Part shown: piece after piece, positions 1-64,000 of the stretch
How the letters are laid out: every line of letters starts with the position of its first letter
Numbering within the stretch: the first letter of the stretch is position 1
NCBI GenBank assembly: GCA_026004195.1
Contig: BPIQ01000001.1
Coordinates: forward strand, 841,871-905,870
Reading direction: 5' to 3'
Source: Candidatus Binatia bacterium
GTDB taxonomy: Bacteria; Desulfobacterota; Binatia; HRBIN30; BPIQ01
Length of the DNA stretch: 64,000 bases
Translations under genes and position numbers: made by a program
Notes under the pieces: generated by a model
What the model was told of the DNA's origin: nothing
The model's input: the letters and a program-made list of their open reading frames with translations, nothing else
Database searches by the model: none

Positions 1-174
1 GAAGCGCCGGGGAGAGATCTTCCCCGTCGCAGGTGTGACGGCGAGGGATCTCGCCGCCCGACGGAAAGTCGGGGCTCCAGAGCTCGAAGGCCCGGCCCGG
101 GGAAGCGCAAAGGAAGAGGAGGAAGCCCCAGAGCGCCAAGCCGGAGAACATCCCGGGTCGGCACCGCCGCTTCC

Positions 175-188
175 TGACCGACCGGTCA
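175..188. promoter_or_regulatory. TetR-type operator-like palindrome
   Basis: The site reads TGACCGACCGGTCA: arms TGACCG and CGGTCA are perfect inverted repeats around a 2-base centre. This geometry is typical of TetR/AcrR-family operators. A related site, TAACCTTTCGGTCA, with the same 6-2-6 spacing lies just upstream of hpnI at 7784-7797, which makes chance less likely. No TetR gene is in the window, so the regulator is unknown. Confidence 0.4.
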
Positions 189-289
189 ATCACGCCGGCA
201 CCACCGCGTCCGCGTGGCGGGACTTGGCTAAGATATCGAAATTTCGGGAGTTTTGTAGAGATTTCACCCGACGATGCAGGGTTCTCGCG

Positions 290-326
290 TTGACAACGAA
301 AGAGCCCGACTTTAAGCTTCGGGCTC
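290..326 (+). promoter_or_regulatory. candidate promoter with overlapping hairpin
   Basis: A consensus -35 hexamer TTGACA lies at 290-295. Seventeen bases later is TAAGCT (313-318), a weak -10. A perfect 8-bp inverted repeat, GAGCCCGA at 302-309 and TCGGGCTC at 319-326, encloses the presumed -10. No T-tract follows, so an operator fits better than a terminator. Transcription would start about 20 bases before the ATG at 345. Confidence 0.35.
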
Positions 327-344
327 GGCTTCGAGGGTGGTCCC

Positions 345-788
345 ATGCGCATGATCCTTCCACCTCTCCGGCAGCGAAGGCAAATCCATCGCTCGCTCTC
401 GGAATTCTTCCAAACCCACAAGATGACGGAGTTCAACCGCGCCATCGCGGCCATCTGCCGTTTCTACGGCCTCCCGAAACCGAAAGTTCAGTGGTTCGAG
501 TACATCGACTGGGGCCGCACGGTAGGGCGCACGTACGAGGACGGCAAGGTCCATCTCGTTCATCCCGAGAACTGGAAAAGCGGCCGAAAGTACAACTCCG
601 AGCGGCAGTGGATCAACGCCGTCTACCACGAGATGGGTCACTACATCTTCTGGGCGGACGCGGAGCGCAAGGCCGACACGTTCGCCCAGCGCATGGAGCG
701 GGGGCTCGACTTTCGCCGGAACGGGAACGGGCGGCATCCGGCCGCGAAGAACGGCCGGCCTCCACGCCGCGGGAGGACCCGTGGCTGA
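345..788 (+). CDS. small ImmA/IrrE-like (DUF955-type) zincin metallopeptidase
   Basis: A 147-aa soluble protein with a clear zincin signature: HEMGH at residues 95-99 supplies two His ligands and the catalytic Glu. E107 in the following AERKADTFAQ stretch matches the third ligand and the ExEAdxFA block of ImmA/IrrE (DUF955) peptidases. The gap between HEMGH and this block is shorter than usual in that family, so another minimal zincin family is possible. The last 25 residues are basic and glycine/arginine-rich. ImmA/IrrE peptidases generally cleave DNA-binding repressors, but no HTH domain or repressor gene is seen here. The ATG at 345 follows GAGGG. The 3' end overlaps the next gene by 8 bases, so the two are probably co-translated. 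Confidence 0.65.
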   Translation: MRMILPPLRQRRQIHRSLSEFFQTHKMTEFNRAIAAICRFYGLPKPKVQWFEYIDWGRTVGRTYEDGKVHLVHPENWKSGRKYNSERQWINAVYHEMGHYIFWADAERKADTFAQRMERGLDFRRNGNGRHPAAKNGRPPRRGRTRG

Positions 789-1326
789 GAATCCCACCAA
801 GCCCACGGTCGAGAACCGGTGGTGGGCGGAGCTCGGAAGACCCAAAGAAACGATCGGACCCAAAAAACCCGCCCCGGCCGGCTCCAGGTTCTACAAGGTC
901 GCCGAGGGCTACGATCAGGACCGGGCACGCGAGGCTCTGACCGATCTCAACCTTCGCCTTCTTCGCGAGGCCAACCCCGAAGAGGGAAAGTGGTCGTACC
1001 TCCAGCTTCTGCCCGAGCGGTTCGATCGGGCGAAACTCGAGAAGATCCAGGCGGCCGTGGACCTCCCGCCCTACGCGCGCGGACTCGTCGTCGACTCGGG
1101 CAGGACGATCCGGCTCCTGGTCACCGGCACGCCGATCGGCCAGCGCGTGCTCGAACTCGCCCTCGTCGAACCTCCTTCCTTCGACTGCTGGGTCGAGGAA
1201 GAGTGGGTCCACGAGGAACTCTACCGGTCCCGACGGCAGGCTCTCGCCAGGTTCCGGAAACTCGTCCGGCAATACCTTTCCCCCGAAGCCCTGGCCGAGT
1301 TCGAGGCGATCCGCCCGCGTGTCTGA
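781..1326 (+). CDS. hypothetical protein translationally coupled to the zincin
   Basis: A 181-aa protein that I do not recognise. It has no signal peptide or membrane segment. The N-terminal 30 residues are polar and proline-rich and probably disordered. Residues 40-180 look like a compact mixed alpha/beta fold with many aromatic residues and Glu/Arg pairs, and a helical C-terminus. The GTG start at 781 overlaps the zincin stop by 8 bases and has a good ribosome site (GGGAGGA) ending four bases before it. The coupling suggests that it is a partner, substrate or inhibitor of the zincin. That role is inferred only from position. Confidence 0.6.
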   Translation: MAENPTKPTVENRWWAELGRPKETIGPKKPAPAGSRFYKVAEGYDQDRAREALTDLNLRLLREANPEEGKWSYLQLLPERFDRAKLEKIQAAVDLPPYARGLVVDSGRTIRLLVTGTPIGQRVLELALVEPPSFDCWVEEEWVHEELYRSRRQALARFRKLVRQYLSPEALAEFEAIRPRV

Positions 1327-1332
1327 CGAGGA

Positions 1333-1608
1333 TCAGCGCGGGATCTGGCGCCTTGCCGGCGAGACCCTACGGGGCGAGTGCAAGCGGCCGAACTTCCGCA
1401 TCCCGAAGTAGTAGCAGCAGAGTTCGTTGTCCATGTCGTTGTTGAACGTCCGCTGCCGCCCGTCGTCGAAAAGAACCCTGACGAGGCACGTTCCACCGGG
1501 AACGGACGACGTCATCTCCTCCACGACCACGCCGTTGCCCCACTCCGAGTGCTGGAGATGGACCACCGTGTCGCCCAGGCGAAGAAAAAGTCGGCGGTGG
1601 GATTCCAT
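1333..1608 (-). CDS. DUF3553-like small beta-rich protein
   Basis: A 91-aa protein. Its opening, GDTVVHLQHSEWGNGVVVEE at residues 12-31, matches the DUF3553 pattern of a small barrel with 'GD.V.HP..PEWG.G.V'. It is followed by a strand-rich segment (RVLFDDGRQRTFNNDMDN) ending in two cysteines and a basic tail. DUF3553-type domains resemble the CarD/TRCF RNA-polymerase interaction fold in size, but no function is established. It converges on the upstream gene, with 6 bases between stop codons. It could be a gene on its own, because the downstream isochorismatase-like gene starts far away. Confidence 0.55.
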   Translation of the reverse strand: MESHRRLFLRLGDTVVHLQHSEWGNGVVVEEMTSSVPGGTCLVRVLFDDGRQRTFNNDMDNELCCYYFGMRKFGRLHSPRRVSPARRQIPR

Positions 1609-1647
1609 CGCGCAGCTTCTTTAGCACAGCCCGGCCCCGGACCGGAA

Positions 1648-1680
1648 GCCCGCGCTCAGGCCCGCGCTCAGGCCCGCGCC
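1648..1680. repeat. 12-bp tandem repeat, 2.75 copies
   Basis: GCCCGCGCTCAG is repeated at 1648-1659 and 1660-1671, with a partial copy at 1672-1680. The TGA stop of the minus-strand isochorismatase-like gene lies in the second copy, and the first copy supplies another TGA downstream in the same frame. Slippage here would change only the gene's last residues. Confidence 0.7.
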
Positions 1681-2294
1681 AAGGCGGCCACGATCTTCGA
1701 CGACGACGTCACCGTGGCGAGAAGCGGCAGGATTCTCTCGACGGAAAAACGGTGCATTTCCCACGGGACGCTGGCGCAGCAGTCTTCCGGCACGAGGACG
1801 CTCAGGCCCAGATTGACCGCGCCCCTCACCGTGCCTTCCACGGCGAAGTTCGTGGAGACACCCATCACGATCACCGTGTCCCGACGCAAGAGCCCCAGCG
1901 TCCCGAAAAGCTCCGAGTCCGCCGAGGGATCGATTCCCAGAAAGCGACGCAAGACGAGATCGCCCTCCTGCGGGGCGATGGCCTCGTGGACCTGCGCTCC
2001 CCAGCTTCCTTCGAGTAGAATGGGCCGGTTTCGTGCGAGCCGGTGGATCGGCGCCCGGCCCGGCGGGATGCCCGGCTTCGTCTCCTTGTTCGCGTAGAGC
2101 ACCGGTATACCGGCCGCGCGAGCCGCAGAAAGCACCTCCGCGATCCGGCCGAGAACCCCGCGCTCCGCCACCGCGCGCGCCAGTCCCCCGGAAACGCCTT
2201 TTTCTCCCAGGTGCGACTCGTGGATCAGGTCGTTCTGGCACTCGATCACGAGGACGGCCGTACGACCGCGGTCGAGCGAAAGCTCGTCGCTCAT
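1668..2294 (-). CDS. isochorismatase-fold hydrolase lacking the catalytic cysteine
   Basis: A 208-aa protein of the isochorismatase/nicotinamidase fold. The family core is clear: VIECQNDL at residues 16-23, a Rossmann-like middle, and MGVSTNFAVEG at 144-154. The usual catalytic triad is absent. The Asp of the 'D.Q' motif is Glu18, the Lys position is Arg116 or Arg117, and the Cys of 'T..CVE' is Ala151. A Cys-less subfamily opening with 'MELQ' or 'IECQ' is known in other bacteria, so this is not simply decay. The substrate is unknown. The ATG at 2294 overlaps the stop of the upstream PQQ-propeller gene (ATGA), so the two are one operon. A longer frame upstream of this ATG lies inside that gene and was rejected. 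Confidence 0.75.
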   Translation of the reverse strand: MSDELSLDRGRTAVLVIECQNDLIHESHLGEKGVSGGLARAVAERGVLGRIAEVLSAARAAGIPVLYANKETKPGIPPGRAPIHRLARNRPILLEGSWGAQVHEAIAPQEGDLVLRRFLGIDPSADSELFGTLGLLRRDTVIVMGVSTNFAVEGTVRGAVNLGLSVLVPEDCCASVPWEMHRFSVERILPLLATVTSSSKIVAALARA

Positions 2295-4096
2295 TCCGAC
2301 GTCCCCTCCGGCTCGCACACGCCCCGGCGGCACCGTCCGGCGCCTCCGGGTACCTGGCACGGGATCGTGTCGGGTGCCGGCTCGCTCGCGCACCCCTCGG
2401 GGGTCCGGTAGTCGTAGGTGCAAACGTTTCCGTCGTCACAGAGCTCCTCGGGACAGTCCGGCGAGTCGGGAAGGCAAAACGCGGTCACGGCACTCGGAAC
2501 GAGGGACTGCTGGAAAGCGGCTTCGGCCGGGGACCCTCCGCGGGCTCCCGTTCCCTCCCCGACGAAAAGCTCCCCGTCGAGGATCGTCGCCGCGGAAGAA
2601 ACAGGGCCCCCGAGAGAAAACCTCCGCAGGACGGCTCCCGTCTCCGCGTCGTAAGCCACGAGGACGTTCCCGATATTCCCGAGAAACATCACTTCGCGCG
2701 TCGCCGTGGTTGGGCCGAAACTCGGCAGAGCGCTCTCGTTTCCCCAGAGGACCTCGCCGTCCTCCGCCCGAAGCCGCCAGGCCGCCGGGGATTGCAGCTC
2801 GCGCAACGATTCCCCGATGGCCGTTCCGAAAAAGACTCCCCCCGCGCCCACCGCGGCGCTCGCGATGATGCCGCCGATGGCTCCTCCCGGCACGACGCGG
2901 GTCCGCCAGTAGGGTTCCACCCGCCCCGTGAGCTCGTTCACTCCGTCCCGGTCGAGGAGGTAGTACGTCCCGTCCTTGTTTCCCACGCCGACGACCTCGC
3001 GCACCTCGCCACCGATGCGCACTTCGAAGAGGTTCGGAACCCCGCCGAACGCGAGGTCGTCGTTGTCGACCTCTCGCGGCCGCCAGTGCCACACGGGATT
3101 TCCGTCGAAATCGAGCGCCAGGATCGCTTCGTCGTAGGGCGGCATCGGCGGCGGGGGAATCAGCGTCGCCGGGTCGTCGTCGGTGTCGCAGTTGCTCGAA
3201 GCGATGTAGAGAAACCGCCTCTCGCGGTCGACGGCGAACGAGGACCACACGTTCCCGCATCCCACGCCCGTGCGGTCGAAACCGCAGCCCGGCCGAGTGC
3301 CGAAAAAGTCCTCCGGAAGCCCCAGCTCCGAGGCGGAATGGTACCCGTCGAACCTCCGCACGCGGTCCTCCGGAAAGGGGCGGCAGGTACTACCGGTCAC
3401 CACGTCGAAGTACCAGACGAGATGGCCGTCGAGCGCGTCGACGGCGAAAAGACCCCCCTTGCCGCCCTCGCGATCGTCCACGTCCATGCCGAAGACGACG
3501 AGTCCTTCGACGACGGTGGGGGAGGACAGCACCTCGTTCCGCTCGGTTTCGTCGTCGCACGTCGTGCAGCCGGTTCCCGCATCGAACTCCCAACGGAGCT
3601 CGCCCGTCGCCGCCTCGAAAGAGTACACCGTCATGCCGCCACCGACATAGACGCGCTCTTCCCCGCCGATCCGGACGACCTCCGCCGACGAAGCTTGCGG
3701 GAAGGAAGCGCCGGGGTGCGGCTTCATCTCGAAGCTCCAGAGCCGGGTTCCGTCCCGGGCGCGGAGGGCGTAGAAATTCCCGTCCCACGAAGAGACGTAG
3801 ACGACTTCGATCCGTCCCTCCCCCGGCACGTCGACCCGGGCCACGGTGGGAGAAGCCGTGACGACCGCGCCCGTGAGGTAGCGCCATTTCTTCCGCATGG
3901 AAGCCACGTTCGACCGGGTGATGCGCGTCTCGGATTCGGCGAAAAACGTCCGAAGCTGACTTCCTCCGTAGGTCCACCACCCGGGCACGGGTTCCTCGCG
4001 AACGACACCGACCACCGCAGCGTCCTCGTCGCCGCAAGCCGATACCCAAACGCAAACCGACACCGCAAAAACCCACGCAAGTGCTCGAACCGGCAT
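2291..4096 (-). CDS. PQQ-type beta-propeller lipoprotein (quinoprotein dehydrogenase-like)
   Basis: A 601-aa exported lipoprotein: an N-terminal hydrophobic segment ends in the lipobox VSAC with Cys21 as the lipidated residue. The body is a propeller with PQQ-enzyme-type blades such as VYVSSWDGNFYALRARDG and VLVAYDAETGAVLRRFS, and several Cys pairs (TGCTTC near 178, CGFDRTGVGCG). The closest functional relatives are polyvinyl-alcohol or alcohol quinoprotein dehydrogenases. No cytochrome domain is fused and I did not identify a complete Ca/PQQ ligand set, so it could be a structural propeller. The last 60 residues are cysteine-rich (CLPDSPDCPEELCDDGNVC...), like EGF- or DUF4215-type tails of secreted proteins. 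A promoter sits almost on the ATG, so the transcript may be leaderless. It is co-transcribed with the isochorismatase-like gene. Confidence 0.75.
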   Translation of the reverse strand: MPVRALAWVFAVSVCVWVSACGDEDAAVVGVVREEPVPGWWTYGGSQLRTFFAESETRITRSNVASMRKKWRYLTGAVVTASPTVARVDVPGEGRIEVVYVSSWDGNFYALRARDGTRLWSFEMKPHPGASFPQASSAEVVRIGGEERVYVGGGMTVYSFEAATGELRWEFDAGTGCTTCDDETERNEVLSSPTVVEGLVVFGMDVDDREGGKGGLFAVDALDGHLVWYFDVVTGSTCRPFPEDRVRRFDGYHSASELGLPEDFFGTRPGCGFDRTGVGCGNVWSSFAVDRERRFLYIASSNCDTDDDPATLIPPPPMPPYDEAILALDFDGNPVWHWRPREVDNDDLAFGGVPNLFEVRIGGEVREVVGVGNKDGTYYLLDRDGVNELTGRVEPYWRTRVVPGGAIGGIIASAAVGAGGVFFGTAIGESLRELQSPAAWRLRAEDGEVLWGNESALPSFGPTTATREVMFLGNIGNVLVAYDAETGAVLRRFSLGGPVSSAATILDGELFVGEGTGARGGSPAEAAFQQSLVPSAVTAFCLPDSPDCPEELCDDGNVCTYDYRTPEGCASEPAPDTIPCQVPGGAGRCRRGVCEPEGTSE

Positions 4097-4103
4097 GCCG
4101 CCG

Positions 4104-4133
4104 CTGATAGTGCAATCGATCGCTCGATGTCAA
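4104..4133 (-). promoter_or_regulatory. sigma-70-type promoter giving a near-leaderless transcript
   Basis: On the minus strand TTGACA (4133-4128) is followed after 18 bases by TATCAG (4109-4104), a 4/6 match to the -10. The ATG of the PQQ-propeller gene is at 4096, so transcription would start at or within a base or two of it. No Shine-Dalgarno sequence precedes this ATG. Confidence 0.45.
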
Positions 4134-5456
4134 CGCGGGGCCTGCGCTGCGCCGACGGCGGGGCGGGGTGGACGACCCGGGCCGTCGCGCGTCGTATCGG
4201 GAGGCACGTTCCCACCGTCCCCTACTCCCTTGCCGTCCGCGGTCGAACCTTCCTCCGCTCGCCGGCTCTCGCACCACGCCGGAGTCGGTTCGACGTTGCG
4301 ACAAGGGTCGAGTCCCCGGTAGCCGTCGGGCCACGCCCAGAGAACCCACGGCTCCTCCCCGCAGAGACGCACCCAGCGAACCACCCCCTCGGCAGCGACG
4401 AAAACACCCGCGATGAGGGGCGCGTACGCTCGCGAGGCGGCGAAAACGAAAGGCAGAAACGCGAACATCTGCCGTCCGCTACTTGCGGCTTCGTGGGAGG
4501 AGAAAATGTCCGGTGCGAGGCCGGCGAGACCCGCGAGGCCGAACGGACTTCCCACCGATCCTACCAGGACGAACGGGAGTGCCGTCCAGGGCAACGTTTG
4601 CGTACCCCGGAGAGAGAAGTTGCGTGTCGCCCCTACCGTGGGATCCACGAGGCTCCGGAAAGAACGCATCGCGTAGTCGGCGGACGGAATCCGATAGGAA
4701 GCGTTGCCTACGTGCCCGGGCAGAAGCCTCCAAATCGGCTTCTGCCCCGTGTAGAGCGGGACCACGAAAAGCGGCGTCAAGCAAAAGGCGAGAACCCCGT
4801 AGACAGCCAACGCGCGGGGCGGTTTTCGCCAGAGTTAGATCAGCGGGAAGAGATACGTGATGCGGGCAGGCATGTAACACCACGAGAGAAATCCGAGACA
4901 AATTCCGCCGGCCAGAACGGCCCGCGTGCTTTCCTTGCGGCGAAGGACGCCCAGCGCCCCGAGGAGCCCCAGCTCGGGAAGCCAGAGCGTGACACCGTCG
5001 AAGTGCCGCGAATGCCACAACGAAGTGGGTGTCGCCGCGAGGAGGGCCAGGCCGACCGGTAAGCCCCTCCGCGGCAAGAGCGCCGCCCCGCCCAGGACGA
5101 GAAGCAGGTGGGCGACCAGCCCCACGACCCGTTCTCCGTAGAAGTTGCCCAGGTAGAAGTTCGCCACGTAGACGGGGAAAAAAGCTGAAGCCCTGAGAAG
5201 CGTAAGCTCGCGTCTCGAGCCAAAGCCAAGCCCAGTTCTGCTCGCGGTAGAAGAGCTGCATGTTCTGGGCCTGGTCCATGCAACAAACCCCCGGTGGAGT
5301 TTCACCGAACCGCCAGAGACTGGTCGCGAGGGCGCAAGCGAAAGCCGCGAGGCCGAGCTTCTGGCGAACGCGGTCGGCTCGGAAGAACACGGCGAGCGGC
5401 CACACCAGCATGGCCGCGTGGAGGACCACCGCGAGCCAGAAAAGAAACTGGTTCAC
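4130..5456 (-). pseudogene. disrupted polytopic membrane protein (PMT/GT39-like)
   Basis: Three collinear pieces read as one membrane protein of roughly 440 residues. Piece one starts at a GTG near 5456 (an ATG at 5489 is an alternative), has two hydrophobic segments and an 'ETPPGVCCMDQAQN' loop like those of mannosyltransferase-type GT-C proteins. At an A6 run (5178-5183) the frame shifts; removing one base joins it to piece two (FFPVYVANFYLGN...). Piece two ends at an in-frame TAA (4835-4837), after which the same frame continues (LWRKPPRALAVYGVLAFC...) to 4130. The tail is proline/arginine-rich and non-membrane. A frameshift plus a nonsense codon make a real pseudogene likely, although the homopolymer shift could be an assembly error. 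The enzymatic assignment is tentative. Confidence 0.6.
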
Positions 5457-5770
5457 TTCTCGGCCGCGGCATACACGGGAAGTCGACAAACTTTCAAGGG
5501 GAAGTCCGATGCGGTCTCAAGGGAACCCGGCGCATTGCCAGCGACCCCTCCGCGTTCGGGAGAAGGTCCGCGACGGAGGAGATTCTCGCTCCCGTTCCCT
5601 CTTCGGCTTTCCCCGGGCGAGACCCGCACAGGCTCCGCAAGCCGGGAGAGTCGGTCCGGCGCCCCGGAGCATGTGGACAATGGCGGAACCCCACCGGTAG
5701 AGTGCAGTTCTCGAACCGGGAAGGCCAACCAGATCCTCCGGCCGAAAAACGAAGCGAAGGAGAAAAGCCG

Positions 5771-6571
5771 ATGGACTACACGGGGCGGGTCGCGATCGTG
5801 ACGGGTGCGTCCTCGGGGATCGGGCGGCAGGTCGCCGTCGATCTGGCCGCCCGAGGCGTTCGCACGGTTCTCGTCGCGAGGAGAAAAGACAAACTCGAAG
5901 AAGTCCTGGCCACCGTCCGGCCCCGCAGCCCGGAGTCCTTTTTCGTGGTGGCCGACGTCGCCGAGCGCGACACGCCGGCCCGCGTGGTCCGGGAAACCCA
6001 CGAGCGTTTCGGGCGTATCGACATCCTCGTCAACAACGCGGGCATCTCGAAGCGCAAGCACATTCTCCGGCTCACGATGGAGGAAATCGAACACGTGATG
6101 CGGGTCAATTTTTTCGCGGCCGCCGCCTTCACGCTCGAGGTCCTGCCGATCATGCGCGCCCGGGGCGAAGGCTACATCGTGAACGTTTCCTCGATGGTCG
6201 GGCGTTTCGGCAACCCGCGCGAAAGCGCCTACTGCGCCTCGAAATTCGCCATGACGGGCTTCGCCGAAGCCGCCTATTTCGACCTCGAGCCCTACGGGAT
6301 CCACGTCGGTTTCGTCAATACGGGCCCCATCGACACCGAGATCTGGAGCCACGACGAGGAACCCACCTACCGCGGCAAACTCTACCCCCCGAGCGTCGTG
6401 TCCGCGGCCGTGTTTCGGTGCATCGAAGGGAGGAAGCCGGAGGTGACGGCGCCTCCCCTCTACCGACTTCCCATCCTCCTCCACGTGCTCGCGCCGTCGC
6501 TGATGCGCTTCGGAATGAAACGAACCGTAGGAGGCGGTCCCCTGCCCGAGCCCGCGGCGACGAAACCCTAG
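5771..6571 (+). CDS. short-chain dehydrogenase/reductase
   Basis: A 266-aa classical SDR. The cofactor motif TGASSGIG is near residue 10, NNAG near 88, and the catalytic set is Ser in 'NVSSM' with 'YCASK' (Tyr, Lys). The C-terminus is about 20 residues longer than usual, with a hydrophobic stretch (LYRLPILLHVLAPSLMRFG) that suggests peripheral membrane contact, as in DltE-like and 11-beta-HSD-like SDRs that act on lipid substrates. It is similar in layout to the SDR at 58730 ('TGPIDTEIW' and 'YRGK.YPP' occur in both), so they are paralogues. The ATG at 5771 is preceded by GGAG at a good distance; a much longer frame upstream was not used. Its TAG stop shares CTAG with the stop of hpnI on the other strand. 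Confidence 0.85.
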   Translation: MDYTGRVAIVTGASSGIGRQVAVDLAARGVRTVLVARRKDKLEEVLATVRPRSPESFFVVADVAERDTPARVVRETHERFGRIDILVNNAGISKRKHILRLTMEEIEHVMRVNFFAAAAFTLEVLPIMRARGEGYIVNVSSMVGRFGNPRESAYCASKFAMTGFAEAAYFDLEPYGIHVGFVNTGPIDTEIWSHDEEPTYRGKLYPPSVVSAAVFRCIEGRKPEVTAPPLYRLPILLHVLAPSLMRFGMKRTVGGGPLPEPAATKP

Positions 6572-7779
6572 GGCCGGAGCCCCTCCGGATACAGGGTTCG
6601 AGGAGCGAGCTCCTCTTCCGGTCCGAGCCAGACCATGCGTCCCGACCGTAGGACGCGAAAGCGGTGGCCGCTCCACCGGACGGTGCGCCCGAAGAAGCTT
6701 CCCACCCAGATGGCCGAAAGGAACAGGTCCTTGGGGAAGAGCCACACGAGCTCTCGTAGACCCATTTTCCAGCCGAGATAGCGCTCCGCGAGAACTTTCG
6801 CCGTCCACGCGCGGAGTGCGAGGCAGGTACCGGACACGATCCAGCCGAAGCCGCCGGTACCGGGCAGAAGAAGGTTCGAGAGCGACCAGAGAGTGCCGTG
6901 GGTGAGGATCGTCCCGAAGTACCCTTTCGGGCGGCAGGTCCGGTACGTCCTGGCCCAGCGCATCTGGTGGTCGTAAAGTTTTTTCCAGCTCCTGGCCTGG
7001 ATGACCGTCTCGACGAGACAGTCCGCGAGCTCGAGATCGTAGCCTCGGCTCGCGACCCGATTGCCCAGTTCGTAGTCGTCGGCCAGGACGTCCGCGAGAG
7101 CCTCGAAGCCCCCGACTTCCTCGAGCGTGGACCTCCGCAAAGCCATGCTCGCCCCGAAGGCGTAAGTCGGACGTTCCACTTTGCGCGCCACGAGAACCTG
7201 GGGACAGAAATCGGTGTTGATGAAAAGGGCCTCGAGCAGGCTCGGCGTGCCCCCCAGGGGCCGCGCCCGGTAGAGGCAACTCACGAGCCCCACCCTCCGA
7301 TCCTCGAGCGGGCGGACGAGCCTCCGGAGGTAGTCGCGCGGTACGCGGATATCGCTGTCGGAAAGAGCCACGACCGGATGGCGAACGTGCGGGACCATGT
7401 TGATCAGGTTCGACACCTTGAAGTTCGTACCGTGCAGTCGCGGGTCGACGACGAGCTCGGCGTCGACCCCGGGGTAGCGGGAAAGAAGCTCCCGGACGAT
7501 GGCCACCGCAGGGTCGGCCGCGTCGGCGACCCCGAAGACGATCTGGAAGGCAGGGTAGTCCTGGAGAAAAAAACTTTCGAGGTTCTCCCGGAGCTCGGGG
7601 TCGACTCCCTTGAGAGGCTTGAGAACCGTGACCGGAGGGCACCACTCCGCCTCGCGTTCCTTCCGGCGGCGGAAGAAATCCCGCGCTCCGTAGAGCGACA
7701 TGAGCCAGAACCAGGCCGAAACACCCATCCCGAGCCAAACGAGGCTCCGGAGAAGAGACGAACCGTCGAACTCGATCAT
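6568..7779 (-). CDS. hpnI: hopanoid-associated glycosyltransferase HpnI (GT21-like)
   Basis: A 403-aa membrane glycosyltransferase of the ceramide-glucosyltransferase family (GT21). An N-terminal membrane segment at residues 10-30 is followed by the cytosolic catalytic domain. Visible motifs are VTVLKPLKG (50-58), the DSD of 'ALSDSDIRVP' (141-143), the ADD acid (233-235) and the QMRW form of Q/RxxRW (272-275). Several hydrophobic segments follow. HpnI adds N-acetylglucosamine to bacteriohopanetetrol on the way to glucosaminyl hopanoids. The usual partners hpnH, hpnJ and hpnK are not nearby, so the gene is an orphan here. Another GT21-like lipid glycosylation role remains possible. A TetR-type palindrome lies 5 bases upstream of the ATG. 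Confidence 0.75.
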   Translation of the reverse strand: MIEFDGSSLLRSLVWLGMGVSAWFWLMSLYGARDFFRRRKEREAEWCPPVTVLKPLKGVDPELRENLESFFLQDYPAFQIVFGVADAADPAVAIVRELLSRYPGVDAELVVDPRLHGTNFKVSNLINMVPHVRHPVVALSDSDIRVPRDYLRRLVRPLEDRRVGLVSCLYRARPLGGTPSLLEALFINTDFCPQVLVARKVERPTYAFGASMALRRSTLEEVGGFEALADVLADDYELGNRVASRGYDLELADCLVETVIQARSWKKLYDHQMRWARTYRTCRPKGYFGTILTHGTLWSLSNLLLPGTGGFGWIVSGTCLALRAWTAKVLAERYLGWKMGLRELVWLFPKDLFLSAIWVGSFFGRTVRWSGHRFRVLRSGRMVWLGPEEELAPRTLYPEGLRP

Positions 7780-7783
7780 GGAC

Positions 7784-7797
7784 TAACCTTTCGGTCA
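7784..7797. promoter_or_regulatory. TetR-type operator-like site upstream of hpnI
   Basis: TAACCTTTCGGTCA has half-sites TAACCT and CGGTCA separated by two bases, the same 6-2-6 layout as the site at 175-188. It lies 5-18 bases before the hpnI ATG and includes the presumed ribosome site (AAAGG on the minus strand). Occupancy would block transcription or translation start. Confidence 0.35.
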
Positions 7798-7865
7798 GGA
7801 AGCCAGCCGAAAAAAAACGCCTTTCGCGCGTTCGCGGCTACGCGTATCCCCGATCCTCCCTCGAG

Positions 7866-9635
7866 TCAACGCCCCGAGAGCATCCGCTCGGGCGAGCCGG
7901 GCGAGACCAGGTGGCTCGCCGCCCTCAGAGCCAGGGCCAGGATCGTGAGCGTCGGGTTGTAACCCGAACTCGTCACGAACACGCTGCCGTCCACGCAGGT
8001 GAGGTTCCCGAAGTCGTGGAACCTCCCGTACCGGTCGCAGACGGAGGCCCGCGGATCGTCGCCCATGCGAAGCGTGCCCATGACGTGGCGCGTGCGCGGC
8101 GGCGAGAACGGCGGCGGGATGAACGCGAACTGTGCGCCCGCGTGCCGCAGGATCTCGATCAGCCGGGGCTTGTAGAAATTCGAAGCTTCGAGCTCGAAGG
8201 GGTGGCTCCCGTACGTGACCCGCGCTGCCGGCAGCCCGTAGACGTCCCGCACCTCCGGGTCGAGGTCCACGCGGTTGGAAAGCTGTGGCGCGTCTTCGGC
8301 CTTGATGCTCGCGGCCGCGAGGCGGGCCCGGAAGGGGCTTTCGACGAGAAGGTCTTTCAGGGAGACGTCGAGGCGGAACGCGCGGGCGATGGCCAGGGCT
8401 TCGAGGGCGTCTTTGGCCGCGGAGATGGCTTCCGAGTTCGTCCCGAACTCCACGACACCGCCCAGGGGGCGGTCCTCGAGGAGCTCGCGCCCGCCGAAGT
8501 CCACGCCGCGGAAATCGCTGATCCCATGGGTCACCGCCTGACCTCGCTCCCCGTGGAAGCGCTGTCGGAAAATCCCGATTCCGAAGGTTTCGTAGTGGAA
8601 CATGAGATTGCGGCCCACCTGCCCGCTCGAGTTGCCGAGCCCCGGACCGCCCGGGTCCGAAAGGAGACAGAGCCGCGCGCTCTCGATGGCGCTCGCCGCG
8701 AGCAGGTAGACGTCGGCACTCGCGACGCGAATAGCACCTTCGTCGTCGACGTACTCGACACCCCGGATTTCCGCCCCTTCGCGAAGCAGGCGGCGCACGT
8801 AGGCGTTGTAGCGGACCTGACAGCGCCCGGTCAGAAGGGCTTTTCGCAGCGTGGTGACGGCAGGGGACCCCTTCGAGTTGTTGGGACACCCGTAACCCGA
8901 GCAAAGCCCGCAGTTCACGCACGCCGGCCTCCCGTCGTAGGGCCTGGAATTGACGGCAGCCGGATACACGAAAGGATGGAATCCCGACCGGCGAGCTCCT
9001 TCGGAAAGGACGAGGGCGACATACATGGGCGCATTCGGGGGGAGCGGGTAAGGCGCGCTACGCCAGGAAGCGTAGGGATCGGCTTCGGGCCCGGACGAGG
9101 CGCCGGAAACTCCGGAGAGAACTTCCGCCTCCAGGTAGAATGGCTCGAGCTCGTCGTAGGAGACGGGCCAGTCGGCGAAGTTCGTTCCCGGAAACTCCCT
9201 TCCTGCCTCGCGGAGTGCCGTCGCCAACCGAAAATCCACCTCGTTGAACCGGGGGTACTTCATGTCCGCGTGGACCGCCGTGCCGCCCACGGTGCGGGCG
9301 AGCGTGTTCACGTCGGGATGCGGAAGAGCACGACCCGTATCCCGGCTCCGGAAGGTCCGCGGCTCGAGCAGCGGATCCTGCCCGGCGAAGAGTCGCGTTC
9401 CCATCTTGAGCTCGTCGCTCGAGAAAAGCGGCACGGGGTTTCCGGGCCTCGGGTCGTCGAGACCGGGGAACGCGTTGTTTCCGGCCTCGAGCACGAGCAC
9501 GTTCCAGCCTGCTTTCGTGAGCACGTACGCGGCCGCCGACCCTCCTGCGCCGCTTCCCACGACGAGCGCGTCGAAGCGCTCGAGAGTCGTATTTCCGAGG
9601 ACCCCCGGGACCGAGGACGGAAGAGACACCGTCAC
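7866..9635 (-). CDS. GMC-family FAD oxidoreductase
   Basis: A 589-aa flavoprotein of the glucose-methanol-choline family. The FAD-binding Rossmann motif is VVGSGAGGSAAAYVL (residues 25-39). A 'CVNCGLCSGYGCPNNSKG' cysteine cluster lies in the middle. The C-terminal active-site regions RHVMGTLRMG and SSGYNPTLTILAL supply the His and Asn positions. It most resembles the flavoprotein subunit of membrane gluconate/alcohol dehydrogenases. The GTG at 9635 overlaps the stop of the upstream subunit-3 gene (GTGA), so they are an operon. The flavoprotein itself has no signal peptide and would be exported folded with its Tat-bearing partner. No cytochrome c subunit follows, so the electron acceptor is not evident. 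Confidence 0.8.
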   Translation of the reverse strand: MTVSLPSSVPGVLGNTTLERFDALVVGSGAGGSAAAYVLTKAGWNVLVLEAGNNAFPGLDDPRPGNPVPLFSSDELKMGTRLFAGQDPLLEPRTFRSRDTGRALPHPDVNTLARTVGGTAVHADMKYPRFNEVDFRLATALREAGREFPGTNFADWPVSYDELEPFYLEAEVLSGVSGASSGPEADPYASWRSAPYPLPPNAPMYVALVLSEGARRSGFHPFVYPAAVNSRPYDGRPACVNCGLCSGYGCPNNSKGSPAVTTLRKALLTGRCQVRYNAYVRRLLREGAEIRGVEYVDDEGAIRVASADVYLLAASAIESARLCLLSDPGGPGLGNSSGQVGRNLMFHYETFGIGIFRQRFHGERGQAVTHGISDFRGVDFGGRELLEDRPLGGVVEFGTNSEAISAAKDALEALAIARAFRLDVSLKDLLVESPFRARLAAASIKAEDAPQLSNRVDLDPEVRDVYGLPAARVTYGSHPFELEASNFYKPRLIEILRHAGAQFAFIPPPFSPPRTRHVMGTLRMGDDPRASVCDRYGRFHDFGNLTCVDGSVFVTSSGYNPTLTILALALRAASHLVSPGSPERMLSGR

Positions 9636-10702
9636 ACCTCGATGCACTCCGGCGAGGGGAACTCCTGGCCGAGTTCGACGACGGTCATGAGCTTCCGGAG
9701 AAATTCTTCCACGCGAGGCGAGAAAGGCGCGCACGGGTCGTCGGGGTCGCGCCGGGAATTGGGTCGCTCGGGCCGCTCCACGTACTCGCCCCGGCCTTCG
9801 TCGAAACCCAACGTGTAGCCGAGCGGCTGGCTGTCGCCCCCGTACCCGAGGAGCTTCCAACCGACGCCGTTCGCGTTCCCGCCGTATTCCGGCGCCGAAA
9901 ACATCCCCTCGAGGACGTGGCCCGTGAGCAGAGGCACGAACCCCGAGAGCCCGGGAGCCGCGAGAACCTCGTCCTGTTCGTCGGGCGCGAGTTCGACGAA
10001 CGATCGCCCGAACCGCGCGAGGCTTTCGGCCTCGATGGCAGCCACCCCTTCCCGGTAGCGCCGCCGGAGCGCGACGGGAACCCCACCCGGCACGCCGCCT
10101 TTCGCGTCCGCGAGCGGGTTTCCCTGGATTTCCGGAACGGCCTCGGTGCCGAAGAGCCTCGCACGCCAGGCGAGCTTCTGCACGCGACTCAGCGGTGCCC
10201 AGCGCAAGAACGCGTTTTCCGGGAATCGATCGGACGGGGCCAGTCTTTCCGCGTCGGGAAAAGGGTTGCGGTCACTGAAGGGCCCACCCGCGAAAATCGG
10301 CCGAGCCGAAAAGTGGGAAAAGACGCGAAGCTCGAGATCCCCGGATTCCACGAGGCCGTTTCCGTCCACGTCGGTCCCGGGGCACGAGGGCTCCGTCGCA
10401 CCGAGAAAACGGAGGACGGCGACGAAATCCGACGCTCCCCGACGCCCGTCACAGTCGGCATCCCCTTCCGGCCAGAAGCTCAGAAGTCCCTGGATGTAGT
10501 CGACGGCACGAGCCTCCCTGGCCCCGGGAAGCGAGTCGCTGGGTACGATTCGGGAGGCCGCAGCCTCGAGGACGGCACGCTCGGTACCGGAGAGGAAGCC
10601 ACGGGAGGACGAAGACGAGCTCGCGTGCCCTCGCAGAGGGGTGGCTGTCGCACCCAGGAGCGCGAAGAGCTTGAGAACTTGCCTTCGCGTGAGCTCGGGC
10701 AC
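9632..10702 (-). CDS. gluconate 2-dehydrogenase subunit 3-like Tat protein with dockerin-like insert
   Basis: A 356-aa partner of the GMC flavoprotein. The N-terminus TRRQVLKLFALLGATA is a Tat-type signal with twin Arg. Residues 38-75 and about 150-250 match the subunit-3 family, which chaperones or exports the flavoprotein. Between them residues 79-125 form two EF-hand-like loops, GDADCDGRRGASDF and GTDVDGNGLVESGDLE, the pattern of dockerin type I calcium repeats. Such an insert is unusual in this family. The C-terminus is aromatic and charged and ends in ECIEV. The upstream SDR gene lies 21 bases before the stop-side boundary on the other side of the start, so this ATG may begin its own transcript or follow that gene. 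Confidence 0.7.
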   Translation of the reverse strand: MPELTRRQVLKLFALLGATATPLRGHASSSSSSRGFLSGTERAVLEAAASRIVPSDSLPGAREARAVDYIQGLLSFWPEGDADCDGRRGASDFVAVLRFLGATEPSCPGTDVDGNGLVESGDLELRVFSHFSARPIFAGGPFSDRNPFPDAERLAPSDRFPENAFLRWAPLSRVQKLAWRARLFGTEAVPEIQGNPLADAKGGVPGGVPVALRRRYREGVAAIEAESLARFGRSFVELAPDEQDEVLAAPGLSGFVPLLTGHVLEGMFSAPEYGGNANGVGWKLLGYGGDSQPLGYTLGFDEGRGEYVERPERPNSRRDPDDPCAPFSPRVEEFLRKLMTVVELGQEFPSPECIEV

Positions 10703-10723
10703 CGGCCCCCCGTCGGCGTTCTC

Positions 10724-11608
10724 TCAGCTCGGCCGGCGTGTCTGGGGAATCCCGATCGGCTGCAGGTGCTCCCCGAACACGGCGTCGAAGTTTTCCGCGA
10801 TCTCGGAGGCCGAGAGTCCGCCCGGCTTGTACATCATCGCGATCGGCCGCGGGAGCTGGAAAAGCGTGAAGCCGTAGCCACGCCGGCCGAACACTTGCCC
10901 GTTCACGTGCGCCGCCTTCTCCGAGGCCAGATAAGCCACGAGAGGGCCGTTGAGCTCGGGGTTCATTTCCGGAGGCGGTTCTTTCCCCTCGAGACCGGGG
11001 ATCGTCCCGGTCATTCTCGTCATCCCGGCGGGGGCCATCGCGTTCACGGTGATGCCGTACTTCGCGAGTTCGATCGCCCAGACCAGCGTGAGCCCCATGA
11101 TCCCCGCTTTGGCCGCCCCGTAGTTGCTCTGTCCGAAGTTTCCGCGGAGTCCGGCGCTCGAGGTAATGTTGATGATCCGCCCGTAGCCTTGCTCCCTCAT
11201 GATCGGTATGGCGTGCCGCCCGCAGTTGAACGTTCCCTTCAGGTGCACCGCGATCACCGCGTCGAATTCCTCCTCCGTCATCTTGGCGATGGTCCGGTCG
11301 CGGACGATGCCGGCGTTGTTCACGAGAATGTCGAGCCTTCCGAACGCGTCGATCGCCGTCCGTACGATCGAGGCCGCGGCCTGGAAATCGGCCACGCTGT
11401 CGTAGTTCGGAACGGCCTGGCCGCCGAGAGCCTCGATTTCCTTGACGACCTGCGCCGCCGGATCTTTCGCCGTCCCGCGTCCGTCCACCTCGCAGCCTAC
11501 GTCGTTCACCACGACCTTCGCCCCTTCGCGAGCCAGCGCCAGAGCGATGCCGCGTCCGATCCCCCGACCCGCACCGGTTACGATGGCGACTTTTCCGTCG
11601 AGCAGCAT
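10724..11608 (-). CDS. SDR-family 3-hydroxyacyl-CoA dehydrogenase-like (MFE-2 type)
   Basis: A 294-aa classical SDR with TGAGRGIG near residue 10, 'NDVGCEVDGRG' after beta-2, NNAG, and the Ser/Tyr/Lys set (ITSSAG, SNYGAAKAG). The 'NDVG...DG.G......A..VV.EI' block is characteristic of the dehydrogenase domain of peroxisomal multifunctional enzyme type 2, which oxidises 3-hydroxyacyl-CoA. The C-terminal 60 residues form the longer lid seen in that group. The ATG at 11608 has a strong GGAGGA 8 bases upstream. The gene is divergent from an acyl-CoA dehydrogenase across a 123-bp region with a clear palindrome, consistent with shared control of a beta-oxidation-like route. Confidence 0.8.
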   Translation of the reverse strand: MLLDGKVAIVTGAGRGIGRGIALALAREGAKVVVNDVGCEVDGRGTAKDPAAQVVKEIEALGGQAVPNYDSVADFQAAASIVRTAIDAFGRLDILVNNAGIVRDRTIAKMTEEEFDAVIAVHLKGTFNCGRHAIPIMREQGYGRIINITSSAGLRGNFGQSNYGAAKAGIMGLTLVWAIELAKYGITVNAMAPAGMTRMTGTIPGLEGKEPPPEMNPELNGPLVAYLASEKAAHVNGQVFGRRGYGFTLFQLPRPIAMMYKPGGLSASEIAENFDAVFGEHLQPIGIPQTRRPS

Positions 11609-11669
11609 AGGCAAGTCCTCCTCCGTTCCAACTTCGGTCGTCCGAGAATTTCGGTTCCCGCCGACGAAG

Positions 11670-11699
11670 TTGACTTGCGCTAACACTTCCCGCTATTCG
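11670..11699 (+). promoter_or_regulatory. candidate promoter for acyl-CoA dehydrogenase
   Basis: TTGACT at 11670-11675 is followed after 18 bases by TATTCG at 11694-11699. The spacing is acceptable and the -10 is weak. Transcription would start near 11706, inside the palindrome at 11699-11720. Confidence 0.35.
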
Positions 11700-11720
11700 A
11701 GTCAATCAACCGATTGACTC
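11699..11720. promoter_or_regulatory. perfect 9-bp inverted repeat, likely operator
   Basis: Arms GAGTCAATC (11699-11707) and GATTGACTC (11712-11720) are exact inverted repeats around AACC. The site abuts the presumed -10 and ends 11 bases before the ATG at 11732. There is no T-tract, and it lies between divergent genes, so an operator for a dimeric repressor fits better than a terminator. Confidence 0.5.
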
Positions 11721-11731
11721 CGGGACCGCGC

Positions 11732-12913
11732 ATGGACCTCACGCCACATCCTCGCATCGAGGAGCTACGCCGCGAATTCCGGACCTGGCTTCGATCGAAC
11801 CTGCCACCGCGCGAGGGCTGGGAGAGGCTTCGCCACCGTCCGGGAGCCGATCCCGAACGACTCGATTTCCTCCGAGCCTGGCAACGCCGACTGGCGGAAG
11901 CGCGCTGGGTGGCCGTTCACTGGCCCGTCGAATACGGTGGCCGCGGAGGCTCCCTTCTCGAGCACCTCGTCGTGCAGGAAGAGCTGCTGCGCGCCGAAGC
12001 TCCGCCGCTCGTGAACGGCCCTTCCCTCGCGATTTTCGGCCCCACACTGCTCGCCTGCGGCACGCCCGAGCAAAAACGACGTTTCCTACCACCGCTCGTG
12101 AGGGCCGAGGAAATCTGGTGTCTCGGATTCTCCGAGCCCGACGCCGGCTCGGACCTGGCTTCCCTCAGGACGCGAGCGGTGCGGGAAGGAGACTTCTGGG
12201 TCGTCGACGGACAGAAGGTCTGGTCCACGTACGCGAATCAGGCCGACTGGTGCTTTTTGCTCGTGCGTACGGACCCCGAGGCTCCCAAGCACAGGGGCAT
12301 TTCCTGCCTTCTCGTCCCCATGCGGACGCCGGGGATCACGGTGCGACCGCTCCGGGAAATCACGGGCGACACCGACTTCAACGAAGTCTTCTTCGACCGC
12401 GTGCGCGTTCCGGCGGAAAACGTGGTCGGCGAGGTCCACCGGGGCTGGCAGGTCGTACTCACGGCGCTCGGGCACGAGCGAGGCACGCTGGTCGTCGTCG
12501 AACACGTGCGCTACCGTCGCGCGCTGGACCGCCTCGAAAGCTTCGTCGCGGCCACCCGGCGGCGGTCCGACCCCCGAATTCGGCAAGCTCTCGCGCAGTT
12601 CGAAATCGAGGTGAAGCTCGTCGAGCTCCGGGCGCTGCGCGTGCTCGGGGACCTCGAGCGGGCGCGCCCGCCTACGGACGTGTCGGTCCTCAAACTTTTC
12701 GCGAGCGAAATGGTGCAGAGGCTCCAGGACTTCGCCCTGACGCTGCAGGGACCCTACGCGCAGCTCTGGCGAGGCACGCCCCGCGCCATCGACGACGGTG
12801 ACACGCAGTACCAGTGGCTCATGGCCCGAGCCTCCACGATTGCTTCGGGCACCTCCGAGGTCCAGCGCAACATCATCGCGGAGCGTCTTCTCGGCCTGCC
12901 GAGGGGCGGCTAG
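11732..12913 (+). CDS. acyl-CoA dehydrogenase
   Basis: A 393-aa acyl-CoA dehydrogenase with the three usual domains. The FAD/substrate loop is 'LGFSEPDAGSDLASLRTRA' near residue 135, and the C-terminal FAD-binding motif is 'GTSEVQRNIIAERLLGLPRG'. The MCAD-type catalytic Glu position is Ser ('TIASGT'). The likely base is the Glu in LGHERG, as in long-chain or isovaleryl-CoA dehydrogenases. It oxidises an acyl-CoA to the 2-enoyl-CoA and passes electrons to ETF. The ATG at 11732 was chosen over a TTG at 11714, because the promoter and palindrome leave only a short leader; neither has a good ribosome site. An acyl-CoA synthetase gene starts 5 bases after the stop, so activation and dehydrogenation are coupled. 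Confidence 0.85.
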   Translation: MDLTPHPRIEELRREFRTWLRSNLPPREGWERLRHRPGADPERLDFLRAWQRRLAEARWVAVHWPVEYGGRGGSLLEHLVVQEELLRAEAPPLVNGPSLAIFGPTLLACGTPEQKRRFLPPLVRAEEIWCLGFSEPDAGSDLASLRTRAVREGDFWVVDGQKVWSTYANQADWCFLLVRTDPEAPKHRGISCLLVPMRTPGITVRPLREITGDTDFNEVFFDRVRVPAENVVGEVHRGWQVVLTALGHERGTLVVVEHVRYRRALDRLESFVAATRRRSDPRIRQALAQFEIEVKLVELRALRVLGDLERARPPTDVSVLKLFASEMVQRLQDFALTLQGPYAQLWRGTPRAIDDGDTQYQWLMARASTIASGTSEVQRNIIAERLLGLPRGG

Positions 12914-12918
12914 CAGCC

Positions 12919-14613
12919 ATGACCGTGGGCGATGTCATCCGGCGAAACGCCCGGGACCCGGAGATTCGAAACCGCCCGTTCCTCCTTTTCGGCGACCTCG
13001 AGATAACCCACGAGGAATACTACCGCGAGTCCTGCCGCTACGCCCGTCTCTTCCTCTCGCTTCGCGTTCCCGAGGAACCCTTCCACGTGGCCGTTCTTCT
13101 CGACAACATCCCCGAGTTTCTCTTCGCCCTCGGCGGTGCGGCGCTCGCGGGCGCGGTTCTCGTCGGGATCAACAACACGCAGCGCGGGGAGCACCTCCTG
13201 CGTGACATCCATCATGCGGACTGCCAGGTCCTGCTCCTCGAGCCCTCGGGTACGGAACTTCTCGTGCCGGTCCGCGGGCGGCTGCGAATACCGGAGGAGC
13301 GCATCCTCGTCGTCACGCGATGGCAGGGAACTTCGTTCCCGTTCGGGCGAGCGCTCGAGCCCCTCCTCGAAACCGTTCCACCCGAGGATCCCGGCGTCCA
13401 AGTGGACGAGGCGGCCCCCCTCTGTCTCGTTTTCACCTCGGGCACGACGGGCGCGCCCAAGGCCGTCGTCACGTCGCACCGCCGGATGATTTCGACGGGC
13501 GAGTACGTGGGCAACCTGATGGGCGTGGGGAGAGAGGACGTCGGCTATCTCGCCATGCCGCTGTTTCACGCGAACTCGCAGCAGTGCGGCTTCATGCCCG
13601 CTCTTTTGCGGGGTGCCCGCGTGGGCATGATCCGGAAGTTCTCGAAGTCGCAGTGGCTCTCGGACGTGCGCCGGTACGGGGTCACGTACTTCAACTACAC
13701 CGGAAAACCGCTGGCCTACATCCTCACCACGCCCCGCCGGCCGGACGACCGCGAGAACCCCTTGCGCGTGGCCTATGGGAACGAAGGCTCGAAGAAGATC
13801 ACGGACGAGTTCGCCGAGAGGTTCGGCTGCACGGTCCTCGACGGTTTCGGGGCGAGCGAAGGCGGATTCGGTTTCGTCCGCCGGCCGGAAGATCCTCCGG
13901 GAAGCGTGGGGAAACCGCCGCCGGAAATCAAGGTTCTCGACGAGACCGGGAAAGAGTGCCCACCGGCCCGCTTCGACGCGGAGGGCCGAATCCTGAATCC
14001 GGACGAGGCGATCGGGGAAATCGTCAACACGGCCGGGATCGGAAAATTCGAGGGATACTACAAGAACGAAGAAGCCACGAGGCAGCGCACCCGTGGCGGC
14101 ATGTACTGGAGCGGAGACTTCGGCTACAAGGACGAACGGGGGTACCTCTACTTCACGGGCCGGGACGCGAGCTGGCTTCGGGTCGACGGGGAGAACTTCC
14201 TCGCCAGGCCCGTCGAGGAGATCCTGCAGCGTCACCCCTCCGTCTACCTCTGTTGCGTCTACGGCGTGCCCGACGCGCAGGCCGGTGACCGGGTCATGGC
14301 GACTCTCGTCCTCGCCGACGACGCGCACTTCGACGGGGAGGAATTCCTGCGCTTTCTGCGCTCGCAGCCCGATCTTTCTCCGAAGTGGATCCCGACCTAT
14401 CTCCGGATCGCGCGCGACGTTCCGAGGACGGCCACGAACAAGCCCCTCGTCCGCGAACTCCGCCGCGAGAAGTTCCGCCTCGAGGTCGTTCGGGACCCGA
14501 TCTACTGGCACGAGCGGGCGGACGAACCCTACCGTCCTTTCGGCCCGGACGACTACGAGCGGCTGAAGGCCGAGTTCCGCAAGCACGGCCGCGAACACCT
14601 GCTCGACCTCTGA
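12919..14613 (+). CDS. FATP-like acyl-CoA synthetase (AMP-forming)
   Basis: A 564-aa ANL-superfamily ligase. The phosphate-binding loop is FTSGTTGAPKAVVTSH at about residue 173, the acidic hinge region is YWSGDFGYKDERGYLYFTGR, and the C-terminal lysine lies in PRTATNKPLVREL. The order and spacing, with 'GYYKNEEATRQR' before the hinge, match very-long-chain/FATP-type acyl-CoA synthetases. It activates a carboxylic acid with ATP and CoA, probably for the acyl-CoA dehydrogenase encoded 5 bases upstream. The start MTVGDVIRRNA at 12919 is the first Met of the conserved region. A longer frame reaching back into the dehydrogenase gene was rejected. Confidence 0.85.
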   Translation: MTVGDVIRRNARDPEIRNRPFLLFGDLEITHEEYYRESCRYARLFLSLRVPEEPFHVAVLLDNIPEFLFALGGAALAGAVLVGINNTQRGEHLLRDIHHADCQVLLLEPSGTELLVPVRGRLRIPEERILVVTRWQGTSFPFGRALEPLLETVPPEDPGVQVDEAAPLCLVFTSGTTGAPKAVVTSHRRMISTGEYVGNLMGVGREDVGYLAMPLFHANSQQCGFMPALLRGARVGMIRKFSKSQWLSDVRRYGVTYFNYTGKPLAYILTTPRRPDDRENPLRVAYGNEGSKKITDEFAERFGCTVLDGFGASEGGFGFVRRPEDPPGSVGKPPPEIKVLDETGKECPPARFDAEGRILNPDEAIGEIVNTAGIGKFEGYYKNEEATRQRTRGGMYWSGDFGYKDERGYLYFTGRDASWLRVDGENFLARPVEEILQRHPSVYLCCVYGVPDAQAGDRVMATLVLADDAHFDGEEFLRFLRSQPDLSPKWIPTYLRIARDVPRTATNKPLVRELRREKFRLEVVRDPIYWHERADEPYRPFGPDDYERLKAEFRKHGREHLLDL

Positions 14614-14622
14614 GGAAGTCCC

Positions 14623-15858
14623 GTGCACGCGACCGGGGGTCGGCGACGAAGTCCTCGGCGCCTTCTCGTCCTCGTCTTCGCCGTGGCGTTGGGAACGCGG
14701 CTCGGCTTCGCCTTCGGACTCTACCCTTTTCTCGCCCCTCGGTTCGAGGAGCTCGACGCCTACGACACGATCGCGCGATCGCTGGTCTTCGAAGGGAGAT
14801 GGAACCGGGAGCTTTTCGTGGAACGGCTTCCGGCCTATCCCGCCGTTCTCGCCCTCTCGTACGAGGTCTTCGGCGACACGGACATTCCGTGGAAGGCGCT
14901 CCAGTGTCTTCTCGGAGCCTGGAGCTGCGCCCTTCTCTTTTCGCTCGCCTCCCGCTGGGCAACGGCTCCCGCCGCCGCACTGGCCGCCGCGATCCTCTGC
15001 TTCCACCCCGCAGCCCTTCTCTACACGCCCCGCCCCATGACGGAGACGTTCTACGGTTTTCTCGTTCTCGGGTCGTTCTGGCTTCTGGCTCTTCCCGGAG
15101 CGCCCGCGCCGGCTCTCGGCTGCCTCTGGGGTCTCCAGGCTCTGACGAAGAGCGTGGCCTGGATCCACGCTCCGGCGTTCCTCGGGGTCCGCCGTCCCCG
15201 GGCCTGGCACGTCGGCGTCTCGCTCGGCGTTTTGCTCGTCGTCCTCCCATGGTGCGTCGTCACGTACCGGTCTTTCGGACGCCCCCTGCTTTTCACGGCG
15301 ACCTCGGGCCGCGCTCTTTACCACGGCTGGTACGTGACGACCCACGTCGGGTGGTTCGAGGGGACAGGAGATCGGAACCGGGAAGCACAAATCGAGCTCG
15401 TACGGGAACTCGCGCAGCGATACGGGCAGGTCGCCTTGCGGGACTGGGACGTCGCCCGCCGCGACCGGGCGGCGTGGGACCTCGCGCTCGAAAAGATCGG
15501 AGCCCGAAAAGTCGATGCCCTGTTTCTCGCCCTGCGAAACCTGCTCCTCACCTGGACGCTCGGCCGGCTACCGGAAAGCACGGTACTGTACACGATCCTC
15601 CACGGCTTCGTCCTCGCGAGCGCGATCGTGGGCTACGTCCGGCTCCGGCGGGGAAAGGCCGCCGAAACGGAACCGGCGGGTGCGATGGCGTGGACGGTCG
15701 TGGCCTACACCGTACTCCACGCCGTCGTCCATCCCGGGGTTCGCTACGTCCTGCCGGTGCTCCCCCTCGCTCTCGCCCTGGCCGCCGAGCCCTGGGGGCG
15801 CCTTGCGGGCCGGAAGGTCCCGGGAGCCTTCACGGAAACCGTGCAGAGGCGGCCCTAG
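14623..15858 (+). CDS. GT39/ArnT-like membrane glycosyltransferase
   Basis: A 411-aa polytopic membrane protein with about nine hydrophobic segments. The first extracytoplasmic loop holds acidic residues in RFEELDAYDTIARSL (residues 40-54), the position of the catalytic Asp in GT-C enzymes of the PMT/ArnT group. It is about 100-150 residues shorter than typical ArnT. Such enzymes move a sugar from a polyprenyl phosphate carrier to lipid, glycan or protein. The GTG start at 14623 follows GAGGAAG. Its stop shares CTAG with the stop of the enoyl-CoA hydratase gene on the opposite strand. Donor and acceptor cannot be read from the sequence. Confidence 0.65.
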   Translation: MHATGGRRRSPRRLLVLVFAVALGTRLGFAFGLYPFLAPRFEELDAYDTIARSLVFEGRWNRELFVERLPAYPAVLALSYEVFGDTDIPWKALQCLLGAWSCALLFSLASRWATAPAAALAAAILCFHPAALLYTPRPMTETFYGFLVLGSFWLLALPGAPAPALGCLWGLQALTKSVAWIHAPAFLGVRRPRAWHVGVSLGVLLVVLPWCVVTYRSFGRPLLFTATSGRALYHGWYVTTHVGWFEGTGDRNREAQIELVRELAQRYGQVALRDWDVARRDRAAWDLALEKIGARKVDALFLALRNLLLTWTLGRLPESTVLYTILHGFVLASAIVGYVRLRRGKAAETEPAGAMAWTVVAYTVLHAVVHPGVRYVLPVLPLALALAAEPWGRLAGRKVPGAFTETVQRRP

Positions 15859-16649
15859 AGCCCCCGGAACCTCGGCTGCCTCCGTTCCACGAAGGCACGG
15901 ATTCCCTCCTGGGCGTCCTCGGACTTCGTCACGAGACTCTGAACGAGGGCTTCTTCCTCGAGACAGGTCTCGAAGGAACACTCGAGCGAGCGGTTGAGGA
16001 GCCGCTTGGACATGCCGATCGCGAACGTGGGTCCCTTGGCCAGACGCTCCGCCCACTCGCGTGCGGTGGGCAGGAGTTCTTCCGGGGCGACCACCTTGTT
16101 CACGAGACCGATCCGGCAGGCTTCTTCCGCGCGGAGGTCGTCGCCGAAGAAAACGAGCTCTTTCGCCTTCAGGAGACCCACGAGCCTCGGCAGGAGAAAG
16201 GCGCCGCCGGCGTCGATGGCGATGCCTCTTCGAACGAAGACTTCGATGAAGCGGGCCTCGGAAGAGGCCAGGACGAGGTCGCAAGCGAAGGCCAGATGAG
16301 ACCCCAGCCCCGCGGCCACGCCGTTCACCGCCGCCACGACGGGTTTTTCGAGCTCCCAGAGGGTACGGATCAGGCGCTGCGAACTCATCCGCATGATTTC
16401 CCGCCCGGCGCCCGGGCCCGTGGGTCCCTGACCTCTCGGTCCGGAAAGGTCGGCTCCCGTGCAAAATCCCTTGCCTGCGCCGGTCACGACGAGAGCCCGG
16501 ATTCCCTGGTCGGTGCGAGCACCGTCGAGCACGGCGAGAATCTCTTCTCGCATCTCCGCGTTGACGGCGTTGCGCGACTCGGGACGGTTGAGGGTCAGCC
16601 ACCCCACCTCGTTCTCGACCCGGAATTCGATCGCCCTGAAGTCCCCCAT
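15855..16649 (-). CDS. enoyl-CoA hydratase/isomerase family protein
   Basis: A 264-aa crotonase. The first oxyanion-hole motif is GAGKGFCTGADLSG (residues 56-69), and the second is in AAVNGVAAGLGSHLAFACDL. The region FIEVFVRRGIAIDAGGAFLL carries Asp rather than Glu at a position commonly catalytic, as in PaaG-type isomerases. It may therefore be a hydratase or an isomerase. The ATG at 16649 lies 17 bases after the stop of the acyl-CoA dehydrogenase gene, so both are one transcript. Successive dehydrogenation and hydration of the same acyl-CoA is the likely role. Confidence 0.85.
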   Translation of the reverse strand: MGDFRAIEFRVENEVGWLTLNRPESRNAVNAEMREEILAVLDGARTDQGIRALVVTGAGKGFCTGADLSGPRGQGPTGPGAGREIMRMSSQRLIRTLWELEKPVVAAVNGVAAGLGSHLAFACDLVLASSEARFIEVFVRRGIAIDAGGAFLLPRLVGLLKAKELVFFGDDLRAEEACRIGLVNKVVAPEELLPTAREWAERLAKGPTFAIGMSKRLLNRSLECSFETCLEEEALVQSLVTKSEDAQEGIRAFVERRQPRFRGL

Positions 16650-16666
16650 GGATCTCCCCCTTCCGT

Positions 16667-17836
16667 TCAACCGCGAGGCAAGCCCAGCACACGCTGGGCG
16701 ACGATGTTCCGCTGGATCTCGGAAGTCCCCGCATAGATGGTCGCGGCACGCGACCAGAGCAGCTCGTGAGCCCACCACCCGTTTTCGACGGCCCGCGGAC
16801 TTCCCTTCCAGAGGAGCCCGTGGACCCCGAGCAGCTCGAACGCCGTGTCCTTCAGTCGCTGGTCGAGCTCGCTCCACATGAGCTTGAGGAGCGAACCTTC
16901 CGTGCCCGGCTCCCCCGTACGCGCGATGCGCGTCACGTTCCGGTACGCGGTGAGCCGAAGGATTTCGGCCTCCACCGCGAGCTGGGCGAGCTTCTGACGC
17001 ACCCTGGGGTCCGAAAGTTTCGGGCGGGCCAACCGGGCGAGCCTCCGGCCCTCGGCTTTGAGCCGGACGTGCGGGGCGGACACACCCCGCTCGTGCGCGA
17101 GCGTGGTCAGAACCACCCGCCATCCGTCGTTCATCTCGCCGACGAGGTTTTCCCTCGGCACCCGAACTTCGTCGAAAAAGACCTCGTTGAACCACGCATC
17201 CCCCGTGATCTCGCGGAGGGGGCGGATCGTGATGCCCGGGCTTCCCATGTCGACGAGCAGGAAGCTCAGGCCCTTGTGCTTCGGGGCCTCCGGGTCGGTG
17301 CGAACCACCAGGATGCACCACTGCGCGTGTTGCGCGAAGCTCGTCCAGATTTTCTGACCCGTCACGACGAACTCGTCGCCCCGCAGCTCGGCGCGGGTCC
17401 GGAGCGAAGCCAGGTCCGACCCTGCGTTCGGCTCCGAGAAGCCCTGGCACCAGACCTCCTCGCCCCTCAGGATCGGGGGAAGGAAGCGTTTTTTCTGCCA
17501 TTCCTGGCCGTGGGCGATCAGCGTCGGCCCCACGAGGGAGAGTCCCACGGAAAGGCACGTGAGGTCCGGGGGCCCGACCTTCGCGTACTCTTCGTTGAAG
17601 AGAAGCTGCTCGACGACCGAAGCGCCGCGCCCCCCGTATTCTTTCGGCCACGACATCCCCGCCCAGCCTCCGTCGTAGAGCTTGCGCTGCCACGACTTGG
17701 CGAGAGCCACTTTTTCCGCCGTGGTCTCGGGTTCGGGAAACGCCGGCGTCCCCCAACCCGGCGGGAGATTCTCGCGCAGCCACCTGGCCACTTCCTCGCG
17801 AAAACGCTCTTCCTCCGGAGTCGATCGGAAGTCCAT
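16667..17836 (-). CDS. acyl-CoA dehydrogenase
   Basis: A 389-aa acyl-CoA dehydrogenase. Motifs are 'WCQGFSEPNAGSDLASLRTRA' around residue 132 and 'GTSEIQRNIVAQRVLGLPRG' at the C-terminus. Ala replaces the MCAD-type Glu in TIYAGT. The Glu of LAHERG is the probable base, as in long-chain or isovaleryl-CoA dehydrogenases. The PGWGTPAFPEPET N-terminal signature is shared with the dehydrogenase at 31573, so those two are close paralogues. It is co-transcribed with the enoyl-CoA hydratase 17 bases downstream. The MMPL gene upstream ends 46 bases away and could belong to the same transcript. Confidence 0.85.
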   Translation of the reverse strand: MDFRSTPEEERFREEVARWLRENLPPGWGTPAFPEPETTAEKVALAKSWQRKLYDGGWAGMSWPKEYGGRGASVVEQLLFNEEYAKVGPPDLTCLSVGLSLVGPTLIAHGQEWQKKRFLPPILRGEEVWCQGFSEPNAGSDLASLRTRAELRGDEFVVTGQKIWTSFAQHAQWCILVVRTDPEAPKHKGLSFLLVDMGSPGITIRPLREITGDAWFNEVFFDEVRVPRENLVGEMNDGWRVVLTTLAHERGVSAPHVRLKAEGRRLARLARPKLSDPRVRQKLAQLAVEAEILRLTAYRNVTRIARTGEPGTEGSLLKLMWSELDQRLKDTAFELLGVHGLLWKGSPRAVENGWWAHELLWSRAATIYAGTSEIQRNIVAQRVLGLPRG

Positions 17837-17882
17837 CGCCGCCCTCGGAAAGATGCCCGCAGCCCGGGGTCGAACTCCCGGC

Positions 17883-20264
17883 TCAGCCCACCTGCGCCTC
17901 CGGCGCCATGGCCACCTCTTCGGTGTAGCGCTCGAGAGCGAACCGCGGCCGCAAGAGCGAGACCGCCGCCGGGATGAACACCAGAGCTCCGAGCACGTGG
18001 AAGACGAGAATCATCACGAGAAGGAGCGCCATCTGCGCCTGGAACTTCATCGGGAAAAACACCCAGAAAAAGACGCTCGCGATGAGGGTGGTTCCGGTGA
18101 AAATGATCGCTCTCCCGGTCGTCTCGAGAGCCCGCCGGTTCGCCACGTCGAAATCCCCTACCTGTTCGTACTCCTCCACGATGCGGCTCAGGATGTAGTA
18201 GCCGTAGTCGATGCCGATGCCGATGCCGACGGCCGCGACCGGGAGCGAGTTGATGTTGAAATCGATCCCGGTGAGGAACATGACCGCCTCGCTCAAGGGC
18301 TGCGCCACGAGCGACGGAGTCATGACGATCAGCGCCCCGAGAACCGACCTGTAGGTGGAATAGCTGAGCACGAAGACGACGAGGAGGATCAGCGTGATGT
18401 TGACCGCGTAGGACCAGTCGACTTCCTCGTTGACGGCCGCGAGGATGCCGAGAAGCCCGCCCGCGAGCAGATACCGGACGGGCGAGTCCTCACCGCCGTG
18501 CTGCGCGATGTAGGATTTCGCCCGTTCGATGGCGGTCCGGATGATGTCGTTGTTGTAGTCCTTGTAGAAGACCGTGATCGTGGCGTTCGTGAGCGTCGGG
18601 TCGAAAAAGCGGTCCATCTCGCCGCGGCTGGTGCCGGAAGTGAGGAAGAAGAAAAGCTGGCTGATGTGGTCGTTTCGCAACGGGAGCATTTCCCACTTGG
18701 GGTCTCCCTCGTGGAACGTCCGGAAGATCTTCTTGAGCAGCGTCGTCGCCGTGATGGAGCCACCGGCTCCCTCGCCGTCCTCCATGTAGCGCTGGAAGAG
18801 GTCGATCTGGTTGAGGGTCCTGGCGTCCTTGATGGCCCCGGGTTTTTTCCCCTCCGCGATGATCACGAGTTGACTCGCCCCGACGAACTTCTCGTTCACT
18901 TTCCGGAACGCCACGTTGTGCGGGTGGTCGGGGTAGAACAGCGCCGCCCCCATGCTCGTGTCGCCGGTCTTGAGCTGGTGGGCGAAGTACACTCCGAAGA
19001 TCATCGTCACCGCGAAGAGCGCGGCCACCACCCACCGCGCGTTTCCGTAACTGATCCGGACGAGCCCCGCGCAGATCCCGTTGTAGAGCCGGTCCGAAAT
19101 GCGCCCCGCCGGGACGACCTTCGGGGGCCGGACGAACGTGAGGATGATCGGGTGGAGCGTCACGACGCTGAGGAAAATGCTGATGATCCAGAAGCTCGCC
19201 ACGTACGCGAGCTTCTGCATGATGGGGATGCTCGCCACCGCGATGGTCAGGATGGCGAGCCCGTCCGAGACGATGGAAACCATCGCGGGGCTGTAGATCT
19301 CCACGTAGGACTTCTTGATGGCCGCGTCCTTGTCCCGGAGGATCAGGTACTCCTCGTGGTACCGCTCCATCGACTGGACCGAGTGGCTCAGAGCCCTCGC
19401 CGTGATCAGGACGAACACGACGAGGACGAGCGGGTCCAGCGAAAAGCCGCAGAGGCCGGCGAAGCCGAGCCCCCAGATCGCGCTCATGAGGCCCGAGAAG
19501 GCCGGGATGAGGACCCCCTGCAACGTCCGGAAGTAGAACCAGAGGAGCGCCACGATCGCGAGCGCCGTGGCCGCGAAGACCCACATCATCTTGCCGAGCG
19601 TCTTCTGCACGTAGGCGTAGAGAATCGGAAAGCCCGTGACGTAAATCGTCGTGTTCTCGTCCTGTTCCCGGTCGATGATCGCCTGGATCCGGTTCCACAT
19701 CCCCTCGAGGTCGAAGTATTCCTCCCAGAAACCCGCGCTGATGAGCGTGGCCTTGTCGTCGTTCGAGACGAAATACCCCCGGACGCCCTCGGTCGCGTAG
19801 ACCTTGTGGCGCAGGAACTCGAGGTCTTCTTTGGTCTGGGGGACTCGGGGGTAGATGAGGGGAACGACCTTGATCCCCGACCCCGAGGTGAGCGTCGTTT
19901 TCACTTTCGGGTGCGTGATGGAAAGAACCTGCTCGCCGTTCACGCCCGGCACGTCGTGCAGCAGCTCGAGGGTGATGCGCTCGACCTTCTGGATCGTTTC
20001 CGGGTCGTCGAAGATCGTGCCCTCTTTCACCTCGACGACGACGGCGAGTACGTTGGCCGTGCCGAACATGTTCCGGTATTTCTGGTAGAGGCGGATGTAC
20101 GGGTGGTCGGGCGGGTAGAGGTCGAAGAAGTTCGGGAAAACGGCCACCTGCGTGAGCATGTACCACAGGAGGTAGACCGTGCCCGCGCCGACGACGACGC
20201 TCACGCCGAGCCTGTGTCGCAAAAGGAAGTCGAGATACCCTTGGATCCACTTACGAGGCAGCAT
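17883..20264 (-). CDS. MMPL-family RND exporter
   Basis: A 793-aa inner-membrane protein with the duplicated RND layout: one membrane helix, a large periplasmic domain, a five-helix bundle, then the same again. Conserved features include the GIGIDYGYYILSRIVEEY segment in the second bundle, matching the family's 'GxxxDY' helix, and the symmetric LVVFVLITARALSHSVQSMERY in the first. MMPL proteins use the proton gradient to export lipids such as hopanoids or long-chain lipids. The ATG at 20264 is 3 bases from the stop of the YCF48-propeller gene, so they are co-translated. This pairing recurs in Gram-negative bacteria with LolA-like and barrel proteins. Here the latter two sit at 29-31.5 kb. Confidence 0.85.
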   Translation of the reverse strand: MLPRKWIQGYLDFLLRHRLGVSVVVGAGTVYLLWYMLTQVAVFPNFFDLYPPDHPYIRLYQKYRNMFGTANVLAVVVEVKEGTIFDDPETIQKVERITLELLHDVPGVNGEQVLSITHPKVKTTLTSGSGIKVVPLIYPRVPQTKEDLEFLRHKVYATEGVRGYFVSNDDKATLISAGFWEEYFDLEGMWNRIQAIIDREQDENTTIYVTGFPILYAYVQKTLGKMMWVFAATALAIVALLWFYFRTLQGVLIPAFSGLMSAIWGLGFAGLCGFSLDPLVLVVFVLITARALSHSVQSMERYHEEYLILRDKDAAIKKSYVEIYSPAMVSIVSDGLAILTIAVASIPIMQKLAYVASFWIISIFLSVVTLHPIILTFVRPPKVVPAGRISDRLYNGICAGLVRISYGNARWVVAALFAVTMIFGVYFAHQLKTGDTSMGAALFYPDHPHNVAFRKVNEKFVGASQLVIIAEGKKPGAIKDARTLNQIDLFQRYMEDGEGAGGSITATTLLKKIFRTFHEGDPKWEMLPLRNDHISQLFFFLTSGTSRGEMDRFFDPTLTNATITVFYKDYNNDIIRTAIERAKSYIAQHGGEDSPVRYLLAGGLLGILAAVNEEVDWSYAVNITLILLVVFVLSYSTYRSVLGALIVMTPSLVAQPLSEAVMFLTGIDFNINSLPVAAVGIGIGIDYGYYILSRIVEEYEQVGDFDVANRRALETTGRAIIFTGTTLIASVFFWVFFPMKFQAQMALLLVMILVFHVLGALVFIPAAVSLLRPRFALERYTEEVAMAPEAQVG

Positions 20265-20267
20265 CTC

Positions 20268-21296
20268 TCACCGATCCGGATAGCGTAACTTCCCGCCGTC
20301 GACGGGAATCGTCAGCCCGCCCGAGCCCACGAGAGCCCCGCCCGCGGGCGATCCCGGGACGAGGGAAAGAGCGCGAATCCACCGGAGTGCCCACTCGTCC
20401 GGTACGTCTTCCCGCTCCCAGGTGCGCCCGCCGTCGCGGCTCACGAGAATCGTGCCCATGTCCCCCACCACGATACCGAGGTCGCCCACCACCTCGACGG
20501 CGTAGAGGCTCGGGTTCGTGAGCGCTTCGAGGAACCCCATTCGCTCGAGCGAACCGCTCGTCGCACGACCCCGCTCGAGAAGCCAGCTCCCTCCCCCGTC
20601 CTCTGTCCGCAGAAGAACGTTGTCGAGGCCTACGGCCCATCCGCGATTTTCGTCGGCGAAGAAAACGCCGAACAGTGTCTTCTCGACCCCGCTTTCCTGC
20701 CTTTCCCAGGTTTTCCCGCCGTCCTTCGTGACGAAAATGCTGCCGAACTCGCCCACGATCCACCCGCGCTCGCCGTCGAGAAAAAAGATGTCGTTCAGAA
20801 TCACGTCCTCCGGAAGCGACCGGTCCTGCCACGTCTCGCCTCCGTCTTCCGTGTAGAAAATGGCCCCCCAGTCGCCCACGACCCACACCCTGTGGTCGTC
20901 GAGCGCCGCCACCTGAAAGAAGTGGCGCTGCGTGCCGCTTTCCTGCTTTTTCCAGCGCCCGTCGGCTCCGCGCGAGAGGATGGTCCCGGCCCGGCCCACG
21001 GCCCAGCCGTGCTCCGAATCCACGAAGTCCACACCGAAGAGATTCTCGACCGTGCCGCTCGGTTCCCGGTGCCAGCTTGCCCCCCCGTCCTCGGTCCGGG
21101 CGATCGTGCCGAAGGCGCCGACGACCCACCCGAGCTTCGGCGTCACGAAATCCACGTCGTAGAGGTGATCCCGCAGTGCCCTCTCCGTCGCTCCGGCCAC
21201 GCCCGGAGCAAGTGCTACCACCGCAGCGACGAACGCCACGAGGAGAGAGCAGATTCGGAATTGCGAGCCCACGCGGAAAAGAACGACTCGGATCAA
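20268..21296 (-). CDS. YCF48-type beta-propeller secreted protein
   Basis: A 342-aa secreted protein. A signal peptide ends in APGVAGA. Six repeats follow, of the form 'GW.VG..G.I..T.DGG..W' (for example GWIVGEFGSIFVTKDGGKTW), which is the YCF48/HCF136 seven-bladed propeller pattern. The start is taken as TTG at 21296, which has GGGAG nine bases upstream and puts the signal peptide at the N-terminus; a longer frame to 21452 adds 52 residues without a secretion signal. It overlies the MMPL exporter gene with a 3-base gap, so it is probably an assembly or periplasmic partner of that exporter. YCF48 proteins elsewhere assist membrane-complex assembly. Confidence 0.75.
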   Translation of the reverse strand: MIRVVLFRVGSQFRICSLLVAFVAAVVALAPGVAGATERALRDHLYDVDFVTPKLGWVVGAFGTIARTEDGGASWHREPSGTVENLFGVDFVDSEHGWAVGRAGTILSRGADGRWKKQESGTQRHFFQVAALDDHRVWVVGDWGAIFYTEDGGETWQDRSLPEDVILNDIFFLDGERGWIVGEFGSIFVTKDGGKTWERQESGVEKTLFGVFFADENRGWAVGLDNVLLRTEDGGGSWLLERGRATSGSLERMGFLEALTNPSLYAVEVVGDLGIVVGDMGTILVSRDGGRTWEREDVPDEWALRWIRALSLVPGSPAGGALVGSGGLTIPVDGGKLRYPDR

Positions 21297-21453
21297 CCTT
21301 CTCGTCTCCCTTAGGTCAAGCGTCCGATTGCTGTCAAGCAGCTTCGGCGCTAGAAACTCGGGCGGAGCGAGGGTCGCGGCCGGCGTTCGCATCGTCGAGC
21401 GCGCGATGGTGGCACGATGGACTTCTTTTGAAAAGTGCGGAGGGTCTGCCACG

Positions 21454-23046
21454 GTGACCTCGACGTCAGGTCGAGAAGAATTCCGCAGATTCTACCCCGG
21501 TAGGCCACTGGGCCAACTCTTCTCCGCCACCGTGGTTCGTCGCGGCGACACACCGGCGCTCCTCGACCCCGTGCAGCAGCTCACCTTCCGGGCCTGGCGA
21601 GACTCGGCTCGCCGCGTTGCCGCGGCGCTGCGCGCGTGGGGCGTCGGGCCCGGCGACCGGGTCGCCTACCAGCTTCCCAACTGGTGGGAGGCCGCGGTGG
21701 TCTTTTTCGCCGGGCTCGAAGTAGGGGCCGTTCTCCACCCTCTTCTTCCCATCTTCCGCGAAAAAGAACTGCGGGTCCTCCTGCGGGAGAGCAGACCGAA
21801 GGTCGTCTTCGTTCCCGGAACCTACCGAAAGACCGATTTCGTCGACCTCTGGCTCGGTCTTCGCGCCGACGCACCGGGCCTCGAGACGCTCGTGGTCTGT
21901 CGAGGGAATGCTCCGGCGGGGACGATCGCGTTCGACGAGGTTCTTCGCCAGAGCTCGGAAGAGAGAAGCGAGGTCCCGGTCGACCCCGATTCCGTCTGTC
22001 TTCTCCTGTACACGTCCGGGACGACCTCCGAACCGAAGGGCGTGCTCCACACGCACCACACGCTCGCGGCCGAAATTTTTTCCCTTCGCCGGGTCCACGG
22101 TCTCCGGGTCCGGGACCGCTCGCTCGTGCCGGCACCCGTCGCCCACGTGTCCGGACTCGTCCACGGAGTTCTCGTGCCCGCGCTCCTCGGCACGAGTGCC
22201 GTCCTCGTCGACCGGTGGGATCCCGAGCACGCGCTCGAGCTCGTGGAACGACACCGCGTCACCTACATGGCCGGGCCTCCCACGTTTCTCCTGGATCTCG
22301 TGGACGGAGCCGAGAGACGCGCGCCCGACGCGCGATCGCTCCGACTCTTCTCGTGCGGCGGTGCGGACGTGGGGAGGGACCTCGTCGAAAGGGCGCGCCG
22401 CCTCCTGCCCCACTGCCTGACGAAGAGGGTGTACGGCTCGACCGAGTTTCCCACGATCACGACGACGGACGCGAGCGACGCTCTCGCGCGCGGCGCGGAC
22501 ACCGAAGGAAGGCCGATTCCGCCCAACGAGGTCCGAATCGTCGACGAGTCCGGGCGAACGCTCGGGCCGGGAGAGACGGGAGAAATCCAGGCTCGCGGGC
22601 CCGAGTGCTTCGTCGGCTATTCCAGGCCCGAGTTCACGGCCGAAGCCTTCACGCGCGACGGCTGGTTCCGCACCGGGGACCTCGGGTTCCTCGACGATCG
22701 AGGATATCTCACGGTAGCGGGGCGGCTCAAGGAAATCATCGTTCGCAAAGGGGAAAAATTCAGCGTGCGCGAGATCGAAGAGTCGATCGCCCGCCACCCT
22801 GCCGTGGGCGAGGTGGCGGTCGTGGGGCTGCCGGACCCGCGGCTCGGCGAACGGGCCTGCGCCGTCGTCCGACTTCGCCCCGGAGCCACGCTTTCCCTCG
22901 AAAGCCTCTCCTCCTTCCTTTCCCGCGAGGGCCTCGCCAAACAGAAATTTCCCGAACGGCTGGAGATCGTCGAGGAGCTTCCGAGGACCGAAAGCGGCAA
23001 GGTCGATCGAAGGCGGCTCCGGGCCATCTTGACCGGCCGGAAGTAG
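21454..23046 (+). CDS. acyl-CoA synthetase (AMP-dependent ligase)
   Basis: A 530-aa ANL-family ligase. Motifs are the P-loop LLYTSGTTSEPKGVLHTH at about residue 185, YGSTEFPTITTTD in A5, WFRTGDLGFLDDRGYLTVAGR around the hinge, and PRTESGKVDRRRL with the catalytic Lys at the C-terminus. It belongs to the medium-chain or cyclohexanecarboxylate-CoA ligase group by these features, but the substrate cannot be read. The GTG at 21454 has GGAGGG about 10 bases upstream; upstream Met codons at 21328 and 21406 give N-termini unlike the family. It diverges from the YCF48 gene and ends at a hairpin that also faces the convergent HhH-protein gene. Confidence 0.85.
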   Translation: MTSTSGREEFRRFYPGRPLGQLFSATVVRRGDTPALLDPVQQLTFRAWRDSARRVAAALRAWGVGPGDRVAYQLPNWWEAAVVFFAGLEVGAVLHPLLPIFREKELRVLLRESRPKVVFVPGTYRKTDFVDLWLGLRADAPGLETLVVCRGNAPAGTIAFDEVLRQSSEERSEVPVDPDSVCLLLYTSGTTSEPKGVLHTHHTLAAEIFSLRRVHGLRVRDRSLVPAPVAHVSGLVHGVLVPALLGTSAVLVDRWDPEHALELVERHRVTYMAGPPTFLLDLVDGAERRAPDARSLRLFSCGGADVGRDLVERARRLLPHCLTKRVYGSTEFPTITTTDASDALARGADTEGRPIPPNEVRIVDESGRTLGPGETGEIQARGPECFVGYSRPEFTAEAFTRDGWFRTGDLGFLDDRGYLTVAGRLKEIIVRKGEKFSVREIEESIARHPAVGEVAVVGLPDPRLGERACAVVRLRPGATLSLESLSSFLSREGLAKQKFPERLEIVEELPRTESGKVDRRRLRAILTGRK

Positions 23047-23077
23047 GGCGGGAGGGGGGTGGGCCTCCGCCCTGCTT
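23041..23077. terminator. bidirectional hairpin between convergent genes
   Basis: Bases 23041-23055 pair with 23064-23077 (14 pairs, one bulged G, one G-T pair) around a G-rich 8-base loop. The stop codon of the ligase (23044-23046) lies inside the stem, and the stop of the opposite gene is at 23089. No strong U-tract follows on either strand, so factor-assisted termination is more likely. Confidence 0.45.
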
Positions 23078-23088
23078 CCGACGAATTC

Positions 23089-23406
23089 TCAGGACCCCGG
23101 TTTCCGCGCGGGCAGCGGAACGGGCTCGACCGTCACCTGGTCGCGGAAGGCTTCGAGCGTCTCGGGCCCGATCCCGCGAACCGCGAGCAGGTCTTCGATC
23201 TTTCGGAAAGGACCGTGCTCGTTCCGGTGCGCCACGATCCGCTCGGCGGTGACCCGGCCGATGCGCTTGAGCGTCATCAGCTCTTCGACACTGGCCGTGT
23301 TGACGTTGACCTTTCCGTCCTGTCCGCCTGCCTTCGCGACCCCCGTCGCGAGCGCGAGGAGACAGAACGCGAGAAACGTTGCCAGGTGTTTTTTGCGTCG
23401 TACCAT
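23089..23406 (-). CDS. secreted ComEA-like helix-hairpin-helix protein
   Basis: A 105-aa protein. A signal peptide (KKHLATFLAFCLLALATGVAKA) is followed by the ComEA HhH unit KVNVNTASVEELMTLKRIG (residues 32-50) and its second hairpin ('LLAVRGIGPETLEAF'). HhH domains bind DNA backbone non-specifically, and ComEA homologues do this in the periplasm during uptake. Standalone small secreted HhH proteins are widespread and not all take part in competence. No other com gene is nearby. The ATG at 23406 directly precedes the signal peptide; longer frames upstream were rejected. Confidence 0.8.
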   Translation of the reverse strand: MVRRKKHLATFLAFCLLALATGVAKAGGQDGKVNVNTASVEELMTLKRIGRVTAERIVAHRNEHGPFRKIEDLLAVRGIGPETLEAFRDQVTVEPVPLPARKPGS

Positions 23407-23536
23407 CCGTGGTCTCCTTTCCTTGGAATTTCGTGGCTCCCCACCCCAGGAGCCGCTTCCTTTTGTAGCGGCTTCCGCCGTCCCGTCCAAGACTTCTTGC
23501 ATTCGGTGTGGAGAACCGAGGCGAGGCATCCCCGCC

Positions 23537-24739
23537 TCAAACGACGCCTTCTTCTTCCAGCGCACGGAGCTCCTCCTCGCCGAGGCCGAGGAGACCGCCG
23601 TACACCTCTCGGTTGTGCTCGCCGAGCTTGGGCGCCCCGCGCCGAATCCGCCCCGGTGTGGCCGAAAAGCGGGGGTAGACCCCCTGCATTTTGACGGGCC
23701 CGATCGTCGGGTCCTCCACTTCCACGATGTCCTCGCGCGCCGCGTAGTGGGGGTCGGCGAAGATCTCGTCGATCGTGAGGGCACGGCCCACGGGAACCCG
23801 AGCCGGAATCAGCAAAGCTTCGATTTCCTCGGCGGTGTGGCGCGCCACCCAGTCGGCCACGATCCGGTTGATCTCGTCGGCGTGCTGCACCCGCGCGGCC
23901 AGCGTGGAGAAGCGAGGGTCTTCGAGGAGGTCTTCCCGGCCCATGGCGCGAGCGAGCCGTGGGAAAAGCCCGTCTCCCGCCGCCACGATGAAAATCCACT
24001 TCCCGTCCTTCGTCCGCCAGTTGTCGAGCGGTGCCGAGTTCGCGAGACGGTTGCCCTCGCGCTGCCGTACGATTCCCAGCCGGTCGTAGGCAGCGACGGT
24101 GTGCTCGAGAATCCGAAAGACGGACTCGTAGAGCGCCAGGTCGACCCACTGGCCGCCGCCCTGACGCACGTCTCGGTGGTAGAGCGCGATCATGATGGCG
24201 AGCGCGTTGAAGATTCCGGTGAGATAGTCGGAGAGAATGATGCCGGGCCGCACGGGTGGCCTGTCCGGATAGCCGGTGATCGCAAGAAGCCCTCCGAATC
24301 CGATCCCGTTGCGGTCGAGACCCGGCCGGTCCCGATAGGGCCCGGTCTGTCCGTAGACACTCGCGCGGGTGAGAACGATGTCGGGCTTGAGCTTCCGGAG
24401 TTCGTCGTAGCCGAGGCCCCACTCCTCGAGCGTACCCGGCTGGAAATTCTCGACGATCACGTCCGCGAGCGGCACGAGCCGCCGAAAAAGCTCCCGCCCC
24501 TTCGGTTTTCGGAGGTCGAGCGTGATCGACTTCTTGTTCCGCCCTTCGACGGCCCAGAATAGAGAATACCCGTCGACGAAGGGGCCGATGGTCCGCAGGA
24601 AGTCGCCCTTTCCGGGAAGCTCGATCTTGATGACCTCGGCTCCGAAGTCGGCGAGCAGCGTGGCTGCGAACGGGGCTGCTACGCGCGTACCCAGGTCGAG
24701 AACCCGGATGCCTTCGAGGGGAAGAGGACTTTCCGCCAT
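23537..24739 (-). CDS. CaiB/BaiF family CoA-transferase
   Basis: A 400-aa family III CoA-transferase. Diagnostic features are the opening [21 protein letters not shown], '[17 protein letters not shown]', '[14 protein letters not shown]', and the catalytic Asp in [13 protein letters not shown] at about residue 147. It moves CoA between acyl-CoA and free acid with no ATP use. The ATG at 24739 ([10 protein letters not shown]) is the conserved start. The reading frame stays open upstream into the frameshifted repeat-protein gene, but this is not a fusion (see that entry). The substrate is unknown. No dehydrogenase gene is adjacent. Confidence 0.85.
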
Positions 24740-24819
24740 GCTCGAGAGACTACCCAGGAAGACTCGCCCGGACAACGGAGGACGGGCGAAGCCGCCCCGA
24801 CGCGAGCCCGAGCCAGCGG

Positions 24820-27529
24820 CTAACGAGCCCCTTCTTCTCCCTCGCGCTTCCGCAGAGCCACCAAGGCCACCAGCGAAAGAACACATACCGCCAGGGCACC
24901 GAACGGCAAGGACCACAGAGGCGCGAGCCGGCGTTCCCCGACCACGACGGAATTCTCGCTCGTGTCGTTCCCCGGAACGGGGTCTTCCGGCGCTTCCACA
25001 CGGGCCGTGTTCGCCAGGAGCCCTCGGGCTGCCGGCCCCGGGACGACCGTAAGGCGCAGCGGCCGGCAGGGACTCCCCGGGAGGGAGACTCGCCCCGCAT
25101 TCACAGCGGATCGTTCCACCCGAGGCGAGCACGCACGACCAACCGTCCCCCGTCGCCGAGACGAACGCGAGACCGGCCGGGAGAACGTCTTCGACGACGA
25201 TCGGAGGAGACGCGGATGCCGTCCCCACGTTGGAAACGCGCAGGACGAAAAAGCTTTCCTCGCCTACGAGAAAGCTCCCCTCGTGGACCTTCTCGAGACT
25301 CAGGTCCGGGAACGCGCCCGAGTACCCGAAGTTCGCGTATTCCACCAGCGCTCCGGGCTCGACGGCGACGTCGTACCAGAGCGGTGTCGTCGGGGACATC
25401 CCCGAGGGTACCCCGGACTCCACGGAAATGCGGTAGAGGCCCGGAACCAGCCCGGAAAAGGCGTACTCGCCGTTCTCGTCGGTCGTCGTGGAGGAAAACC
25501 CGTCGTCGGCGGAGCCCAGGATCCCGTCGGGCCCCGCGAACCCGAGACCGAGCACGACTCCGGCAATACCGCTCTCGCCCTCGTCGGGAACACCGTCGCC
25601 GTCGAGATCGAACCAGACGATGTGCCCGATCGTCGCAAGATCACCGGGCGGAACCGTGCTCGTCGCGGTCGGCGAGGGAGTGTGACTGGGAGTCGCCGTC
25701 GGAGTCGAGCTAGGAGTAGCCGTCGGGGTGTGCGTCGGAGTGGAGGTCGGTGTCGCCGTGGCGGTCTTCGTCGGAGTGTGGCTCGGCGTCCTCGTCGGGG
25801 TGTGCGTCGGCGTCGACGTGGCCGTATGGCTCGGCGTGCGAGTCGGCGTGTCCGTCGGCGTGGCCGTCGGTGTGTGACTGGGTGTGGCGGTCACCGTGTG
25901 CGTGGCCGTCGGCGTCTCGGTCGGCGTCCGAGTCGGCGTCGAGGTCGGTGTCCGGCTCGGTGTCCGAGTCGGCGTCTCGGTCGGTGTGGCCACCAAGGAA
26001 AGAAGGCATTCGACGGATTCGTAGTCCGCGCCGGCCGTGAGCACGATCGCCGAGGCCGTGTCCGCCGCCCCCGTCGTTTTGTCGATGGGGAAAAACCGGT
26101 ACGGCGAAGACCCCGTGGTGCCCCAGAGCTGCCCGTCCGGGTCGGAGGTCAATCCTTCCACGTCGGAGACACCGAGGGGCCCCACGTCCGTCACGGCGCC
26201 GGTTGCTTTGTCGACCTTCACGAGCCTGTCGCCACTACCGCCGTTGTTGGCGATCGCGTACATCTGGCCGTCGAGATCGACGGCGATGTCGTCGATGTCC
26301 CCGAGGCCGACGACCGCCGTGGACCCGATCACCACGTAATCGTCCCCGCCGAAGGCCCCGTCCACGTGTGCGCCGGTCGCAGGGTCGATTTGGAGAAGAA
26401 CGTCGTCGGCCGAACCGCGCCGGTGTGACCCGTAGAGAACACCCGTCGTGGGATCGAAGCTCAGACCGTCGACGTCGCTGAACGCGAGGTTTCCCACCGA
26501 GCCGCTCCCGGTACCGAACGGGCTCGATGTCGCGGTGAAAGCACCGGTCTTTACGTCGATGACGCCGAGCTGGCTCGCGTTGGCGCCGTAAAGTACTCCG
26601 GTGGAGAGTCGGTAGGCGATCGCCTCGACGGCGTCGGTCCCGAGCCCCGGACCGATTGGAATGTCGGTCGAGCTGGCCGTCTTGTCCAGGTGCGCGAGGA
26701 GATCGTTCCCCCCTGCCCCACCTCCGGAGTCCGCCACGAGAAAGCAGCGACGGGAAGCGTCCATAGCCTCCCGGTACGTGGCGAGGGCCGCAGCCCACTT
26801 GCGCGAGGTGCCGAGCGTGCCGGGCGCCTCGTAGTTTCCCGTGACGGTCACCACACGCCACTCGGGGTTCACGGTGATGTTGCTCGTAGCGCTTCCCCCC
26901 GTCGTGCCCCCGCGAGAGAGGGCGGTGTAACCCGCGCCGGGAGTAAAGCTCTCGGTCGGGGGGCCCTCGACGCCTATGACACCGAACAGGAGCTCTACGG
27001 GGTGCCTCGTCGGGGACGTCGAGCCCGAGGAAGCGACGGTCCCGCTACCCTTGCCCGTACGGGTCCGATCGAGCGCTCCGATGGGGTCGAGGCCCACGAA
27101 AACGGCCGCCGCAAGCGCCCTGGCCGTGACGCTCGGGTGACTCACCGTAATGGAATCCCCGGGCGAGAGAGGTGAGGTCCCATGAGCTACCAGGATGACC
27201 GTCCGCACGTCGCCGTTGTTGATCACATCGGCGTCCGCCGTGTAGACGTTCCCGGCCGAGTCGGTGGCGGCGACACCACTGCCCACCGTGCCCGCGTCGT
27301 CCATGGCAAAAGCCAGAAGGATACTGCGACCCGCGGGCACCGCGTTCGGGACTACGAGAGAAATCGACGTGCCGGGTGTCTTGCTCGCGACGCTGCCGAG
27401 GTCCTGCTCGAGAGCGATCTGCGCCCGAGCCAGGACCGGCAGGAAAACAAGCAACAGAACCCCGGGAGGGCAAAAGAGCCTTCGCAGCGCGTTGCCTACC
27501 CGGCCACCCACAACCACACCGACCACCAC
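24820..27529 (-). pseudogene. frameshifted secreted repeat/adhesin-like protein (SdrD_B and DUF11-like)
   Basis: If one base is removed, this reads as a secreted protein of about 900 aa. Domains in order are: a signal peptide ending near ARAQ, an N-terminal region of 'aaT.Da.gN.Y' type (residues 35-230), a propeller-like region with [16 protein letters not shown]-type blades, a Thr/Pro-rich repeat, an SdrD_B-like calcium/beta domain ([20 protein letters not shown]), a DUF11-like domain ([11 protein letters not shown]...), and a C-terminal hydrophobic segment with a basic tail. The frame breaks at the C4 run 25075-25078: one fewer base joins 'GASLPPG' to '[13 protein letters not shown]' and ends correctly at 24820. 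Unrepaired, the frame runs on into the CoA-transferase gene. Start codons are GTG only, and 27529 is the outermost. A consensus error is as likely as true loss. Confidence 0.65.
25655..25995 (-). repeat. Thr-Pro repeat tract
   Basis: A degenerate 6-12 bp repeat (for example cgtcggcgtg on the plus strand) encodes about 110 residues of T-P-(T/S)-x units such as [11 protein letters not shown]. It forms an extended linker between the propeller-like region and the SdrD_B-like domain. It is not a CRISPR array, because unit lengths vary and the frame stays open. Confidence 0.8.
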
Positions 27530-27722
27530 GCCTCCGCAGCTCGATCCCCCACGCTCTTATCACACCTTTTCTCGCTTACAACCTTTTTTCTTGACCCCGG
27601 ACGACCTGCCTACGTGCCGGAACGGCCTGCCACCGGTACCCCCGGCGCGGCGCCGAGCGTCCGTGAGACACTTTTCTCGAGAATGTCTCGCGTGCTAGGG
27701 TCCGGTGTGGGAGGTGAAAAAC

Positions 27723-28904
27723 GTGAAGATCGATCTCCTCTACGAGATGCAGATGCTCAAGCCCTGGACCGAGCGAAGCGAGTACGAGTGCTACTGGCAG
27801 GCCTTCGAGCAGGCGCTGCTGGCCGACCGGGTGGGCTTCGATACGTTCTGGGAGGTGGAGCACCACTTTCTCTCCGAATTCTCCCACTCCTCGGCACCGG
27901 AAGTCTTCCTCGCCGCGCTGGCGACCCGCACCGAGCGCATCCGTCTCGGGCACGGCGTCACCCTGCTTCCCTACCCCTTCAACCATCCCATTCGCGTGGC
28001 CGAGCGTGCGGCAGCGCTGGATATCATGAGCGACGGCCGACTCGAGTTCGGCACCGGTCGTTCGAGCCTCTACGAACAGGAAGGCTTCGGAATCCGATTC
28101 GAGGAAAGCCGGGACATGTGGAGGGAAGCTCTCGAAGTCATCCCCCGGATGTGGACGGAAGATCCGTTCCCCGGATACCAGGGGAGGTTCTTTTCGATCC
28201 CCGAGCGCTCGATTCTACCGAAGCCCATCCAGAAGCCTCATCCGCCGCTCTGGGTGGCAGCCACGAGCCCCGAAACCTGGAGGATCGCGGGCGAGCTCGG
28301 CATCGGGGCGCTCGGGCTCACCCTCTTTCTCAGCGTGGACGAGGTGGCGGAACAGATCCGTACCTACAAGCAAGCGCTCCAGAACGTGCGGCCGGTGGGT
28401 AAAGCGGTGAACGACCAGGTCGGAGCCTTCACGATCGTCCACTGCGCCGAAACCCAGGCGAAAGCCCGGGAAAACGGCGGTCACGACGCCGCTCTCTGGT
28501 ACATGAAATACGCCTTCCAGGTGCTGGCCGCCCGCGGGCGCGAAGTCCAGAAAATCGGGCCTTACGAGGAATTCCGTCGCGCCCATCCGATCATCGGGAA
28601 AGTCGTGGACGGAACGGTGACCTTCGAAGAACTCGACGCCGAGGACATGGTGATCGTCGGCGATCCCGATCACTGCATCGAAAAGCTCGAACGCTACCGG
28701 AAAGCAGGGATCGACCGGGTGCTCTGTCTCATGCAGGCCGGCAGAATCCCTCACAAGGCCGTCCTGCGCTCGATCGAGCTCTTCGGCCGGTACGTGATTC
28801 CGGCCCTCCAGGGAAAGAAAAAACGAGAACCCGCGCGGCGGCCGGCCGGCAGGAAAGTGGGGAAGGCCGGTTCGGGGGCCGGGCGAAAATCCGCCCGCAG
28901 GTAG
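27723..28904 (+). CDS. luciferase-like (LLM class) flavin-dependent oxidoreductase
   Basis: A 393-aa protein with the TIM-barrel features of bacterial-luciferase-like monooxygenases: DTFWEVEHHF (near residue 42), RIRLGHGVTLLPYPFNHPIRVAERAA and 'LDIMSDGRLEFGTGR'. It uses FMN or F420; the sequence does not settle which. Substrates in this class include alkanes, sulfonates, nitrogen heterocycles and methanesulfonate. The GTG at 27723 has GGGAGG at a good distance; an upstream GTG at 27705 would place the ribosome site inside the gene. The last 30 residues are strongly basic (GKKKREPARRPAGRKVGK and on), unlike the family's usual ending. The gene stands alone. Confidence 0.85.
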   Translation: MKIDLLYEMQMLKPWTERSEYECYWQAFEQALLADRVGFDTFWEVEHHFLSEFSHSSAPEVFLAALATRTERIRLGHGVTLLPYPFNHPIRVAERAAALDIMSDGRLEFGTGRSSLYEQEGFGIRFEESRDMWREALEVIPRMWTEDPFPGYQGRFFSIPERSILPKPIQKPHPPLWVAATSPETWRIAGELGIGALGLTLFLSVDEVAEQIRTYKQALQNVRPVGKAVNDQVGAFTIVHCAETQAKARENGGHDAALWYMKYAFQVLAARGREVQKIGPYEEFRRAHPIIGKVVDGTVTFEELDAEDMVIVGDPDHCIEKLERYRKAGIDRVLCLMQAGRIPHKAVLRSIELFGRYVIPALQGKKKREPARRPAGRKVGKAGSGAGRKSARR

Positions 28905-28905
28905 T

Positions 28906-28920
28906 CCGGGCCGCGCCCGG
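28906..28920 (+). terminator. hairpin after the luciferase-like gene
   Basis: CCGGGC and GCCCGG pair around a 3-base loop, starting one base after the stop codon. The following bases (TATCCCG) are not a U-tract, so its efficiency as an intrinsic terminator is doubtful. Confidence 0.3.
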
Positions 28921-29108
28921 TATCCCGATTCGGCCTCGCGAAAAAAGCCGACCTTTCGCGGCACGCGACCCGGTGGGTGTGCGGCTCCCTTTTCTCGCCC
29001 GGCGATTTCGTTGCCGCTTTCGGACGCTTCCCGAACGGCGTCTCCTACCCGTCGAGTCGAGCCGTCGTTTTCCGGCCGCGACGAGCGGCGACGCTCTACG
29101 TGCCGGAG

Positions 29109-30602
29109 TCAGAACCAAGTCCTGAGCCGCAGAAAAGCCTGGTCGTTGCGGTCGTACTGGCCCACGAGCGACCGCGAGGATCCTTCGAGGAAGAGAAGAC
29201 CCGCCCGCAGCTCGAGCCCCGGCGCGAGCTCGGAAAGAAGCTCGAACCAGACGGCCGCCGAGGGGCGCTCCAAAGTCGCGACGGTCGTACCCTCGAGCCG
29301 GAACCGCTCCTGCCAGAAGTCCCGCCGCAGGCTCGCGAGGACTCGCGTCTGCACGTCGGTAAGCAGCAAGGGGGTCGCATTGTGCAAGATCCAGGTCTGG
29401 TCGAGCTGAAGGGTGAGCACCGTACCGCCGCTTCCCACGTCGCCACCGATGCCCCACTGCAAGGCGTCACGCCGCACGAAGAGGGGACCGAGATCCAGGG
29501 GAACCGTCTCCCCGCGGAAGAGTCTCTCGGCAACGGAAGCCAGCTCGGGCCGCAGACGGCCTCCGAGGTTCTCCGGAGAAAGCAAGTCCTCGGCCGGACG
29601 CGGCCAGAGACGTCCGCGACTCCAGGCGGCCTCGATCCGGAGCGTCACCAGGTCGTACGCCCGCTCGAGATCCACCCCGACGAGCGAGACCCGCCCGTAG
29701 CGCGGTCGCAAGCGCGCTTGGGCGCCGAGAAGGAAGCCTTCCGGGTCGGCTCCGGTCAGCCGGACCGACGGAAGGAGCGAGAAGGCGGGGGCCGTCTCGG
29801 GGCCGTGGTAGAGGGAGAGAGACCACCCGACGTCTTCCACGCTTCCTCGCAGACGAACTCCGAACGCGCCCCTGTCGGGGCGCCTGGGCGGCGCCCGGTT
29901 CGCCATCTCGAGAGTCGTGCGCACGGCGAGGCGAGGCTGCCCCGGCGCCAGAGCACCGAACGGAATCTCGAGCAGTGGCTCGGGCCGCACGCTCGGCGGA
30001 AACCAGCGCTCGTCCTCGAGCGGGAATCTCGGCGGAACGGACCACGGGACCCAGACGAACTCCACGTCTTCGGCACGCACGTTCGTCCCGAGCGCGAGGG
30101 GACGGGCCAGGAAAAGGGCGGGCTGCGCGAGCTTGGCCTCTCGGCCTTCTCGAAGAAACGGGTCCGTGAAACGCCGCGGACTCAGGATGTCGGCCGGCGA
30201 AAACACGTCGAGCTTCCCCCACGTGAACTTCTGCGCCCCCAGCCGAACCTCGAAGCCTCGAACGTCGAAGTCCAAAAAGCCTTCGTCGACCTCGACAAGC
30301 GGCGAGAAGTCCTGAAAGGTGCGATCGTAGCTCCCGAATCCGAGCCCCTCTGCGCCCCATGCCGGGCCACCGAAAAGACCCCGGAGCGACAAACGGGCTC
30401 GAATTCCTCTCGATTCCCCTTCCATCCCGACGAGCAGAAGAAGAGACGGCCGCTGGCGTCGGCTACCCGCGTGGAATGCAGCCACCGCCTGGCCCTCGAC
30501 GAACCCTCTCGCGCGGACGGAGGCCGGTGCGGGAGAAGCGGTCGCCGCGAAAAGCAAGAGAGTGCCGATTCCAGGAAAGAACGCTCTTTTCGCCGAAGCC
30601 AC
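29109..30602 (-). CDS. outer-membrane beta-barrel protein (DUF1302-like)
   Basis: A 497-aa exported protein. A signal peptide (FPGIGTLLLFAATASPAPAS) precedes alternating short strands, with aromatic girdle residues and polar turns throughout. The C-terminus ends in LRLRTWF, and the final aromatic residue fits the barrel-assembly signal. Size and 'GFEVRLGAQKFTWGK' at about residue 117 resemble DUF1302-type barrels that occur with LolA-like and MMPL proteins. The start is GTG at 30602, preceded by AAGG. The gene diverges from the LolA-like gene across 83 bases, so the pair is probably co-regulated. Transport of a hydrophobic compound across the outer membrane is a reasonable inference. Confidence 0.7.
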   Translation of the reverse strand: MASAKRAFFPGIGTLLLFAATASPAPASVRARGFVEGQAVAAFHAGSRRQRPSLLLLVGMEGESRGIRARLSLRGLFGGPAWGAEGLGFGSYDRTFQDFSPLVEVDEGFLDFDVRGFEVRLGAQKFTWGKLDVFSPADILSPRRFTDPFLREGREAKLAQPALFLARPLALGTNVRAEDVEFVWVPWSVPPRFPLEDERWFPPSVRPEPLLEIPFGALAPGQPRLAVRTTLEMANRAPPRRPDRGAFGVRLRGSVEDVGWSLSLYHGPETAPAFSLLPSVRLTGADPEGFLLGAQARLRPRYGRVSLVGVDLERAYDLVTLRIEAAWSRGRLWPRPAEDLLSPENLGGRLRPELASVAERLFRGETVPLDLGPLFVRRDALQWGIGGDVGSGGTVLTLQLDQTWILHNATPLLLTDVQTRVLASLRRDFWQERFRLEGTTVATLERPSAAVWFELLSELAPGLELRAGLLFLEGSSRSLVGQYDRNDQAFLRLRTWF

Positions 30603-30685
30603 CGCCAGGGCCTTTTAGACCACGCGCTCCGGTCTCGAAAAGGCACGCCTTGCAAGGACGGCCTCGACTGTCGGAGAATCGGGCG

Positions 30686-31534
30686 GTGCGCCGTTCCCGT
30701 CGTTTCCCTGGATGGACCGGAGTTCGTGCGCGGTGCTTTTGCGCTCCGCTCCTCCGGGCTTTCCTCTCGGGAGCGGCCCTCTTCCCCGTCGCCGCCGACG
30801 GAGCCGACACCGCCGGGGCGATTCTCGAGCGCGCGCGGGAGGCCGAGGACACGCTTCGTTTCTGGACGAGCCGGAAGCAGGTCCTTTCGCTTTCCGTGCT
30901 TCGCGACGGCAGGACGCTACGGACCCGGAAGCTTCTCGTTTACGCGAAGCGGCAGAGCCGAGGGAGGGAGAAAACCGTCGCGTTCGTCCTCGCACCCGAA
31001 TCCATGCGGGGTACCGCCTTTCTGCAGTGGACCGACCCGGAGGCGAAAAGCGAACAGTGGCTCTACCTGCCCCGTTTCGGTCGCTCCCGGAAAATCTCGG
31101 CGAGCCTGGAGGATCAGAGCTTTCTCGGAACGGACCTGAGCCACCGGGAGCTCGGAATCCTCGGCGAGTTTCTTCGCTGGGAGGAAAGCCGAGCGCCGTC
31201 TCGCTTTCTCGGTCGCGAGGAACTCGACGGCACCGTCTGCGACCGCATCGAGCGGCGCTTCCGAGCCGGCCCTTACCGGCGACTCGAAGCCTGGCTCGAC
31301 GTCGACCTCCTCGTTCGGAAGGTGGCGCTTTTCGACGACGACCCGGAACCGCGAAAGACGATCCGGCAAGGCGAGTTCCGTGCGGTCGGAGGGATCCCGA
31401 CGCCCCATCGGATCGAAGTCGACGACCCCGCGAAAAGCTCGCGCACGCTCGTCGAAGTCGAGGAGTGCTCCTACGGTCTCCCTCTCGAGGACGACCTCTT
31501 CACGCAGAGATCCCTCTCGCGCGGCCCCCGCTGA
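30686..31534 (+). CDS. LolA-like outer-membrane lipoprotein-sorting family protein
   Basis: A 282-aa exported protein. The start is GTG at 30686, with GGAG upstream and an Arg-rich N-region followed by the hydrophobic core APLLRAFLSGAALFPVAADG. The mature part matches the LolA-like PF17131 family: SRGREKTVAFVLAPESMRGTA, DPEAKSEQWLYLPRFGRSRKI and 'SFLGTDLSHRELG', then two paired strands and a C-terminal 'FTQRSL'. Proteins of this family are encoded beside MMPL exporters and DUF1302 barrels and are thought to shuttle lipid through the periplasm. The divergent barrel gene supports that role. The MMPL gene itself is 9 kb away. Confidence 0.75.
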   Translation: MRRSRRFPGWTGVRARCFCAPLLRAFLSGAALFPVAADGADTAGAILERAREAEDTLRFWTSRKQVLSLSVLRDGRTLRTRKLLVYAKRQSRGREKTVAFVLAPESMRGTAFLQWTDPEAKSEQWLYLPRFGRSRKISASLEDQSFLGTDLSHRELGILGEFLRWEESRAPSRFLGREELDGTVCDRIERRFRAGPYRRLEAWLDVDLLVRKVALFDDDPEPRKTIRQGEFRAVGGIPTPHRIEVDDPAKSSRTLVEVEECSYGLPLEDDLFTQRSLSRGPR

Positions 31535-31572
31535 CCGACCCGGGCCTTCGCGCGGGGTGTCGTTTTCCCGCG

Positions 31573-32769
31573 CTAGCCGGCCTCCCCCCTCGGAAGCCCG
31601 AGGACCCTCCGCGCCAGGATGTTCCGCTGGATCTCGGAAGTTCCGGCGAAAATCGTTCCGGCGCGGTAGTAGAGGTAGGAACGAGCCCACCGGCCACGTG
31701 CCACCGCGCGCGGGTCTTTCTGCCAGAGGGGTGCGTAGGTGTGCAGCATTTCCATGGCCGTGTCGTGGAGCCGCTGGCTCATCTCGCTCCAGAAGAGCTT
31801 CACCATCGAGCTTTCGGGCCCGGGCTCGCCGTGCCGCTGGAGGTGCGTGAGCGTCCTCCAGTTCTGGAGTTTCACGAGCTCCACCTCGATCCACGCCTGG
31901 GCCAGCTTCTGCCGCAGCACCGGGTCGTCCTTGGCGAGTTTCCCGTCGCGCTTCCACTTGCCCGCGAGCTCGACCAGCTCCTGCAGGAGAATCCGGTGGA
32001 TCACCATCTGCCGGGGCGAAGTCCCCCGCTCGTGCGCGAGCGTCGTCTGGGCGATCTGCCAGCCGCGGTTGAGCTCGCCGACGAGGTTTTTCCTGGGGAT
32101 CCGGACGTTGTCGAGAAACACCTCGTTGAACTCCTCGCTCCCCGTCATCTGGCGGAGAGGGCGCACGGAAATCCCCGAACTCTGCATGTCGACGATGAAA
32201 AAGCTGATTCCCCTGGTCTTCGGCGCTGCCGGGTCGGTCCGCGCGAGCAGGATTCCCCACCGCGCGAACTGGGCGTAGCTCGTCCAGGTTTTCTGCCCGT
32301 TCACGACGAACCAGTCCCCTTCCTCCACCGCCCGGCAACGCAGGCTCGCGAGGTCCGAACCCGCGTTCGGTTCGGAGAAAAGCTGGCACCAGATCTCGTC
32401 GGCGGAGAGGATGCGGGGAAGGTGTCGTTTCTGCTCCTCGGTACCGTGGGCGATCAGCGTGGGGCCGACGAGGTTGACGCCGATCCGACCGATGAGCTCG
32501 GGCGCCTTGGCGCGTGCCATCTCTTCCTGCAGGATGAAGTTCTCCACGACGCTCGCGCCACGCCCGCCGTACTCCCTGGGCCAGTGGACGCCGACCCACC
32601 CTCCGGCATGGAGCTTTTTCTGCCAGTCGACGAGAAACCGAACTTCTTCCTCGAGGGTTTCCGGCTCGGGGAAAGCTTCCGTGCCCCAGCCGGGAGGCAG
32701 GTTGCGCTCGAGCCAGCCGCGGACCTCCGCGCGGAACGCTTCCTCGGAGGGACGAAACGAAAGGTCCAC
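31573..32769 (-). CDS. acyl-CoA dehydrogenase
   Basis: A 398-aa acyl-CoA dehydrogenase with 'WCQLFSEPNAGSDLASLRCRA' and a C-terminal 'GTSEIQRNILARRVLGLPRG'. The MCAD-type Glu position is Ala (TIFAGT). The Glu of LAHERG is the likely base. Closest in the window is the dehydrogenase at 16667 (same PGWGTEAFPEPET opening). It follows a second dehydrogenase gene by 4 bases, and the two may form a mixed oligomer, as in alpha2beta2 steroid-type dehydrogenases. It is the last gene of the PrpD/CoA-transferase operon. Confidence 0.85.
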   Translation of the reverse strand: MDLSFRPSEEAFRAEVRGWLERNLPPGWGTEAFPEPETLEEEVRFLVDWQKKLHAGGWVGVHWPREYGGRGASVVENFILQEEMARAKAPELIGRIGVNLVGPTLIAHGTEEQKRHLPRILSADEIWCQLFSEPNAGSDLASLRCRAVEEGDWFVVNGQKTWTSYAQFARWGILLARTDPAAPKTRGISFFIVDMQSSGISVRPLRQMTGSEEFNEVFLDNVRIPRKNLVGELNRGWQIAQTTLAHERGTSPRQMVIHRILLQELVELAGKWKRDGKLAKDDPVLRQKLAQAWIEVELVKLQNWRTLTHLQRHGEPGPESSMVKLFWSEMSQRLHDTAMEMLHTYAPLWQKDPRAVARGRWARSYLYYRAGTIFAGTSEIQRNILARRVLGLPRGEAG

Positions 32770-32773
32770 GGGA

Positions 32774-33940
32774 TCAGCTCCTCGGCAGCCCGAGAATCCT
32801 CCGGGCGATGATGTTCCGCTGGATTTCCGAGGTTCCGCCGGCGATGCTCGCGCTCCTCGACCAGAGAAACCCGTGGACCCAGCGCCCCTGGGATTCGGCG
32901 CGGGGATCCCCGTGGACCAGGTTGCCCCGCGGCCCGAGGACCTCCAGGGCCGTCTCGAAAAGCCTCTGGCTCAAATCCGCCCAGAAGAGCTTGACCACGG
33001 AGCTCTCGGGGCCCGGCATCTCGCCGCGGGAGAGTTTCGTCATCGTCCTGCAGTTGTGCAGCCTCATGATCTCGACCTCGATGAAGCTCGTCGCGAGTTT
33101 CTGCCGCAGAACGGGGTCTTTCGACCGTCCGGTGGAGCGGAGGAGGTCCCGGAGCTCGTCCACGGCGATGCGGTGCAGGACCTGTTCCTTGAAAGGGAAC
33201 GCCGTGCCGCGCTCGTGGGCCAGCGTGGTCTGGGCGATTTCCCATCCCCGATTCTCCTCGCCGACGAGGTTCTCCCGCGGCACGAAAACGTTCTCGAAAA
33301 AGGTTTCGCTGAACTCGGCGCTACCCGTGATCTGCCGAAGAGGTCGAATTTCGACGCCCGGAGCCTTCATGTCCACGATGAGGTAGCTGAGACCCTCGTG
33401 CTTCGGGGCGTCCGGGTCCGTCCGTGCCAGCAGGATCCCCCAGCGGGCGAACTGGGCGTAACTGGTCCACACTTTCTGCCCGTTCACCCGGTATCCGTCC
33501 CCCACGCGCTCGGCGCGCGTGCGGAGCGACGCCAGGTCCGATCCGGCATTCGGTTCCGAAAAAAGCTGGCACCACACCTCTTCGCAGCTCAGGATCTTCG
33601 AGAGATAGCGCCTTTTCTGCTCTTCGGTTCCGTGGGCGATGAGCGTGGGCCCCACCAGGTTGATCCCGACGCGGTTCATCACCTGCGGCGCGCGCGCCCG
33701 CGCCATCTCTTCCTGGAAGATCGCCTGTTCGGTCAGCGAAGCTCCCCGGCCACCGTACTCCACGGGCCAGTGGACGGCGACCCAGCCTGCCTCGTGGAGC
33801 TTGCGCTGCCAGGCGGTGAGAAACTCCGCTTCCGCCTCGAGGCTCGGGAAGACGCGCGGGCCGCGGGGAACGTTCCGCTCGAGCCAGGACCTGAGTTCCC
33901 GGCGAAAGGCCTCTTCTCTCTCCGTGTATCCGAAATCCAT
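32774..33940 (-). CDS. acyl-CoA dehydrogenase
   Basis: A 388-aa acyl-CoA dehydrogenase with 'WCQLFSEPNAGSDLASLRTRA' and 'GTSEIQRNIIARRILGLPRS'. The MCAD-type Glu is replaced by Gly (SIAGGT). LAHERG supplies the alternative Glu. It differs from its neighbour in residues 240-290, which line the substrate pocket, so the pair is not a simple duplication. It lies 30 bases after the CoA-transferase gene and 4 bases before the next dehydrogenase gene. The order suggests that it acts on the CoA ester made by the transferase. Confidence 0.85.
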   Translation of the reverse strand: MDFGYTEREEAFRRELRSWLERNVPRGPRVFPSLEAEAEFLTAWQRKLHEAGWVAVHWPVEYGGRGASLTEQAIFQEEMARARAPQVMNRVGINLVGPTLIAHGTEEQKRRYLSKILSCEEVWCQLFSEPNAGSDLASLRTRAERVGDGYRVNGQKVWTSYAQFARWGILLARTDPDAPKHEGLSYLIVDMKAPGVEIRPLRQITGSAEFSETFFENVFVPRENLVGEENRGWEIAQTTLAHERGTAFPFKEQVLHRIAVDELRDLLRSTGRSKDPVLRQKLATSFIEVEIMRLHNCRTMTKLSRGEMPGPESSVVKLFWADLSQRLFETALEVLGPRGNLVHGDPRAESQGRWVHGFLWSRSASIAGGTSEIQRNIIARRILGLPRS

Positions 33941-33970
33941 GGGGACGAACGAGCCTCCGCCTGCCGAGCT

Positions 33971-35161
33971 TCAGATGGCGCCTTTTCGGCCGAGTTCGTC
34001 GATCTCGCTCGGGCCGAGTCCGAGGAGAGAACGAAGGACCTCCGCCGTGTGCGCGCCGAGGGACGGTGCGGCCTCGTAGCGGGGGGCGGTACCCGCGACC
34101 CGGATGGGACAACCGACGGCGCGGAACGTGCCGAAGCGGGGGTGGGGGTATTCGACGATCATGCCGCTCGACCGCACGGCTTCGCTCGCGAGCGCCTCTT
34201 CGACCGAGAGCACGGGTGCGCAGGGCACCCGACCACCGAGAATCCGGAGCCACTCGGCCGTCGTCCTGCTCCTGGTCTTCTCCTTGAGAATGGGCAAGAG
34301 CTCCTCGCGGTGGGCGAGCCGGTCCGCGAACGTCCGGAAACGCGCGTCCTCGAGCAGGAAATCCAGTTCCAGCAGCCTCGCGAACCGCTCCCAGAATTTC
34401 TCCTTCATGCACATGACGACGATCCATCCATCGCGAGTCGGAAAATTCTGCGACGGGACGAGGCTCGGGTGGGCGGAGTCCGGTAGCCTTCTCGGCCGGT
34501 AGTCCGTGTTGAGGACCCAGGCTGCCAGGTAGTTGAGCATCGAGACGGCCGTGTCGAGGAGACTCACGTCGACGTCGCATCCGAGCCCCGTTTGCCGGGC
34601 CCGGTGGAGCCCCACGAGCAGCCCGAGCGCCGACGCGAGCCCGGCCGAGAAGTCGACGACCGAAACCCCGCACTTGGCCGGTGGCCCGTCGGGCTCCCCC
34701 GTGAGACTCATGAAGCCGGCCATGGCCTGCACGAGGTAGTCGTAGCCCGGGTGGGAGCGCAGGGGCCCGGTGGTACCGAAGCCCGAAAGCGTGCAGCAAA
34801 CGATCCGGGGGTTGTACGGCCGGAGGGCTTCGTACCGGAGACCGAGCTTTTCGGGCAGATCTCCGCGGGTGTTCGCGTAGACCGCGTCGGAAACCGCCAC
34901 GAGCCGATGGAACAGGTCGCGTCCCTCGGGAACTCGCAGGTTCAGCGTGAGGCTCTTGGCGTTGCGGTTGAGAGCCTGGAAGTAGGGACCGTCCCCGTCC
35001 GCTGCCTCCGGAGGGACGTTTCGCGCTTCGTCTCCCCCTACCGCAGGATCCTCGATCTTGACGACCTCGGCACCGAGATCGCCGAGGAGCGTCATCGCGT
35101 AGGGACCCGCTCCGAGCTGCGTGAAGGCCAGGATCCGCAGTCCTTCAAGAGGCCGTTCCAT
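33971..35161 (-). CDS. CaiB/BaiF family CoA-transferase
   Basis: A 396-aa family III CoA-transferase: LRILAFTQLGAGPYAMTLLG, 'GAEVVKIEDPAVGGDEAR', 'NRNAKSLTLNLRVPEG' and the catalytic Asp in SHPGYDYLVQAMAGF (about residue 140). Its start overlaps the MmgE/PrpD gene by 17 bases, and two acyl-CoA dehydrogenase genes follow. It would convert the acid substrate of the operon to a CoA thioester using a donor such as succinyl-CoA. Succinate formed that way could feed the sdh operon, but this is inference. Confidence 0.85.
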   Translation of the reverse strand: MERPLEGLRILAFTQLGAGPYAMTLLGDLGAEVVKIEDPAVGGDEARNVPPEAADGDGPYFQALNRNAKSLTLNLRVPEGRDLFHRLVAVSDAVYANTRGDLPEKLGLRYEALRPYNPRIVCCTLSGFGTTGPLRSHPGYDYLVQAMAGFMSLTGEPDGPPAKCGVSVVDFSAGLASALGLLVGLHRARQTGLGCDVDVSLLDTAVSMLNYLAAWVLNTDYRPRRLPDSAHPSLVPSQNFPTRDGWIVVMCMKEKFWERFARLLELDFLLEDARFRTFADRLAHREELLPILKEKTRSRTTAEWLRILGGRVPCAPVLSVEEALASEAVRSSGMIVEYPHPRFGTFRAVGCPIRVAGTAPRYEAAPSLGAHTAEVLRSLLGLGPSEIDELGRKGAI

Positions 35162-36569
35162 CTTTTTGCGACAAAAGAGCGAGCTCGCCCGCTCGAGGCA
35201 AGGTGTCGAGCTCCGCGATCGCGCGGGCCAGCTTCTCCGAGGCTGCCGGCGGCAGGGTCCGGCCGGCGTTGCGGAAAAACTTTTCCTCGACCTCGCGAGC
35301 CGACAGAGGGCGTTCGGGGCTCCCGCGATTCGTCGCTTCCTCGGCTTCGAGGATGCGACCGTCCGCGAGCTCCACGCGGATTCGACCCCCGAAGCGGCGC
35401 GGGAATCCCATGTCCCCGGCAGGCCGGTAGGCCACGCGAGAGGCGACCTCGAGGACGGAGCGTTCGCGGATGGCTTCTTCGCGGAAATCGTCGAGATCCA
35501 CGTGGCCCCGAACGAGCATGCAGGCGAGGGTGTACGGAAGGCTGAACTTCGCGTCGTAAGGCGTCCGCGGCTTTTTCTTGCCCGGTTCGGGCTCGCAGAT
35601 CACCGGGATTTCGCGTTCGGGTACGGAACACTCCACGCGAACGATTCGCCCGGCATGGAAGCCCTCGGCGCGCCGAAGCCCGAGGGCCGCGTCGAGAAAA
35701 GCGTGGAGATAGTGGCAGCAGGGGTAGGGCTTGAGGGCCGTTTCCAGAACGTGCCACCGCTCCCCGAGGCCCTCGACGAGCCGCTCGGCCCGGTACGCCT
35801 CCCCGCCCAGATAGGCCCGGTAAAAACCGAAGCGTCCCTCGAAAACCTCGCGCGGGCCCGAAAACCCGGAGCCGGCGAGCCGGACGGCTACGAGGCCCGA
35901 GTGCGCCGCCCAACCGCCGTGCAGCCGTTTCACGTCGCTCCCGTCGCTCAGAAACTCGAGCAACCCTCCGGCCTGACTCCCGGCGAGCCCGAGCGCCGCC
36001 GCGAGCTTTTCCGCCGAAAGTCCGTGGAGAAGGCCGCCGGCCACGACGGCACCGAAGACGTTGCAGATCCCCGTGGGATGAAAGCCCCGATCGTGGAAAG
36101 CTCCCGGCGCGACGAGCGCCACCCGAATCGCCGTTTCCATGCCGAGCGCGAGCGCCCGTACGAAGGCCCGTCCGTCCGCCCCGGTTTCTTCCGCGGACGC
36201 CAACGCGGCGGGGAGTACGCCGGAGCTCACGTGGAGGACGGCTTCCTGGTGCGTGTCGTCGAAATCGAGCCCGTGGACGAGCGTTCCGTTCACGAGTGCG
36301 GCCCACGCGGCAGGAAGCCGGACGCCGGAACCGATCACGCCACAAGACCCCCCGGTACCGAGCTCCCGCACCGAGCGCAGCAGGGACCGCCCGAAGGGTT
36401 CGCCCGCCGACGCGAGCGCTACGCCGAAGCTGTCGAGGACGTGCGCCCGCACCTTCGCGCGCACCTCTTCCGGAATGCCTTCCCAGCCGGTGGAGACGGC
36501 GAACCCGGCCAGTTCCTCCGCGTACGTGCGGGTCCGCGCGCCCGGCGCCTTGGAAGACTCGCTTGACAC
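35145..36569 (-). CDS. MmgE/PrpD family protein
   Basis: A 474-aa protein of the MmgE/PrpD superfamily, which covers 2-methylcitrate dehydratase, cis-aconitate decarboxylase and related lyases. Typical segments are 'AHVLDSFGVALASAG' near the N-terminus, 'NGTLVHGLDFDDTH' with the catalytic His/Asp region, GFHPTGICNVFGAVVAGGLLHG and 'QAGGLLEFLSDGSDVKRLHGG', and 'YPCCHYLHAFLDAAL' in the C-terminal lid. The GTG at 36569 begins MSSESSKAPGART; a frame to 36608 lacks a better start. It is first in an operon with CoA-transferase and two acyl-CoA dehydrogenases and diverges from a PqqC-like gene. Without methylcitrate synthase nearby, propionate metabolism is not supported, so the substrate is open. 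Confidence 0.8.
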   Translation of the reverse strand: MSSESSKAPGARTRTYAEELAGFAVSTGWEGIPEEVRAKVRAHVLDSFGVALASAGEPFGRSLLRSVRELGTGGSCGVIGSGVRLPAAWAALVNGTLVHGLDFDDTHQEAVLHVSSGVLPAALASAEETGADGRAFVRALALGMETAIRVALVAPGAFHDRGFHPTGICNVFGAVVAGGLLHGLSAEKLAAALGLAGSQAGGLLEFLSDGSDVKRLHGGWAAHSGLVAVRLAGSGFSGPREVFEGRFGFYRAYLGGEAYRAERLVEGLGERWHVLETALKPYPCCHYLHAFLDAALGLRRAEGFHAGRIVRVECSVPEREIPVICEPEPGKKKPRTPYDAKFSLPYTLACMLVRGHVDLDDFREEAIRERSVLEVASRVAYRPAGDMGFPRRFGGRIRVELADGRILEAEEATNRGSPERPLSAREVEEKFFRNAGRTLPPAASEKLARAIAELDTLPRAGELALLSQKDGTAS

Positions 36570-36646
36570 GACAGGCCTACTATGCGAGCAAATCCGCGAT
36601 CCGGTCAATCGATCGCACGAAAGACGCCCCCAGGGGAGGTACGACC

Positions 36647-37414
36647 GTGAGCGAAGCGCGACGCGAGTTTCGGAACGTGGTGCGCAGCACCGAGGTCGAG
36701 CCGCCGATGCCCGTCGACGAGTATCTCGCCGAGCTCGACCGTTTCATCGAGGAGCACAATCCCTACCGGATCAACAAGGTCATCGCTGCCATCGGCAACG
36801 GCACGGCTCCCATCGAAGTGGTGCGCCGCTACGCGAAGGAACTCTACTACCTCGGTCTCTGGATGACGCCGGAGTTCGCGCTGCTCGTCGCCAACGCTCC
36901 CGACGCCGACTCGCTCACCATGGAACACTCGGAGCACTACTTCCACTGGTGCCAGAACTTCGCGGACGAGACCGGATACCTGCGGGACCCGAACCACGTG
37001 CAGATGAAGGTGGAGATGTGCCGGCAGCTCGGCATCGACGACGAAGAGCTCCGGTCCTACGTGCCGATGCCGGAAACGATCGGCTCCGTCTACACCCTTC
37101 TCTACTATTGCCGCCGGTCCTACGAAGAAGCGCTCGCCGCTTTCGGCTACGCGCGCGAGCGGGTGGCCGGGCTCAGCGGTTACGCGGAAACGGTCTACAA
37201 CGGGCTCGCCAAGCACTACGGCATCCGGGCGAAGAACATGGAAGTCCACGCCTACGCCGAGGCGCAGCACGGCGACAAAGCCCTCGAACTCATGCGGAAA
37301 ACCGTGCTCACCGCCGACATCCAGCGGCGGTGTCGCCGGGCCGTCCAGCACACGATCCTGACGAACGAATGGCGGGCCCGGGCCATGAACCGCTGGCTCG
37401 AAGGCGGCGCGTAG
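36647..37414 (+). CDS. PqqC/TenA-like iron- or cofactor-less oxygenase (HDO-like fold)
   Basis: A 255-aa helical protein of the haem-oxygenase-like superfamily, most like PqqC/TenA/CADD proteins. Recognisable parts are DEYLAELDRFIEEHNPYRIN at the N-terminus, the 'RYAKELYYLGLWM' helix, the His/Glu-rich MEHSEHYFHWCQNF, and 'HAYAEAQHGDKALEL', whose His-x3-Glu-x2-His matches the third metal-binding helix with Glu where Asp is usual. Members include PQQ synthase, thiaminase and diiron oxidases that act on fatty or amino acids. The GTG at 36647 has a strong GGGGAGG upstream. The divergent operon encodes PrpD, CoA-transferase and acyl-CoA dehydrogenases, so an oxidase for the same substrate is plausible. 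No pqq genes are nearby. Confidence 0.75.
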   Translation: MSEARREFRNVVRSTEVEPPMPVDEYLAELDRFIEEHNPYRINKVIAAIGNGTAPIEVVRRYAKELYYLGLWMTPEFALLVANAPDADSLTMEHSEHYFHWCQNFADETGYLRDPNHVQMKVEMCRQLGIDDEELRSYVPMPETIGSVYTLLYYCRRSYEEALAAFGYARERVAGLSGYAETVYNGLAKHYGIRAKNMEVHAYAEAQHGDKALELMRKTVLTADIQRRCRRAVQHTILTNEWRARAMNRWLEGGA

Positions 37415-37415
37415 C

Positions 37416-38394
37416 CTAGGAACCGCTCCGGGCCTCGCGCGAAAGCGGCCGGTCGTTCTCGAACCTCACCTCGGCCGCGAGGGCGCAGTGATCGCTGAGC
37501 GGCACCCGCTCGCCGCCGCGCCGCACGACCGGACCGGTGAAGATCGGCATCGTGGGCTCCACCACCCGCCAGCTCTTCGCCGCGCCCGGACGCAACCAGA
37601 TGTGGTCCACCCGCCGCCCGCGCTCGTGGACTTCGGCGACTCTCGTCCAGGCCGGATCCTTCCCGGGAAGCGCCGAGGAAAGCTCGCGCGCGTAGACGCT
37701 CTCGGCGGTGAAGTTGAAGTCGCCGACGATCACGGCCGGATCGCTGCCGGCGATCCTCGGCCACCCACGCGCGCAGCTCCCGCAGCTGGGCGCGGCGGAT
37801 CGAGGCGTCGCCGTCCTTCCCCCGCTCGCACCGCTCGCGAGAATCGTAGCAGGCGTGGAGGTGGGTGCTCACGAACCAGAGGTGTCCCTCCTTCGTCCGG
37901 ATTCGCACCGCTCCGGCCCCCTTTCTCGCGAACCACTCGCCCGTCCAGGGCTTCCACCACTTTCCCCGCGCGCGGAACTCTCGGAAGAGCGGGCCCGACG
38001 TGAACGGGAGGCGCGAAACGATCACGAGCCCGCTCCGGCCGAACGTACTCTGGAAATCCACCTGGTAGGGAAACGCGTCCGCGACGCGCCGGAGAAACTT
38101 CCGCCGGTGGGGCCTCGACCAGGCTTCCTGCACGGCGACGACGTCGAGCGTCGTATCCCGGAGAAGGCGCTCGGCCAGGGCTCGGAAGCGGCTGCCCTTG
38201 TGGCGCGAGACGAGCGGGATGCCCCACATGTTGACGGTAGCGACGCGCAGGCTCGACGTACTCCAGGTCTGCGCCGACGGAAGGGAGGTCGGTTCCGCGC
38301 AACGGCCGAGACGGTAGCTCCTTTTGGCGCAAGACGAGACGACGAAACCCGCCAGCACGAGAACGAGAAGAGGAGTGAGGGGAAGAGCACGCAC
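37416..38394 (-). pseudogene. frameshifted endonuclease/exonuclease/phosphatase lipoprotein
   Basis: Two adjoining frames give one complete enzyme of the EEP superfamily, about 325 aa when joined. The first frame carries the lipobox VVSSC with lipidation at Cys22, then VATVNMWGIPL, the metal-binding Glu of VVAVQEAW, and 'STHLHACYDSR'. The second carries 'VIVGDFNFTAES', 'VDHIWLRPGA' and the final catalytic SDHCALAAEV. The shift lies near 37755; removing one C of the pair at 37755-37756 restores 'EIAGSDPAVIVGDFN'. All catalytic elements survive, so recent loss or a sequence error is likely. Secreted sphingomyelinase-like phosphodiesterases have the same arrangement. It converges on the PqqC-like gene with a one-base gap. 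Confidence 0.65.
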
Positions 38395-38454
38395 GAAAAA
38401 TCAATGTAGCACGGAGCTCCGGACGCACTCCACCGGTTTCCCGGCCACCGCACG

Positions 38455-40494
38455 TCACTCCGCAAAGAAAGGGCTCGACCAGACGAGCCCCCCGCCTTCG
38501 AGGTGAACGCGCACGTAGAGGTACTCCCCCCGCCGCAGAGGCTCGACCCGGCGTTCCAGGAAAACGTCCTCCCCGGCGGGTTCTCCGAGAAGCGTCTCGA
38601 CCCTCCCTTTCCGGACGAGCTCGATTCGCTCGACCGCCGACGGCGCCGCGACGCTCACGGCGAGACGGCCGGCCCCGGGACCCGAAGCTTCTCCGGCCTT
38701 CGCGGCGGGCTGCGCGGGCACGGTCGATCCCATGGGTCGGCCGTCGAGCGAAACACGCAAAACGGCGCGAGGTCCGTTCGTCGCGTAGACGCGCCTGCGC
38801 CGCAGCGCTTCGAGGATCGAGCTCCGGGTCAGCTCCTCGGTCACGATCGCGGCGAGCCCGCCGGAAGGGCCGGCCAGGTGCACGAGGCCGGGATGCCCGT
38901 CGTGGCTGTCCCCGCTGCCCACGAACCCGAGCCGATAGCCTCGGTCGAGCGCGTCACGGACGAAATTGCCCGGGACCGGGTCGTAGATCACCGACGCCAC
39001 GTCGGGCGCTTCGCTCACGCCGTGAACGGAGACGATTTCCGTGACCGGCTCGAGGACCGGGTCGGGAGGGATCGACCAGTTCGTGGCGATCGGACCACCG
39101 GCCGAGTGGTGCGCGACCGTCACGACCGGCTTTCCCCGCAGCGCCGACCAGAGCCCCTCGGGACGCTCGTACCGCTCGTCGAGAGAGCCGAGAATCTTTT
39201 CCTCGCCGCCGAAATAGAGAACGTGGCGGTGGCCGTGGATCCAGCTCGTCCACTCGAAGCCGACCAGCGCCACGAACCGTCCCGGCTCGTCGAATTTCGC
39301 CGCGGCCGAGCGAATCGCCTCCCAGAGCTCGGGATGCTGGTCGAGCATCAACGTGCCCCAGTGGTCGTGATCCGTGAGCGCGGCGACGTCGAGCGCCGCG
39401 ACGTCCCGGGCGTAGCGGTAGTACTCCTCGGGCGTCCCCGTGCCGTCCGAAAGGTTGGAATGGCCGTGGAGGTCGCCCCAGTAGATCTTGGTCCCGGCAC
39501 GTGAAACCACGATCGGGTTGCTTCGGGCCCGGAATCTCTCGAGAGGTCCCCGGATCTCCAACCGAAAGACACCCTCTCGCCGCGCCGAGAACCCGACGGA
39601 TTTCACCCCGCGGTCTTCCGGGGACAAGGGGACCCGCAGGGGCAGGTCGAAACCTTCGGGGACGTCGACGAAGCGAACCTCGCCGCCGACCCTCGTTCCC
39701 GCGTTCCCCACGGCGTCGAGCACCGCCACGGTAAGCTTGGCTTTCTCCCCCGGCCGAACGACCGAGGGCCCGGTGAGAATCACGCGCTCGGGAGGTCCTG
39801 CCGCCACGTCGACGCTCGGCGAGTCCCCGACGACGGCACGCACGCCGTCCCCGTCCCCGTCGACGGCCAGCCAGAGCCGCGCGCCGGACTCCGCGTAGCG
39901 GTCCACCCGTGCACCACGCGGTCCTGCCCCGTAGTGGATCTCGAGACGCTCGCCCGGCTCCATCCGCCGGCCCGCGACGCGAATCGAAAGCATCGGATCC
40001 ACCGACGTCTCGACTTCGAGGCGGAGACCGGGGGCGTCCGTGCGGACCTCGGTGTAACCCGGAGCCTCGGGGTCGTCGGCCTGCGCTGGACTCCACCCCC
40101 AGAAAGGGGACGGAAAAAAGAAGATCCGCCCCCCCTCGGCAATCCCGAGCGGTCCGGCTTCGTAGACCACGAGCCAGTGCCCGACACTCCCGGCCTCGAC
40201 CGGGGAGGGGGTGCTTCGTTCGGCATCGATCCAGGCCCTGCCCCCGCCGTCCGACGGATGCCGCTTCGCCGCCAGGTCCTCACGGAGCAACTCGACGACG
40301 TGCCACCGCGCCTGCGGCGAGACGATACCGGCTTTCGGATGGCGCTTTTCCGGCGGCGGTTCGCGTCGACAACCCCAAGCGCCCGCGAGAAAAACGGCGG
40401 CACAGAAAAACGAAGCGGCGACGATCGACGCCGTCCTCCCCCCCTTGTCCTGTTCGGGCGCTTGGTCAAGAATCCGGCGCCGAACGCGAACCAT
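38455..40494 (-). CDS. PHP-domain lipoprotein (DUF3604)
   Basis: A 679-aa exported lipoprotein. A lipobox (LAGAWGC) follows a membrane segment. Residues 50-330 form beta-rich domains. The PHP metal-binding domain begins at about 340, with '[15 protein letters not shown]' and '[10 protein letters not shown]', '[14 protein letters not shown]', '[10 protein letters not shown]' and '[14 protein letters not shown]'. Such DUF3604 proteins are likely metal-dependent phosphoesterases of unknown substrate. A C-terminal Ig-like domain (350 bases from the end) carries '[18 protein letters not shown]'. The ATG at 40494 shares two bases with the ATG of sdhC on the other strand, inside CCATGG, so its promoter must lie within sdhC. 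Confidence 0.75.
40445..40473 (+). promoter_or_regulatory. candidate promoter for sdhCAB
   Basis: TTGTCC at 40445-40450 and AAGAAT at 40468-40473 (4/6 match) are separated by 17 bases. The start site would be about 13 bases before the sdhC ATG at 40493. The site lies inside the first codons of the divergent PHP-domain gene. Confidence 0.4.
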
Positions 40495-41215
40495 GGCCGC
40501 GAACCCCTACCGCTCCTCGATCGTCCGAAAAGGCGTGACGGGCCTCACCGGCGTGGGACTCGTTCTCTTCGTCATTTTCCACCTGGCCGGAAACCTCACC
40601 TTGCTCGCCGGACCCGACGCTTTCAACGCCTACGCCCACGAGCTCCACGAACTCGGCGGCTTGCTCCTCGCCGCCGAACTCGGCCTTCTCGCGCTCTTCC
40701 TCTTCCACGCCACCTCGGCCATCGCGGTCTGGGTGGAGGGTCGTCGAGCCCGCACCGTTCGGAACACCCTCGAGCGAAGCAAGGGATACCCGAGCAGGCA
40801 GACGCTCGCCTCTCGCAGCATGATCCTCACCGGGGCCGTCCTTCTCGTTTTCACGGTCTTCCACGTTCTCCACTTTCGGCTCGGCCCCGGGATCGAAGAA
40901 GGTTACGTCGCCACGCTCGACGGAAAGGAGGTGCGAGACCTCTACCGGCTCGTCGTCGAGGCTTTCCACGGTCCCGCTTACGTCGTCGGGTACGTGGCCG
41001 TGATGGTCCTTCTCGGATTCCACCTCCGGCACGGCTTCTGGAGCGCTTTTCAGACGCTCGGTCTTCTCGACCGCCGGCTCCAGCCGATCGCCTACGCGGC
41101 GGCGCTGGGAGTCGGCGCCATCCTGGCTCTCGGCTTCCTTTTCCTGCCGCTCTACATCTACTTTTTCGTCCCGGAGCCGGGTGCCGTCGGCGTGGCCTGG
41201 GTCACGGGTCCATGA
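40493..41215 (+). CDS. sdhC: succinate dehydrogenase cytochrome b subunit
   Basis: A 240-aa membrane protein with five hydrophobic segments. This is the single-subunit cytochrome b type of succinate dehydrogenase or fumarate reductase seen in Bacillus and Bacteroidetes, not the sdhC+sdhD pair. Candidate haem ligands are His in [24 protein letters not shown] and GFHLRHG. It anchors SdhA/SdhB and passes electrons to quinone. The stop overlaps the sdhA start (ATGA). The ATG at 40493 is in CCATGG, which also gives the start of the PHP-domain gene. No Shine-Dalgarno sequence is visible. Confidence 0.85.
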
Positions 41216-43137
41216 TGCGGAACGGTGAGCTACATTCCGGGGCGCCCGGCGGTCCCATCGAGACGAAGTGGGAACGCCACAAGGGGTCTCTTCGTCTCGT
41301 GAGCCCGGCGAACCGGCGCAAGTTCGACGTGATCGTCGTGGGCACCGGTCTCGCGGGCGCGTCGGCGGCTTCGGCGCTCGGAGAGCTCGGCTACAACGTG
41401 CTCAATCTCTGCATCCAGGACAGCCCGAGACGTGCGCACAGCGTGGCGGCCCAGGGGGGAATCAACGCGGCCAAGAACTACCGGAACGACGGCGACAGCG
41501 TCTTCCGCCTCTTCTACGACACCATCAAGGGCGGAGACTTCCGGGCGAGGGAAGAAAACGTCTATCGCCTCGCCGAGCTGTCCCTGAAAATCATCGACCA
41601 CTGCGCCGCGCAAGGCATCCCGTTCGCGCGAGAATACGGGGGGCATCTCGCGAACCGCTCGTTCGGCGGCGTGCAGGTCTCGCGAACCTTCTACGCGCGG
41701 GGGCAGACGGGACAGCAGCTCCTCCTGGGCGCCTACGGGTCGCTCATGCGTCAGGTCGACGCCGGACAGGTGCGGATTCTTCCCCGGCGGGAAATGCTCG
41801 ACCTCGTCGTCGTGGACGGACGCGCCCGCGGCATCGTCTGCCGGAATCTCGTGACGGGCGCGATCGAAAGTTACGCCGGCCATGCCGTCGTGCTCTGCAC
41901 GGGCGGCTACTCCACGGTCTACTTCCTTTCGACGAACGCCGTGAACTCGAACGCGACGGCGATCTGGCGGTGCTACAAGCGGGGCGCCTTCTTCGCGAAC
42001 CCCAGCTTCACGCAGATCCATCCCACGTGCATTCCCGTCGTGGGGAGTCAGCAGTCGAAGCTCACGCTCATGAGCGAAAGCTTGCGGAACGACGGGCGCG
42101 TGTGGGTCCCCAAGCAGCCCGGCGACCGGCGTCCCCCGAACGAAATCCCCGAGTCGGAAAGGGACTACTTCCTCGAGAGAATGTATCCGGCCTTCGGCAA
42201 CCTCGTGCCCCGGGACGTCGCCTCCCGCGCGGCCAAGGCCGTGTGCGACGAGGGGCGGGGGGTCGGCCCCACCGGGCTCGCCGTGTACCTCGACTTCCGC
42301 GACGCCATCGAGAGGCTCGGCGTGGACGTCGTGCGGGAGCGGTACGGAAACCTCTTCCAGATGTACAAGGAGATCACGAACGAAGACCCGTACCAGGTGC
42401 CGATGCGCATCTACCCCGCGCCCCACTACACGATGGGAGGGCTCTGGGTGGACTACAACCTCATGAGCACGATACCCGGACTCTTCGTCCTGGGAGAAGC
42501 CAACTTCTCGGACCACGGGGCGAACCGGCTCGGAGCGAGCGCACTCATGCAGGGCCTCGCCGACGGCTACTTCATCATCCCCTACACGCTCGCCCACTAC
42601 CTCGCGGGTAACACCCTCGGAAACGTGACGACCGAGCATCCGGCCTTCCGGGAAGCGGAACTTCAGGTGCGACAACAGGTCGAGCGACTGCTTTCGATCC
42701 GGGGGAAGAAAACCGTGCGGGAACTCCACTGGCAGCTCGGCCGGCTGCTGTGGGACAGGGTCGGCATGACCCGCAACGCCCAGGGGCTACGGGAAGCCAT
42801 CGAGAAAGTCCGCGAACTCCGCCAGGAGTTCTGGGAGAACGTGAACGTCCCAGGGAGCGGCGACGACCTGAACAAGTGCCTCGAGATGGCCGGACGGCTG
42901 GCCGACTACTTCGAGCTCGGCGAACTCATGTGCCGGGACGCTCTCGAACGCGAAGAATCCTGCGGTTGCCACTTCCGCGAGGAGTACCGGACTCCGGAGG
43001 GAGATCCCAAGCGAGACGACGAGCGTTACGCCTACGTGGCAGCCTGGGAGTACACCGGAGAGGGCGCCGAGCCGCGGCTCCACCGCGAGCCGCTCCGGTT
43101 CGAAGTCGTCCAGCCGAGCGCCCGGAGCTACCGATGA
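41212..43137 (+). CDS. sdhA: succinate dehydrogenase flavoprotein subunit
   Basis: A 641-aa flavoprotein. The FAD Rossmann motif is [17 protein letters not shown] (residues 38-54). '[21 protein letters not shown]' is the FAD-attachment region, with His typical for covalent FAD. Active-site 'HPTCIPV', TRNA-like '[17 protein letters not shown]' and the Arg/His set follow. Catalyses succinate to fumarate; the single five-helix SdhC suggests that it could also act as fumarate reductase. Start 41212 is the first of two ATGs (ATGATG), overlapping the sdhC stop, so translation is coupled. The long open frame upstream to 39934 is antisense to the PHP-domain gene and is not part of it. Confidence 0.9.
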
Positions 43138-43901
43138 ACGGAGAGAACGGAACCCGTTCGTACACCCTGCGCATCTGGCGCCAGGACGGGCCCGACCGGC
43201 CCGGACGGTTCGTGGAATATCCGGTGTCGGGCATCGACCCGAACATGTCGTTCCTCGAGATGCTCGACCAGCTCAACGAAGAACTCCTGCGGCACGGCGA
43301 AAGGGCGATCGAGTTCGACAGCGACTGCCGGGAAGGCATCTGTGGAACGTGCGGGGTGTGCATCGACGGCCGTCCGCACGGTCCCGTTCCCAACACGACC
43401 ACGTGCACGCTCCGGATGAGGGAGTTCCCGGACGGTGCGACGATCACGGTGGAGCCCTTCCGGGCCAAGGCTTTCCCTGTCGTCAAGGATCTGGTCGTGG
43501 ACCGGAGCGCCTTCGACCGCATCGTGCAGAAGGGCGGGTTCGTTTCCGTCAACGTGGGCTCCGCGCCGGAGGCGAACACGGTCCTCGTCCCGAAGGACGT
43601 GGCCGAAGAAGCGATGGATTCCGCTGCGTGCATCGGGTGCGGAGCCTGCGTGGCCGCCTGCCCGAACGCCTCGGCCGCTCTCTTCGTCGGAGCGAAAATC
43701 CGCCACCTTCGGCTCATGCCGCACGGCCAGCCCGAGCGGCGACGCCGAGTTCTCTCGATGGTCGCCCAGATGGACGAGGAGGGTTTCGGGAACTGCTCGA
43801 ACCACGGCGAGTGCGAAGCAGCCTGCCCCAAGTCCATCTCCATCGAGAACATCGCCACCATGCGGCGCGAGTACTGGCTCGCCCTGCTCGGACTTCTCTG
43901 A
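43134..43901 (+). CDS. sdhB: succinate dehydrogenase iron-sulfur subunit
   Basis: A 255-aa protein with the three expected clusters. A [2Fe-2S] site lies in [12 protein letters not shown] with a fourth Cys in TTTCTLRM. A [4Fe-4S] site is [12 protein letters not shown]. The [3Fe-4S] site is [15 protein letters not shown]. It connects SdhA to the haem b in SdhC. The ATG overlaps the sdhA stop by four bases. A 28-base gap with GGAGGA separates it from the following acyl-CoA dehydrogenase gene, so that gene may be co-transcribed. Confidence 0.9.
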
Positions 43902-43929
43902 GCAGGGCGGCCCGAGGAGGAACGGACCG

Positions 43930-45234
43930 ATGGCGTGGGATTTTTCGACCGAACCGGAATTCCAGGAAAAGCTCGACTGGATGGACCGGTTCGTTCGCGA
44001 AGAAGTCGAACCCCTCGACCTTCTCTTCTCGGAGCCCGGAGCGCCCTACAACCCGAACAACGAGGTCGCAAGGCGCATCACGGCTCCCCTCAAGCGGAAG
44101 GTGAAGGAGATGGGGCTCTGGGCGTGCCATCTCGGTCCGGAGCTCGGGGGGAAAGGCTACGGCCAGGTGAAGCTCGCGCTCATGAACGAAATCCTCGGCC
44201 GATCGATGTGGGCACCGAGTGTCTTCGGTTGCCAGGCCCCGGATTCGGGAAACGCCGAGATCCTGGCGCACTACGGGACGGAGGAACAAAAACGAAAGTA
44301 CCTCGAGCCCTTGCTCGAGGGGGAGATCGTCTCCTGTTATTCCATGACGGAACCGCACGCCGGCTCCGACCCGAAACTCTTCCGGACGCGCGCCGTTCGC
44401 GACGGAGACGAGTGGGTCATCAACGGAACCAAGTGGTTTTCGTCGAACGCGCGCTTCGCCTCGTTTTTGATCGTGATGGCGGTCACCAACCCCGACGTGA
44501 GCCCCTACAAGGGCATGTCCATGTTCCTCGTGCCCACGGACACACCGGGGCTCAAGATCCTGCGCAACGTGGGCCTCATGACCGAGCGACCCGAGGAGGG
44601 AACGCACGCCTACCTCCAGTTCGACGACGTCCGGGTTCCCGCCGAAAACCTCCTGGGCCCGGAAGGCGCCGCGTTCGAGATCGCGCAGACGAGACTCGGC
44701 GGCGGGCGGATCCACCACGCCATGCGAACGGTGGGGATGTGCCAGAAGGCCTTCGACATGATGTGCGAGCGGGTACTTTCCCGCGAAACCCAGGGCTCGC
44801 TGCTGGCCGAAAAACAGAGCGTCCAGAACTACGTCGCCGACTCCTGGATCGAGCTCCAGCAGTTCCGGCTCCTGGTCCTGCACACCGCGTGGCTCATCGA
44901 CCGCGGCGAGAAGGACAAGGCGCGGACCCAGATCGCGGCGGTGAAGGTGGCGACCGCCAGGATTCTCCACGACATCGTCTTCCGTTCCATGCACGTCCAC
45001 GGCGCGCTCGGCGTGTCGAACGAAATGCCCTTCGGGCGGATGTGGATGGCCGTGCCCGTCATGGGGATCGTCGACGGCCCGACGGAGGTCCACCGCGTCA
45101 CTGTCGCACGGCGGGTCCTTCGTCACTACAAGCCGTCGGAAGGTCTTTTCCCGAGCGAGCACATCCCGACGAAGCTCGAGGCGGCACGGAAGAAGTTCGC
45201 GCAATACCTCGAACACGAAGTGGCGAACCTCTGA
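43930..45234 (+). CDS. ACAD10/11-type acyl-CoA dehydrogenase
   Basis: A 434-aa acyl-CoA dehydrogenase of a different branch from the other four. The FAD loop is 'SYSMTEPHAGSD'-like (SCYSMTEPHAGSDPKLF), and the C-terminal site reads GIVDGPTEVHRVTVARRV, with Asp in place of the usual catalytic Glu. That DGP(T/D)EVH motif is the mark of the ACAD10/11 group. ACAD10/11 enzymes in animals handle 4-hydroxy acids through a kinase domain, which is absent here. The ATG at 43930 has GGAGGA upstream. It lies between sdhB and a TIGR01777 gene, probably on the same transcript. Substrate unknown. Confidence 0.85.
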   Translation: MAWDFSTEPEFQEKLDWMDRFVREEVEPLDLLFSEPGAPYNPNNEVARRITAPLKRKVKEMGLWACHLGPELGGKGYGQVKLALMNEILGRSMWAPSVFGCQAPDSGNAEILAHYGTEEQKRKYLEPLLEGEIVSCYSMTEPHAGSDPKLFRTRAVRDGDEWVINGTKWFSSNARFASFLIVMAVTNPDVSPYKGMSMFLVPTDTPGLKILRNVGLMTERPEEGTHAYLQFDDVRVPAENLLGPEGAAFEIAQTRLGGGRIHHAMRTVGMCQKAFDMMCERVLSRETQGSLLAEKQSVQNYVADSWIELQQFRLLVLHTAWLIDRGEKDKARTQIAAVKVATARILHDIVFRSMHVHGALGVSNEMPFGRMWMAVPVMGIVDGPTEVHRVTVARRVLRHYKPSEGLFPSEHIPTKLEAARKKFAQYLEHEVANL

Positions 45235-45248
45235 CGGCCGGGAGCCGC

Positions 45249-46625
45249 ATGCCCCGACGCGAGTTCGTCCGCCGGACCCGGGTCGAAGCGCCGACCGAAG
45301 AGGTCTTCGCCTGGCACAAGAGACCCGGAGCACTCGAACGCCTGCTCCCGCCCTGGAGCGGTGCCCGTGTCGTGCGGCGCACGGGCGGCATCGAAAGCGG
45401 GGCGCGTGTCGAGGTCGAGCTCCCGGTCGGTCCCCGCAAGATCCGCTGGGTCGTCGAGCACCGCGACTACGTGGAAAACCGTCAGTTCCGGGACGTTCAG
45501 GTCTCCGGACCCTTCGCCGAGTGGATCCACACGCACCGGTTCGAACCCGACGGTCCCTCGGCTTGTTGGATCGAAGATCGGGTCGAATATTCCCTCCCCC
45601 TCGGAGGGCTCGGGGACTTTTTCGGGGAGCGCTACGTCCGCCACGCACTCGAGCGCACCTTCGCCTACCGCCACAGGGTGCTCGCGTGCGACCTCGAAAC
45701 GCACCGGACTTACGGACTCGAGCCCCGGCACGTCGCGGTTTCCGGATCGAGCGGGCTCGTCGGGGCGGCGGCCTCGGCCTTCCTCGCCACGGGCGGCCAC
45801 CGCCTCACGCGTCTCGTCCGGGGGGTACGCTCGGGGACGGGCGTCGCCTTCTGGGACCCGGAGACGGGGGCCGTGGACACCGAAGCTCTCGCCGGCGTGG
45901 ATACCGTGCTGCACCTCGCGGGAGAGCCCATCGTCGGGCGCTGGACGGCATCCAAGAAGGACCGGATCCTGCGAAGCCGGGTCCAGGGGACGCGTGCGCT
46001 TTCCGAAGCGCTCGCCACGATGCCGAGAAAGCCCGACGTCCTCGTTTCCGCCTCGGCCATCGGATTCTACGGAGACCGCGCCGACGAGTGGCTCACGGAG
46101 GAGAGCCCCCCGGGCAGCGGATTCCTCGCCGAGGTCTGCCGGCAGTGGGAGGCGGCCACGGAAAAGGCCGAGGCCGCGGGTATCCGGGTCGTACACCTGC
46201 GCATCGGCGTGGTTCTCTCGGCGGCCGGCGGCGCGCTCGCGGCGATGCTCCCGGCATTCCGTTGGGGTGCGGGCGGAGTGCTCGGCACCGGACTTCAGTT
46301 CCTGAGCTGGATCTCTCTGGACGACCTCCTCGGCGTCGTCCTCCACGCAGTAGCCAGGCGAGACCTGGTGGGACCGGTCAACGCGGTGGCTCCCGAGCCC
46401 GTCACGAACCGGGAATTCACGCGGGTGCTCGGTCGGGTCCTGGGCCGCCCCACCCTGCTCCCGCTTCCCACGTTCGCGGCCCGTCTCGCGTTCGGCGAAG
46501 CGGCGGACGAACTCCTTCTGGCGAGCGCCCGGGTGCGGCCCGCCCGCCTACTCGAGACCGGCTTTTCCTACCGAGACCCCGACCTCGAGACGGCCCTGCG
46601 CTCCACGCTGGGCCGGCTCACCTGA
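45249..46625 (+). CDS. SRPBCC + TIGR01777 epimerase fusion protein
   Basis: A 458-aa two-domain protein. Residues 1-145 are an SRPBCC (START-like) lipid-binding-type domain (FVRRTRVEAPTEEVFAWHKR ...). Residues 158-458 are the TIGR01777/YfcH-type NAD-dependent epimerase domain: AVSGSSGLVGAAASAFLATG, VDTVLHLAGEPIVGRW, and 'SASAIGFYGDRADEWLTE'. The same fusion is common in other bacteria. Its catalytic role is not known. ATG at 45249, preceded by GGAG. The last 78 bases overlap the last codons of the convergent ctaF gene. Confidence 0.8.
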   Translation: MPRREFVRRTRVEAPTEEVFAWHKRPGALERLLPPWSGARVVRRTGGIESGARVEVELPVGPRKIRWVVEHRDYVENRQFRDVQVSGPFAEWIHTHRFEPDGPSACWIEDRVEYSLPLGGLGDFFGERYVRHALERTFAYRHRVLACDLETHRTYGLEPRHVAVSGSSGLVGAAASAFLATGGHRLTRLVRGVRSGTGVAFWDPETGAVDTEALAGVDTVLHLAGEPIVGRWTASKKDRILRSRVQGTRALSEALATMPRKPDVLVSASAIGFYGDRADEWLTEESPPGSGFLAEVCRQWEAATEKAEAAGIRVVHLRIGVVLSAAGGALAAMLPAFRWGAGGVLGTGLQFLSWISLDDLLGVVLHAVARRDLVGPVNAVAPEPVTNREFTRVLGRVLGRPTLLPLPTFAARLAFGEAADELLLASARVRPARLLETGFSYRDPDLETALRSTLGRLT

Positions 46626-46913
46626 CCCCTGCCCGCCGAGCGCCACCTCCACGTACGTCCGCGTGCCGTAGTCCCCCATCGTCAGAAGAACGAGGAGCCC
46701 GAACCAGAGAAGCCCCACGACGAGCGCGGCACGGGCCAGAGCGGGGCTCTCGAGGAGGTGCATGAACACGAAGGCCACGAGCAGGGCTTTCGCCGTCGCG
46801 ACACCGAGTGCCACGACGACGCTCCAGGCACCGAGGTCGAAATGCGCCACGGCGACCGTCACGCCCGTGAGCAGGACGAGGACGGCGTACACGATTCCGT
46901 AGAGCTTCGCCAT
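46548..46913 (-). CDS. ctaF: caa3 oxidase subunit IV
   Basis: A 121-aa protein with three membrane segments: VYAVLVLLTGVTVAVAHF, SVVVALGVATAKALLVAFVFMHL and LVVGLLWFGLLVLLTM, ending with 'GDYGTRTY'. This matches cytochrome c oxidase subunit IV of caa3 oxidases, which helps stabilise subunit I/III. The extra 25-residue polar tail, GGQGSGEPAQRGAQGRLE..., is encoded within the convergent epimerase gene and is unusual, because the typical protein ends soon after helix three. It lies 6 bases after ctaE. Last gene of the alternative complex III-caa3 operon. Confidence 0.8.
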   Translation of the reverse strand: MAKLYGIVYAVLVLLTGVTVAVAHFDLGAWSVVVALGVATAKALLVAFVFMHLLESPALARAALVVGLLWFGLLVLLTMGDYGTRTYVEVALGGQGSGEPAQRGAQGRLEVGVSVGKAGLE

Positions 46914-46919
46914 CGCCGG

Positions 46920-47555
46920 CTATCCGTGCGACACCAGGTAGAGAAGCGGAAAGAGGAAGATCCACACGATGTCGACGAAGTGCCAGTAGAGGCCGAGCGT
47001 CTCCACCTGAACGGGAGAAGGAGGACGGCCCGAGAGAACGCGTGCGAGAAACACGAGGAGGAGGGAGACACCCACGACCATGTGCAGGGCGTGGATCCCG
47101 GTCATCGCGAAGTAGAGAGAAAAGAAAAGCGCGGCCCGGCGGGGGTCGTGCCCCTCGAAGCGAAAGGCGACGCCCGGGACGAGGGCCTCTTCGAACTTGT
47201 GCGCGTATTCCACCACCTTGACCCCGAGAAACACCGCCCCGAGAGCCGCCGTAAGGAAGAGAAAAAGAGCGACACCCGGCCGGCTTCCCCTGCGTGCCGC
47301 GTCCACGGCCAGTGCCATCGTGAGACTGCTCGTGAGAAGGACGACGGTGTTGAGCGCACCGAGTCCCCGCGCCAGATGACCGCTCGCCTCGGCGAACGCC
47401 TCCGGGAAGGAGGCGCGGTAGACGGCATAGGCGGCGAAAACGCCCCCGAAAAACATCACCTCGGTCACGAGGAAAACCCACATCCCGAGCGATACGGCGG
47501 TCTGCCTCTGACGTTCGTCGGCGAACTGGTGGGGTACGGCCGCGGCTTCAGACAC
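46920..47555 (-). CDS. ctaE: cytochrome c oxidase subunit III
   Basis: A 211-aa protein with five hydrophobic segments. Key motifs are [20 protein letters not shown] (residues 22-41), '[19 protein letters not shown]'-like '[20 protein letters not shown]', and the C-terminal [20 protein letters not shown]. It belongs to the five-helix subunit III group of caa3-type oxidases. GTG start at 47555, overlapping the ctaD stop by 8 bases. The Arg-rich longer frame upstream to 47759 lies inside ctaD and was rejected. Confidence 0.9.
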
Positions 47556-49161
47556 CCGACGCCTCCGGGAGGGGGTACGCGTACGGTTCTTCTTCGACGA
47601 CCGGGATTTCCGGGAAATTTTCCGGTGGAGGCGGCGAAGGAGTCGTCCACTCGAGCCCGGTCGCCCGCCAGGGGTTCGAGCTCGCTTTCTCGCCGTAGCG
47701 CATGGACCACGTGAAATAGAGGAGCGGCAGGACGTAACCCAGCGCCAGGATGGACGCACCGGCCGTCGAGAGCACGTTGAGGACCTGGAACTCCGGCGGA
47801 TAGACGTGGTAGCGCCGGGGCATGCCGAGGTACCCGAGGACGAACTGCGGGAAGAACGTCAGGTGGAAACCCGCGAAGACGACGATGGCCGCGACGCGCG
47901 CCCAGTTCTCCGGATACATCCGCCCCGAGATCTTCGGCCACCAGAAGTGGAGCCCGCCGAGGTAACCCATGATGGCCCCTCCGACCATGATGTAGTGGAA
48001 GTGTGCCACGACGAAGTACGTGTCGTGCACGTGGACGTCGAGCCCCGTGGACGCGAGAAAAAGGCCCGTCAGGCCTCCGATCGTGAAAAGCCCGATGAAA
48101 CCCAGTGCGTAGAGCATCGGAGCCTCGAAGGACACCGATCCCCGGTAGAGCGTGGCCGTCCAGTTGAAGACCTTCACGGCCGAGGGGATCGCCACCGCGA
48201 AACTCAGCAGCGAGAAGATCATCCCCGCGTAGACGGACTGCCCGCTCACGAACATGTGGTGCCCCCAGACGAGGAACCCCACGAGCGCGATGGCGAGGCT
48301 CGAGAACGCGATGAAGGGGTACCCGAAAATGCCCTTCCGGGAAAAGCACGCCACGATTTCGCTCACCACGCCCATCGCGGGAAGGACCATGATGTAGACG
48401 GCAGGGTGCGAGTAGAACCAGAAAAGGTGCTGGAAAAGGATCGGGTCCCCTCCGAGCGCGGGGTCGAAAATCCCCACGCCGAACGCACGCTCCATTCCGA
48501 CGAGCGCCAGCGTCACGGCCAGGACGGGGGTGCCGAGCACCATGATGAGGCTCGTCGCGTAGTGTGCCCAGACGAACAGCGGGAGGCGGAACCAGGTGAG
48601 GCCCGGAGCCCGCATCGTGTGGACGGTGACGATGAAGTTGAGGCCCGTGAGGATCGAGGAAAAACCCGTGACGAAGATCCCCACGGCCGTGGCCACGACC
48701 TTCGTGTTCGAGAACGCGGAGCTGTAAGGCGTGTAGAAGGTCCAGCCCGTGTCCACCCCGCCGGTGAGCGCCGCCCAGAGCGTGAACGCGGCGCCGGCGA
48801 GGTACACGTACCAGCTCAGGAGGTTCAGCCGCGGGAAGGCGAGGTCCCGGGCCCCGATCATCATCGGCAAGAGGAAGTTCCCGAGAACGGCCGGGATCGA
48901 GGGAATCAGGAAGAAGAAAATCATCAGGATCCCGTGCATCGTGAAGAGCTTGTTGTAGGTGTCCGCCTCGACGAGGTCGGGACCCGGCGTGAGGAGCTCG
49001 AGTCGGATCGCCACGGCGAAAAGCCCCCCCAGGGCGAACATGGCCGTGATGGTCACCAGGTAGAGAAGCGCGATCCGTTTGTGGTCCGTCGAGAGGAGCC
49101 ACGAGCGGACGCCGTAAGAGACGTTGAGATAGTGCACGCGTGCCTCTTCCATTCGGGTCAC
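47548..49161 (-). CDS. ctaD: cytochrome c oxidase subunit I (A2 type)
   Basis: A 537-aa haem-copper oxidase with twelve predicted helices. Ligands are His76 (low-spin haem, in FTMHGI), His252 of [10 protein letters not shown] (CuB), His301-His302 (CuB), and '[14 protein letters not shown]' (haem a3 and a). Tyr256 is the crosslinked Tyr. At the D-channel end Tyr250-Ser251 replaces the Glu, the hallmark of type A2 oxidases (as in Thermus/Rhodothermus caa3). The first ATG at 49161 overlaps the ctaC stop by four bases. It reduces oxygen using electrons from the CuA/haem c subunit II. Confidence 0.95.
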
Positions 49162-50129
49162 TCCGCGAGCTTCGGCGCCCCTTCGGCCGAAGAACTTCCG
49201 GGCGCCGTAGCGAGGGAACGCACGTATGCCACGAGCGCGAGGAGTCCCTCCTCGTCGACCAGGCCCGAGAACGTCGGCATCACCGGCTCGTAGCCCCGGA
49301 CGATCTTGGCCTGGGGGTCGAGGATCGATTCTCGCACGTACGCCTCGTCCGCGACGACGACGCGACCGTCGGCGAGCTCGACGCGGCTTCCGAAAAGACC
49401 GCGCAGGGAGGGCCCTCGGGCACCCGAAACCTCCGCGTGGCAGGAAGCGCAGCCGAGCTCACGGAAAAGCTGCTCGCCACGGGCCACCACCGTCTCGGTC
49501 GCCCCTTCGCCCTCGAGCCAGCGCTCGAACTCGTCCGGCTCGAGGACGACGACGCGCCCCACCATGCGCGAGTGCTCCGTGCCGCAGTACTCCGCGCAGA
49601 AAAGATGGTAGGTGCCGGTTCGCGTCGCCTCGAACCAGAGCGTGGTGTACCGGCCCGGCAGCACGTCGTTCTTCAGCCGGAAGGCCGGAACGTAGAAGCT
49701 GTGGATCACGTCCTCGGAAGTCATCGTCAGCTTGACCGGCCGCCCCACCGGTACGTGGAGTTCGTTGATCTCGCGCCGCCCCTCGAGGTGCTGCACCTTC
49801 CACATCCACTGCTTGCCCACGACGAACACCTCCAGGGCGTCCTCGGGCGGCTCGAACATGTCGACGTAGATGCGCGCACTCCAGACGAACATCACCATGG
49901 CGAGCCCGAAGGGCACGAGAGTCCAGACCGCCTCCAGGAGCCACGAACCCGGGATCTTCGCCGGTTCCGGAGACCTGCCGCGGCGGAAACGGATCGCGAA
50001 GACCACGACCAGCACCGCGATCAAGAGGGCGAAAAAGCCGCTGACCCCGAGCAGGAAAAAGAAAAGCGCGTCGACCCGTCGGGCCATGGTCGAGGCGGTT
50101 TCGGGAAAGAGCGGCAGGTTCGCGATCAT
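49158..50129 (-). CDS. ctaC: cytochrome c oxidase subunit II with fused cytochrome c
   Basis: A 323-aa caa3-type subunit II. An N-terminal membrane hairpin (residues 20-90) anchors a CuA domain with His143, Cys178, Cys182, His186 and Met189. A class I cytochrome c domain follows, with CASCH (227-231) and a Met in 'PVMPTFSGL' as the sixth ligand. The fusion is characteristic of caa3 oxidases. It accepts electrons from a carrier, presumably alternative complex III via ActE or another cytochrome. ATG at 50129 overlaps the sco stop (ATGA). Confidence 0.95.
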
Positions 50130-50920
50130 CCCGATGCCCCCCGTCCCCCCGGTTCGCGCTCCCTGCGCCAGGCCCGCACGAGAAACACCCCGAGGACCGC
50201 CAGCGTGCCGAGAGCCGCGGCCCGGAGCGAACGCAGGACGACGAGGCTGTAACGTCCGGTGGAGGGATCGTACCGGTAGCAATAGAGCAAGACCGAATCG
50301 ACGAACGTACCGATGGCACCGCCGGACGCCTCGACGAGTGCCAGCCGGAGATCCTTCGGGGGGAACTCCACTCCGAAGAAATACCGCGAAACCCGCCCCT
50401 GCGGGGTGAGCACCAGGACGACCGCGGCGTGCGCGTACTCCCCCCGCGCGGCGTCGTACGCGTACCGGAACCCGATCGCCTCGGTGAGCCGTTCGACCGC
50501 GTTCCGGTCCCCTACCAGAAACTTCCACCCGTCCGGCGAACCGGCGCTCCGGGCGAACGACAGGACTTCGTCCTTTTTCTTTCTCGCCTGCTCGGGAGTT
50601 TCCGAGGGATCGAAGCTGAAAAAGACCACCCCGAAGTCCCGCCCGGCTTCCAGTCCGAGAACGGCGAGCGTTTTCGCGACCTCGCGGCTCACGAGGCCGC
50701 AGAGCATGGGGCAGCGGTAGTAGACGGGGACGAGGAGGAGCGGCTTGCCCTCGAAGAGGTCGCCGAGCCGCACCCGACGGCCCGTCTCGTCGAGAAATTC
50801 GGCGTCGAGCGGGACGGGCCTGCCGAGCCGGGACTCCACGTCGACCCGGGAAAGCAGGCTGTCCTCCGCCCGTGCCGCCGTCGCGAGGATCCCGAGCAGA
50901 AGCACGAACGCGAACCTCAC
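50126..50920 (-). CDS. Sco1/SenC-type copper chaperone
   Basis: A 264-aa exported protein with a signal peptide (FAFVLLLGILATAARA) and a thioredoxin-like Sco domain. The Cu-binding CPMLC is at about residue 70, and the conserved His is in YAHAAVVLVLTPQG. A C-terminal membrane segment (LRAAALGTLAVLGVFLVRAW) anchors it. It delivers copper to CuA of subunit II, and its gene lies between the complex III and oxidase parts. GTG start at 50920 overlaps the preceding stop (GTGA). The frame upstream to 51385 is out of frame with the neighbouring actF and was rejected. Confidence 0.85.
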   Translation of the reverse strand: MRFAFVLLLGILATAARAEDSLLSRVDVESRLGRPVPLDAEFLDETGRRVRLGDLFEGKPLLLVPVYYRCPMLCGLVSREVAKTLAVLGLEAGRDFGVVFFSFDPSETPEQARKKKDEVLSFARSAGSPDGWKFLVGDRNAVERLTEAIGFRYAYDAARGEYAHAAVVLVLTPQGRVSRYFFGVEFPPKDLRLALVEASGGAIGTFVDSVLLYCYRYDPSTGRYSLVVLRSLRAAALGTLAVLGVFLVRAWRREREPGGRGASG

Positions 50921-51282
50921 GGAGGCCCCCCTCCCTTCTCGGCGAGAACGAGCTCCATGGCCCGTTCCACCGGAATCCGCACGATGCCCCGTTCCCGATC
51001 CACCCAGCCGTAGGTCCCGAGCAACTCGTCTTCGGCTCGCCGCAGCTCTTCGAGGTCCCGGATCGGTTCGGGCTGGAGCCGCGGCTCGGGAGGAAGCCGC
51101 CCCTTGCGAAGTTCCGCCAGGGGAGACTCCACCCGGGGGCGGGACCGGAGAGCGCCCCAGAGCTCGAAGGTGAAGAGGGCGGCGCCGGCGAGGAGGACGA
51201 AGAACGCCAAGGCGAGTCCCACGAGCGCCCCCGGACGCACGTCGCGCGTTTCGTATGCCGGAGCTTTCCCCGATACGCTCAT
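50917..51282 (-). CDS. small membrane-anchored protein of the complex III-oxidase cluster
   Basis: A 121-aa protein with one membrane helix (LVGLALAFFVLLAGAALFTF, residues 20-39) and a periplasmic tail ending in 'GIVRIPVERAMELVLAEKGGGPP'. Proteins of this form with 'YGWVDRERGIVRIPVERAMEL' are regularly encoded between actF and sco in alternative complex III-caa3 clusters. No function is established. Both ends overlap neighbours by four bases, so it is translated with the complex and is probably a subunit or assembly factor. Confidence 0.7.
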   Translation of the reverse strand: MSVSGKAPAYETRDVRPGALVGLALAFFVLLAGAALFTFELWGALRSRPRVESPLAELRKGRLPPEPRLQPEPIRDLEELRRAEDELLGTYGWVDRERGIVRIPVERAMELVLAEKGGGPP

Positions 51283-52454
51283 CGCGCTTCGTCCACTTCT
51301 TCCGGCCAGGGGAACGAGGGGTCGTGAAGCGGCAGGAGCGGCCGGGCGGCGAGCTCACGACCGTAGGCGTGAATCCAGAAACCACCGAGACCGACCCAGC
51401 AGGCCGCGTCCAGCCATCCGACCCCTGCGCCGAACGCCGGCTTCACGCTCCAGAGCTGGTCGACGAAGCGAAAGACGAGGAGCCCCGCCGCCACGGCGCC
51501 GAGAAGCCGAGGATCCCGCTTCACGCGCCGAGAGAGAAGGAGAAGGAAGGGAACGGCGAAGTGGAAGACCAAAAGAGCCCCCGCTGCCCAGACCCACGGC
51601 TCGGCGAGCCGCTTTTCGTACCAGGAGATTTCTTCCGGGAGGTTCCCCGACCAGATGACGAGGAACTGCGAGTACGCGAAGTAAGCCCAGATCATCACGA
51701 AAGCCAGGAGCAAACGTCCCAGGTCGTGGATCGTGTCCGCCCCGACCAGACGGCCGTACGGTTCGAACCGAACGACGAGGACGAGCGTCACGATCGCGAA
51801 GCAGAACGCCGAGAGGAACTGGCCGCCGAGAAAGACGAGTCCGAAGATCGTCGAGTACCAGTGGGGCTCGAGCGACTGCACCCAGTCGACCGCGACGAAA
51901 CTCCCCACGACCACGTACAGCACCAGGCCCGCGCGGCCGAGGTAGAGGTACCGGCGTTCCAGCGAACCCCTCTCCCGGGAACGGTCCTCCTCGGCCGACC
52001 AGCGCCTCGCCAGCCACGACGCACCGATCGCCATCGCGAAAAAGACCGCCGTCCGGGCCGTGAAAAACGGGACGTTCAGGTAGGGACTCTTGTGGAGCAG
52101 CAAGGGGTCGTGCCGGACCGCTTCCGGGTGCGCCCACTCGTAGAGATCTCCGAGCCCCGCGAGAACGGGGAGGAAAAAGAGGGCCACCAGCGGAAGCGTG
52201 CCGAGCGCCGCTTCGAGGTTCCGGCGAATCACGGCTCCCCAGGCGCCGCCCGTGAGGAAGTAGAGCATGAGGACGGGCAGGCTTCCGAAAGCGATGCCCG
52301 ACCAGAAAACGAACGCCGGAAGATAGGCCCGGTAGAAGCTCTCGGGGTCGGAGAGGGCACCCGCTGCGGCGAAAGCAGCAGCCACGAGTCCCACGACCCA
52401 GGCTCGATTCGTCCGCCGGCGGAGCGGCTCCGGCATCTCGAGAACCAGGCTCAT
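51279..52454 (-). CDS. actF: alternative complex III subunit ActF
   Basis: A 391-aa membrane protein with ten predicted helices, related to NrfD/PsrC but without cofactors. Recognisable segments are AYLPAFVFWSGIAFGSLPVLML, WVQSLEPHWYSTIFGLVFLGGQ and 'YSQFLVIWSGNLPEEISWY', the last being diagnostic of ActF/ActC family proteins. It sits beside the quinol site and contributes to the membrane arm. Each end overlaps a neighbour by four bases. A much longer frame upstream (to 53156) is an artefact of adjacent genes. Confidence 0.9.
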   Translation of the reverse strand: MSLVLEMPEPLRRRTNRAWVVGLVAAAFAAAGALSDPESFYRAYLPAFVFWSGIAFGSLPVLMLYFLTGGAWGAVIRRNLEAALGTLPLVALFFLPVLAGLGDLYEWAHPEAVRHDPLLLHKSPYLNVPFFTARTAVFFAMAIGASWLARRWSAEEDRSRERGSLERRYLYLGRAGLVLYVVVGSFVAVDWVQSLEPHWYSTIFGLVFLGGQFLSAFCFAIVTLVLVVRFEPYGRLVGADTIHDLGRLLLAFVMIWAYFAYSQFLVIWSGNLPEEISWYEKRLAEPWVWAAGALLVFHFAVPFLLLLSRRVKRDPRLLGAVAAGLLVFRFVDQLWSVKPAFGAGVGWLDAACWVGLGGFWIHAYGRELAARPLLPLHDPSFPWPEEVDEAR

Positions 52455-53020
52455 CTCGCGAGCTCTCGGCGGCGCTGCGGTGGTACGTCGTCGAGCGACG
52501 CGTGCTGGCTTCGCTGGAGGACGCGGATGTAGGCCGCGATGGCCCAGCGGTCGTCCACGGGAATTTCGGAGCGGTATGAGGGCATGACACCGAACCCGTT
52601 CGTCACCACGTCGAAGAAATGCCCGAGCGGCGCGGACCGAAGCCGTTCCTCGTGGAAGGAAGGCGGCCGGCGGAACCCCCGCAACACCACCATTCCCTGC
52701 CCCGTACCCGCCCGGTCGTGGCAGGGAGAGCAGAAAATGTCGTACCGCTCCCTTCCTCGCTCGAGAATCTCCCGCGTCCACGGAAACGGAAGGTCGCGGG
52801 CGAGCCCCTCCTCGGTGCGGCCCGTGTACCGCACCGGGTCCTCGCGAAGAAACCCCCGGGGCACCACCCCTTCCACGAGAGGCCGGGAAGAACGCCCGTC
52901 CTCGAAAAAGCGGCTTTCTTCGAGGGGTTCGTACCTCGGCTGGTCGTGCATGTCCTGGCGACACCCGACCGAAAGCATCGCCAGAACCAGCCAAGCTCCG
53001 GCCTTGCGGAGGTGTCTCAC
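52451..53020 (-). CDS. actE: alternative complex III subunit ActE, mono-haem cytochrome c lipoprotein
   Basis: A 189-aa lipoprotein (lipobox LSVGC, Cys20). One c-type haem site is CSPCH at residues 97-101. Met in FGVMPSYRSEIP (about 145) is the distal ligand. It receives electrons from ActB/ActA and hands them to the oxidase. GTG start at 53020 overlaps the actD stop by four bases. Confidence 0.9.
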   Translation of the reverse strand: MRHLRKAGAWLVLAMLSVGCRQDMHDQPRYEPLEESRFFEDGRSSRPLVEGVVPRGFLREDPVRYTGRTEEGLARDLPFPWTREILERGRERYDIFCSPCHDRAGTGQGMVVLRGFRRPPSFHEERLRSAPLGHFFDVVTNGFGVMPSYRSEIPVDDRWAIAAYIRVLQRSQHASLDDVPPQRRRELAR

Positions 53021-53556
53021 GGTTCCACCTCCGAGACCGTCCTGGGAACGAGCCGCTCGAGAAAACGTCGCGTTTCCTCCGGGTGAAAGAGAGGGTCCGC
53101 GGCCTCGACGAGGAGAAAGAACCGGTCTCGGGTGGCCAGAGCGAAGCGCGGGACACGGAAGACCGGATGGTAGGGACGCGGAAGGCCGTTGAGCGCGAGC
53201 ATACCCAGGACCGCGAAGAGAGCCGCGAAAAGCACCGTGAGCTCGAACGTCACGGGAACGAACGCGGGCCAGCTGTGGAACGGCCTACCACCCACGTTCC
53301 ACGGATACGCGACGACGGAAGTCCAGTACTGGAGCCCGTAACCCACGGCCGCGCCCAGCACCGCGCCCGCGAAAACGAGGAGCGGCAGCCGGCTCCTCTC
53401 GCAGCCGAGTTCCTCGGCCAGGCCCTCGACGGGAAAAGGTGTGAAGGCGTCCAGGCGCGTGTACCCCGCTTCGCGGGCGCGCCGCACCGCCGCGACGAGT
53501 TCCGTCGGGTCGCCGAATTCCGCGAGAAGACCGTAGAGTGGCGGCCGCTCGTTCAT
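53017..53556 (-). CDS. actD: alternative complex III subunit ActD
   Basis: A 179-aa membrane protein. Residues 1-55 form a soluble ActD domain ([20 protein letters not shown]). Two transmembrane helices follow ([20 protein letters not shown] and [19 protein letters not shown]). '[14 protein letters not shown]' is typical of the family. It binds the ActC/ActF arm and has no cofactor. ATG at 53556 overlaps the actC stop by four bases. Confidence 0.9.
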
Positions 53557-54917
53557 CCCGCCGTCTCCCGGACTTCCGCCTCGGGCAGGAGTGCCCGCAT
53601 CTCGAACATGGAAATCATCGGCAGGAAGCGGATGAAGAGGAAAAGCAGCGAGAGGAAAAGACCGATCGAGCCGACGAACGTCGCCCAGTCCCAGAACGTC
53701 GGCACGTACATGCCCCACGAGGAGGGAAGAAAATCGCGGTGGAGACTCGTCACCACGATCACGAACCGCTCGAGCCACATCCCCACGTTGACGACGAGCG
53801 CCAGGACGAAAAGCGCCGGCACGCTCGCCCGCACACGCGCGAACCAGAGGGCCTGCGGCGCGACCACGTTGCACGCGAGCAGTGCCCAGTAGACCGGCGC
53901 GTACGGGCCGAAAAAGCGGTTCGAGACCATGGCTTCTTCGTAGATGTTGCCACCGTACCAGGCCGTGAAGATCTCGCTCCCGTACCCGTAGGCGACGACG
54001 AGCCCCGTGGCGAGCATCACGCGCGCCATGGCGTCGAGGTGGCGCATGGTGACGAAGTCCTCGAGACCGTAGGCGGCCCGGAGGGGAATGGCCAGCGTGA
54101 GTACCATGGCGAAGCCGGAGAAGATGGCACCCGCCACGAAATACGGGGGGAAAATCGTCGCGTGCCACCCGGGCACGAGCCCCACGGCGAAATCGAAGCT
54201 CACCACGGTGTGAACGGAAACGACGAGCGGCGTGGAAAGCCCCGCCAGGAGCAGGTAGGCGGTCTCGTACCTCTGCCAGTGGGCCGCCGACCCGCGCCAG
54301 CCCATCGCGAGCACTCCGTAAATCCGCGCCCTGACGGGCCCCCGGGAACGGTCGCGGATCGTCGCGAGGTCGGGAAGGAGGCCCACGTACCAGAAGAGAA
54401 AAGACACCGTGGCATAGGTCGAAACGGCGAAGACATCCCAGACGAGCGGGCTCCGGAACTGCGGCCAGAGACCCATGGTGTTCGGGTACGGAAAAAGCCA
54501 GTAGAAAAGCCAGGGACGGCCCAGGTGGAGGATCGGGTAGAGGCCCGCGCAGGCCACGGCGAAGAGCGTCATGGCCTCGGCGAAGCGGTTGATGGAGGTG
54601 CGCCAGGGCTGCCGCAGCAGAAGAAGAATCGCCGAGATCAACGTTCCGGCGTGCCCGATCCCGATCCACCAGACGAAGTTCACGATCGCGAATCCCCACG
54701 CCACCGGAACGTTCACACCCCAGATGCCCGTGCCCCGGAGAAAAAGAAACCCGACGGCGTAGAGAAAGAGAAGGAGAAGAAGGAAGGAAAGCCCGAAGCC
54801 GAGCCACCACCCCCGCGACGTCTTCTGCGCGAGGACGACGGCCGCGATCTTGTCCGTGACGGTCGCGAACGTGTGCCCGGGCTCGATGACCGGCGGTCTG
54901 CCCTCCTCGCGTCTCAC
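53553..54917 (-). CDS. actC: alternative complex III subunit ActC (NrfD-like)
   Basis: A 454-aa membrane protein with ten helices of the NrfD/PsrC family. Quinol-site residues lie in the loops around [22 protein letters not shown] (residues 76-97), and in [21 protein letters not shown]. It takes electrons from quinol to the [3Fe-4S]/[4Fe-4S] chain in ActB. ATG overlaps the actB stop (ATGA). No signal peptide is needed. Confidence 0.95.
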
Positions 54918-57913
54918 GTTTCCGCTCCTCCCTCTTCGGGCTCACGCTCCCGCGTCGCGTTCGACGTTCGCCCGATCGACGGGTTCGGATTCCGGACCAC
55001 GGCCAGGTACGTCGTTCGGGGGCGGGTACCGAGGTGGGCGAGCAGCGAGTAGTTCCTCGGGTCCCGCCGCAGTCGCGAAACGCGGCTCCCGGGATCGTTC
55101 ACGTCCCCGAACACGATGGCTTCGCTCGGGCAGGCCTGCTGGCAGGCCGTGAGAATCTCGCCGTCCCGGATCTTCCGGCCCTCTTTCTTCGCCTGGATTC
55201 GCCGCTCGTTGATCCGCTGCACGCAGTACGTGCACTTCTCCATCACGCCCCGGCTCCGCACCGTCACGTCGGGGTTCCGCTGGAGTTTCAGGCTTTCGGT
55301 GGCCCAGTCCGCGTAGAGGAGGAAATTGAAGCGGCGGACCTTGTAAGGGCAGTTGTTCGAGCAGTAACGGGTACCGACGCACCGGTTGTAGACCATCTCG
55401 TTGAGACCCTCGTGGCTGTGGACCGTCGCGGCCACGGGACAGACCACTTCGCACGGGGCGTTCTCGCAGTGCATGCAGGGAACGGGTTGGTGGTAGATCT
55501 CGGGCGTCTCGGGTGAACCCTCGAAGTACCGGTCGACGCGAATCCAGTTCATTTCGCGGCCGAGCCCGACCTGTTCCTTGCCCACGACGGGAATGTTGTT
55601 TTCGGCCTGGCAAGCGACCTCGCAGGCACCGCACCCGATGCAGGACGCGAGGTCGATGACCATGCCCCACGCGTAGCCCTCGTAAGGATGCGGCGGGTAG
55701 AGCGAGCTCTCGGGCTCCGGCTCGAGCTCGCGTGCGAAATCCGGATTCTTCGAGAACTCCTCGAAGGAAGCCGCCCGCACGATCGGACGGCCTTCCATCG
55801 AGTGGTGGAGGCTCGTGGAGGCGAGCGGCACGCGCCGGCCGAGCTTGCGGAGCGCGATCCCGGCGGCGAACCCCGCAGTCCGGCTCGATCGCACCGAGTA
55901 CGCGGAATAGCCTCGACCCGAACCCACCAGCCCGGCACGCTCGCGCCCGTAACCCAGAAAAGCCACGACCGAGTCGGGAGCCTGGCCCGGTAGAATCCAG
56001 GCGGCTGCCTCGACGCGCCGGCCTTCGAGCTCGAGAAGCACCACGTCGCCGTTCTCGATGCCGTGCCGTTCGGCCAGGCCCGGAGCCACGCAGACGACGT
56101 TGTCCCACGTGAGCTTCGTGAGCGGCTTGGGAAGCTCCTGTAACCAGGCGTTCGTCGCGAAGCGACCGTCGTACACCGTGGGATCGGGACGGAAGACGAC
56201 CTCGAGGCCCCCGGGGTCCTTGCCGGGTCGGATCTCCGTCCACCCGGGCCGCAAGCTCGGCGCGACCGGGTCGAATGCCGTTCCCGGGACGACCCCGTCG
56301 TGGAGGGACTTTCTCCAGAACTTCTCGAAGTCCACCCCCGGGTACCGTTGCGACCACTCCCGCCGCACGATTTCCCTCGCGTCGAGCGGTGCCTCCTCGG
56401 AAAAAGCCGCGAGGACTTCGTGCGCGGTCTTTCCCCCGTAGAGCGGTTCGATCAGCGGCTGCAACACCGTGGCCGTGCCGTCGAAGGCCCGCGTGTCCGA
56501 CCACGATTCGAGTTCGTGGGCGGCGGGCACGTGCCAGTGACAGAGGACCGAAGTCTCGTTCTCGTGAAGGCCCCAGTAGATCCTGAGCGAAGCTCTCCGG
56601 AGAGCCCGCCCGAACTCCCGGTCGGCGGGGGCATCGTAGACGGGATTCCCGCCGAGGATCCAGAGGACGTCGACCCGTCCCGCCTCGAGGTCTTCGACGA
56701 GCTCGCGCAGGGAATCGCCCTGCGCGAGCGGCGACCCCTCCGGCGGGTCGACGTAAAAGACCGTCCGACCCACGTTGCCGAGAAGAACGTTGAGCGCCTG
56801 AGCCCAGGCGTGCACCTCGGCGGGTTGCTCGTCGCCCGCCACGACGATCGACTCGCCCCGTGCCGCACCGAGATCGCGGGCCACGAGCCGCAACCACCGG
56901 GGTGGCTCGGCCTCGGACGGCGGGCCGACTCCCACCGCACTCGCGAGCGCACGCACGGTCTCTCCCAGGGCGCTCGCGCGGACCGAGAACCGGTGATCGG
57001 CCACGGAACCGGTGACCGTGGGAGAGGGCTCGAACGCGTAGAAGCGCAGCGGCCTTTTCTCCTCGATGCCCCGGCGTCGAGCGCGGGCGAAATCCCTCGC
57101 GTAACGGTTGCGCGCCGGGCCCCGGAAGAGGAAGTCCGCATCCAGGGACACGACCACCCGGGCCCGGTCGAAACGGTAGACCGGAGAAAGGGGCCGGCCG
57201 AACGCGAGCTCGCACCCGCGGAGCTCCGCGTCCCGGTTCACCGGCTCGTACGCGTGCCAGCGTGCTTCCGGGAGTTCGCGCTCGATCGCCCGAAGCTGCG
57301 AGGCGAGGGTCGGGGACGTGACGGTACCGGTGAGGATTCTGAGGCCCCGGCCCTTCTTTTCCTTCTGTGCCGCGAACACCGAACGTGCGAACGAACGGAA
57401 GTCGCGCCACGGACGGATGTCGTGAAGGTAGGTGACCGCCTGGGCGCGGTCGGGGTCGTAAAGGTCCAGGATCGCCGCCTGAGTCCAGGCGTCGCACCCC
57501 CCGAGGCTCGCCGGATGGTCGGGGTTTCCCTCGATCTTGGTCGGCCTGCCCATGTGGCTCTCGACGAGAACGCCGACGGCGAATCCGCCGAGAGTCACCG
57601 CGGTCGCGAAGTAGAGCGGCCTTCCCGGCACGATTTCCTCGGGGGCGGCGCGGTAGGGGACGATCGTCTCGAGCGGTTGGCGGGTGCAGCCGCAGAGACC
57701 GGCGAGCGCGAGCGAAGCGGCGGCGAGCCCGAGAAACTGTCTCCGGTCCATCTCCGTCCGCAAGGGAACGAGCGGGAACGCGCACTCGCGCCCGAGCCAG
57801 TGGCGAAACTCTTCGCTGCCGGCGAGCTCTTCGAGCTCCCGCAAAAACTCCCTCCCCTTCCGGCCGGCCAGGCGGCGCCGAAAGACCTCGAACGTCGTAC
57901 CGTTTCGATCCAT
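54914..57913 (-). CDS. actB: alternative complex III subunit ActB (extended Tat, 4Fe-4S)
   Basis: A 999-aa subunit. It begins with the family's long N-terminal extension before a Tat motif ([18 protein letters not shown], residues 55-72) ending in Cys. Residues 100-700 form the molybdopterin-oxidoreductase-like domain, which in ActB lacks Mo cofactor. The C-terminal 250 residues are a ferredoxin-type domain with Cys clusters '[12 protein letters not shown]', '[14 protein letters not shown]', '[14 protein letters not shown]' and 'CTYCVQRI' plus 'CQQACPSEA'. It transfers electrons from quinol to the cytochromes. Starts 10 bases after actA. Confidence 0.9.
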
Positions 57914-57923
57914 CGGACCCCGT

Positions 57924-58577
57924 TCAGCGATGGCACACCGAGCAGTCCGTGAGCTGCTCTTTCACGATCCCGTACCGCCGCACGAGCTCGCGCCTCCTCC
58001 CGGGATCGCCGACCGGCTGCGGGTCGGGGTCGAAGATCGCTTCCCGCGGCCTCACGAATTCCTCGGGAGCGCGGTGGCACTCGAGACACCATTCCATCTT
58101 GAGGGACGCCCCTTTCGAGACGAGGTTTCTCCGCGCGACCGGCCCGTGGCAGGTGACGCAACCGATCCCCTTGTGCACGTGGATGCTGTGGTCGAAGTAG
58201 ACGAAATCCGGAAGGTCGTGGACGCGCACCCACCGGAGCGGCTCGCCTCCCCGAAAGCTCTCGCGCACGGGTTCGAGGACGGGACTCCGGGCCCAGATCT
58301 GCGAGTGGCAATGCATGCAGAGGGCACTGGAAGGGATCCCCGCGAACGGACCTTCTTCCACGGACGTGTGGCAGTAACGGCAATCGATCCCGAGCTCGCC
58401 CGCGTGGTGTTTGTGACTGAACGGCACGGGCTGGCTTCTCGCGACTCCGGCGCCCGTCACGTAACTGGAGCGGTCCACGACCGCGGCGATCCACGCCGCC
58501 CCGAGGACGAAGAAAACCGCCCCGAACACGCTCACACGGGAGATCGTGTTCGTGCTCGGATGAAAGACGTGGGGCAT
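57924..58577 (-). CDS. actA: alternative complex III subunit ActA, penta-haem cytochrome c
   Basis: A 217-aa cytochrome with a signal anchor (residues 14-36) and five CXXCH motifs: CRYCH, CMHCH, CVTCH, CLECH and CSVCH. It is the penta-haem entry subunit that collects electrons from ActB. First gene of the twelve-gene operon. The ATG at 58577 (MPHVFHPSTNT) sits just before the signal anchor. The 152 bases between it and the divergent SDR gene should hold the operon promoter; a weak TTGCCC/TAGGTT pair is the only candidate I saw. Confidence 0.9.
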   Translation of the reverse strand: MPHVFHPSTNTISRVSVFGAVFFVLGAAWIAAVVDRSSYVTGAGVARSQPVPFSHKHHAGELGIDCRYCHTSVEEGPFAGIPSSALCMHCHSQIWARSPVLEPVRESFRGGEPLRWVRVHDLPDFVYFDHSIHVHKGIGCVTCHGPVARRNLVSKGASLKMEWCLECHRAPEEFVRPREAIFDPDPQPVGDPGRRRELVRRYGIVKEQLTDCSVCHR

Positions 58578-58729
58578 GCCTCCCCCGGCCGGGACGAACC
58601 TAGCACGGGTGCGTACCGGGGCAAGACGCACCGCGTCGGGAAAGAAATTCTTGCGTCGCGCGAAAGAACTTCTCACCTCCTCGGGCTCGTCGCTTTCCCT
58701 GCGAACGACCCGGAGCTAGAAACGATCTC

Positions 58730-59575
58730 GTGTCGCCGAAAGACCGAAGGAAAAAGTTCCGGGGCCGCTCGGTTCTCGTGACGGGCGCCTCTTCGGGAAT
58801 CGGACGCCAGCTCGCGCTCGACTTCGCCGAGGAAGGGGCCGACCTCTTCCTCGTCGCGAGGAGGCGAGCCTTGCTCGAGGAAGTGGCGGAGATCTGCCGG
58901 TCCAGGGGCGTGCGGGCCGGGGTCTTCGCAGCGGACCTCGCCGAGAGAGAAGCCGCCAGCGAGGCCGTCCGGCGTACCGTCGAGGCTTTCGGCCGGCTCG
59001 ACATTCTCGTGAACAACGCCGGCATGCCCAAGCACAAACAGATCTACGACGTGACGTTCGACGACGTCGCGCGCACGATGGCGGTCAACTTCCTGGCTCC
59101 GGCCTACCTCACGATCGCCGCGATCCCCGTCATGCTCCGGCAGCGAGAGGGGTTCATCGTCAACATTTCCTCGGGAGCCGGAAAAATCCCGCCGCCCCGG
59201 GAAACGGTCTACGCCGCTTCCAAGTTCGCGCTCACCGGTTTCACGGAAGGACTCTGGCTCGATCTCGAGGGCTCGAACATCCACCCCGCGGTCGTTCACG
59301 TGGGACCGATCGACACGGAAATCTGGGAGAAAGCTGCGGAGGAAGCACCCGTCCGTTACCGCGGGAAGAAATATCCGCCGAGGATCGTCTCGGAAGCGGT
59401 TTTCGCGTGCATCGAAAAGCGCCGCTACGAGGCGACGGTACCGCCGTCCTTGCGCTGGGTCTTCCTGCTGAAGGAGCTCTTCCCGGCCCTCTTTCGCCGG
59501 GGAGCCCGGCGGTGGGACCCCGTGCCCCGGAGCGTCGTCGAATCCGCCCGCTCCCGCACCGAAGCCGCCCCTTGA
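58730..59575 (+). CDS. short-chain dehydrogenase/reductase
   Basis: A 281-aa classical SDR with TGASSGIG near residue 20, NNAG near 99, Ser in NISSGAGK and 'YAASK' (Tyr, Lys). It shares 'GPIDTEIW' and 'YRGKKYPPRIVSEAVF' with the SDR at 5771, so they are paralogues. The C-terminus has a membrane-associating segment, WVFLLKELFPALFRRGARR. The start is GTG at 58730. It diverges from the respiratory operon and its stop lies in the loop of a bidirectional hairpin. Lipid-type substrates are likely but unproven. Confidence 0.85.
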   Translation: MSPKDRRKKFRGRSVLVTGASSGIGRQLALDFAEEGADLFLVARRRALLEEVAEICRSRGVRAGVFAADLAEREAASEAVRRTVEAFGRLDILVNNAGMPKHKQIYDVTFDDVARTMAVNFLAPAYLTIAAIPVMLRQREGFIVNISSGAGKIPPPRETVYAASKFALTGFTEGLWLDLEGSNIHPAVVHVGPIDTEIWEKAAEEAPVRYRGKKYPPRIVSEAVFACIEKRRYEATVPPSLRWVFLLKELFPALFRRGARRWDPVPRSVVESARSRTEAAP

Positions 59576-59583
59576 AGGGGCGG
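59565..59583. terminator. bidirectional hairpin holding a stop codon in its loop
   Basis: CCGCCCCTT (59565-59573) and AAGGGGCGG (59575-59583) are a perfect inverted repeat; the 7-bp GC stem carries the TTGAA loop. The TGA of the plus-strand SDR (59573-59575) falls in this loop. The convergent cyclophilin gene ends at 59589. No U-tract follows on either strand. Confidence 0.45.
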
Positions 59584-59588
59584 TCGCC

Positions 59589-60200
59589 TCATTGCACGAG
59601 CTCGACTTTCTCGATGACGACGGGCTCCACGGGCACGTCGGCCATCCCGGCGCGACGGGTGGTCGGAACTTTTCCGATTTTCTCGACCACGTCCATTCCT
59701 TTCACGACGCGCCCGAAAACGGTGTAGCCCCAACCCTGCGGTGTCTTGTCCTTGTGGTCGAGGAAGGGGTTGTCCTTCGTGTTGATGAAGAACTGCGACG
59801 TGGCACTGTGCGGGTCCGAGGTCCGGGCCATGGCGATCGTTCCTTTCTCGTTCCCGAGCCCGTTGTCGGCTTCGTTCGGGATGGCCCCGTGCGTGGGCTT
59901 CCGGTGCATTTCGGCGTCGTAGCCGCCCCCCTGCACGACGAAGTTCGGGACGACCCGGTGGAAAATCGTGCCGTCGTAGAAGCCCTCGCGGACGTAACGG
60001 AGAAAGTTTTCGACCGTTTTGGGAGCTTTGTCCGGATAGAGCTCGATCTCGATTTCTCCCATCGAAGTTTTCATCCTGACCACGGGATGTTTCTCCTTCC
60101 GCGAACTTTCCGCCGTGCCTGCGGGGGCCGAGACGGCCAGAGAAAGCAACGCCAAAAGCACGACGCGACCCACGAGCCCGCCCGCGACCATCGCCGTCAT
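59589..60200 (-). CDS. secreted cyclophilin-type peptidyl-prolyl isomerase
   Basis: A 203-aa exported protein with a signal peptide ([18 protein letters not shown]) and a cyclophilin domain: [56 protein letters not shown] and the Gly/Phe C-terminal strand. The active-site Arg and Phe are in FHRVV and SQFFI. It speeds proline isomerisation in periplasmic folding. The ATG overlaps the MsrB stop by four bases (ATGA), so it is the last gene of a four-gene envelope operon. Confidence 0.9.
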
Positions 60201-60631
60201 CTCTCCTTCCCCACTCCGACTTCCTCCGCCGGCCGGAACCGGAGTGCCACCGAATTGATGCAGTATCGTTTGCCCGTGGGCTCCGGCCCGTCGTCGAACA
60301 CGTGGCCGAGGTGCGCATCACAGCGGGCACACAGAACCTCCACCCGGACCATTCCGTGGCTCGTGTCGAGGGCCGTCGCGACGGCGTCCTCGCGCGCCGG
60401 AGCCCAGAAGCTCGGCCAACCCGTCCCCGAGTCGAACTTCGTCTCGGAGGAAAAGAGTTCGGCGCCGCAAGCGACGCAGCAGTAGACCCCGGGCTCCTTG
60501 TGGTGGACGTACCGACCGGAAAACGGCCTTTCGGTGGCCTTCTCGCGACAGACGGCGTACTCCTCGGGCGTGAGAAGCCGGCGCCACTCCTGCTCGGACT
60601 TGCGGACCTTCTCCACTTCCGAACCCCTCAC
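60197..60631 (-). CDS. msrB: peptide-methionine (R)-S-oxide reductase
   Basis: A 144-aa MsrB. Two CxxC pairs bind structural zinc (CVACG at about 53 and CARCD at 99). The SGTGWPSFW signature is followed by '[24 protein letters not shown]', with catalytic Cys in RYCINS. It reduces the R-sulfoxide of methionine in proteins. GTG start at 60631 overlaps the preceding stop by four bases. It has no signal peptide, although it is linked to envelope genes. Confidence 0.9.
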
Positions 60632-61290
60632 TCCGCGGGCATGAGCGGTCCCGTGATTTTCTCGACGGCCTTCGTTTTCGCGTTGAGCGCGAGAACGCGA
60701 ATTCCGGTGTAGTTGCCCTTCGGGAAGAAGACGAAGCCGCTCACCGGAAGACCGGGCTTCAGGACCTTCTCCCCGAGAGCCAGCGCGTAAATTTGCTGTC
60801 GGGTCTCGGCCTCGGTCTTCGCCTTCGACTCGAAAAAGCCACCGAGCGCACCCGTAGCCATTCCCGCGCCCGCACCGATGGCCGCTCCCTTGCCGGGCTT
60901 ACCGCCCGCGGCGCCCACGACAGCACCCGTAGCGGCCCCGAGTGCTCCGGCCATGAGTGCTCCCGCTCCCGCCCCGCGCAAGCCGGCGGCGAGCGCCGTG
61001 GCGCCTCCGGCCTGCCGGATCGCCTCCTCGACCGGCAACGGGGCGATCTGCCGACCGGCTTCGTCGAGGGCGAACACCCTCTCCTCGTGGACGATGTACT
61101 CCTCGTCCGAACCGTTCGAAATCCCCACCGCCACCGGCACGATGTCTCCGAAGGGCTTGGCCGCCGTCGCCGAGACCCGGATTTCCGACGGCACGACTTC
61201 CGGCACGACGGCCCTCGGGGCGACGACGGGTTTGCTCACGCAACCGAGGGCGAGCACCGCCACCAGGCCGAAAAACACGAACCTTCGCAT
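60628..61290 (-). CDS. glycine-zipper lipoprotein
   Basis: A 220-aa protein with a lipobox (LALGC, Cys17). Residues 20-90 are a beta-rich part ([20 protein letters not shown]). Residues 100-160 hold a Gly/Ala-rich glycine-zipper segment ([21 protein letters not shown] and so on), and a last beta domain ends in '[12 protein letters not shown]'. Glycine zippers of this type insert into or sit beneath the outer membrane. I do not know the function. ATG at 61290 lies 2 bases after the NlpC/P60-like gene. Confidence 0.7.
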
Positions 61291-61292
61291 GT

Positions 61293-62183
61293 TCACCTCC
61301 CGGACTCGTCCTTTCCGCTTTGCGGCTCCGAACCCGCGCCCGGCGTGGGACGGTCCTTTTCCTTCAACGTCGGGACGGTTCGGGAAGTTTCGGTTTCCGC
61401 CGCGATTCGTGGCGTGTCCGCGAAGATGCGCAGGTAGCGGACTTCGCCCGGAAAAGCGTTGAGATCCGCACGAATCACGCCCTCGGTGAGTGTCGCGGAA
61501 ACCACCTGTCCGTCTCCCCGGTACACGCCCGCATGGTAGGGGACGCCCTTCCGAAGGTAAAGCACCAGGTCCCCCACCGCGGGAACGGCCACGGCGAAAA
61601 ACTCGCCGGCCCCGAGAAGTTCCCGCGTGGGACGGTAGGGGACATCCCAGCCCGCGCCGCGCAGAAGCTGCCAGAGAAGCTTGGAATTGGAAAGGTAGGC
61701 GTCCGCCTCCGGGCTCAGGGAGGAGGCCAGTTCGGCACGGTCGACGACGTGATCGAACAGGTGAGGAGGATGCGGAGGACCGACGATCCGCCATTCTCCT
61801 TCGAGCCGCAGGAGCCTGAGCTCGAGGGTTTCTTCTTCCGCTTTTTCCACGACGCCTCGCCCCCCGACCCGGGCCAGGACCGAATAACGCACGGGAACGG
61901 TCGCCTCTGCGTCCGTGGAGCGTGCCGGTTGCACCTCGTAACCGCTCACCACGACGATCTCGTCCCACGCCGGCTCGACCTCCCAGCCGACGTACGGCGC
62001 GAGCTTTCTCCAACCCGACGGCGCGAGCCTCGCCCCGAAGCCGTCCTGCTCGCAAAAATCCGCGGCCACTCGCTCCGGAAAACGTGACTCGGCGACACCG
62101 GCCACGCTGCCGAAGACCAGCGCGAGTGCGCAGAAAAGCAGCGCCCTTTCCGCTCGGTACGAGGGCACCCTTTTTCTTGCCAT
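61293..62183 (-). CDS. secreted NlpC/P60-like protein with Ser at the catalytic Cys position
   Basis: A 296-aa exported protein (signal peptide ending near GVAES). Residues 75-145 form an NTF2-like domain. Residues 160-230 align with the NlpC/P60 core: 'NSKLLWQLLRGAGWDVP' fits the 'DCSGLV..v....G..LP' helix and 'VGDLVLYLRKGVPYHAGVYRGDG' fits the strand with the catalytic His (His217). The catalytic Cys position is Ser167. Either the enzyme is inactive, or it is a serine variant, or I have misassigned the family. It opens the envelope operon. ATG at 62183. Confidence 0.55.
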   Translation of the reverse strand: MARKRVPSYRAERALLFCALALVFGSVAGVAESRFPERVAADFCEQDGFGARLAPSGWRKLAPYVGWEVEPAWDEIVVVSGYEVQPARSTDAEATVPVRYSVLARVGGRGVVEKAEEETLELRLLRLEGEWRIVGPPHPPHLFDHVVDRAELASSLSPEADAYLSNSKLLWQLLRGAGWDVPYRPTRELLGAGEFFAVAVPAVGDLVLYLRKGVPYHAGVYRGDGQVVSATLTEGVIRADLNAFPGEVRYLRIFADTPRIAAETETSRTVPTLKEKDRPTPGAGSEPQSGKDESGR

Positions 62184-62243
62184 GCCGACCCCTGCCTTGC
62201 CAGAATCCCCGCGGGTAAGGTACCTGAGGCTCGGAACCTCCGC

Positions 62244-62831
62244 ATGCAAGAGCTCGCCCGAGAACTTTTCCAGGCCGGCGCCGTGCGGTTCGGCGACTTC
62301 CAGCTCAAGGACGGCCGAGTCTCTCCGTTCTACCTGGACCTCCGGCTCCTCGTGTCCTACCCGGACGTGCTCCGTCGCGTGGGCAGGATGCTGGTCGAAA
62401 AAAGTCGCGGGATCACCTTCGACCGGATCGCAGGCATCCCCTACGCAGGACTGCCCATCGCCGTGGCCATGGCCCTCGAGGGCAATCTCCCGGCCATCTA
62501 CCCGCGCAAGGAAACCAAGCAGTACGGGGCGGGACGGGCGGTCGAAGGGGTCCACGCACCGGGAGAACGCGTCCTTCTCGTCGACGACGTGCTGACCACC
62601 GGCGGAGCCAAACTCGAAGCTCTCGCCGCCCTCCGCTCCGCCGAGCTCGTCGTCGAAGATCTCCTGGTCGTGGTGGACCGATCCCGGGACCGCGGAGAGG
62701 CCCTCGCCCGGGAGGGCATCCGTGTCCACAGGCTCTTTCGCGTCGAGGAGCTCCTCCGAGGTCTCCGCGACGAGGGTCTGATCGGGGAAGGAGAACACGA
62801 CCGCGCGCTCTCCTTCGTCCGGGCGGGCTGA
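62244..62831 (+). CDS. pyrE: orotate phosphoribosyltransferase
   Basis: A 195-aa protein. The N-terminal hood contains the substrate helix FQLKDGRVSPFYLDLRLLVS. The PRPP-binding loop is VLLVDDVLTTGGAKLEAL at about residue 108, with the acidic pair D-D. Lys residues in ETKQYGAGRAVEG form the flexible catalytic loop. It makes OMP from orotate and PRPP. Divergent from the envelope operon by 60 bases. Confidence 0.9.
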   Translation: MQELARELFQAGAVRFGDFQLKDGRVSPFYLDLRLLVSYPDVLRRVGRMLVEKSRGITFDRIAGIPYAGLPIAVAMALEGNLPAIYPRKETKQYGAGRAVEGVHAPGERVLLVDDVLTTGGAKLEALAALRSAELVVEDLLVVVDRSRDRGEALAREGIRVHRLFRVEELLRGLRDEGLIGEGEHDRALSFVRAG

Positions 62832-62864
62832 ATTTCCCGGAAGCCAAGGAAGGGACGAGACACC

Positions 62865-64000
62865 ATGGCGACCCGAAAACTTTTCCGCGCCCGTCACATG
62901 GGCCTTCGGATCGTGTACGAGCACATCCCGGGACCGCTCACGGCCATCGCCCTCGGCGTGCGCGCGGGCTCCCGGTTCGACGGCCGGCACCCGGGCGTCG
63001 CCCACGTCGCCGAACACATGCTGTTCCAGGGAACGCGCTCGATCGACCAGCTCGCCCTCAACCGGCGGGCCGCCGAGCTCGGTGGCGAGCACAACGCCGA
63101 CACGGGCCACGAAGACATCGCCATCACGTTCGAGGTGTTCAACTCCGACGTGGGCGAGGCACTCGAGCTGCTCGCCGAGCAGTTCTACCGGACGACCGTG
63201 GACCCGGCCCGCCTGCGCAAGGAGCTGCGCGTCGTGCTCGACGAGATCCGGGGGCGACTCGACAGCCCGGTGGAATACGCGTACCTCCAGGCCTGGAAGC
63301 AGTTCTTCCGGGGCCCGCTTTCCCACCCGGTCTGCGGCACCGTCCGGAGTGTCCGGGCGCTGCGACCCCGGCACGTCACGGCTTTTCTGCGGAAGCACTT
63401 CGTCCACCGCAACGCCGTACTCGCGGTCGTGGGCGGGGCTTCCCGATCCACCGTGATCGCGCAGGTTCGCAGGATCTTCCGGCACGACGACCACGCCCCG
63501 CCCCCCCTGCCCCCTCCGGTGCGCCCCGGGCGGTCGGGTTTCTGCCGGATCCGCCGCTCGGGAGCCTCCCACTCCTACATCGTGAAGATGATCGAACTCC
63601 CCCTCGTCCCGCGCAAACTCGTGGCCACGGCCGTGGCCCTCGACCTGATCGGGAGCGACCCGGACGGCGAGCTCTTCCAGGCCGTACGGGAGCGCCACGG
63701 TCTCGGGTACGACGTCTCGAGCCATTTCGAGTGGGGTCCCGACTGGGCCGTCGCCATCCTCGGCGCCAGCGCCGGCCGCGGCCAGGGAAACCGGCTCCAT
63801 CGCGTGGTCTCGGAGGTCCTCGAACATTCGGTGACCGAGGGCTTCTCCCCCGACGCGCTGCAGCGCGCCCGCAAGAAGCTCCGCTACCGCTACGCTTCGC
63901 TCGCCGAGAACCGTCTCGAACGAGCCCTCGCCCACGCCGAGGGAACTCTCACGGGGCTTCCTTCGCCCGAATCCATCGAACGCACGGTGCGAAGCCTCGA
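62865..64000 (+). CDS. M16 (insulinase/processing peptidase) zinc protease, 3' truncated by window
   Basis: The first 378 residues of an M16 peptidase; the gene runs off the window. The inverted zinc motif is HVAEH (residues 47-51) and the distal Glu ligand is E127, within 'LRVVLDEIRG', at the family's usual separation. Residues 15-45 and 145-230 form the first alpha/beta domain; residues 235 onward begin the inactive partner domain ('SYIVKMIELPLV'). ATG at 62865 has AAGGAAGGGA upstream. It has no signal peptide, so it is probably cytoplasmic. It lies 33 bases after pyrE and probably shares its transcript. Confidence 0.85.
   Translation, partial: MATRKLFRARHMGLRIVYEHIPGPLTAIALGVRAGSRFDGRHPGVAHVAEHMLFQGTRSIDQLALNRRAAELGGEHNADTGHEDIAITFEVFNSDVGEALELLAEQFYRTTVDPARLRKELRVVLDEIRGRLDSPVEYAYLQAWKQFFRGPLSHPVCGTVRSVRALRPRHVTAFLRKHFVHRNAVLAVVGGASRSTVIAQVRRIFRHDDHAPPPLPPPVRPGRSGFCRIRRSGASHSYIVKMIELPLVPRKLVATAVALDLIGSDPDGELFQAVRERHGLGYDVSSHFEWGPDWAVAILGASAGRGQGNRLHRVVSEVLEHSVTEGFSPDALQRARKKLRYRYASLAENRLERALAHAEGTLTGLPSPESIERTVRSL

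Follow-up and report, generated by a model that had tools for sequence, protein, structure and literature searches.

A PrpD/CoA-transferase/tandem acyl-CoA dehydrogenase operon facing a heme-oxygenase-like diiron oxidase gene in a Candidatus Binatia genome

What kind of acid might be handled by an operon that combines a MmgE/PrpD-family protein, a family-III CoA-transferase and two acyl-CoA dehydrogenases, and does the oxidase gene facing this operon take part? The question was addressed computationally for a locus in the window, i.e. the whole 64,000-nucleotide stretch of DNA analyzed here. The locus consists of the following features:

31573-32769, minus strand: acyl-CoA dehydrogenase A, PimC-like subfamily (ORF, Pfam and NCBIfam; 62 % identical to B)
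32774-33940, minus strand: acyl-CoA dehydrogenase B, PimC-like subfamily (ORF, Pfam and NCBIfam)
33971-35161, minus strand: family-III (CaiB/BaiF) CoA-transferase (CoA_transf_3, 393 bits; active-site Asp column)
35145-36569, minus strand: MmgE/PrpD-family protein, predicted isomerase/hydro-lyase of a 1,4-dicarboxylate (Pfam and active-site residues)
36570-36646, no strand: divergent intergenic stretch of 77 bp, where a Shine-Dalgarno-like AGGGGAGG precedes the GTG start of the oxidase gene
36647-37414, plus strand: heme-oxygenase-like diiron oxidase (HDO; PF14518/TENA; Pfam, ligand columns, model and fold search)

The preliminary description had listed the four minus-strand genes as overlapping or nearly so, with the oxidase gene 77 bp away on the other strand, and the ORFs and Pfam matches agree with it. 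The PrpD and CoA-transferase genes overlap by 17 bp, and gaps of 30 bp and 4 bp separate the CoA-transferase from dehydrogenase B and B from A, respectively. The 77 bp to the oxidase gene are counted from the GTG at 36569, the likely start of a PrpD ORF that extends to 36608. Pfam matches exceeded the cut-off for all five proteins; A and B each matched three acyl-CoA dehydrogenase domains, and the oxidase matched Haem_oxygenas_2 and TENA_THI-4. No hydratase, thiolase or lyase is encoded within the operon, as judged from ORFs and Pfam.

Both Pfam domains (MmgE_PrpD_N/C at 226 and 119 bits against a cut-off of 32.1 for each) and a conserved active site place the first protein of the operon in the MmgE/PrpD family. 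PMC12290011 gives the active site, in P. aeruginosa numbering, as His88, Glu91, His102, His152, Lys202 and Lys266, and describes a 1,4-dicarboxylate backbone as common to all characterised substrates of the family. When the correspondence was made by spacing, the window PrpD has His, Asp, His, His, Lys and Lys at these positions, with Asp replacing Glu91. It was rejected as a 2-methylcitrate dehydratase (NF042438, 54.7 bits; cut-off 950). Its nearest plasmid relative (47 % identity, identical active-site pattern) lies in a five-gene methylsuccinate-type cluster of Azospirillum.

The CoA-transferase belongs to family III by its CoA_transf_3 match and by an Asp column conserved in 9/9 aligned rows, which we take to be the catalytic Asp. 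Its PDB relatives begin with succinate-hydroxymethylglutarate CoA-transferase. The NCBIfam equivalogs for succinate-glutarate and mesaconate CoA-transferases were rejected, as the scores were far under the cut-off. Plasmid relatives (49-55 %) are found in MaoC-CoA-transferase-lyase sets or in full methylsuccinate-type clusters, and the counterpart in the Azospirillum cluster (50 % identity) is among the nearest of them.

For both dehydrogenases, the best named family was PimC (TIGR03204, pimeloyl-CoA dehydrogenase large subunit, a dicarboxylyl-CoA dehydrogenase). However, the scores (306 and 294 bits) are half of the equivalog cut-off (623.85) and the operon has no PimD-type partner, so that membership in PimC was rejected. 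A large/small pair of the PimC/PimD kind was rejected as well, because both proteins are PimC-like and the PimD model gave only 35 and 32 bits.

The facing gene had been called PqqC-like, and this description holds for the fold alone. Its product is a heme-oxygenase-like diiron oxidase and not PqqC. All six predicted metal ligands (E108, H117, E171, H201, E205 and H208) are present, and their columns were invariant in 13/13 rows of one alignment and 35/35 rows of a second. When the structure model (pLDDT 86.6) was searched with Foldseek, the top matches were CADD, then PqqC, UndA and BesC, at probability 1.00. A PqqC function was rejected, as the NCBIfam matches include no PqqC model; the protein keeps the HDO metal-ligand set. 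The nearest PDB fold (TM 0.70-0.83) is that of CADD, a self-sacrificing p-aminobenzoate synthase of the HDO superfamily with which the 3H/3C ligands are shared. The two proteins are, however, only ~20 % identical, and the CADD subfamily, the sole NCBIfam match, scored 44.2 bits against a cut-off of 200. Moreover, the sacrificial Lys152 aligns with Val183 of the window HDO (Tyr27 of CADD falls outside the alignment). Membership in CADD was therefore rejected; unlike CADD, the window HDO adjoins a CoA-catabolic operon.

The preliminary description had made its proposal depend on the PqqC-like gene being conserved next to the operon, and the neighbourhood comparison found this to be the case. In all nine closest HDO orthologs of the class, the window included, the HDO gene faces the first gene of the operon (9/9), which is the CoA-transferase in seven, PrpD in one (the window) and a decayed PrpD in one; the loss of this neighbourhood thus does not occur in these relatives. 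The nine form one clade with support of 100/99. Over-long rows were left out of the final trees (HDO: OUT_G000c; PrpD: G000_C2par, Rho, G018 and Azb). An SDR (short-chain dehydrogenase) gene lies directly behind the HDO gene in 7/7 of the CoA-transferase-facing loci, and a different SDR gene, divergent from the HDO gene, is found in 6/6 sister-clade loci; the window HDO has no SDR neighbour. A set of 31 HDO loci, actinobacterial and similar, has dehydrogenases at 0.156/kb within 3 kb of the HDO gene vs 0.038/kb further out. The CoA-transferase together with dehydrogenase B and/or A is recurrent across the class. PrpD is not a constant partner, as some genomes (f11) carry the HDO and CoA-transferase without an adjoining PrpD. 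A gene upstream of PrpD in relatives and common to them (c6) had no Pfam match.

According to the preliminary description, this exact set is not known from any pathway. This does not stand for the core, since PMC12290011 describes a methylsuccinate/itaconate cluster of Cupriavidus/Pseudomonas (ich, mcd, MmgE/PrpD, ict and ccl) whose core is likewise PrpD, a family-III CoA-transferase and an acyl-CoA dehydrogenase in a single operon, with an Mcd-type methylsuccinyl-C4-CoA dehydrogenase adjoining the isomerase. It does stand for the rest: the tandem dehydrogenases of the window are from a different subfamily, neither a hydratase (ich) nor a lyase (ccl) is adjacent, and a facing HDO is added. This leaves the dehydrogenase tandem and the oxidase to be accounted for.

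The reading that we favour, at about even confidence, is that the operon encodes a variant module for a substituted succinate-like dicarboxylic acid, which is isomerised, activated with CoA and desaturated, and that the O2-dependent HDO feeds this module by acting on the free acid or on one of its precursors. The claim of a catabolic, CoA-dependent operon opposite an O2-type oxidase is supported, and the facing is conserved. The computation shows which genes are present and how the operon is arranged, that the active-site residues are intact, what fold the HDO has and that the facing is kept; substrate class, order of steps and HDO reaction are inferred. The free acid, a substituted 1,4-dicarboxylic one of the succinate type, would be isomerised or rearranged by PrpD into a form accepted by the CoA-transferase, which would load CoA onto the acid, probably from succinyl-CoA. 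The two PimC-like dehydrogenases would then desaturate the CoA ester(s), perhaps with each of them serving one CoA regio-isomer, one stereo-isomer or one round. With O2 and its diiron centre, the HDO may hydroxylate the free acid or precursor that supplies the module, or cleave it; in relatives, the resulting alcohol would be oxidised by the SDR whose gene directly follows that of the HDO. The substrate is a class guess because no enzyme of the operon has a characterised close relative, and the route as drawn is incomplete since the operon contains no hydratase, thiolase or lyase. The inconstant PrpD, the CoA-transferase genomes without an HDO of the window clade, the HDO genes away from the operon in genome G007 and the missing SDR next to the window HDO also speak against this reading, as does one genome (G001) in which the HDO gene is off the CoA-transferase-bearing contig.

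We propose more tentatively, with the balance somewhat against it, that catabolism is the dedicated task of the HDO: as an O2-dependent diiron oxygenase it would hydroxylate a dicarboxylic (or cyclic) acid, or break one of its C-C bonds, and so admit it to the CoA-transferase/acyl-CoA dehydrogenase route, together with an SDR in relatives. If so, a catabolic HDO branch would be common to this class and Acidimicrobiia. The HDO superfamily is presented as serving natural-product biosynthesis in a 2026 review (PMC13108848). No paper on an HDO paired with acyl-CoA dehydrogenase or CoA-transferase catabolism was found among the titles and abstract openings listed. Should the HDO be part of the pathway, HDO chemistry would extend into the carbon catabolism of uncultured bacteria, and its conserved pairing as HDO-SDR with the CoA-transferase (~5 proteins) would be a handle for finding the substrate. 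Should it stand outside, the methylsuccinate cluster's PrpD/CoA-transferase pair would still be seen re-used with a different dehydrogenase pair.

The breakdown of a cyclic or steroid/terpenoid-derived acid by a beta-oxidation-type route is an unlikely alternative to the succinate-type module. Here the tandem dehydrogenases would act like ChsE4-ChsE5, the HDO would join ring-functionalising oxygenases, and the CoA-transferase would shift CoA from one acid to another or, within a single acid, from one carboxyl to the other. The closest solved structures to the dehydrogenases are 4x28 (ChsE4-ChsE5) and Tcur3483. Actinobacterial HDO genes adjoin dehydrogenases, thiolase, a ChsH2 OB-fold protein, acyl-CoA synthetase and P450, and the cluster of one genome (G021) contains P450 and aldehyde dehydrogenase. 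However, these actinobacterial HDOs are just ~50 % identical to the window HDO, the window dehydrogenases are of one type unlike a large/small pair, and we know of no place for PrpD in steroid routes. Two dehydrogenases with an intramolecular CoA-transferase are also described for naphthalene breakdown in PMC11659651, but that transferase is of family I.

A reduced methylsuccinate/itaconate cluster has a still lower probability. PrpD would be an (S)-(R)-methylsuccinate isomerase, the CoA-transferase an itaconate/methylsuccinate CoA-transferase and one dehydrogenase a methylsuccinyl-C4-CoA dehydrogenase, the other steps being encoded elsewhere. This is consistent with the three shared families, with the Azospirillum matches and PrpD active-site pattern given above, and with genomes (f9) in which a mesaconyl-CoA-hydratase-like gene lies side by side with those for the CoA-transferase and dehydrogenase B. 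Against it, the identities of A and B to the dehydrogenases in the clusters of Azospirillum, Pseudosulfitobacter and Rhodococcus are only 26-29 %, compared with 54-69 % for the latter among themselves, no lyase homolog was matched in the own genome at E <= 1e-25, and the MaoC homologs of this genome are located away from the operon. Plain membership in the cluster was rejected on these grounds. In the PrpD tree, Azospirillum, Pseudosulfitobacter, Caballeronia and Cupriavidus form a clade (100/100) that does not include the window PrpD. The rows of this clade were assigned from synteny, except for Cupriavidus, where only the sequence was used, and none of them is an assayed isomerase; the Rhodococcus row was too long and was dropped from this tree. 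The five-gene cluster was not present at the Cupriavidus and Azotobacter PrpD loci (L165 and L166).

Equally improbable is that the HDO gene acts independently, in cofactor synthesis or stress, and has only a divergent promoter region in common with the operon: the gene is on the opposite strand, 20/28 genomes with the CoA-transferase carry no HDO of the window clade, and one genome (G007) has the whole PrpD-CoA-transferase-dehydrogenase operon with HDO genes elsewhere, but the facing is kept in all the closest orthologs while five other window neighbours (LLM, DUF1302, LolA, EEP and PHP) were not found around 6/7 CoA-transferase-facing HDO loci, and the SDR neighbours, like the enrichment of dehydrogenases, argue for a role in metabolism.

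The tight minus-strand operon with an opposing oxidase gene that was reported in the preliminary description was found in the window (G000:C1:841871-905870; genome of 3.63 Mb in 6 contigs), and all five proteins, the operon four and the oxidase, carry Pfam domains above cut-off:

35145-36608, likely start 36569, minus strand: MmgE/PrpD (PrpD), operon member
33971-35161, minus strand: family-III CoA-transferase, operon member
32774-33940, minus strand: acyl-CoA dehydrogenase B, operon member
31573-32769, minus strand: acyl-CoA dehydrogenase A, operon member
36647-37414, plus strand, opposite to the operon: oxidase

When read in the order PrpD, CoA-transferase, B and A, the genes show a 17-bp overlap followed by gaps of 30 bp and 4 bp. 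The first half of a single long ORF at 23537-27529 (minus strand) contains a stretch of TPT-rich repeats, and its end resembles a CoA-transferase; it is probably two genes read as one.

The oxidase matched Haem_oxygenas_2 (PF14518) and TENA/THI-4 in Pfam, and its sole NCBIfam match was the CADD subfamily, far under the cut-off. The six HDO-type metal ligands E108, H117, E171, H201, E205 and H208 are invariant in 13/13 aligned relatives (one only 31 % identical) and in 35/35 rows of a wider alignment selected from the genome-scan loci (L106, L111, L114, L118, L131, L142 and L143 were left out; the L142 range contained a stop). The predicted model (pLDDT 86.6) is nearest in fold to CADD (TM 0.70-0.83), then to PqqC, UndA and BesC; the sacrificial Lys152 of CADD is Val183 here. 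Based on the family matches, ligand set, model fold and Val183, the protein is classified as a heme-oxygenase-like diiron oxidase (HDO). PqqC was rejected as its identity, as NCBIfam gives the CADD subfamily only and the model fold is nearer CADD; what stands of the earlier "PqqC-like" label is that PqqC is the second-nearest fold.

When genomes of the same class (G-numbers; G000 is the window's own) were searched, HDO was found at E <= 1e-60 in 18 of 148. Close orthologs (at least 68 % identity) occur in nine genomes, G000 included (G000, G001, G034, G054, G027, G104, G047, G021 and G041), and form a single clade in the tree (support 100/99). In seven of the nine, HDO faces an orthologous CoA-transferase on the opposite strand, truncated by the contig end in G104 and separated by a gap of ~930 bp in G041. 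In G000 it faces PrpD, and in G001 it still faces a decayed PrpD, in pieces in two frames (L066:11270-11667), with the CoA-transferase on a different contig. Five other window neighbours (LLM, DUF1302, LolA, EEP and PHP) had no match at any of the six CoA-transferase-facing loci that were searched for them (all but G104); thus, general gene order has eroded and the HDO/operon pair has been retained. Conservation of the oxidase gene beside the operon, on which the preliminary description had staked its reading, therefore holds, as 9/9 close orthologs face an operon gene or its remnant. By eye, loci L067-L072 of genome family f11 have in common, immediately before the HDO start, a TTGAC box followed ~18 bases later by TACATT/TAGAA; in the window, TTGACA is present at 36563-36568 without a good partner box.

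CoA-transferase orthologs (E <= 1e-115) were found in 28/148 genomes, one copy each. Among these 28, HDO lies beside the operon in 7 and elsewhere in 1, and HDO of the window clade was not found in 20. The order CoA-transferase, B, A occurs in G005, G002 and G007, CoA-transferase with an A-type dehydrogenase in G001, G006, G003 and G010, and CoA-transferase with one or more of dehydrogenase B, a PF04199 cyclase and a mesaconyl-CoA-hydratase-like gene in genomes of family f9. PrpD immediately precedes the CoA-transferase in G000, G007, G009, G011, G039 and G115. This variation in gene content shows that the core consists of CoA-transferase and dehydrogenase, and that PrpD and HDO are optional additions. 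G007 has a complete operon with its HDOs distant from it, which argues against an obligate HDO-operon link. In several relatives, the gene immediately before PrpD encodes c6, a protein of ~290 aa that matches no Pfam family (e.g. L091:8512-9390); a 43 % identical homolog lies elsewhere in the window (61416-62057, minus strand).

In PMC12290011, an MmgE/PrpD protein is shown to be an (S)-(R)-methylsuccinate isomerase, partnered by itaconate CoA-transferase and methylsuccinyl-C4-CoA dehydrogenase, with hydratase and lyase adjacent. The nearest plasmid relative of the window PrpD (Azospirillum, 47 %) lies among lyase, MaoC, PrpD, dehydrogenase and CoA-transferase. The nearest plasmid CoA-transferase (Amycolatopsis, 55 %) lies among MaoC, CoA-transferase and lyase, followed by those of Azospirillum (50 %) and Rhodococcus (49 %, in the full five-gene set). 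The residues assigned to the active site are present in the window PrpD, with Asp at the Glu91 position; its local active-site pattern is the same as in the Azospirillum PrpD. In contrast, the window dehydrogenases share just 26-29 % identity with the cluster type (54-69 % among three genera), the cluster lyase has no match in the own genome at E <= 1e-25, and MaoC homologs there sit away from the operon. Membership in the methylsuccinate/itaconate cluster therefore fails on these features. In its first steps the operon would work like the methylsuccinate module. The operon is a variant of an already described kind, the methylsuccinate-type cluster, and the earlier claim that no known pathway has this set is not supported. 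An MmgE/PrpD gene in two pieces, 41 % identical to the window's, was also seen in an E. coli plasmid record (NZ_CP069439.1, 9663-10962).

Dehydrogenases A and B share 62 % identity. NCBIfam scored both as PimC-like, with 306 and 294 bits against a cut-off of 623.85, and neither as PimD-like. Both carry Glu within the HERG motif, which in B pairs with Glu of 1egc; ahead of GTS, where Glu is usual, the 1egc chain has Gly and the window dehydrogenases have Gly or Ala. As 1egc is the MCAD T255E/E376G mutant, the base would lie at the position it occupies in isovaleryl-CoA dehydrogenase. A and B may both be active, as homomers or a mixed tetramer.

In the most likely scheme, PrpD would adjust a free 1,4-dicarboxylic acid, the CoA-transferase would load it with CoA, and dehydrogenases A and B would desaturate the loaded acid. 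HDO would use O2 to oxidise this acid or a precursor of it; the alcohol would in relatives be oxidised by a short-chain dehydrogenase (SDR). Known HDO relatives often bind substrate at the iron, according to PMC13108848. Naphthalene degradation (PMC11659651) uses two dehydrogenases and an intramolecular CoA-transferase, the latter of another family than the window's; this combination prompted our guess that the two dehydrogenases serve one CoA regio-isomer or stereo-isomer each. The HDO-operon link is the part that deserves experiment.

An SDR lies directly behind HDO on the same strand in 7/7 CoA-transferase-facing loci (L067-L072, L161), and a different SDR diverges from HDO in 6/6 loci of the sister HDO clade (L073-L077, L161); the two subfamilies, each tied to one clade, are ~37 % alike. 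No SDR gene adjoins HDO in the window, where SDRs ~36 % identical lie ~25 kb or more from it. In 31 loci from the 40-locus genome scan (f11 L104-L106, L127, L129, L130, L137, L139 and L141 were left out), the density of acyl-CoA dehydrogenases is 0.156 per kb up to 3 kb from HDO versus 0.038 per kb farther out; 17 of the 31 loci have one inside the 3-kb limit. Almost all of these loci are titled as actinobacterial, mostly Acidimicrobiia (L120 is titled Acidobacteriota), and annotated loci include thiolase, ChsH2 OB-fold protein, AMP-binding synthetase and P450 neighbours. These neighbour data are an association and fall short of proving a common pathway. L113 and L114 look misnamed: titled Bifidobacterium breve, they share their HDO neighbourhood with Actinobacteria bacterium IMCC26207 (L118).
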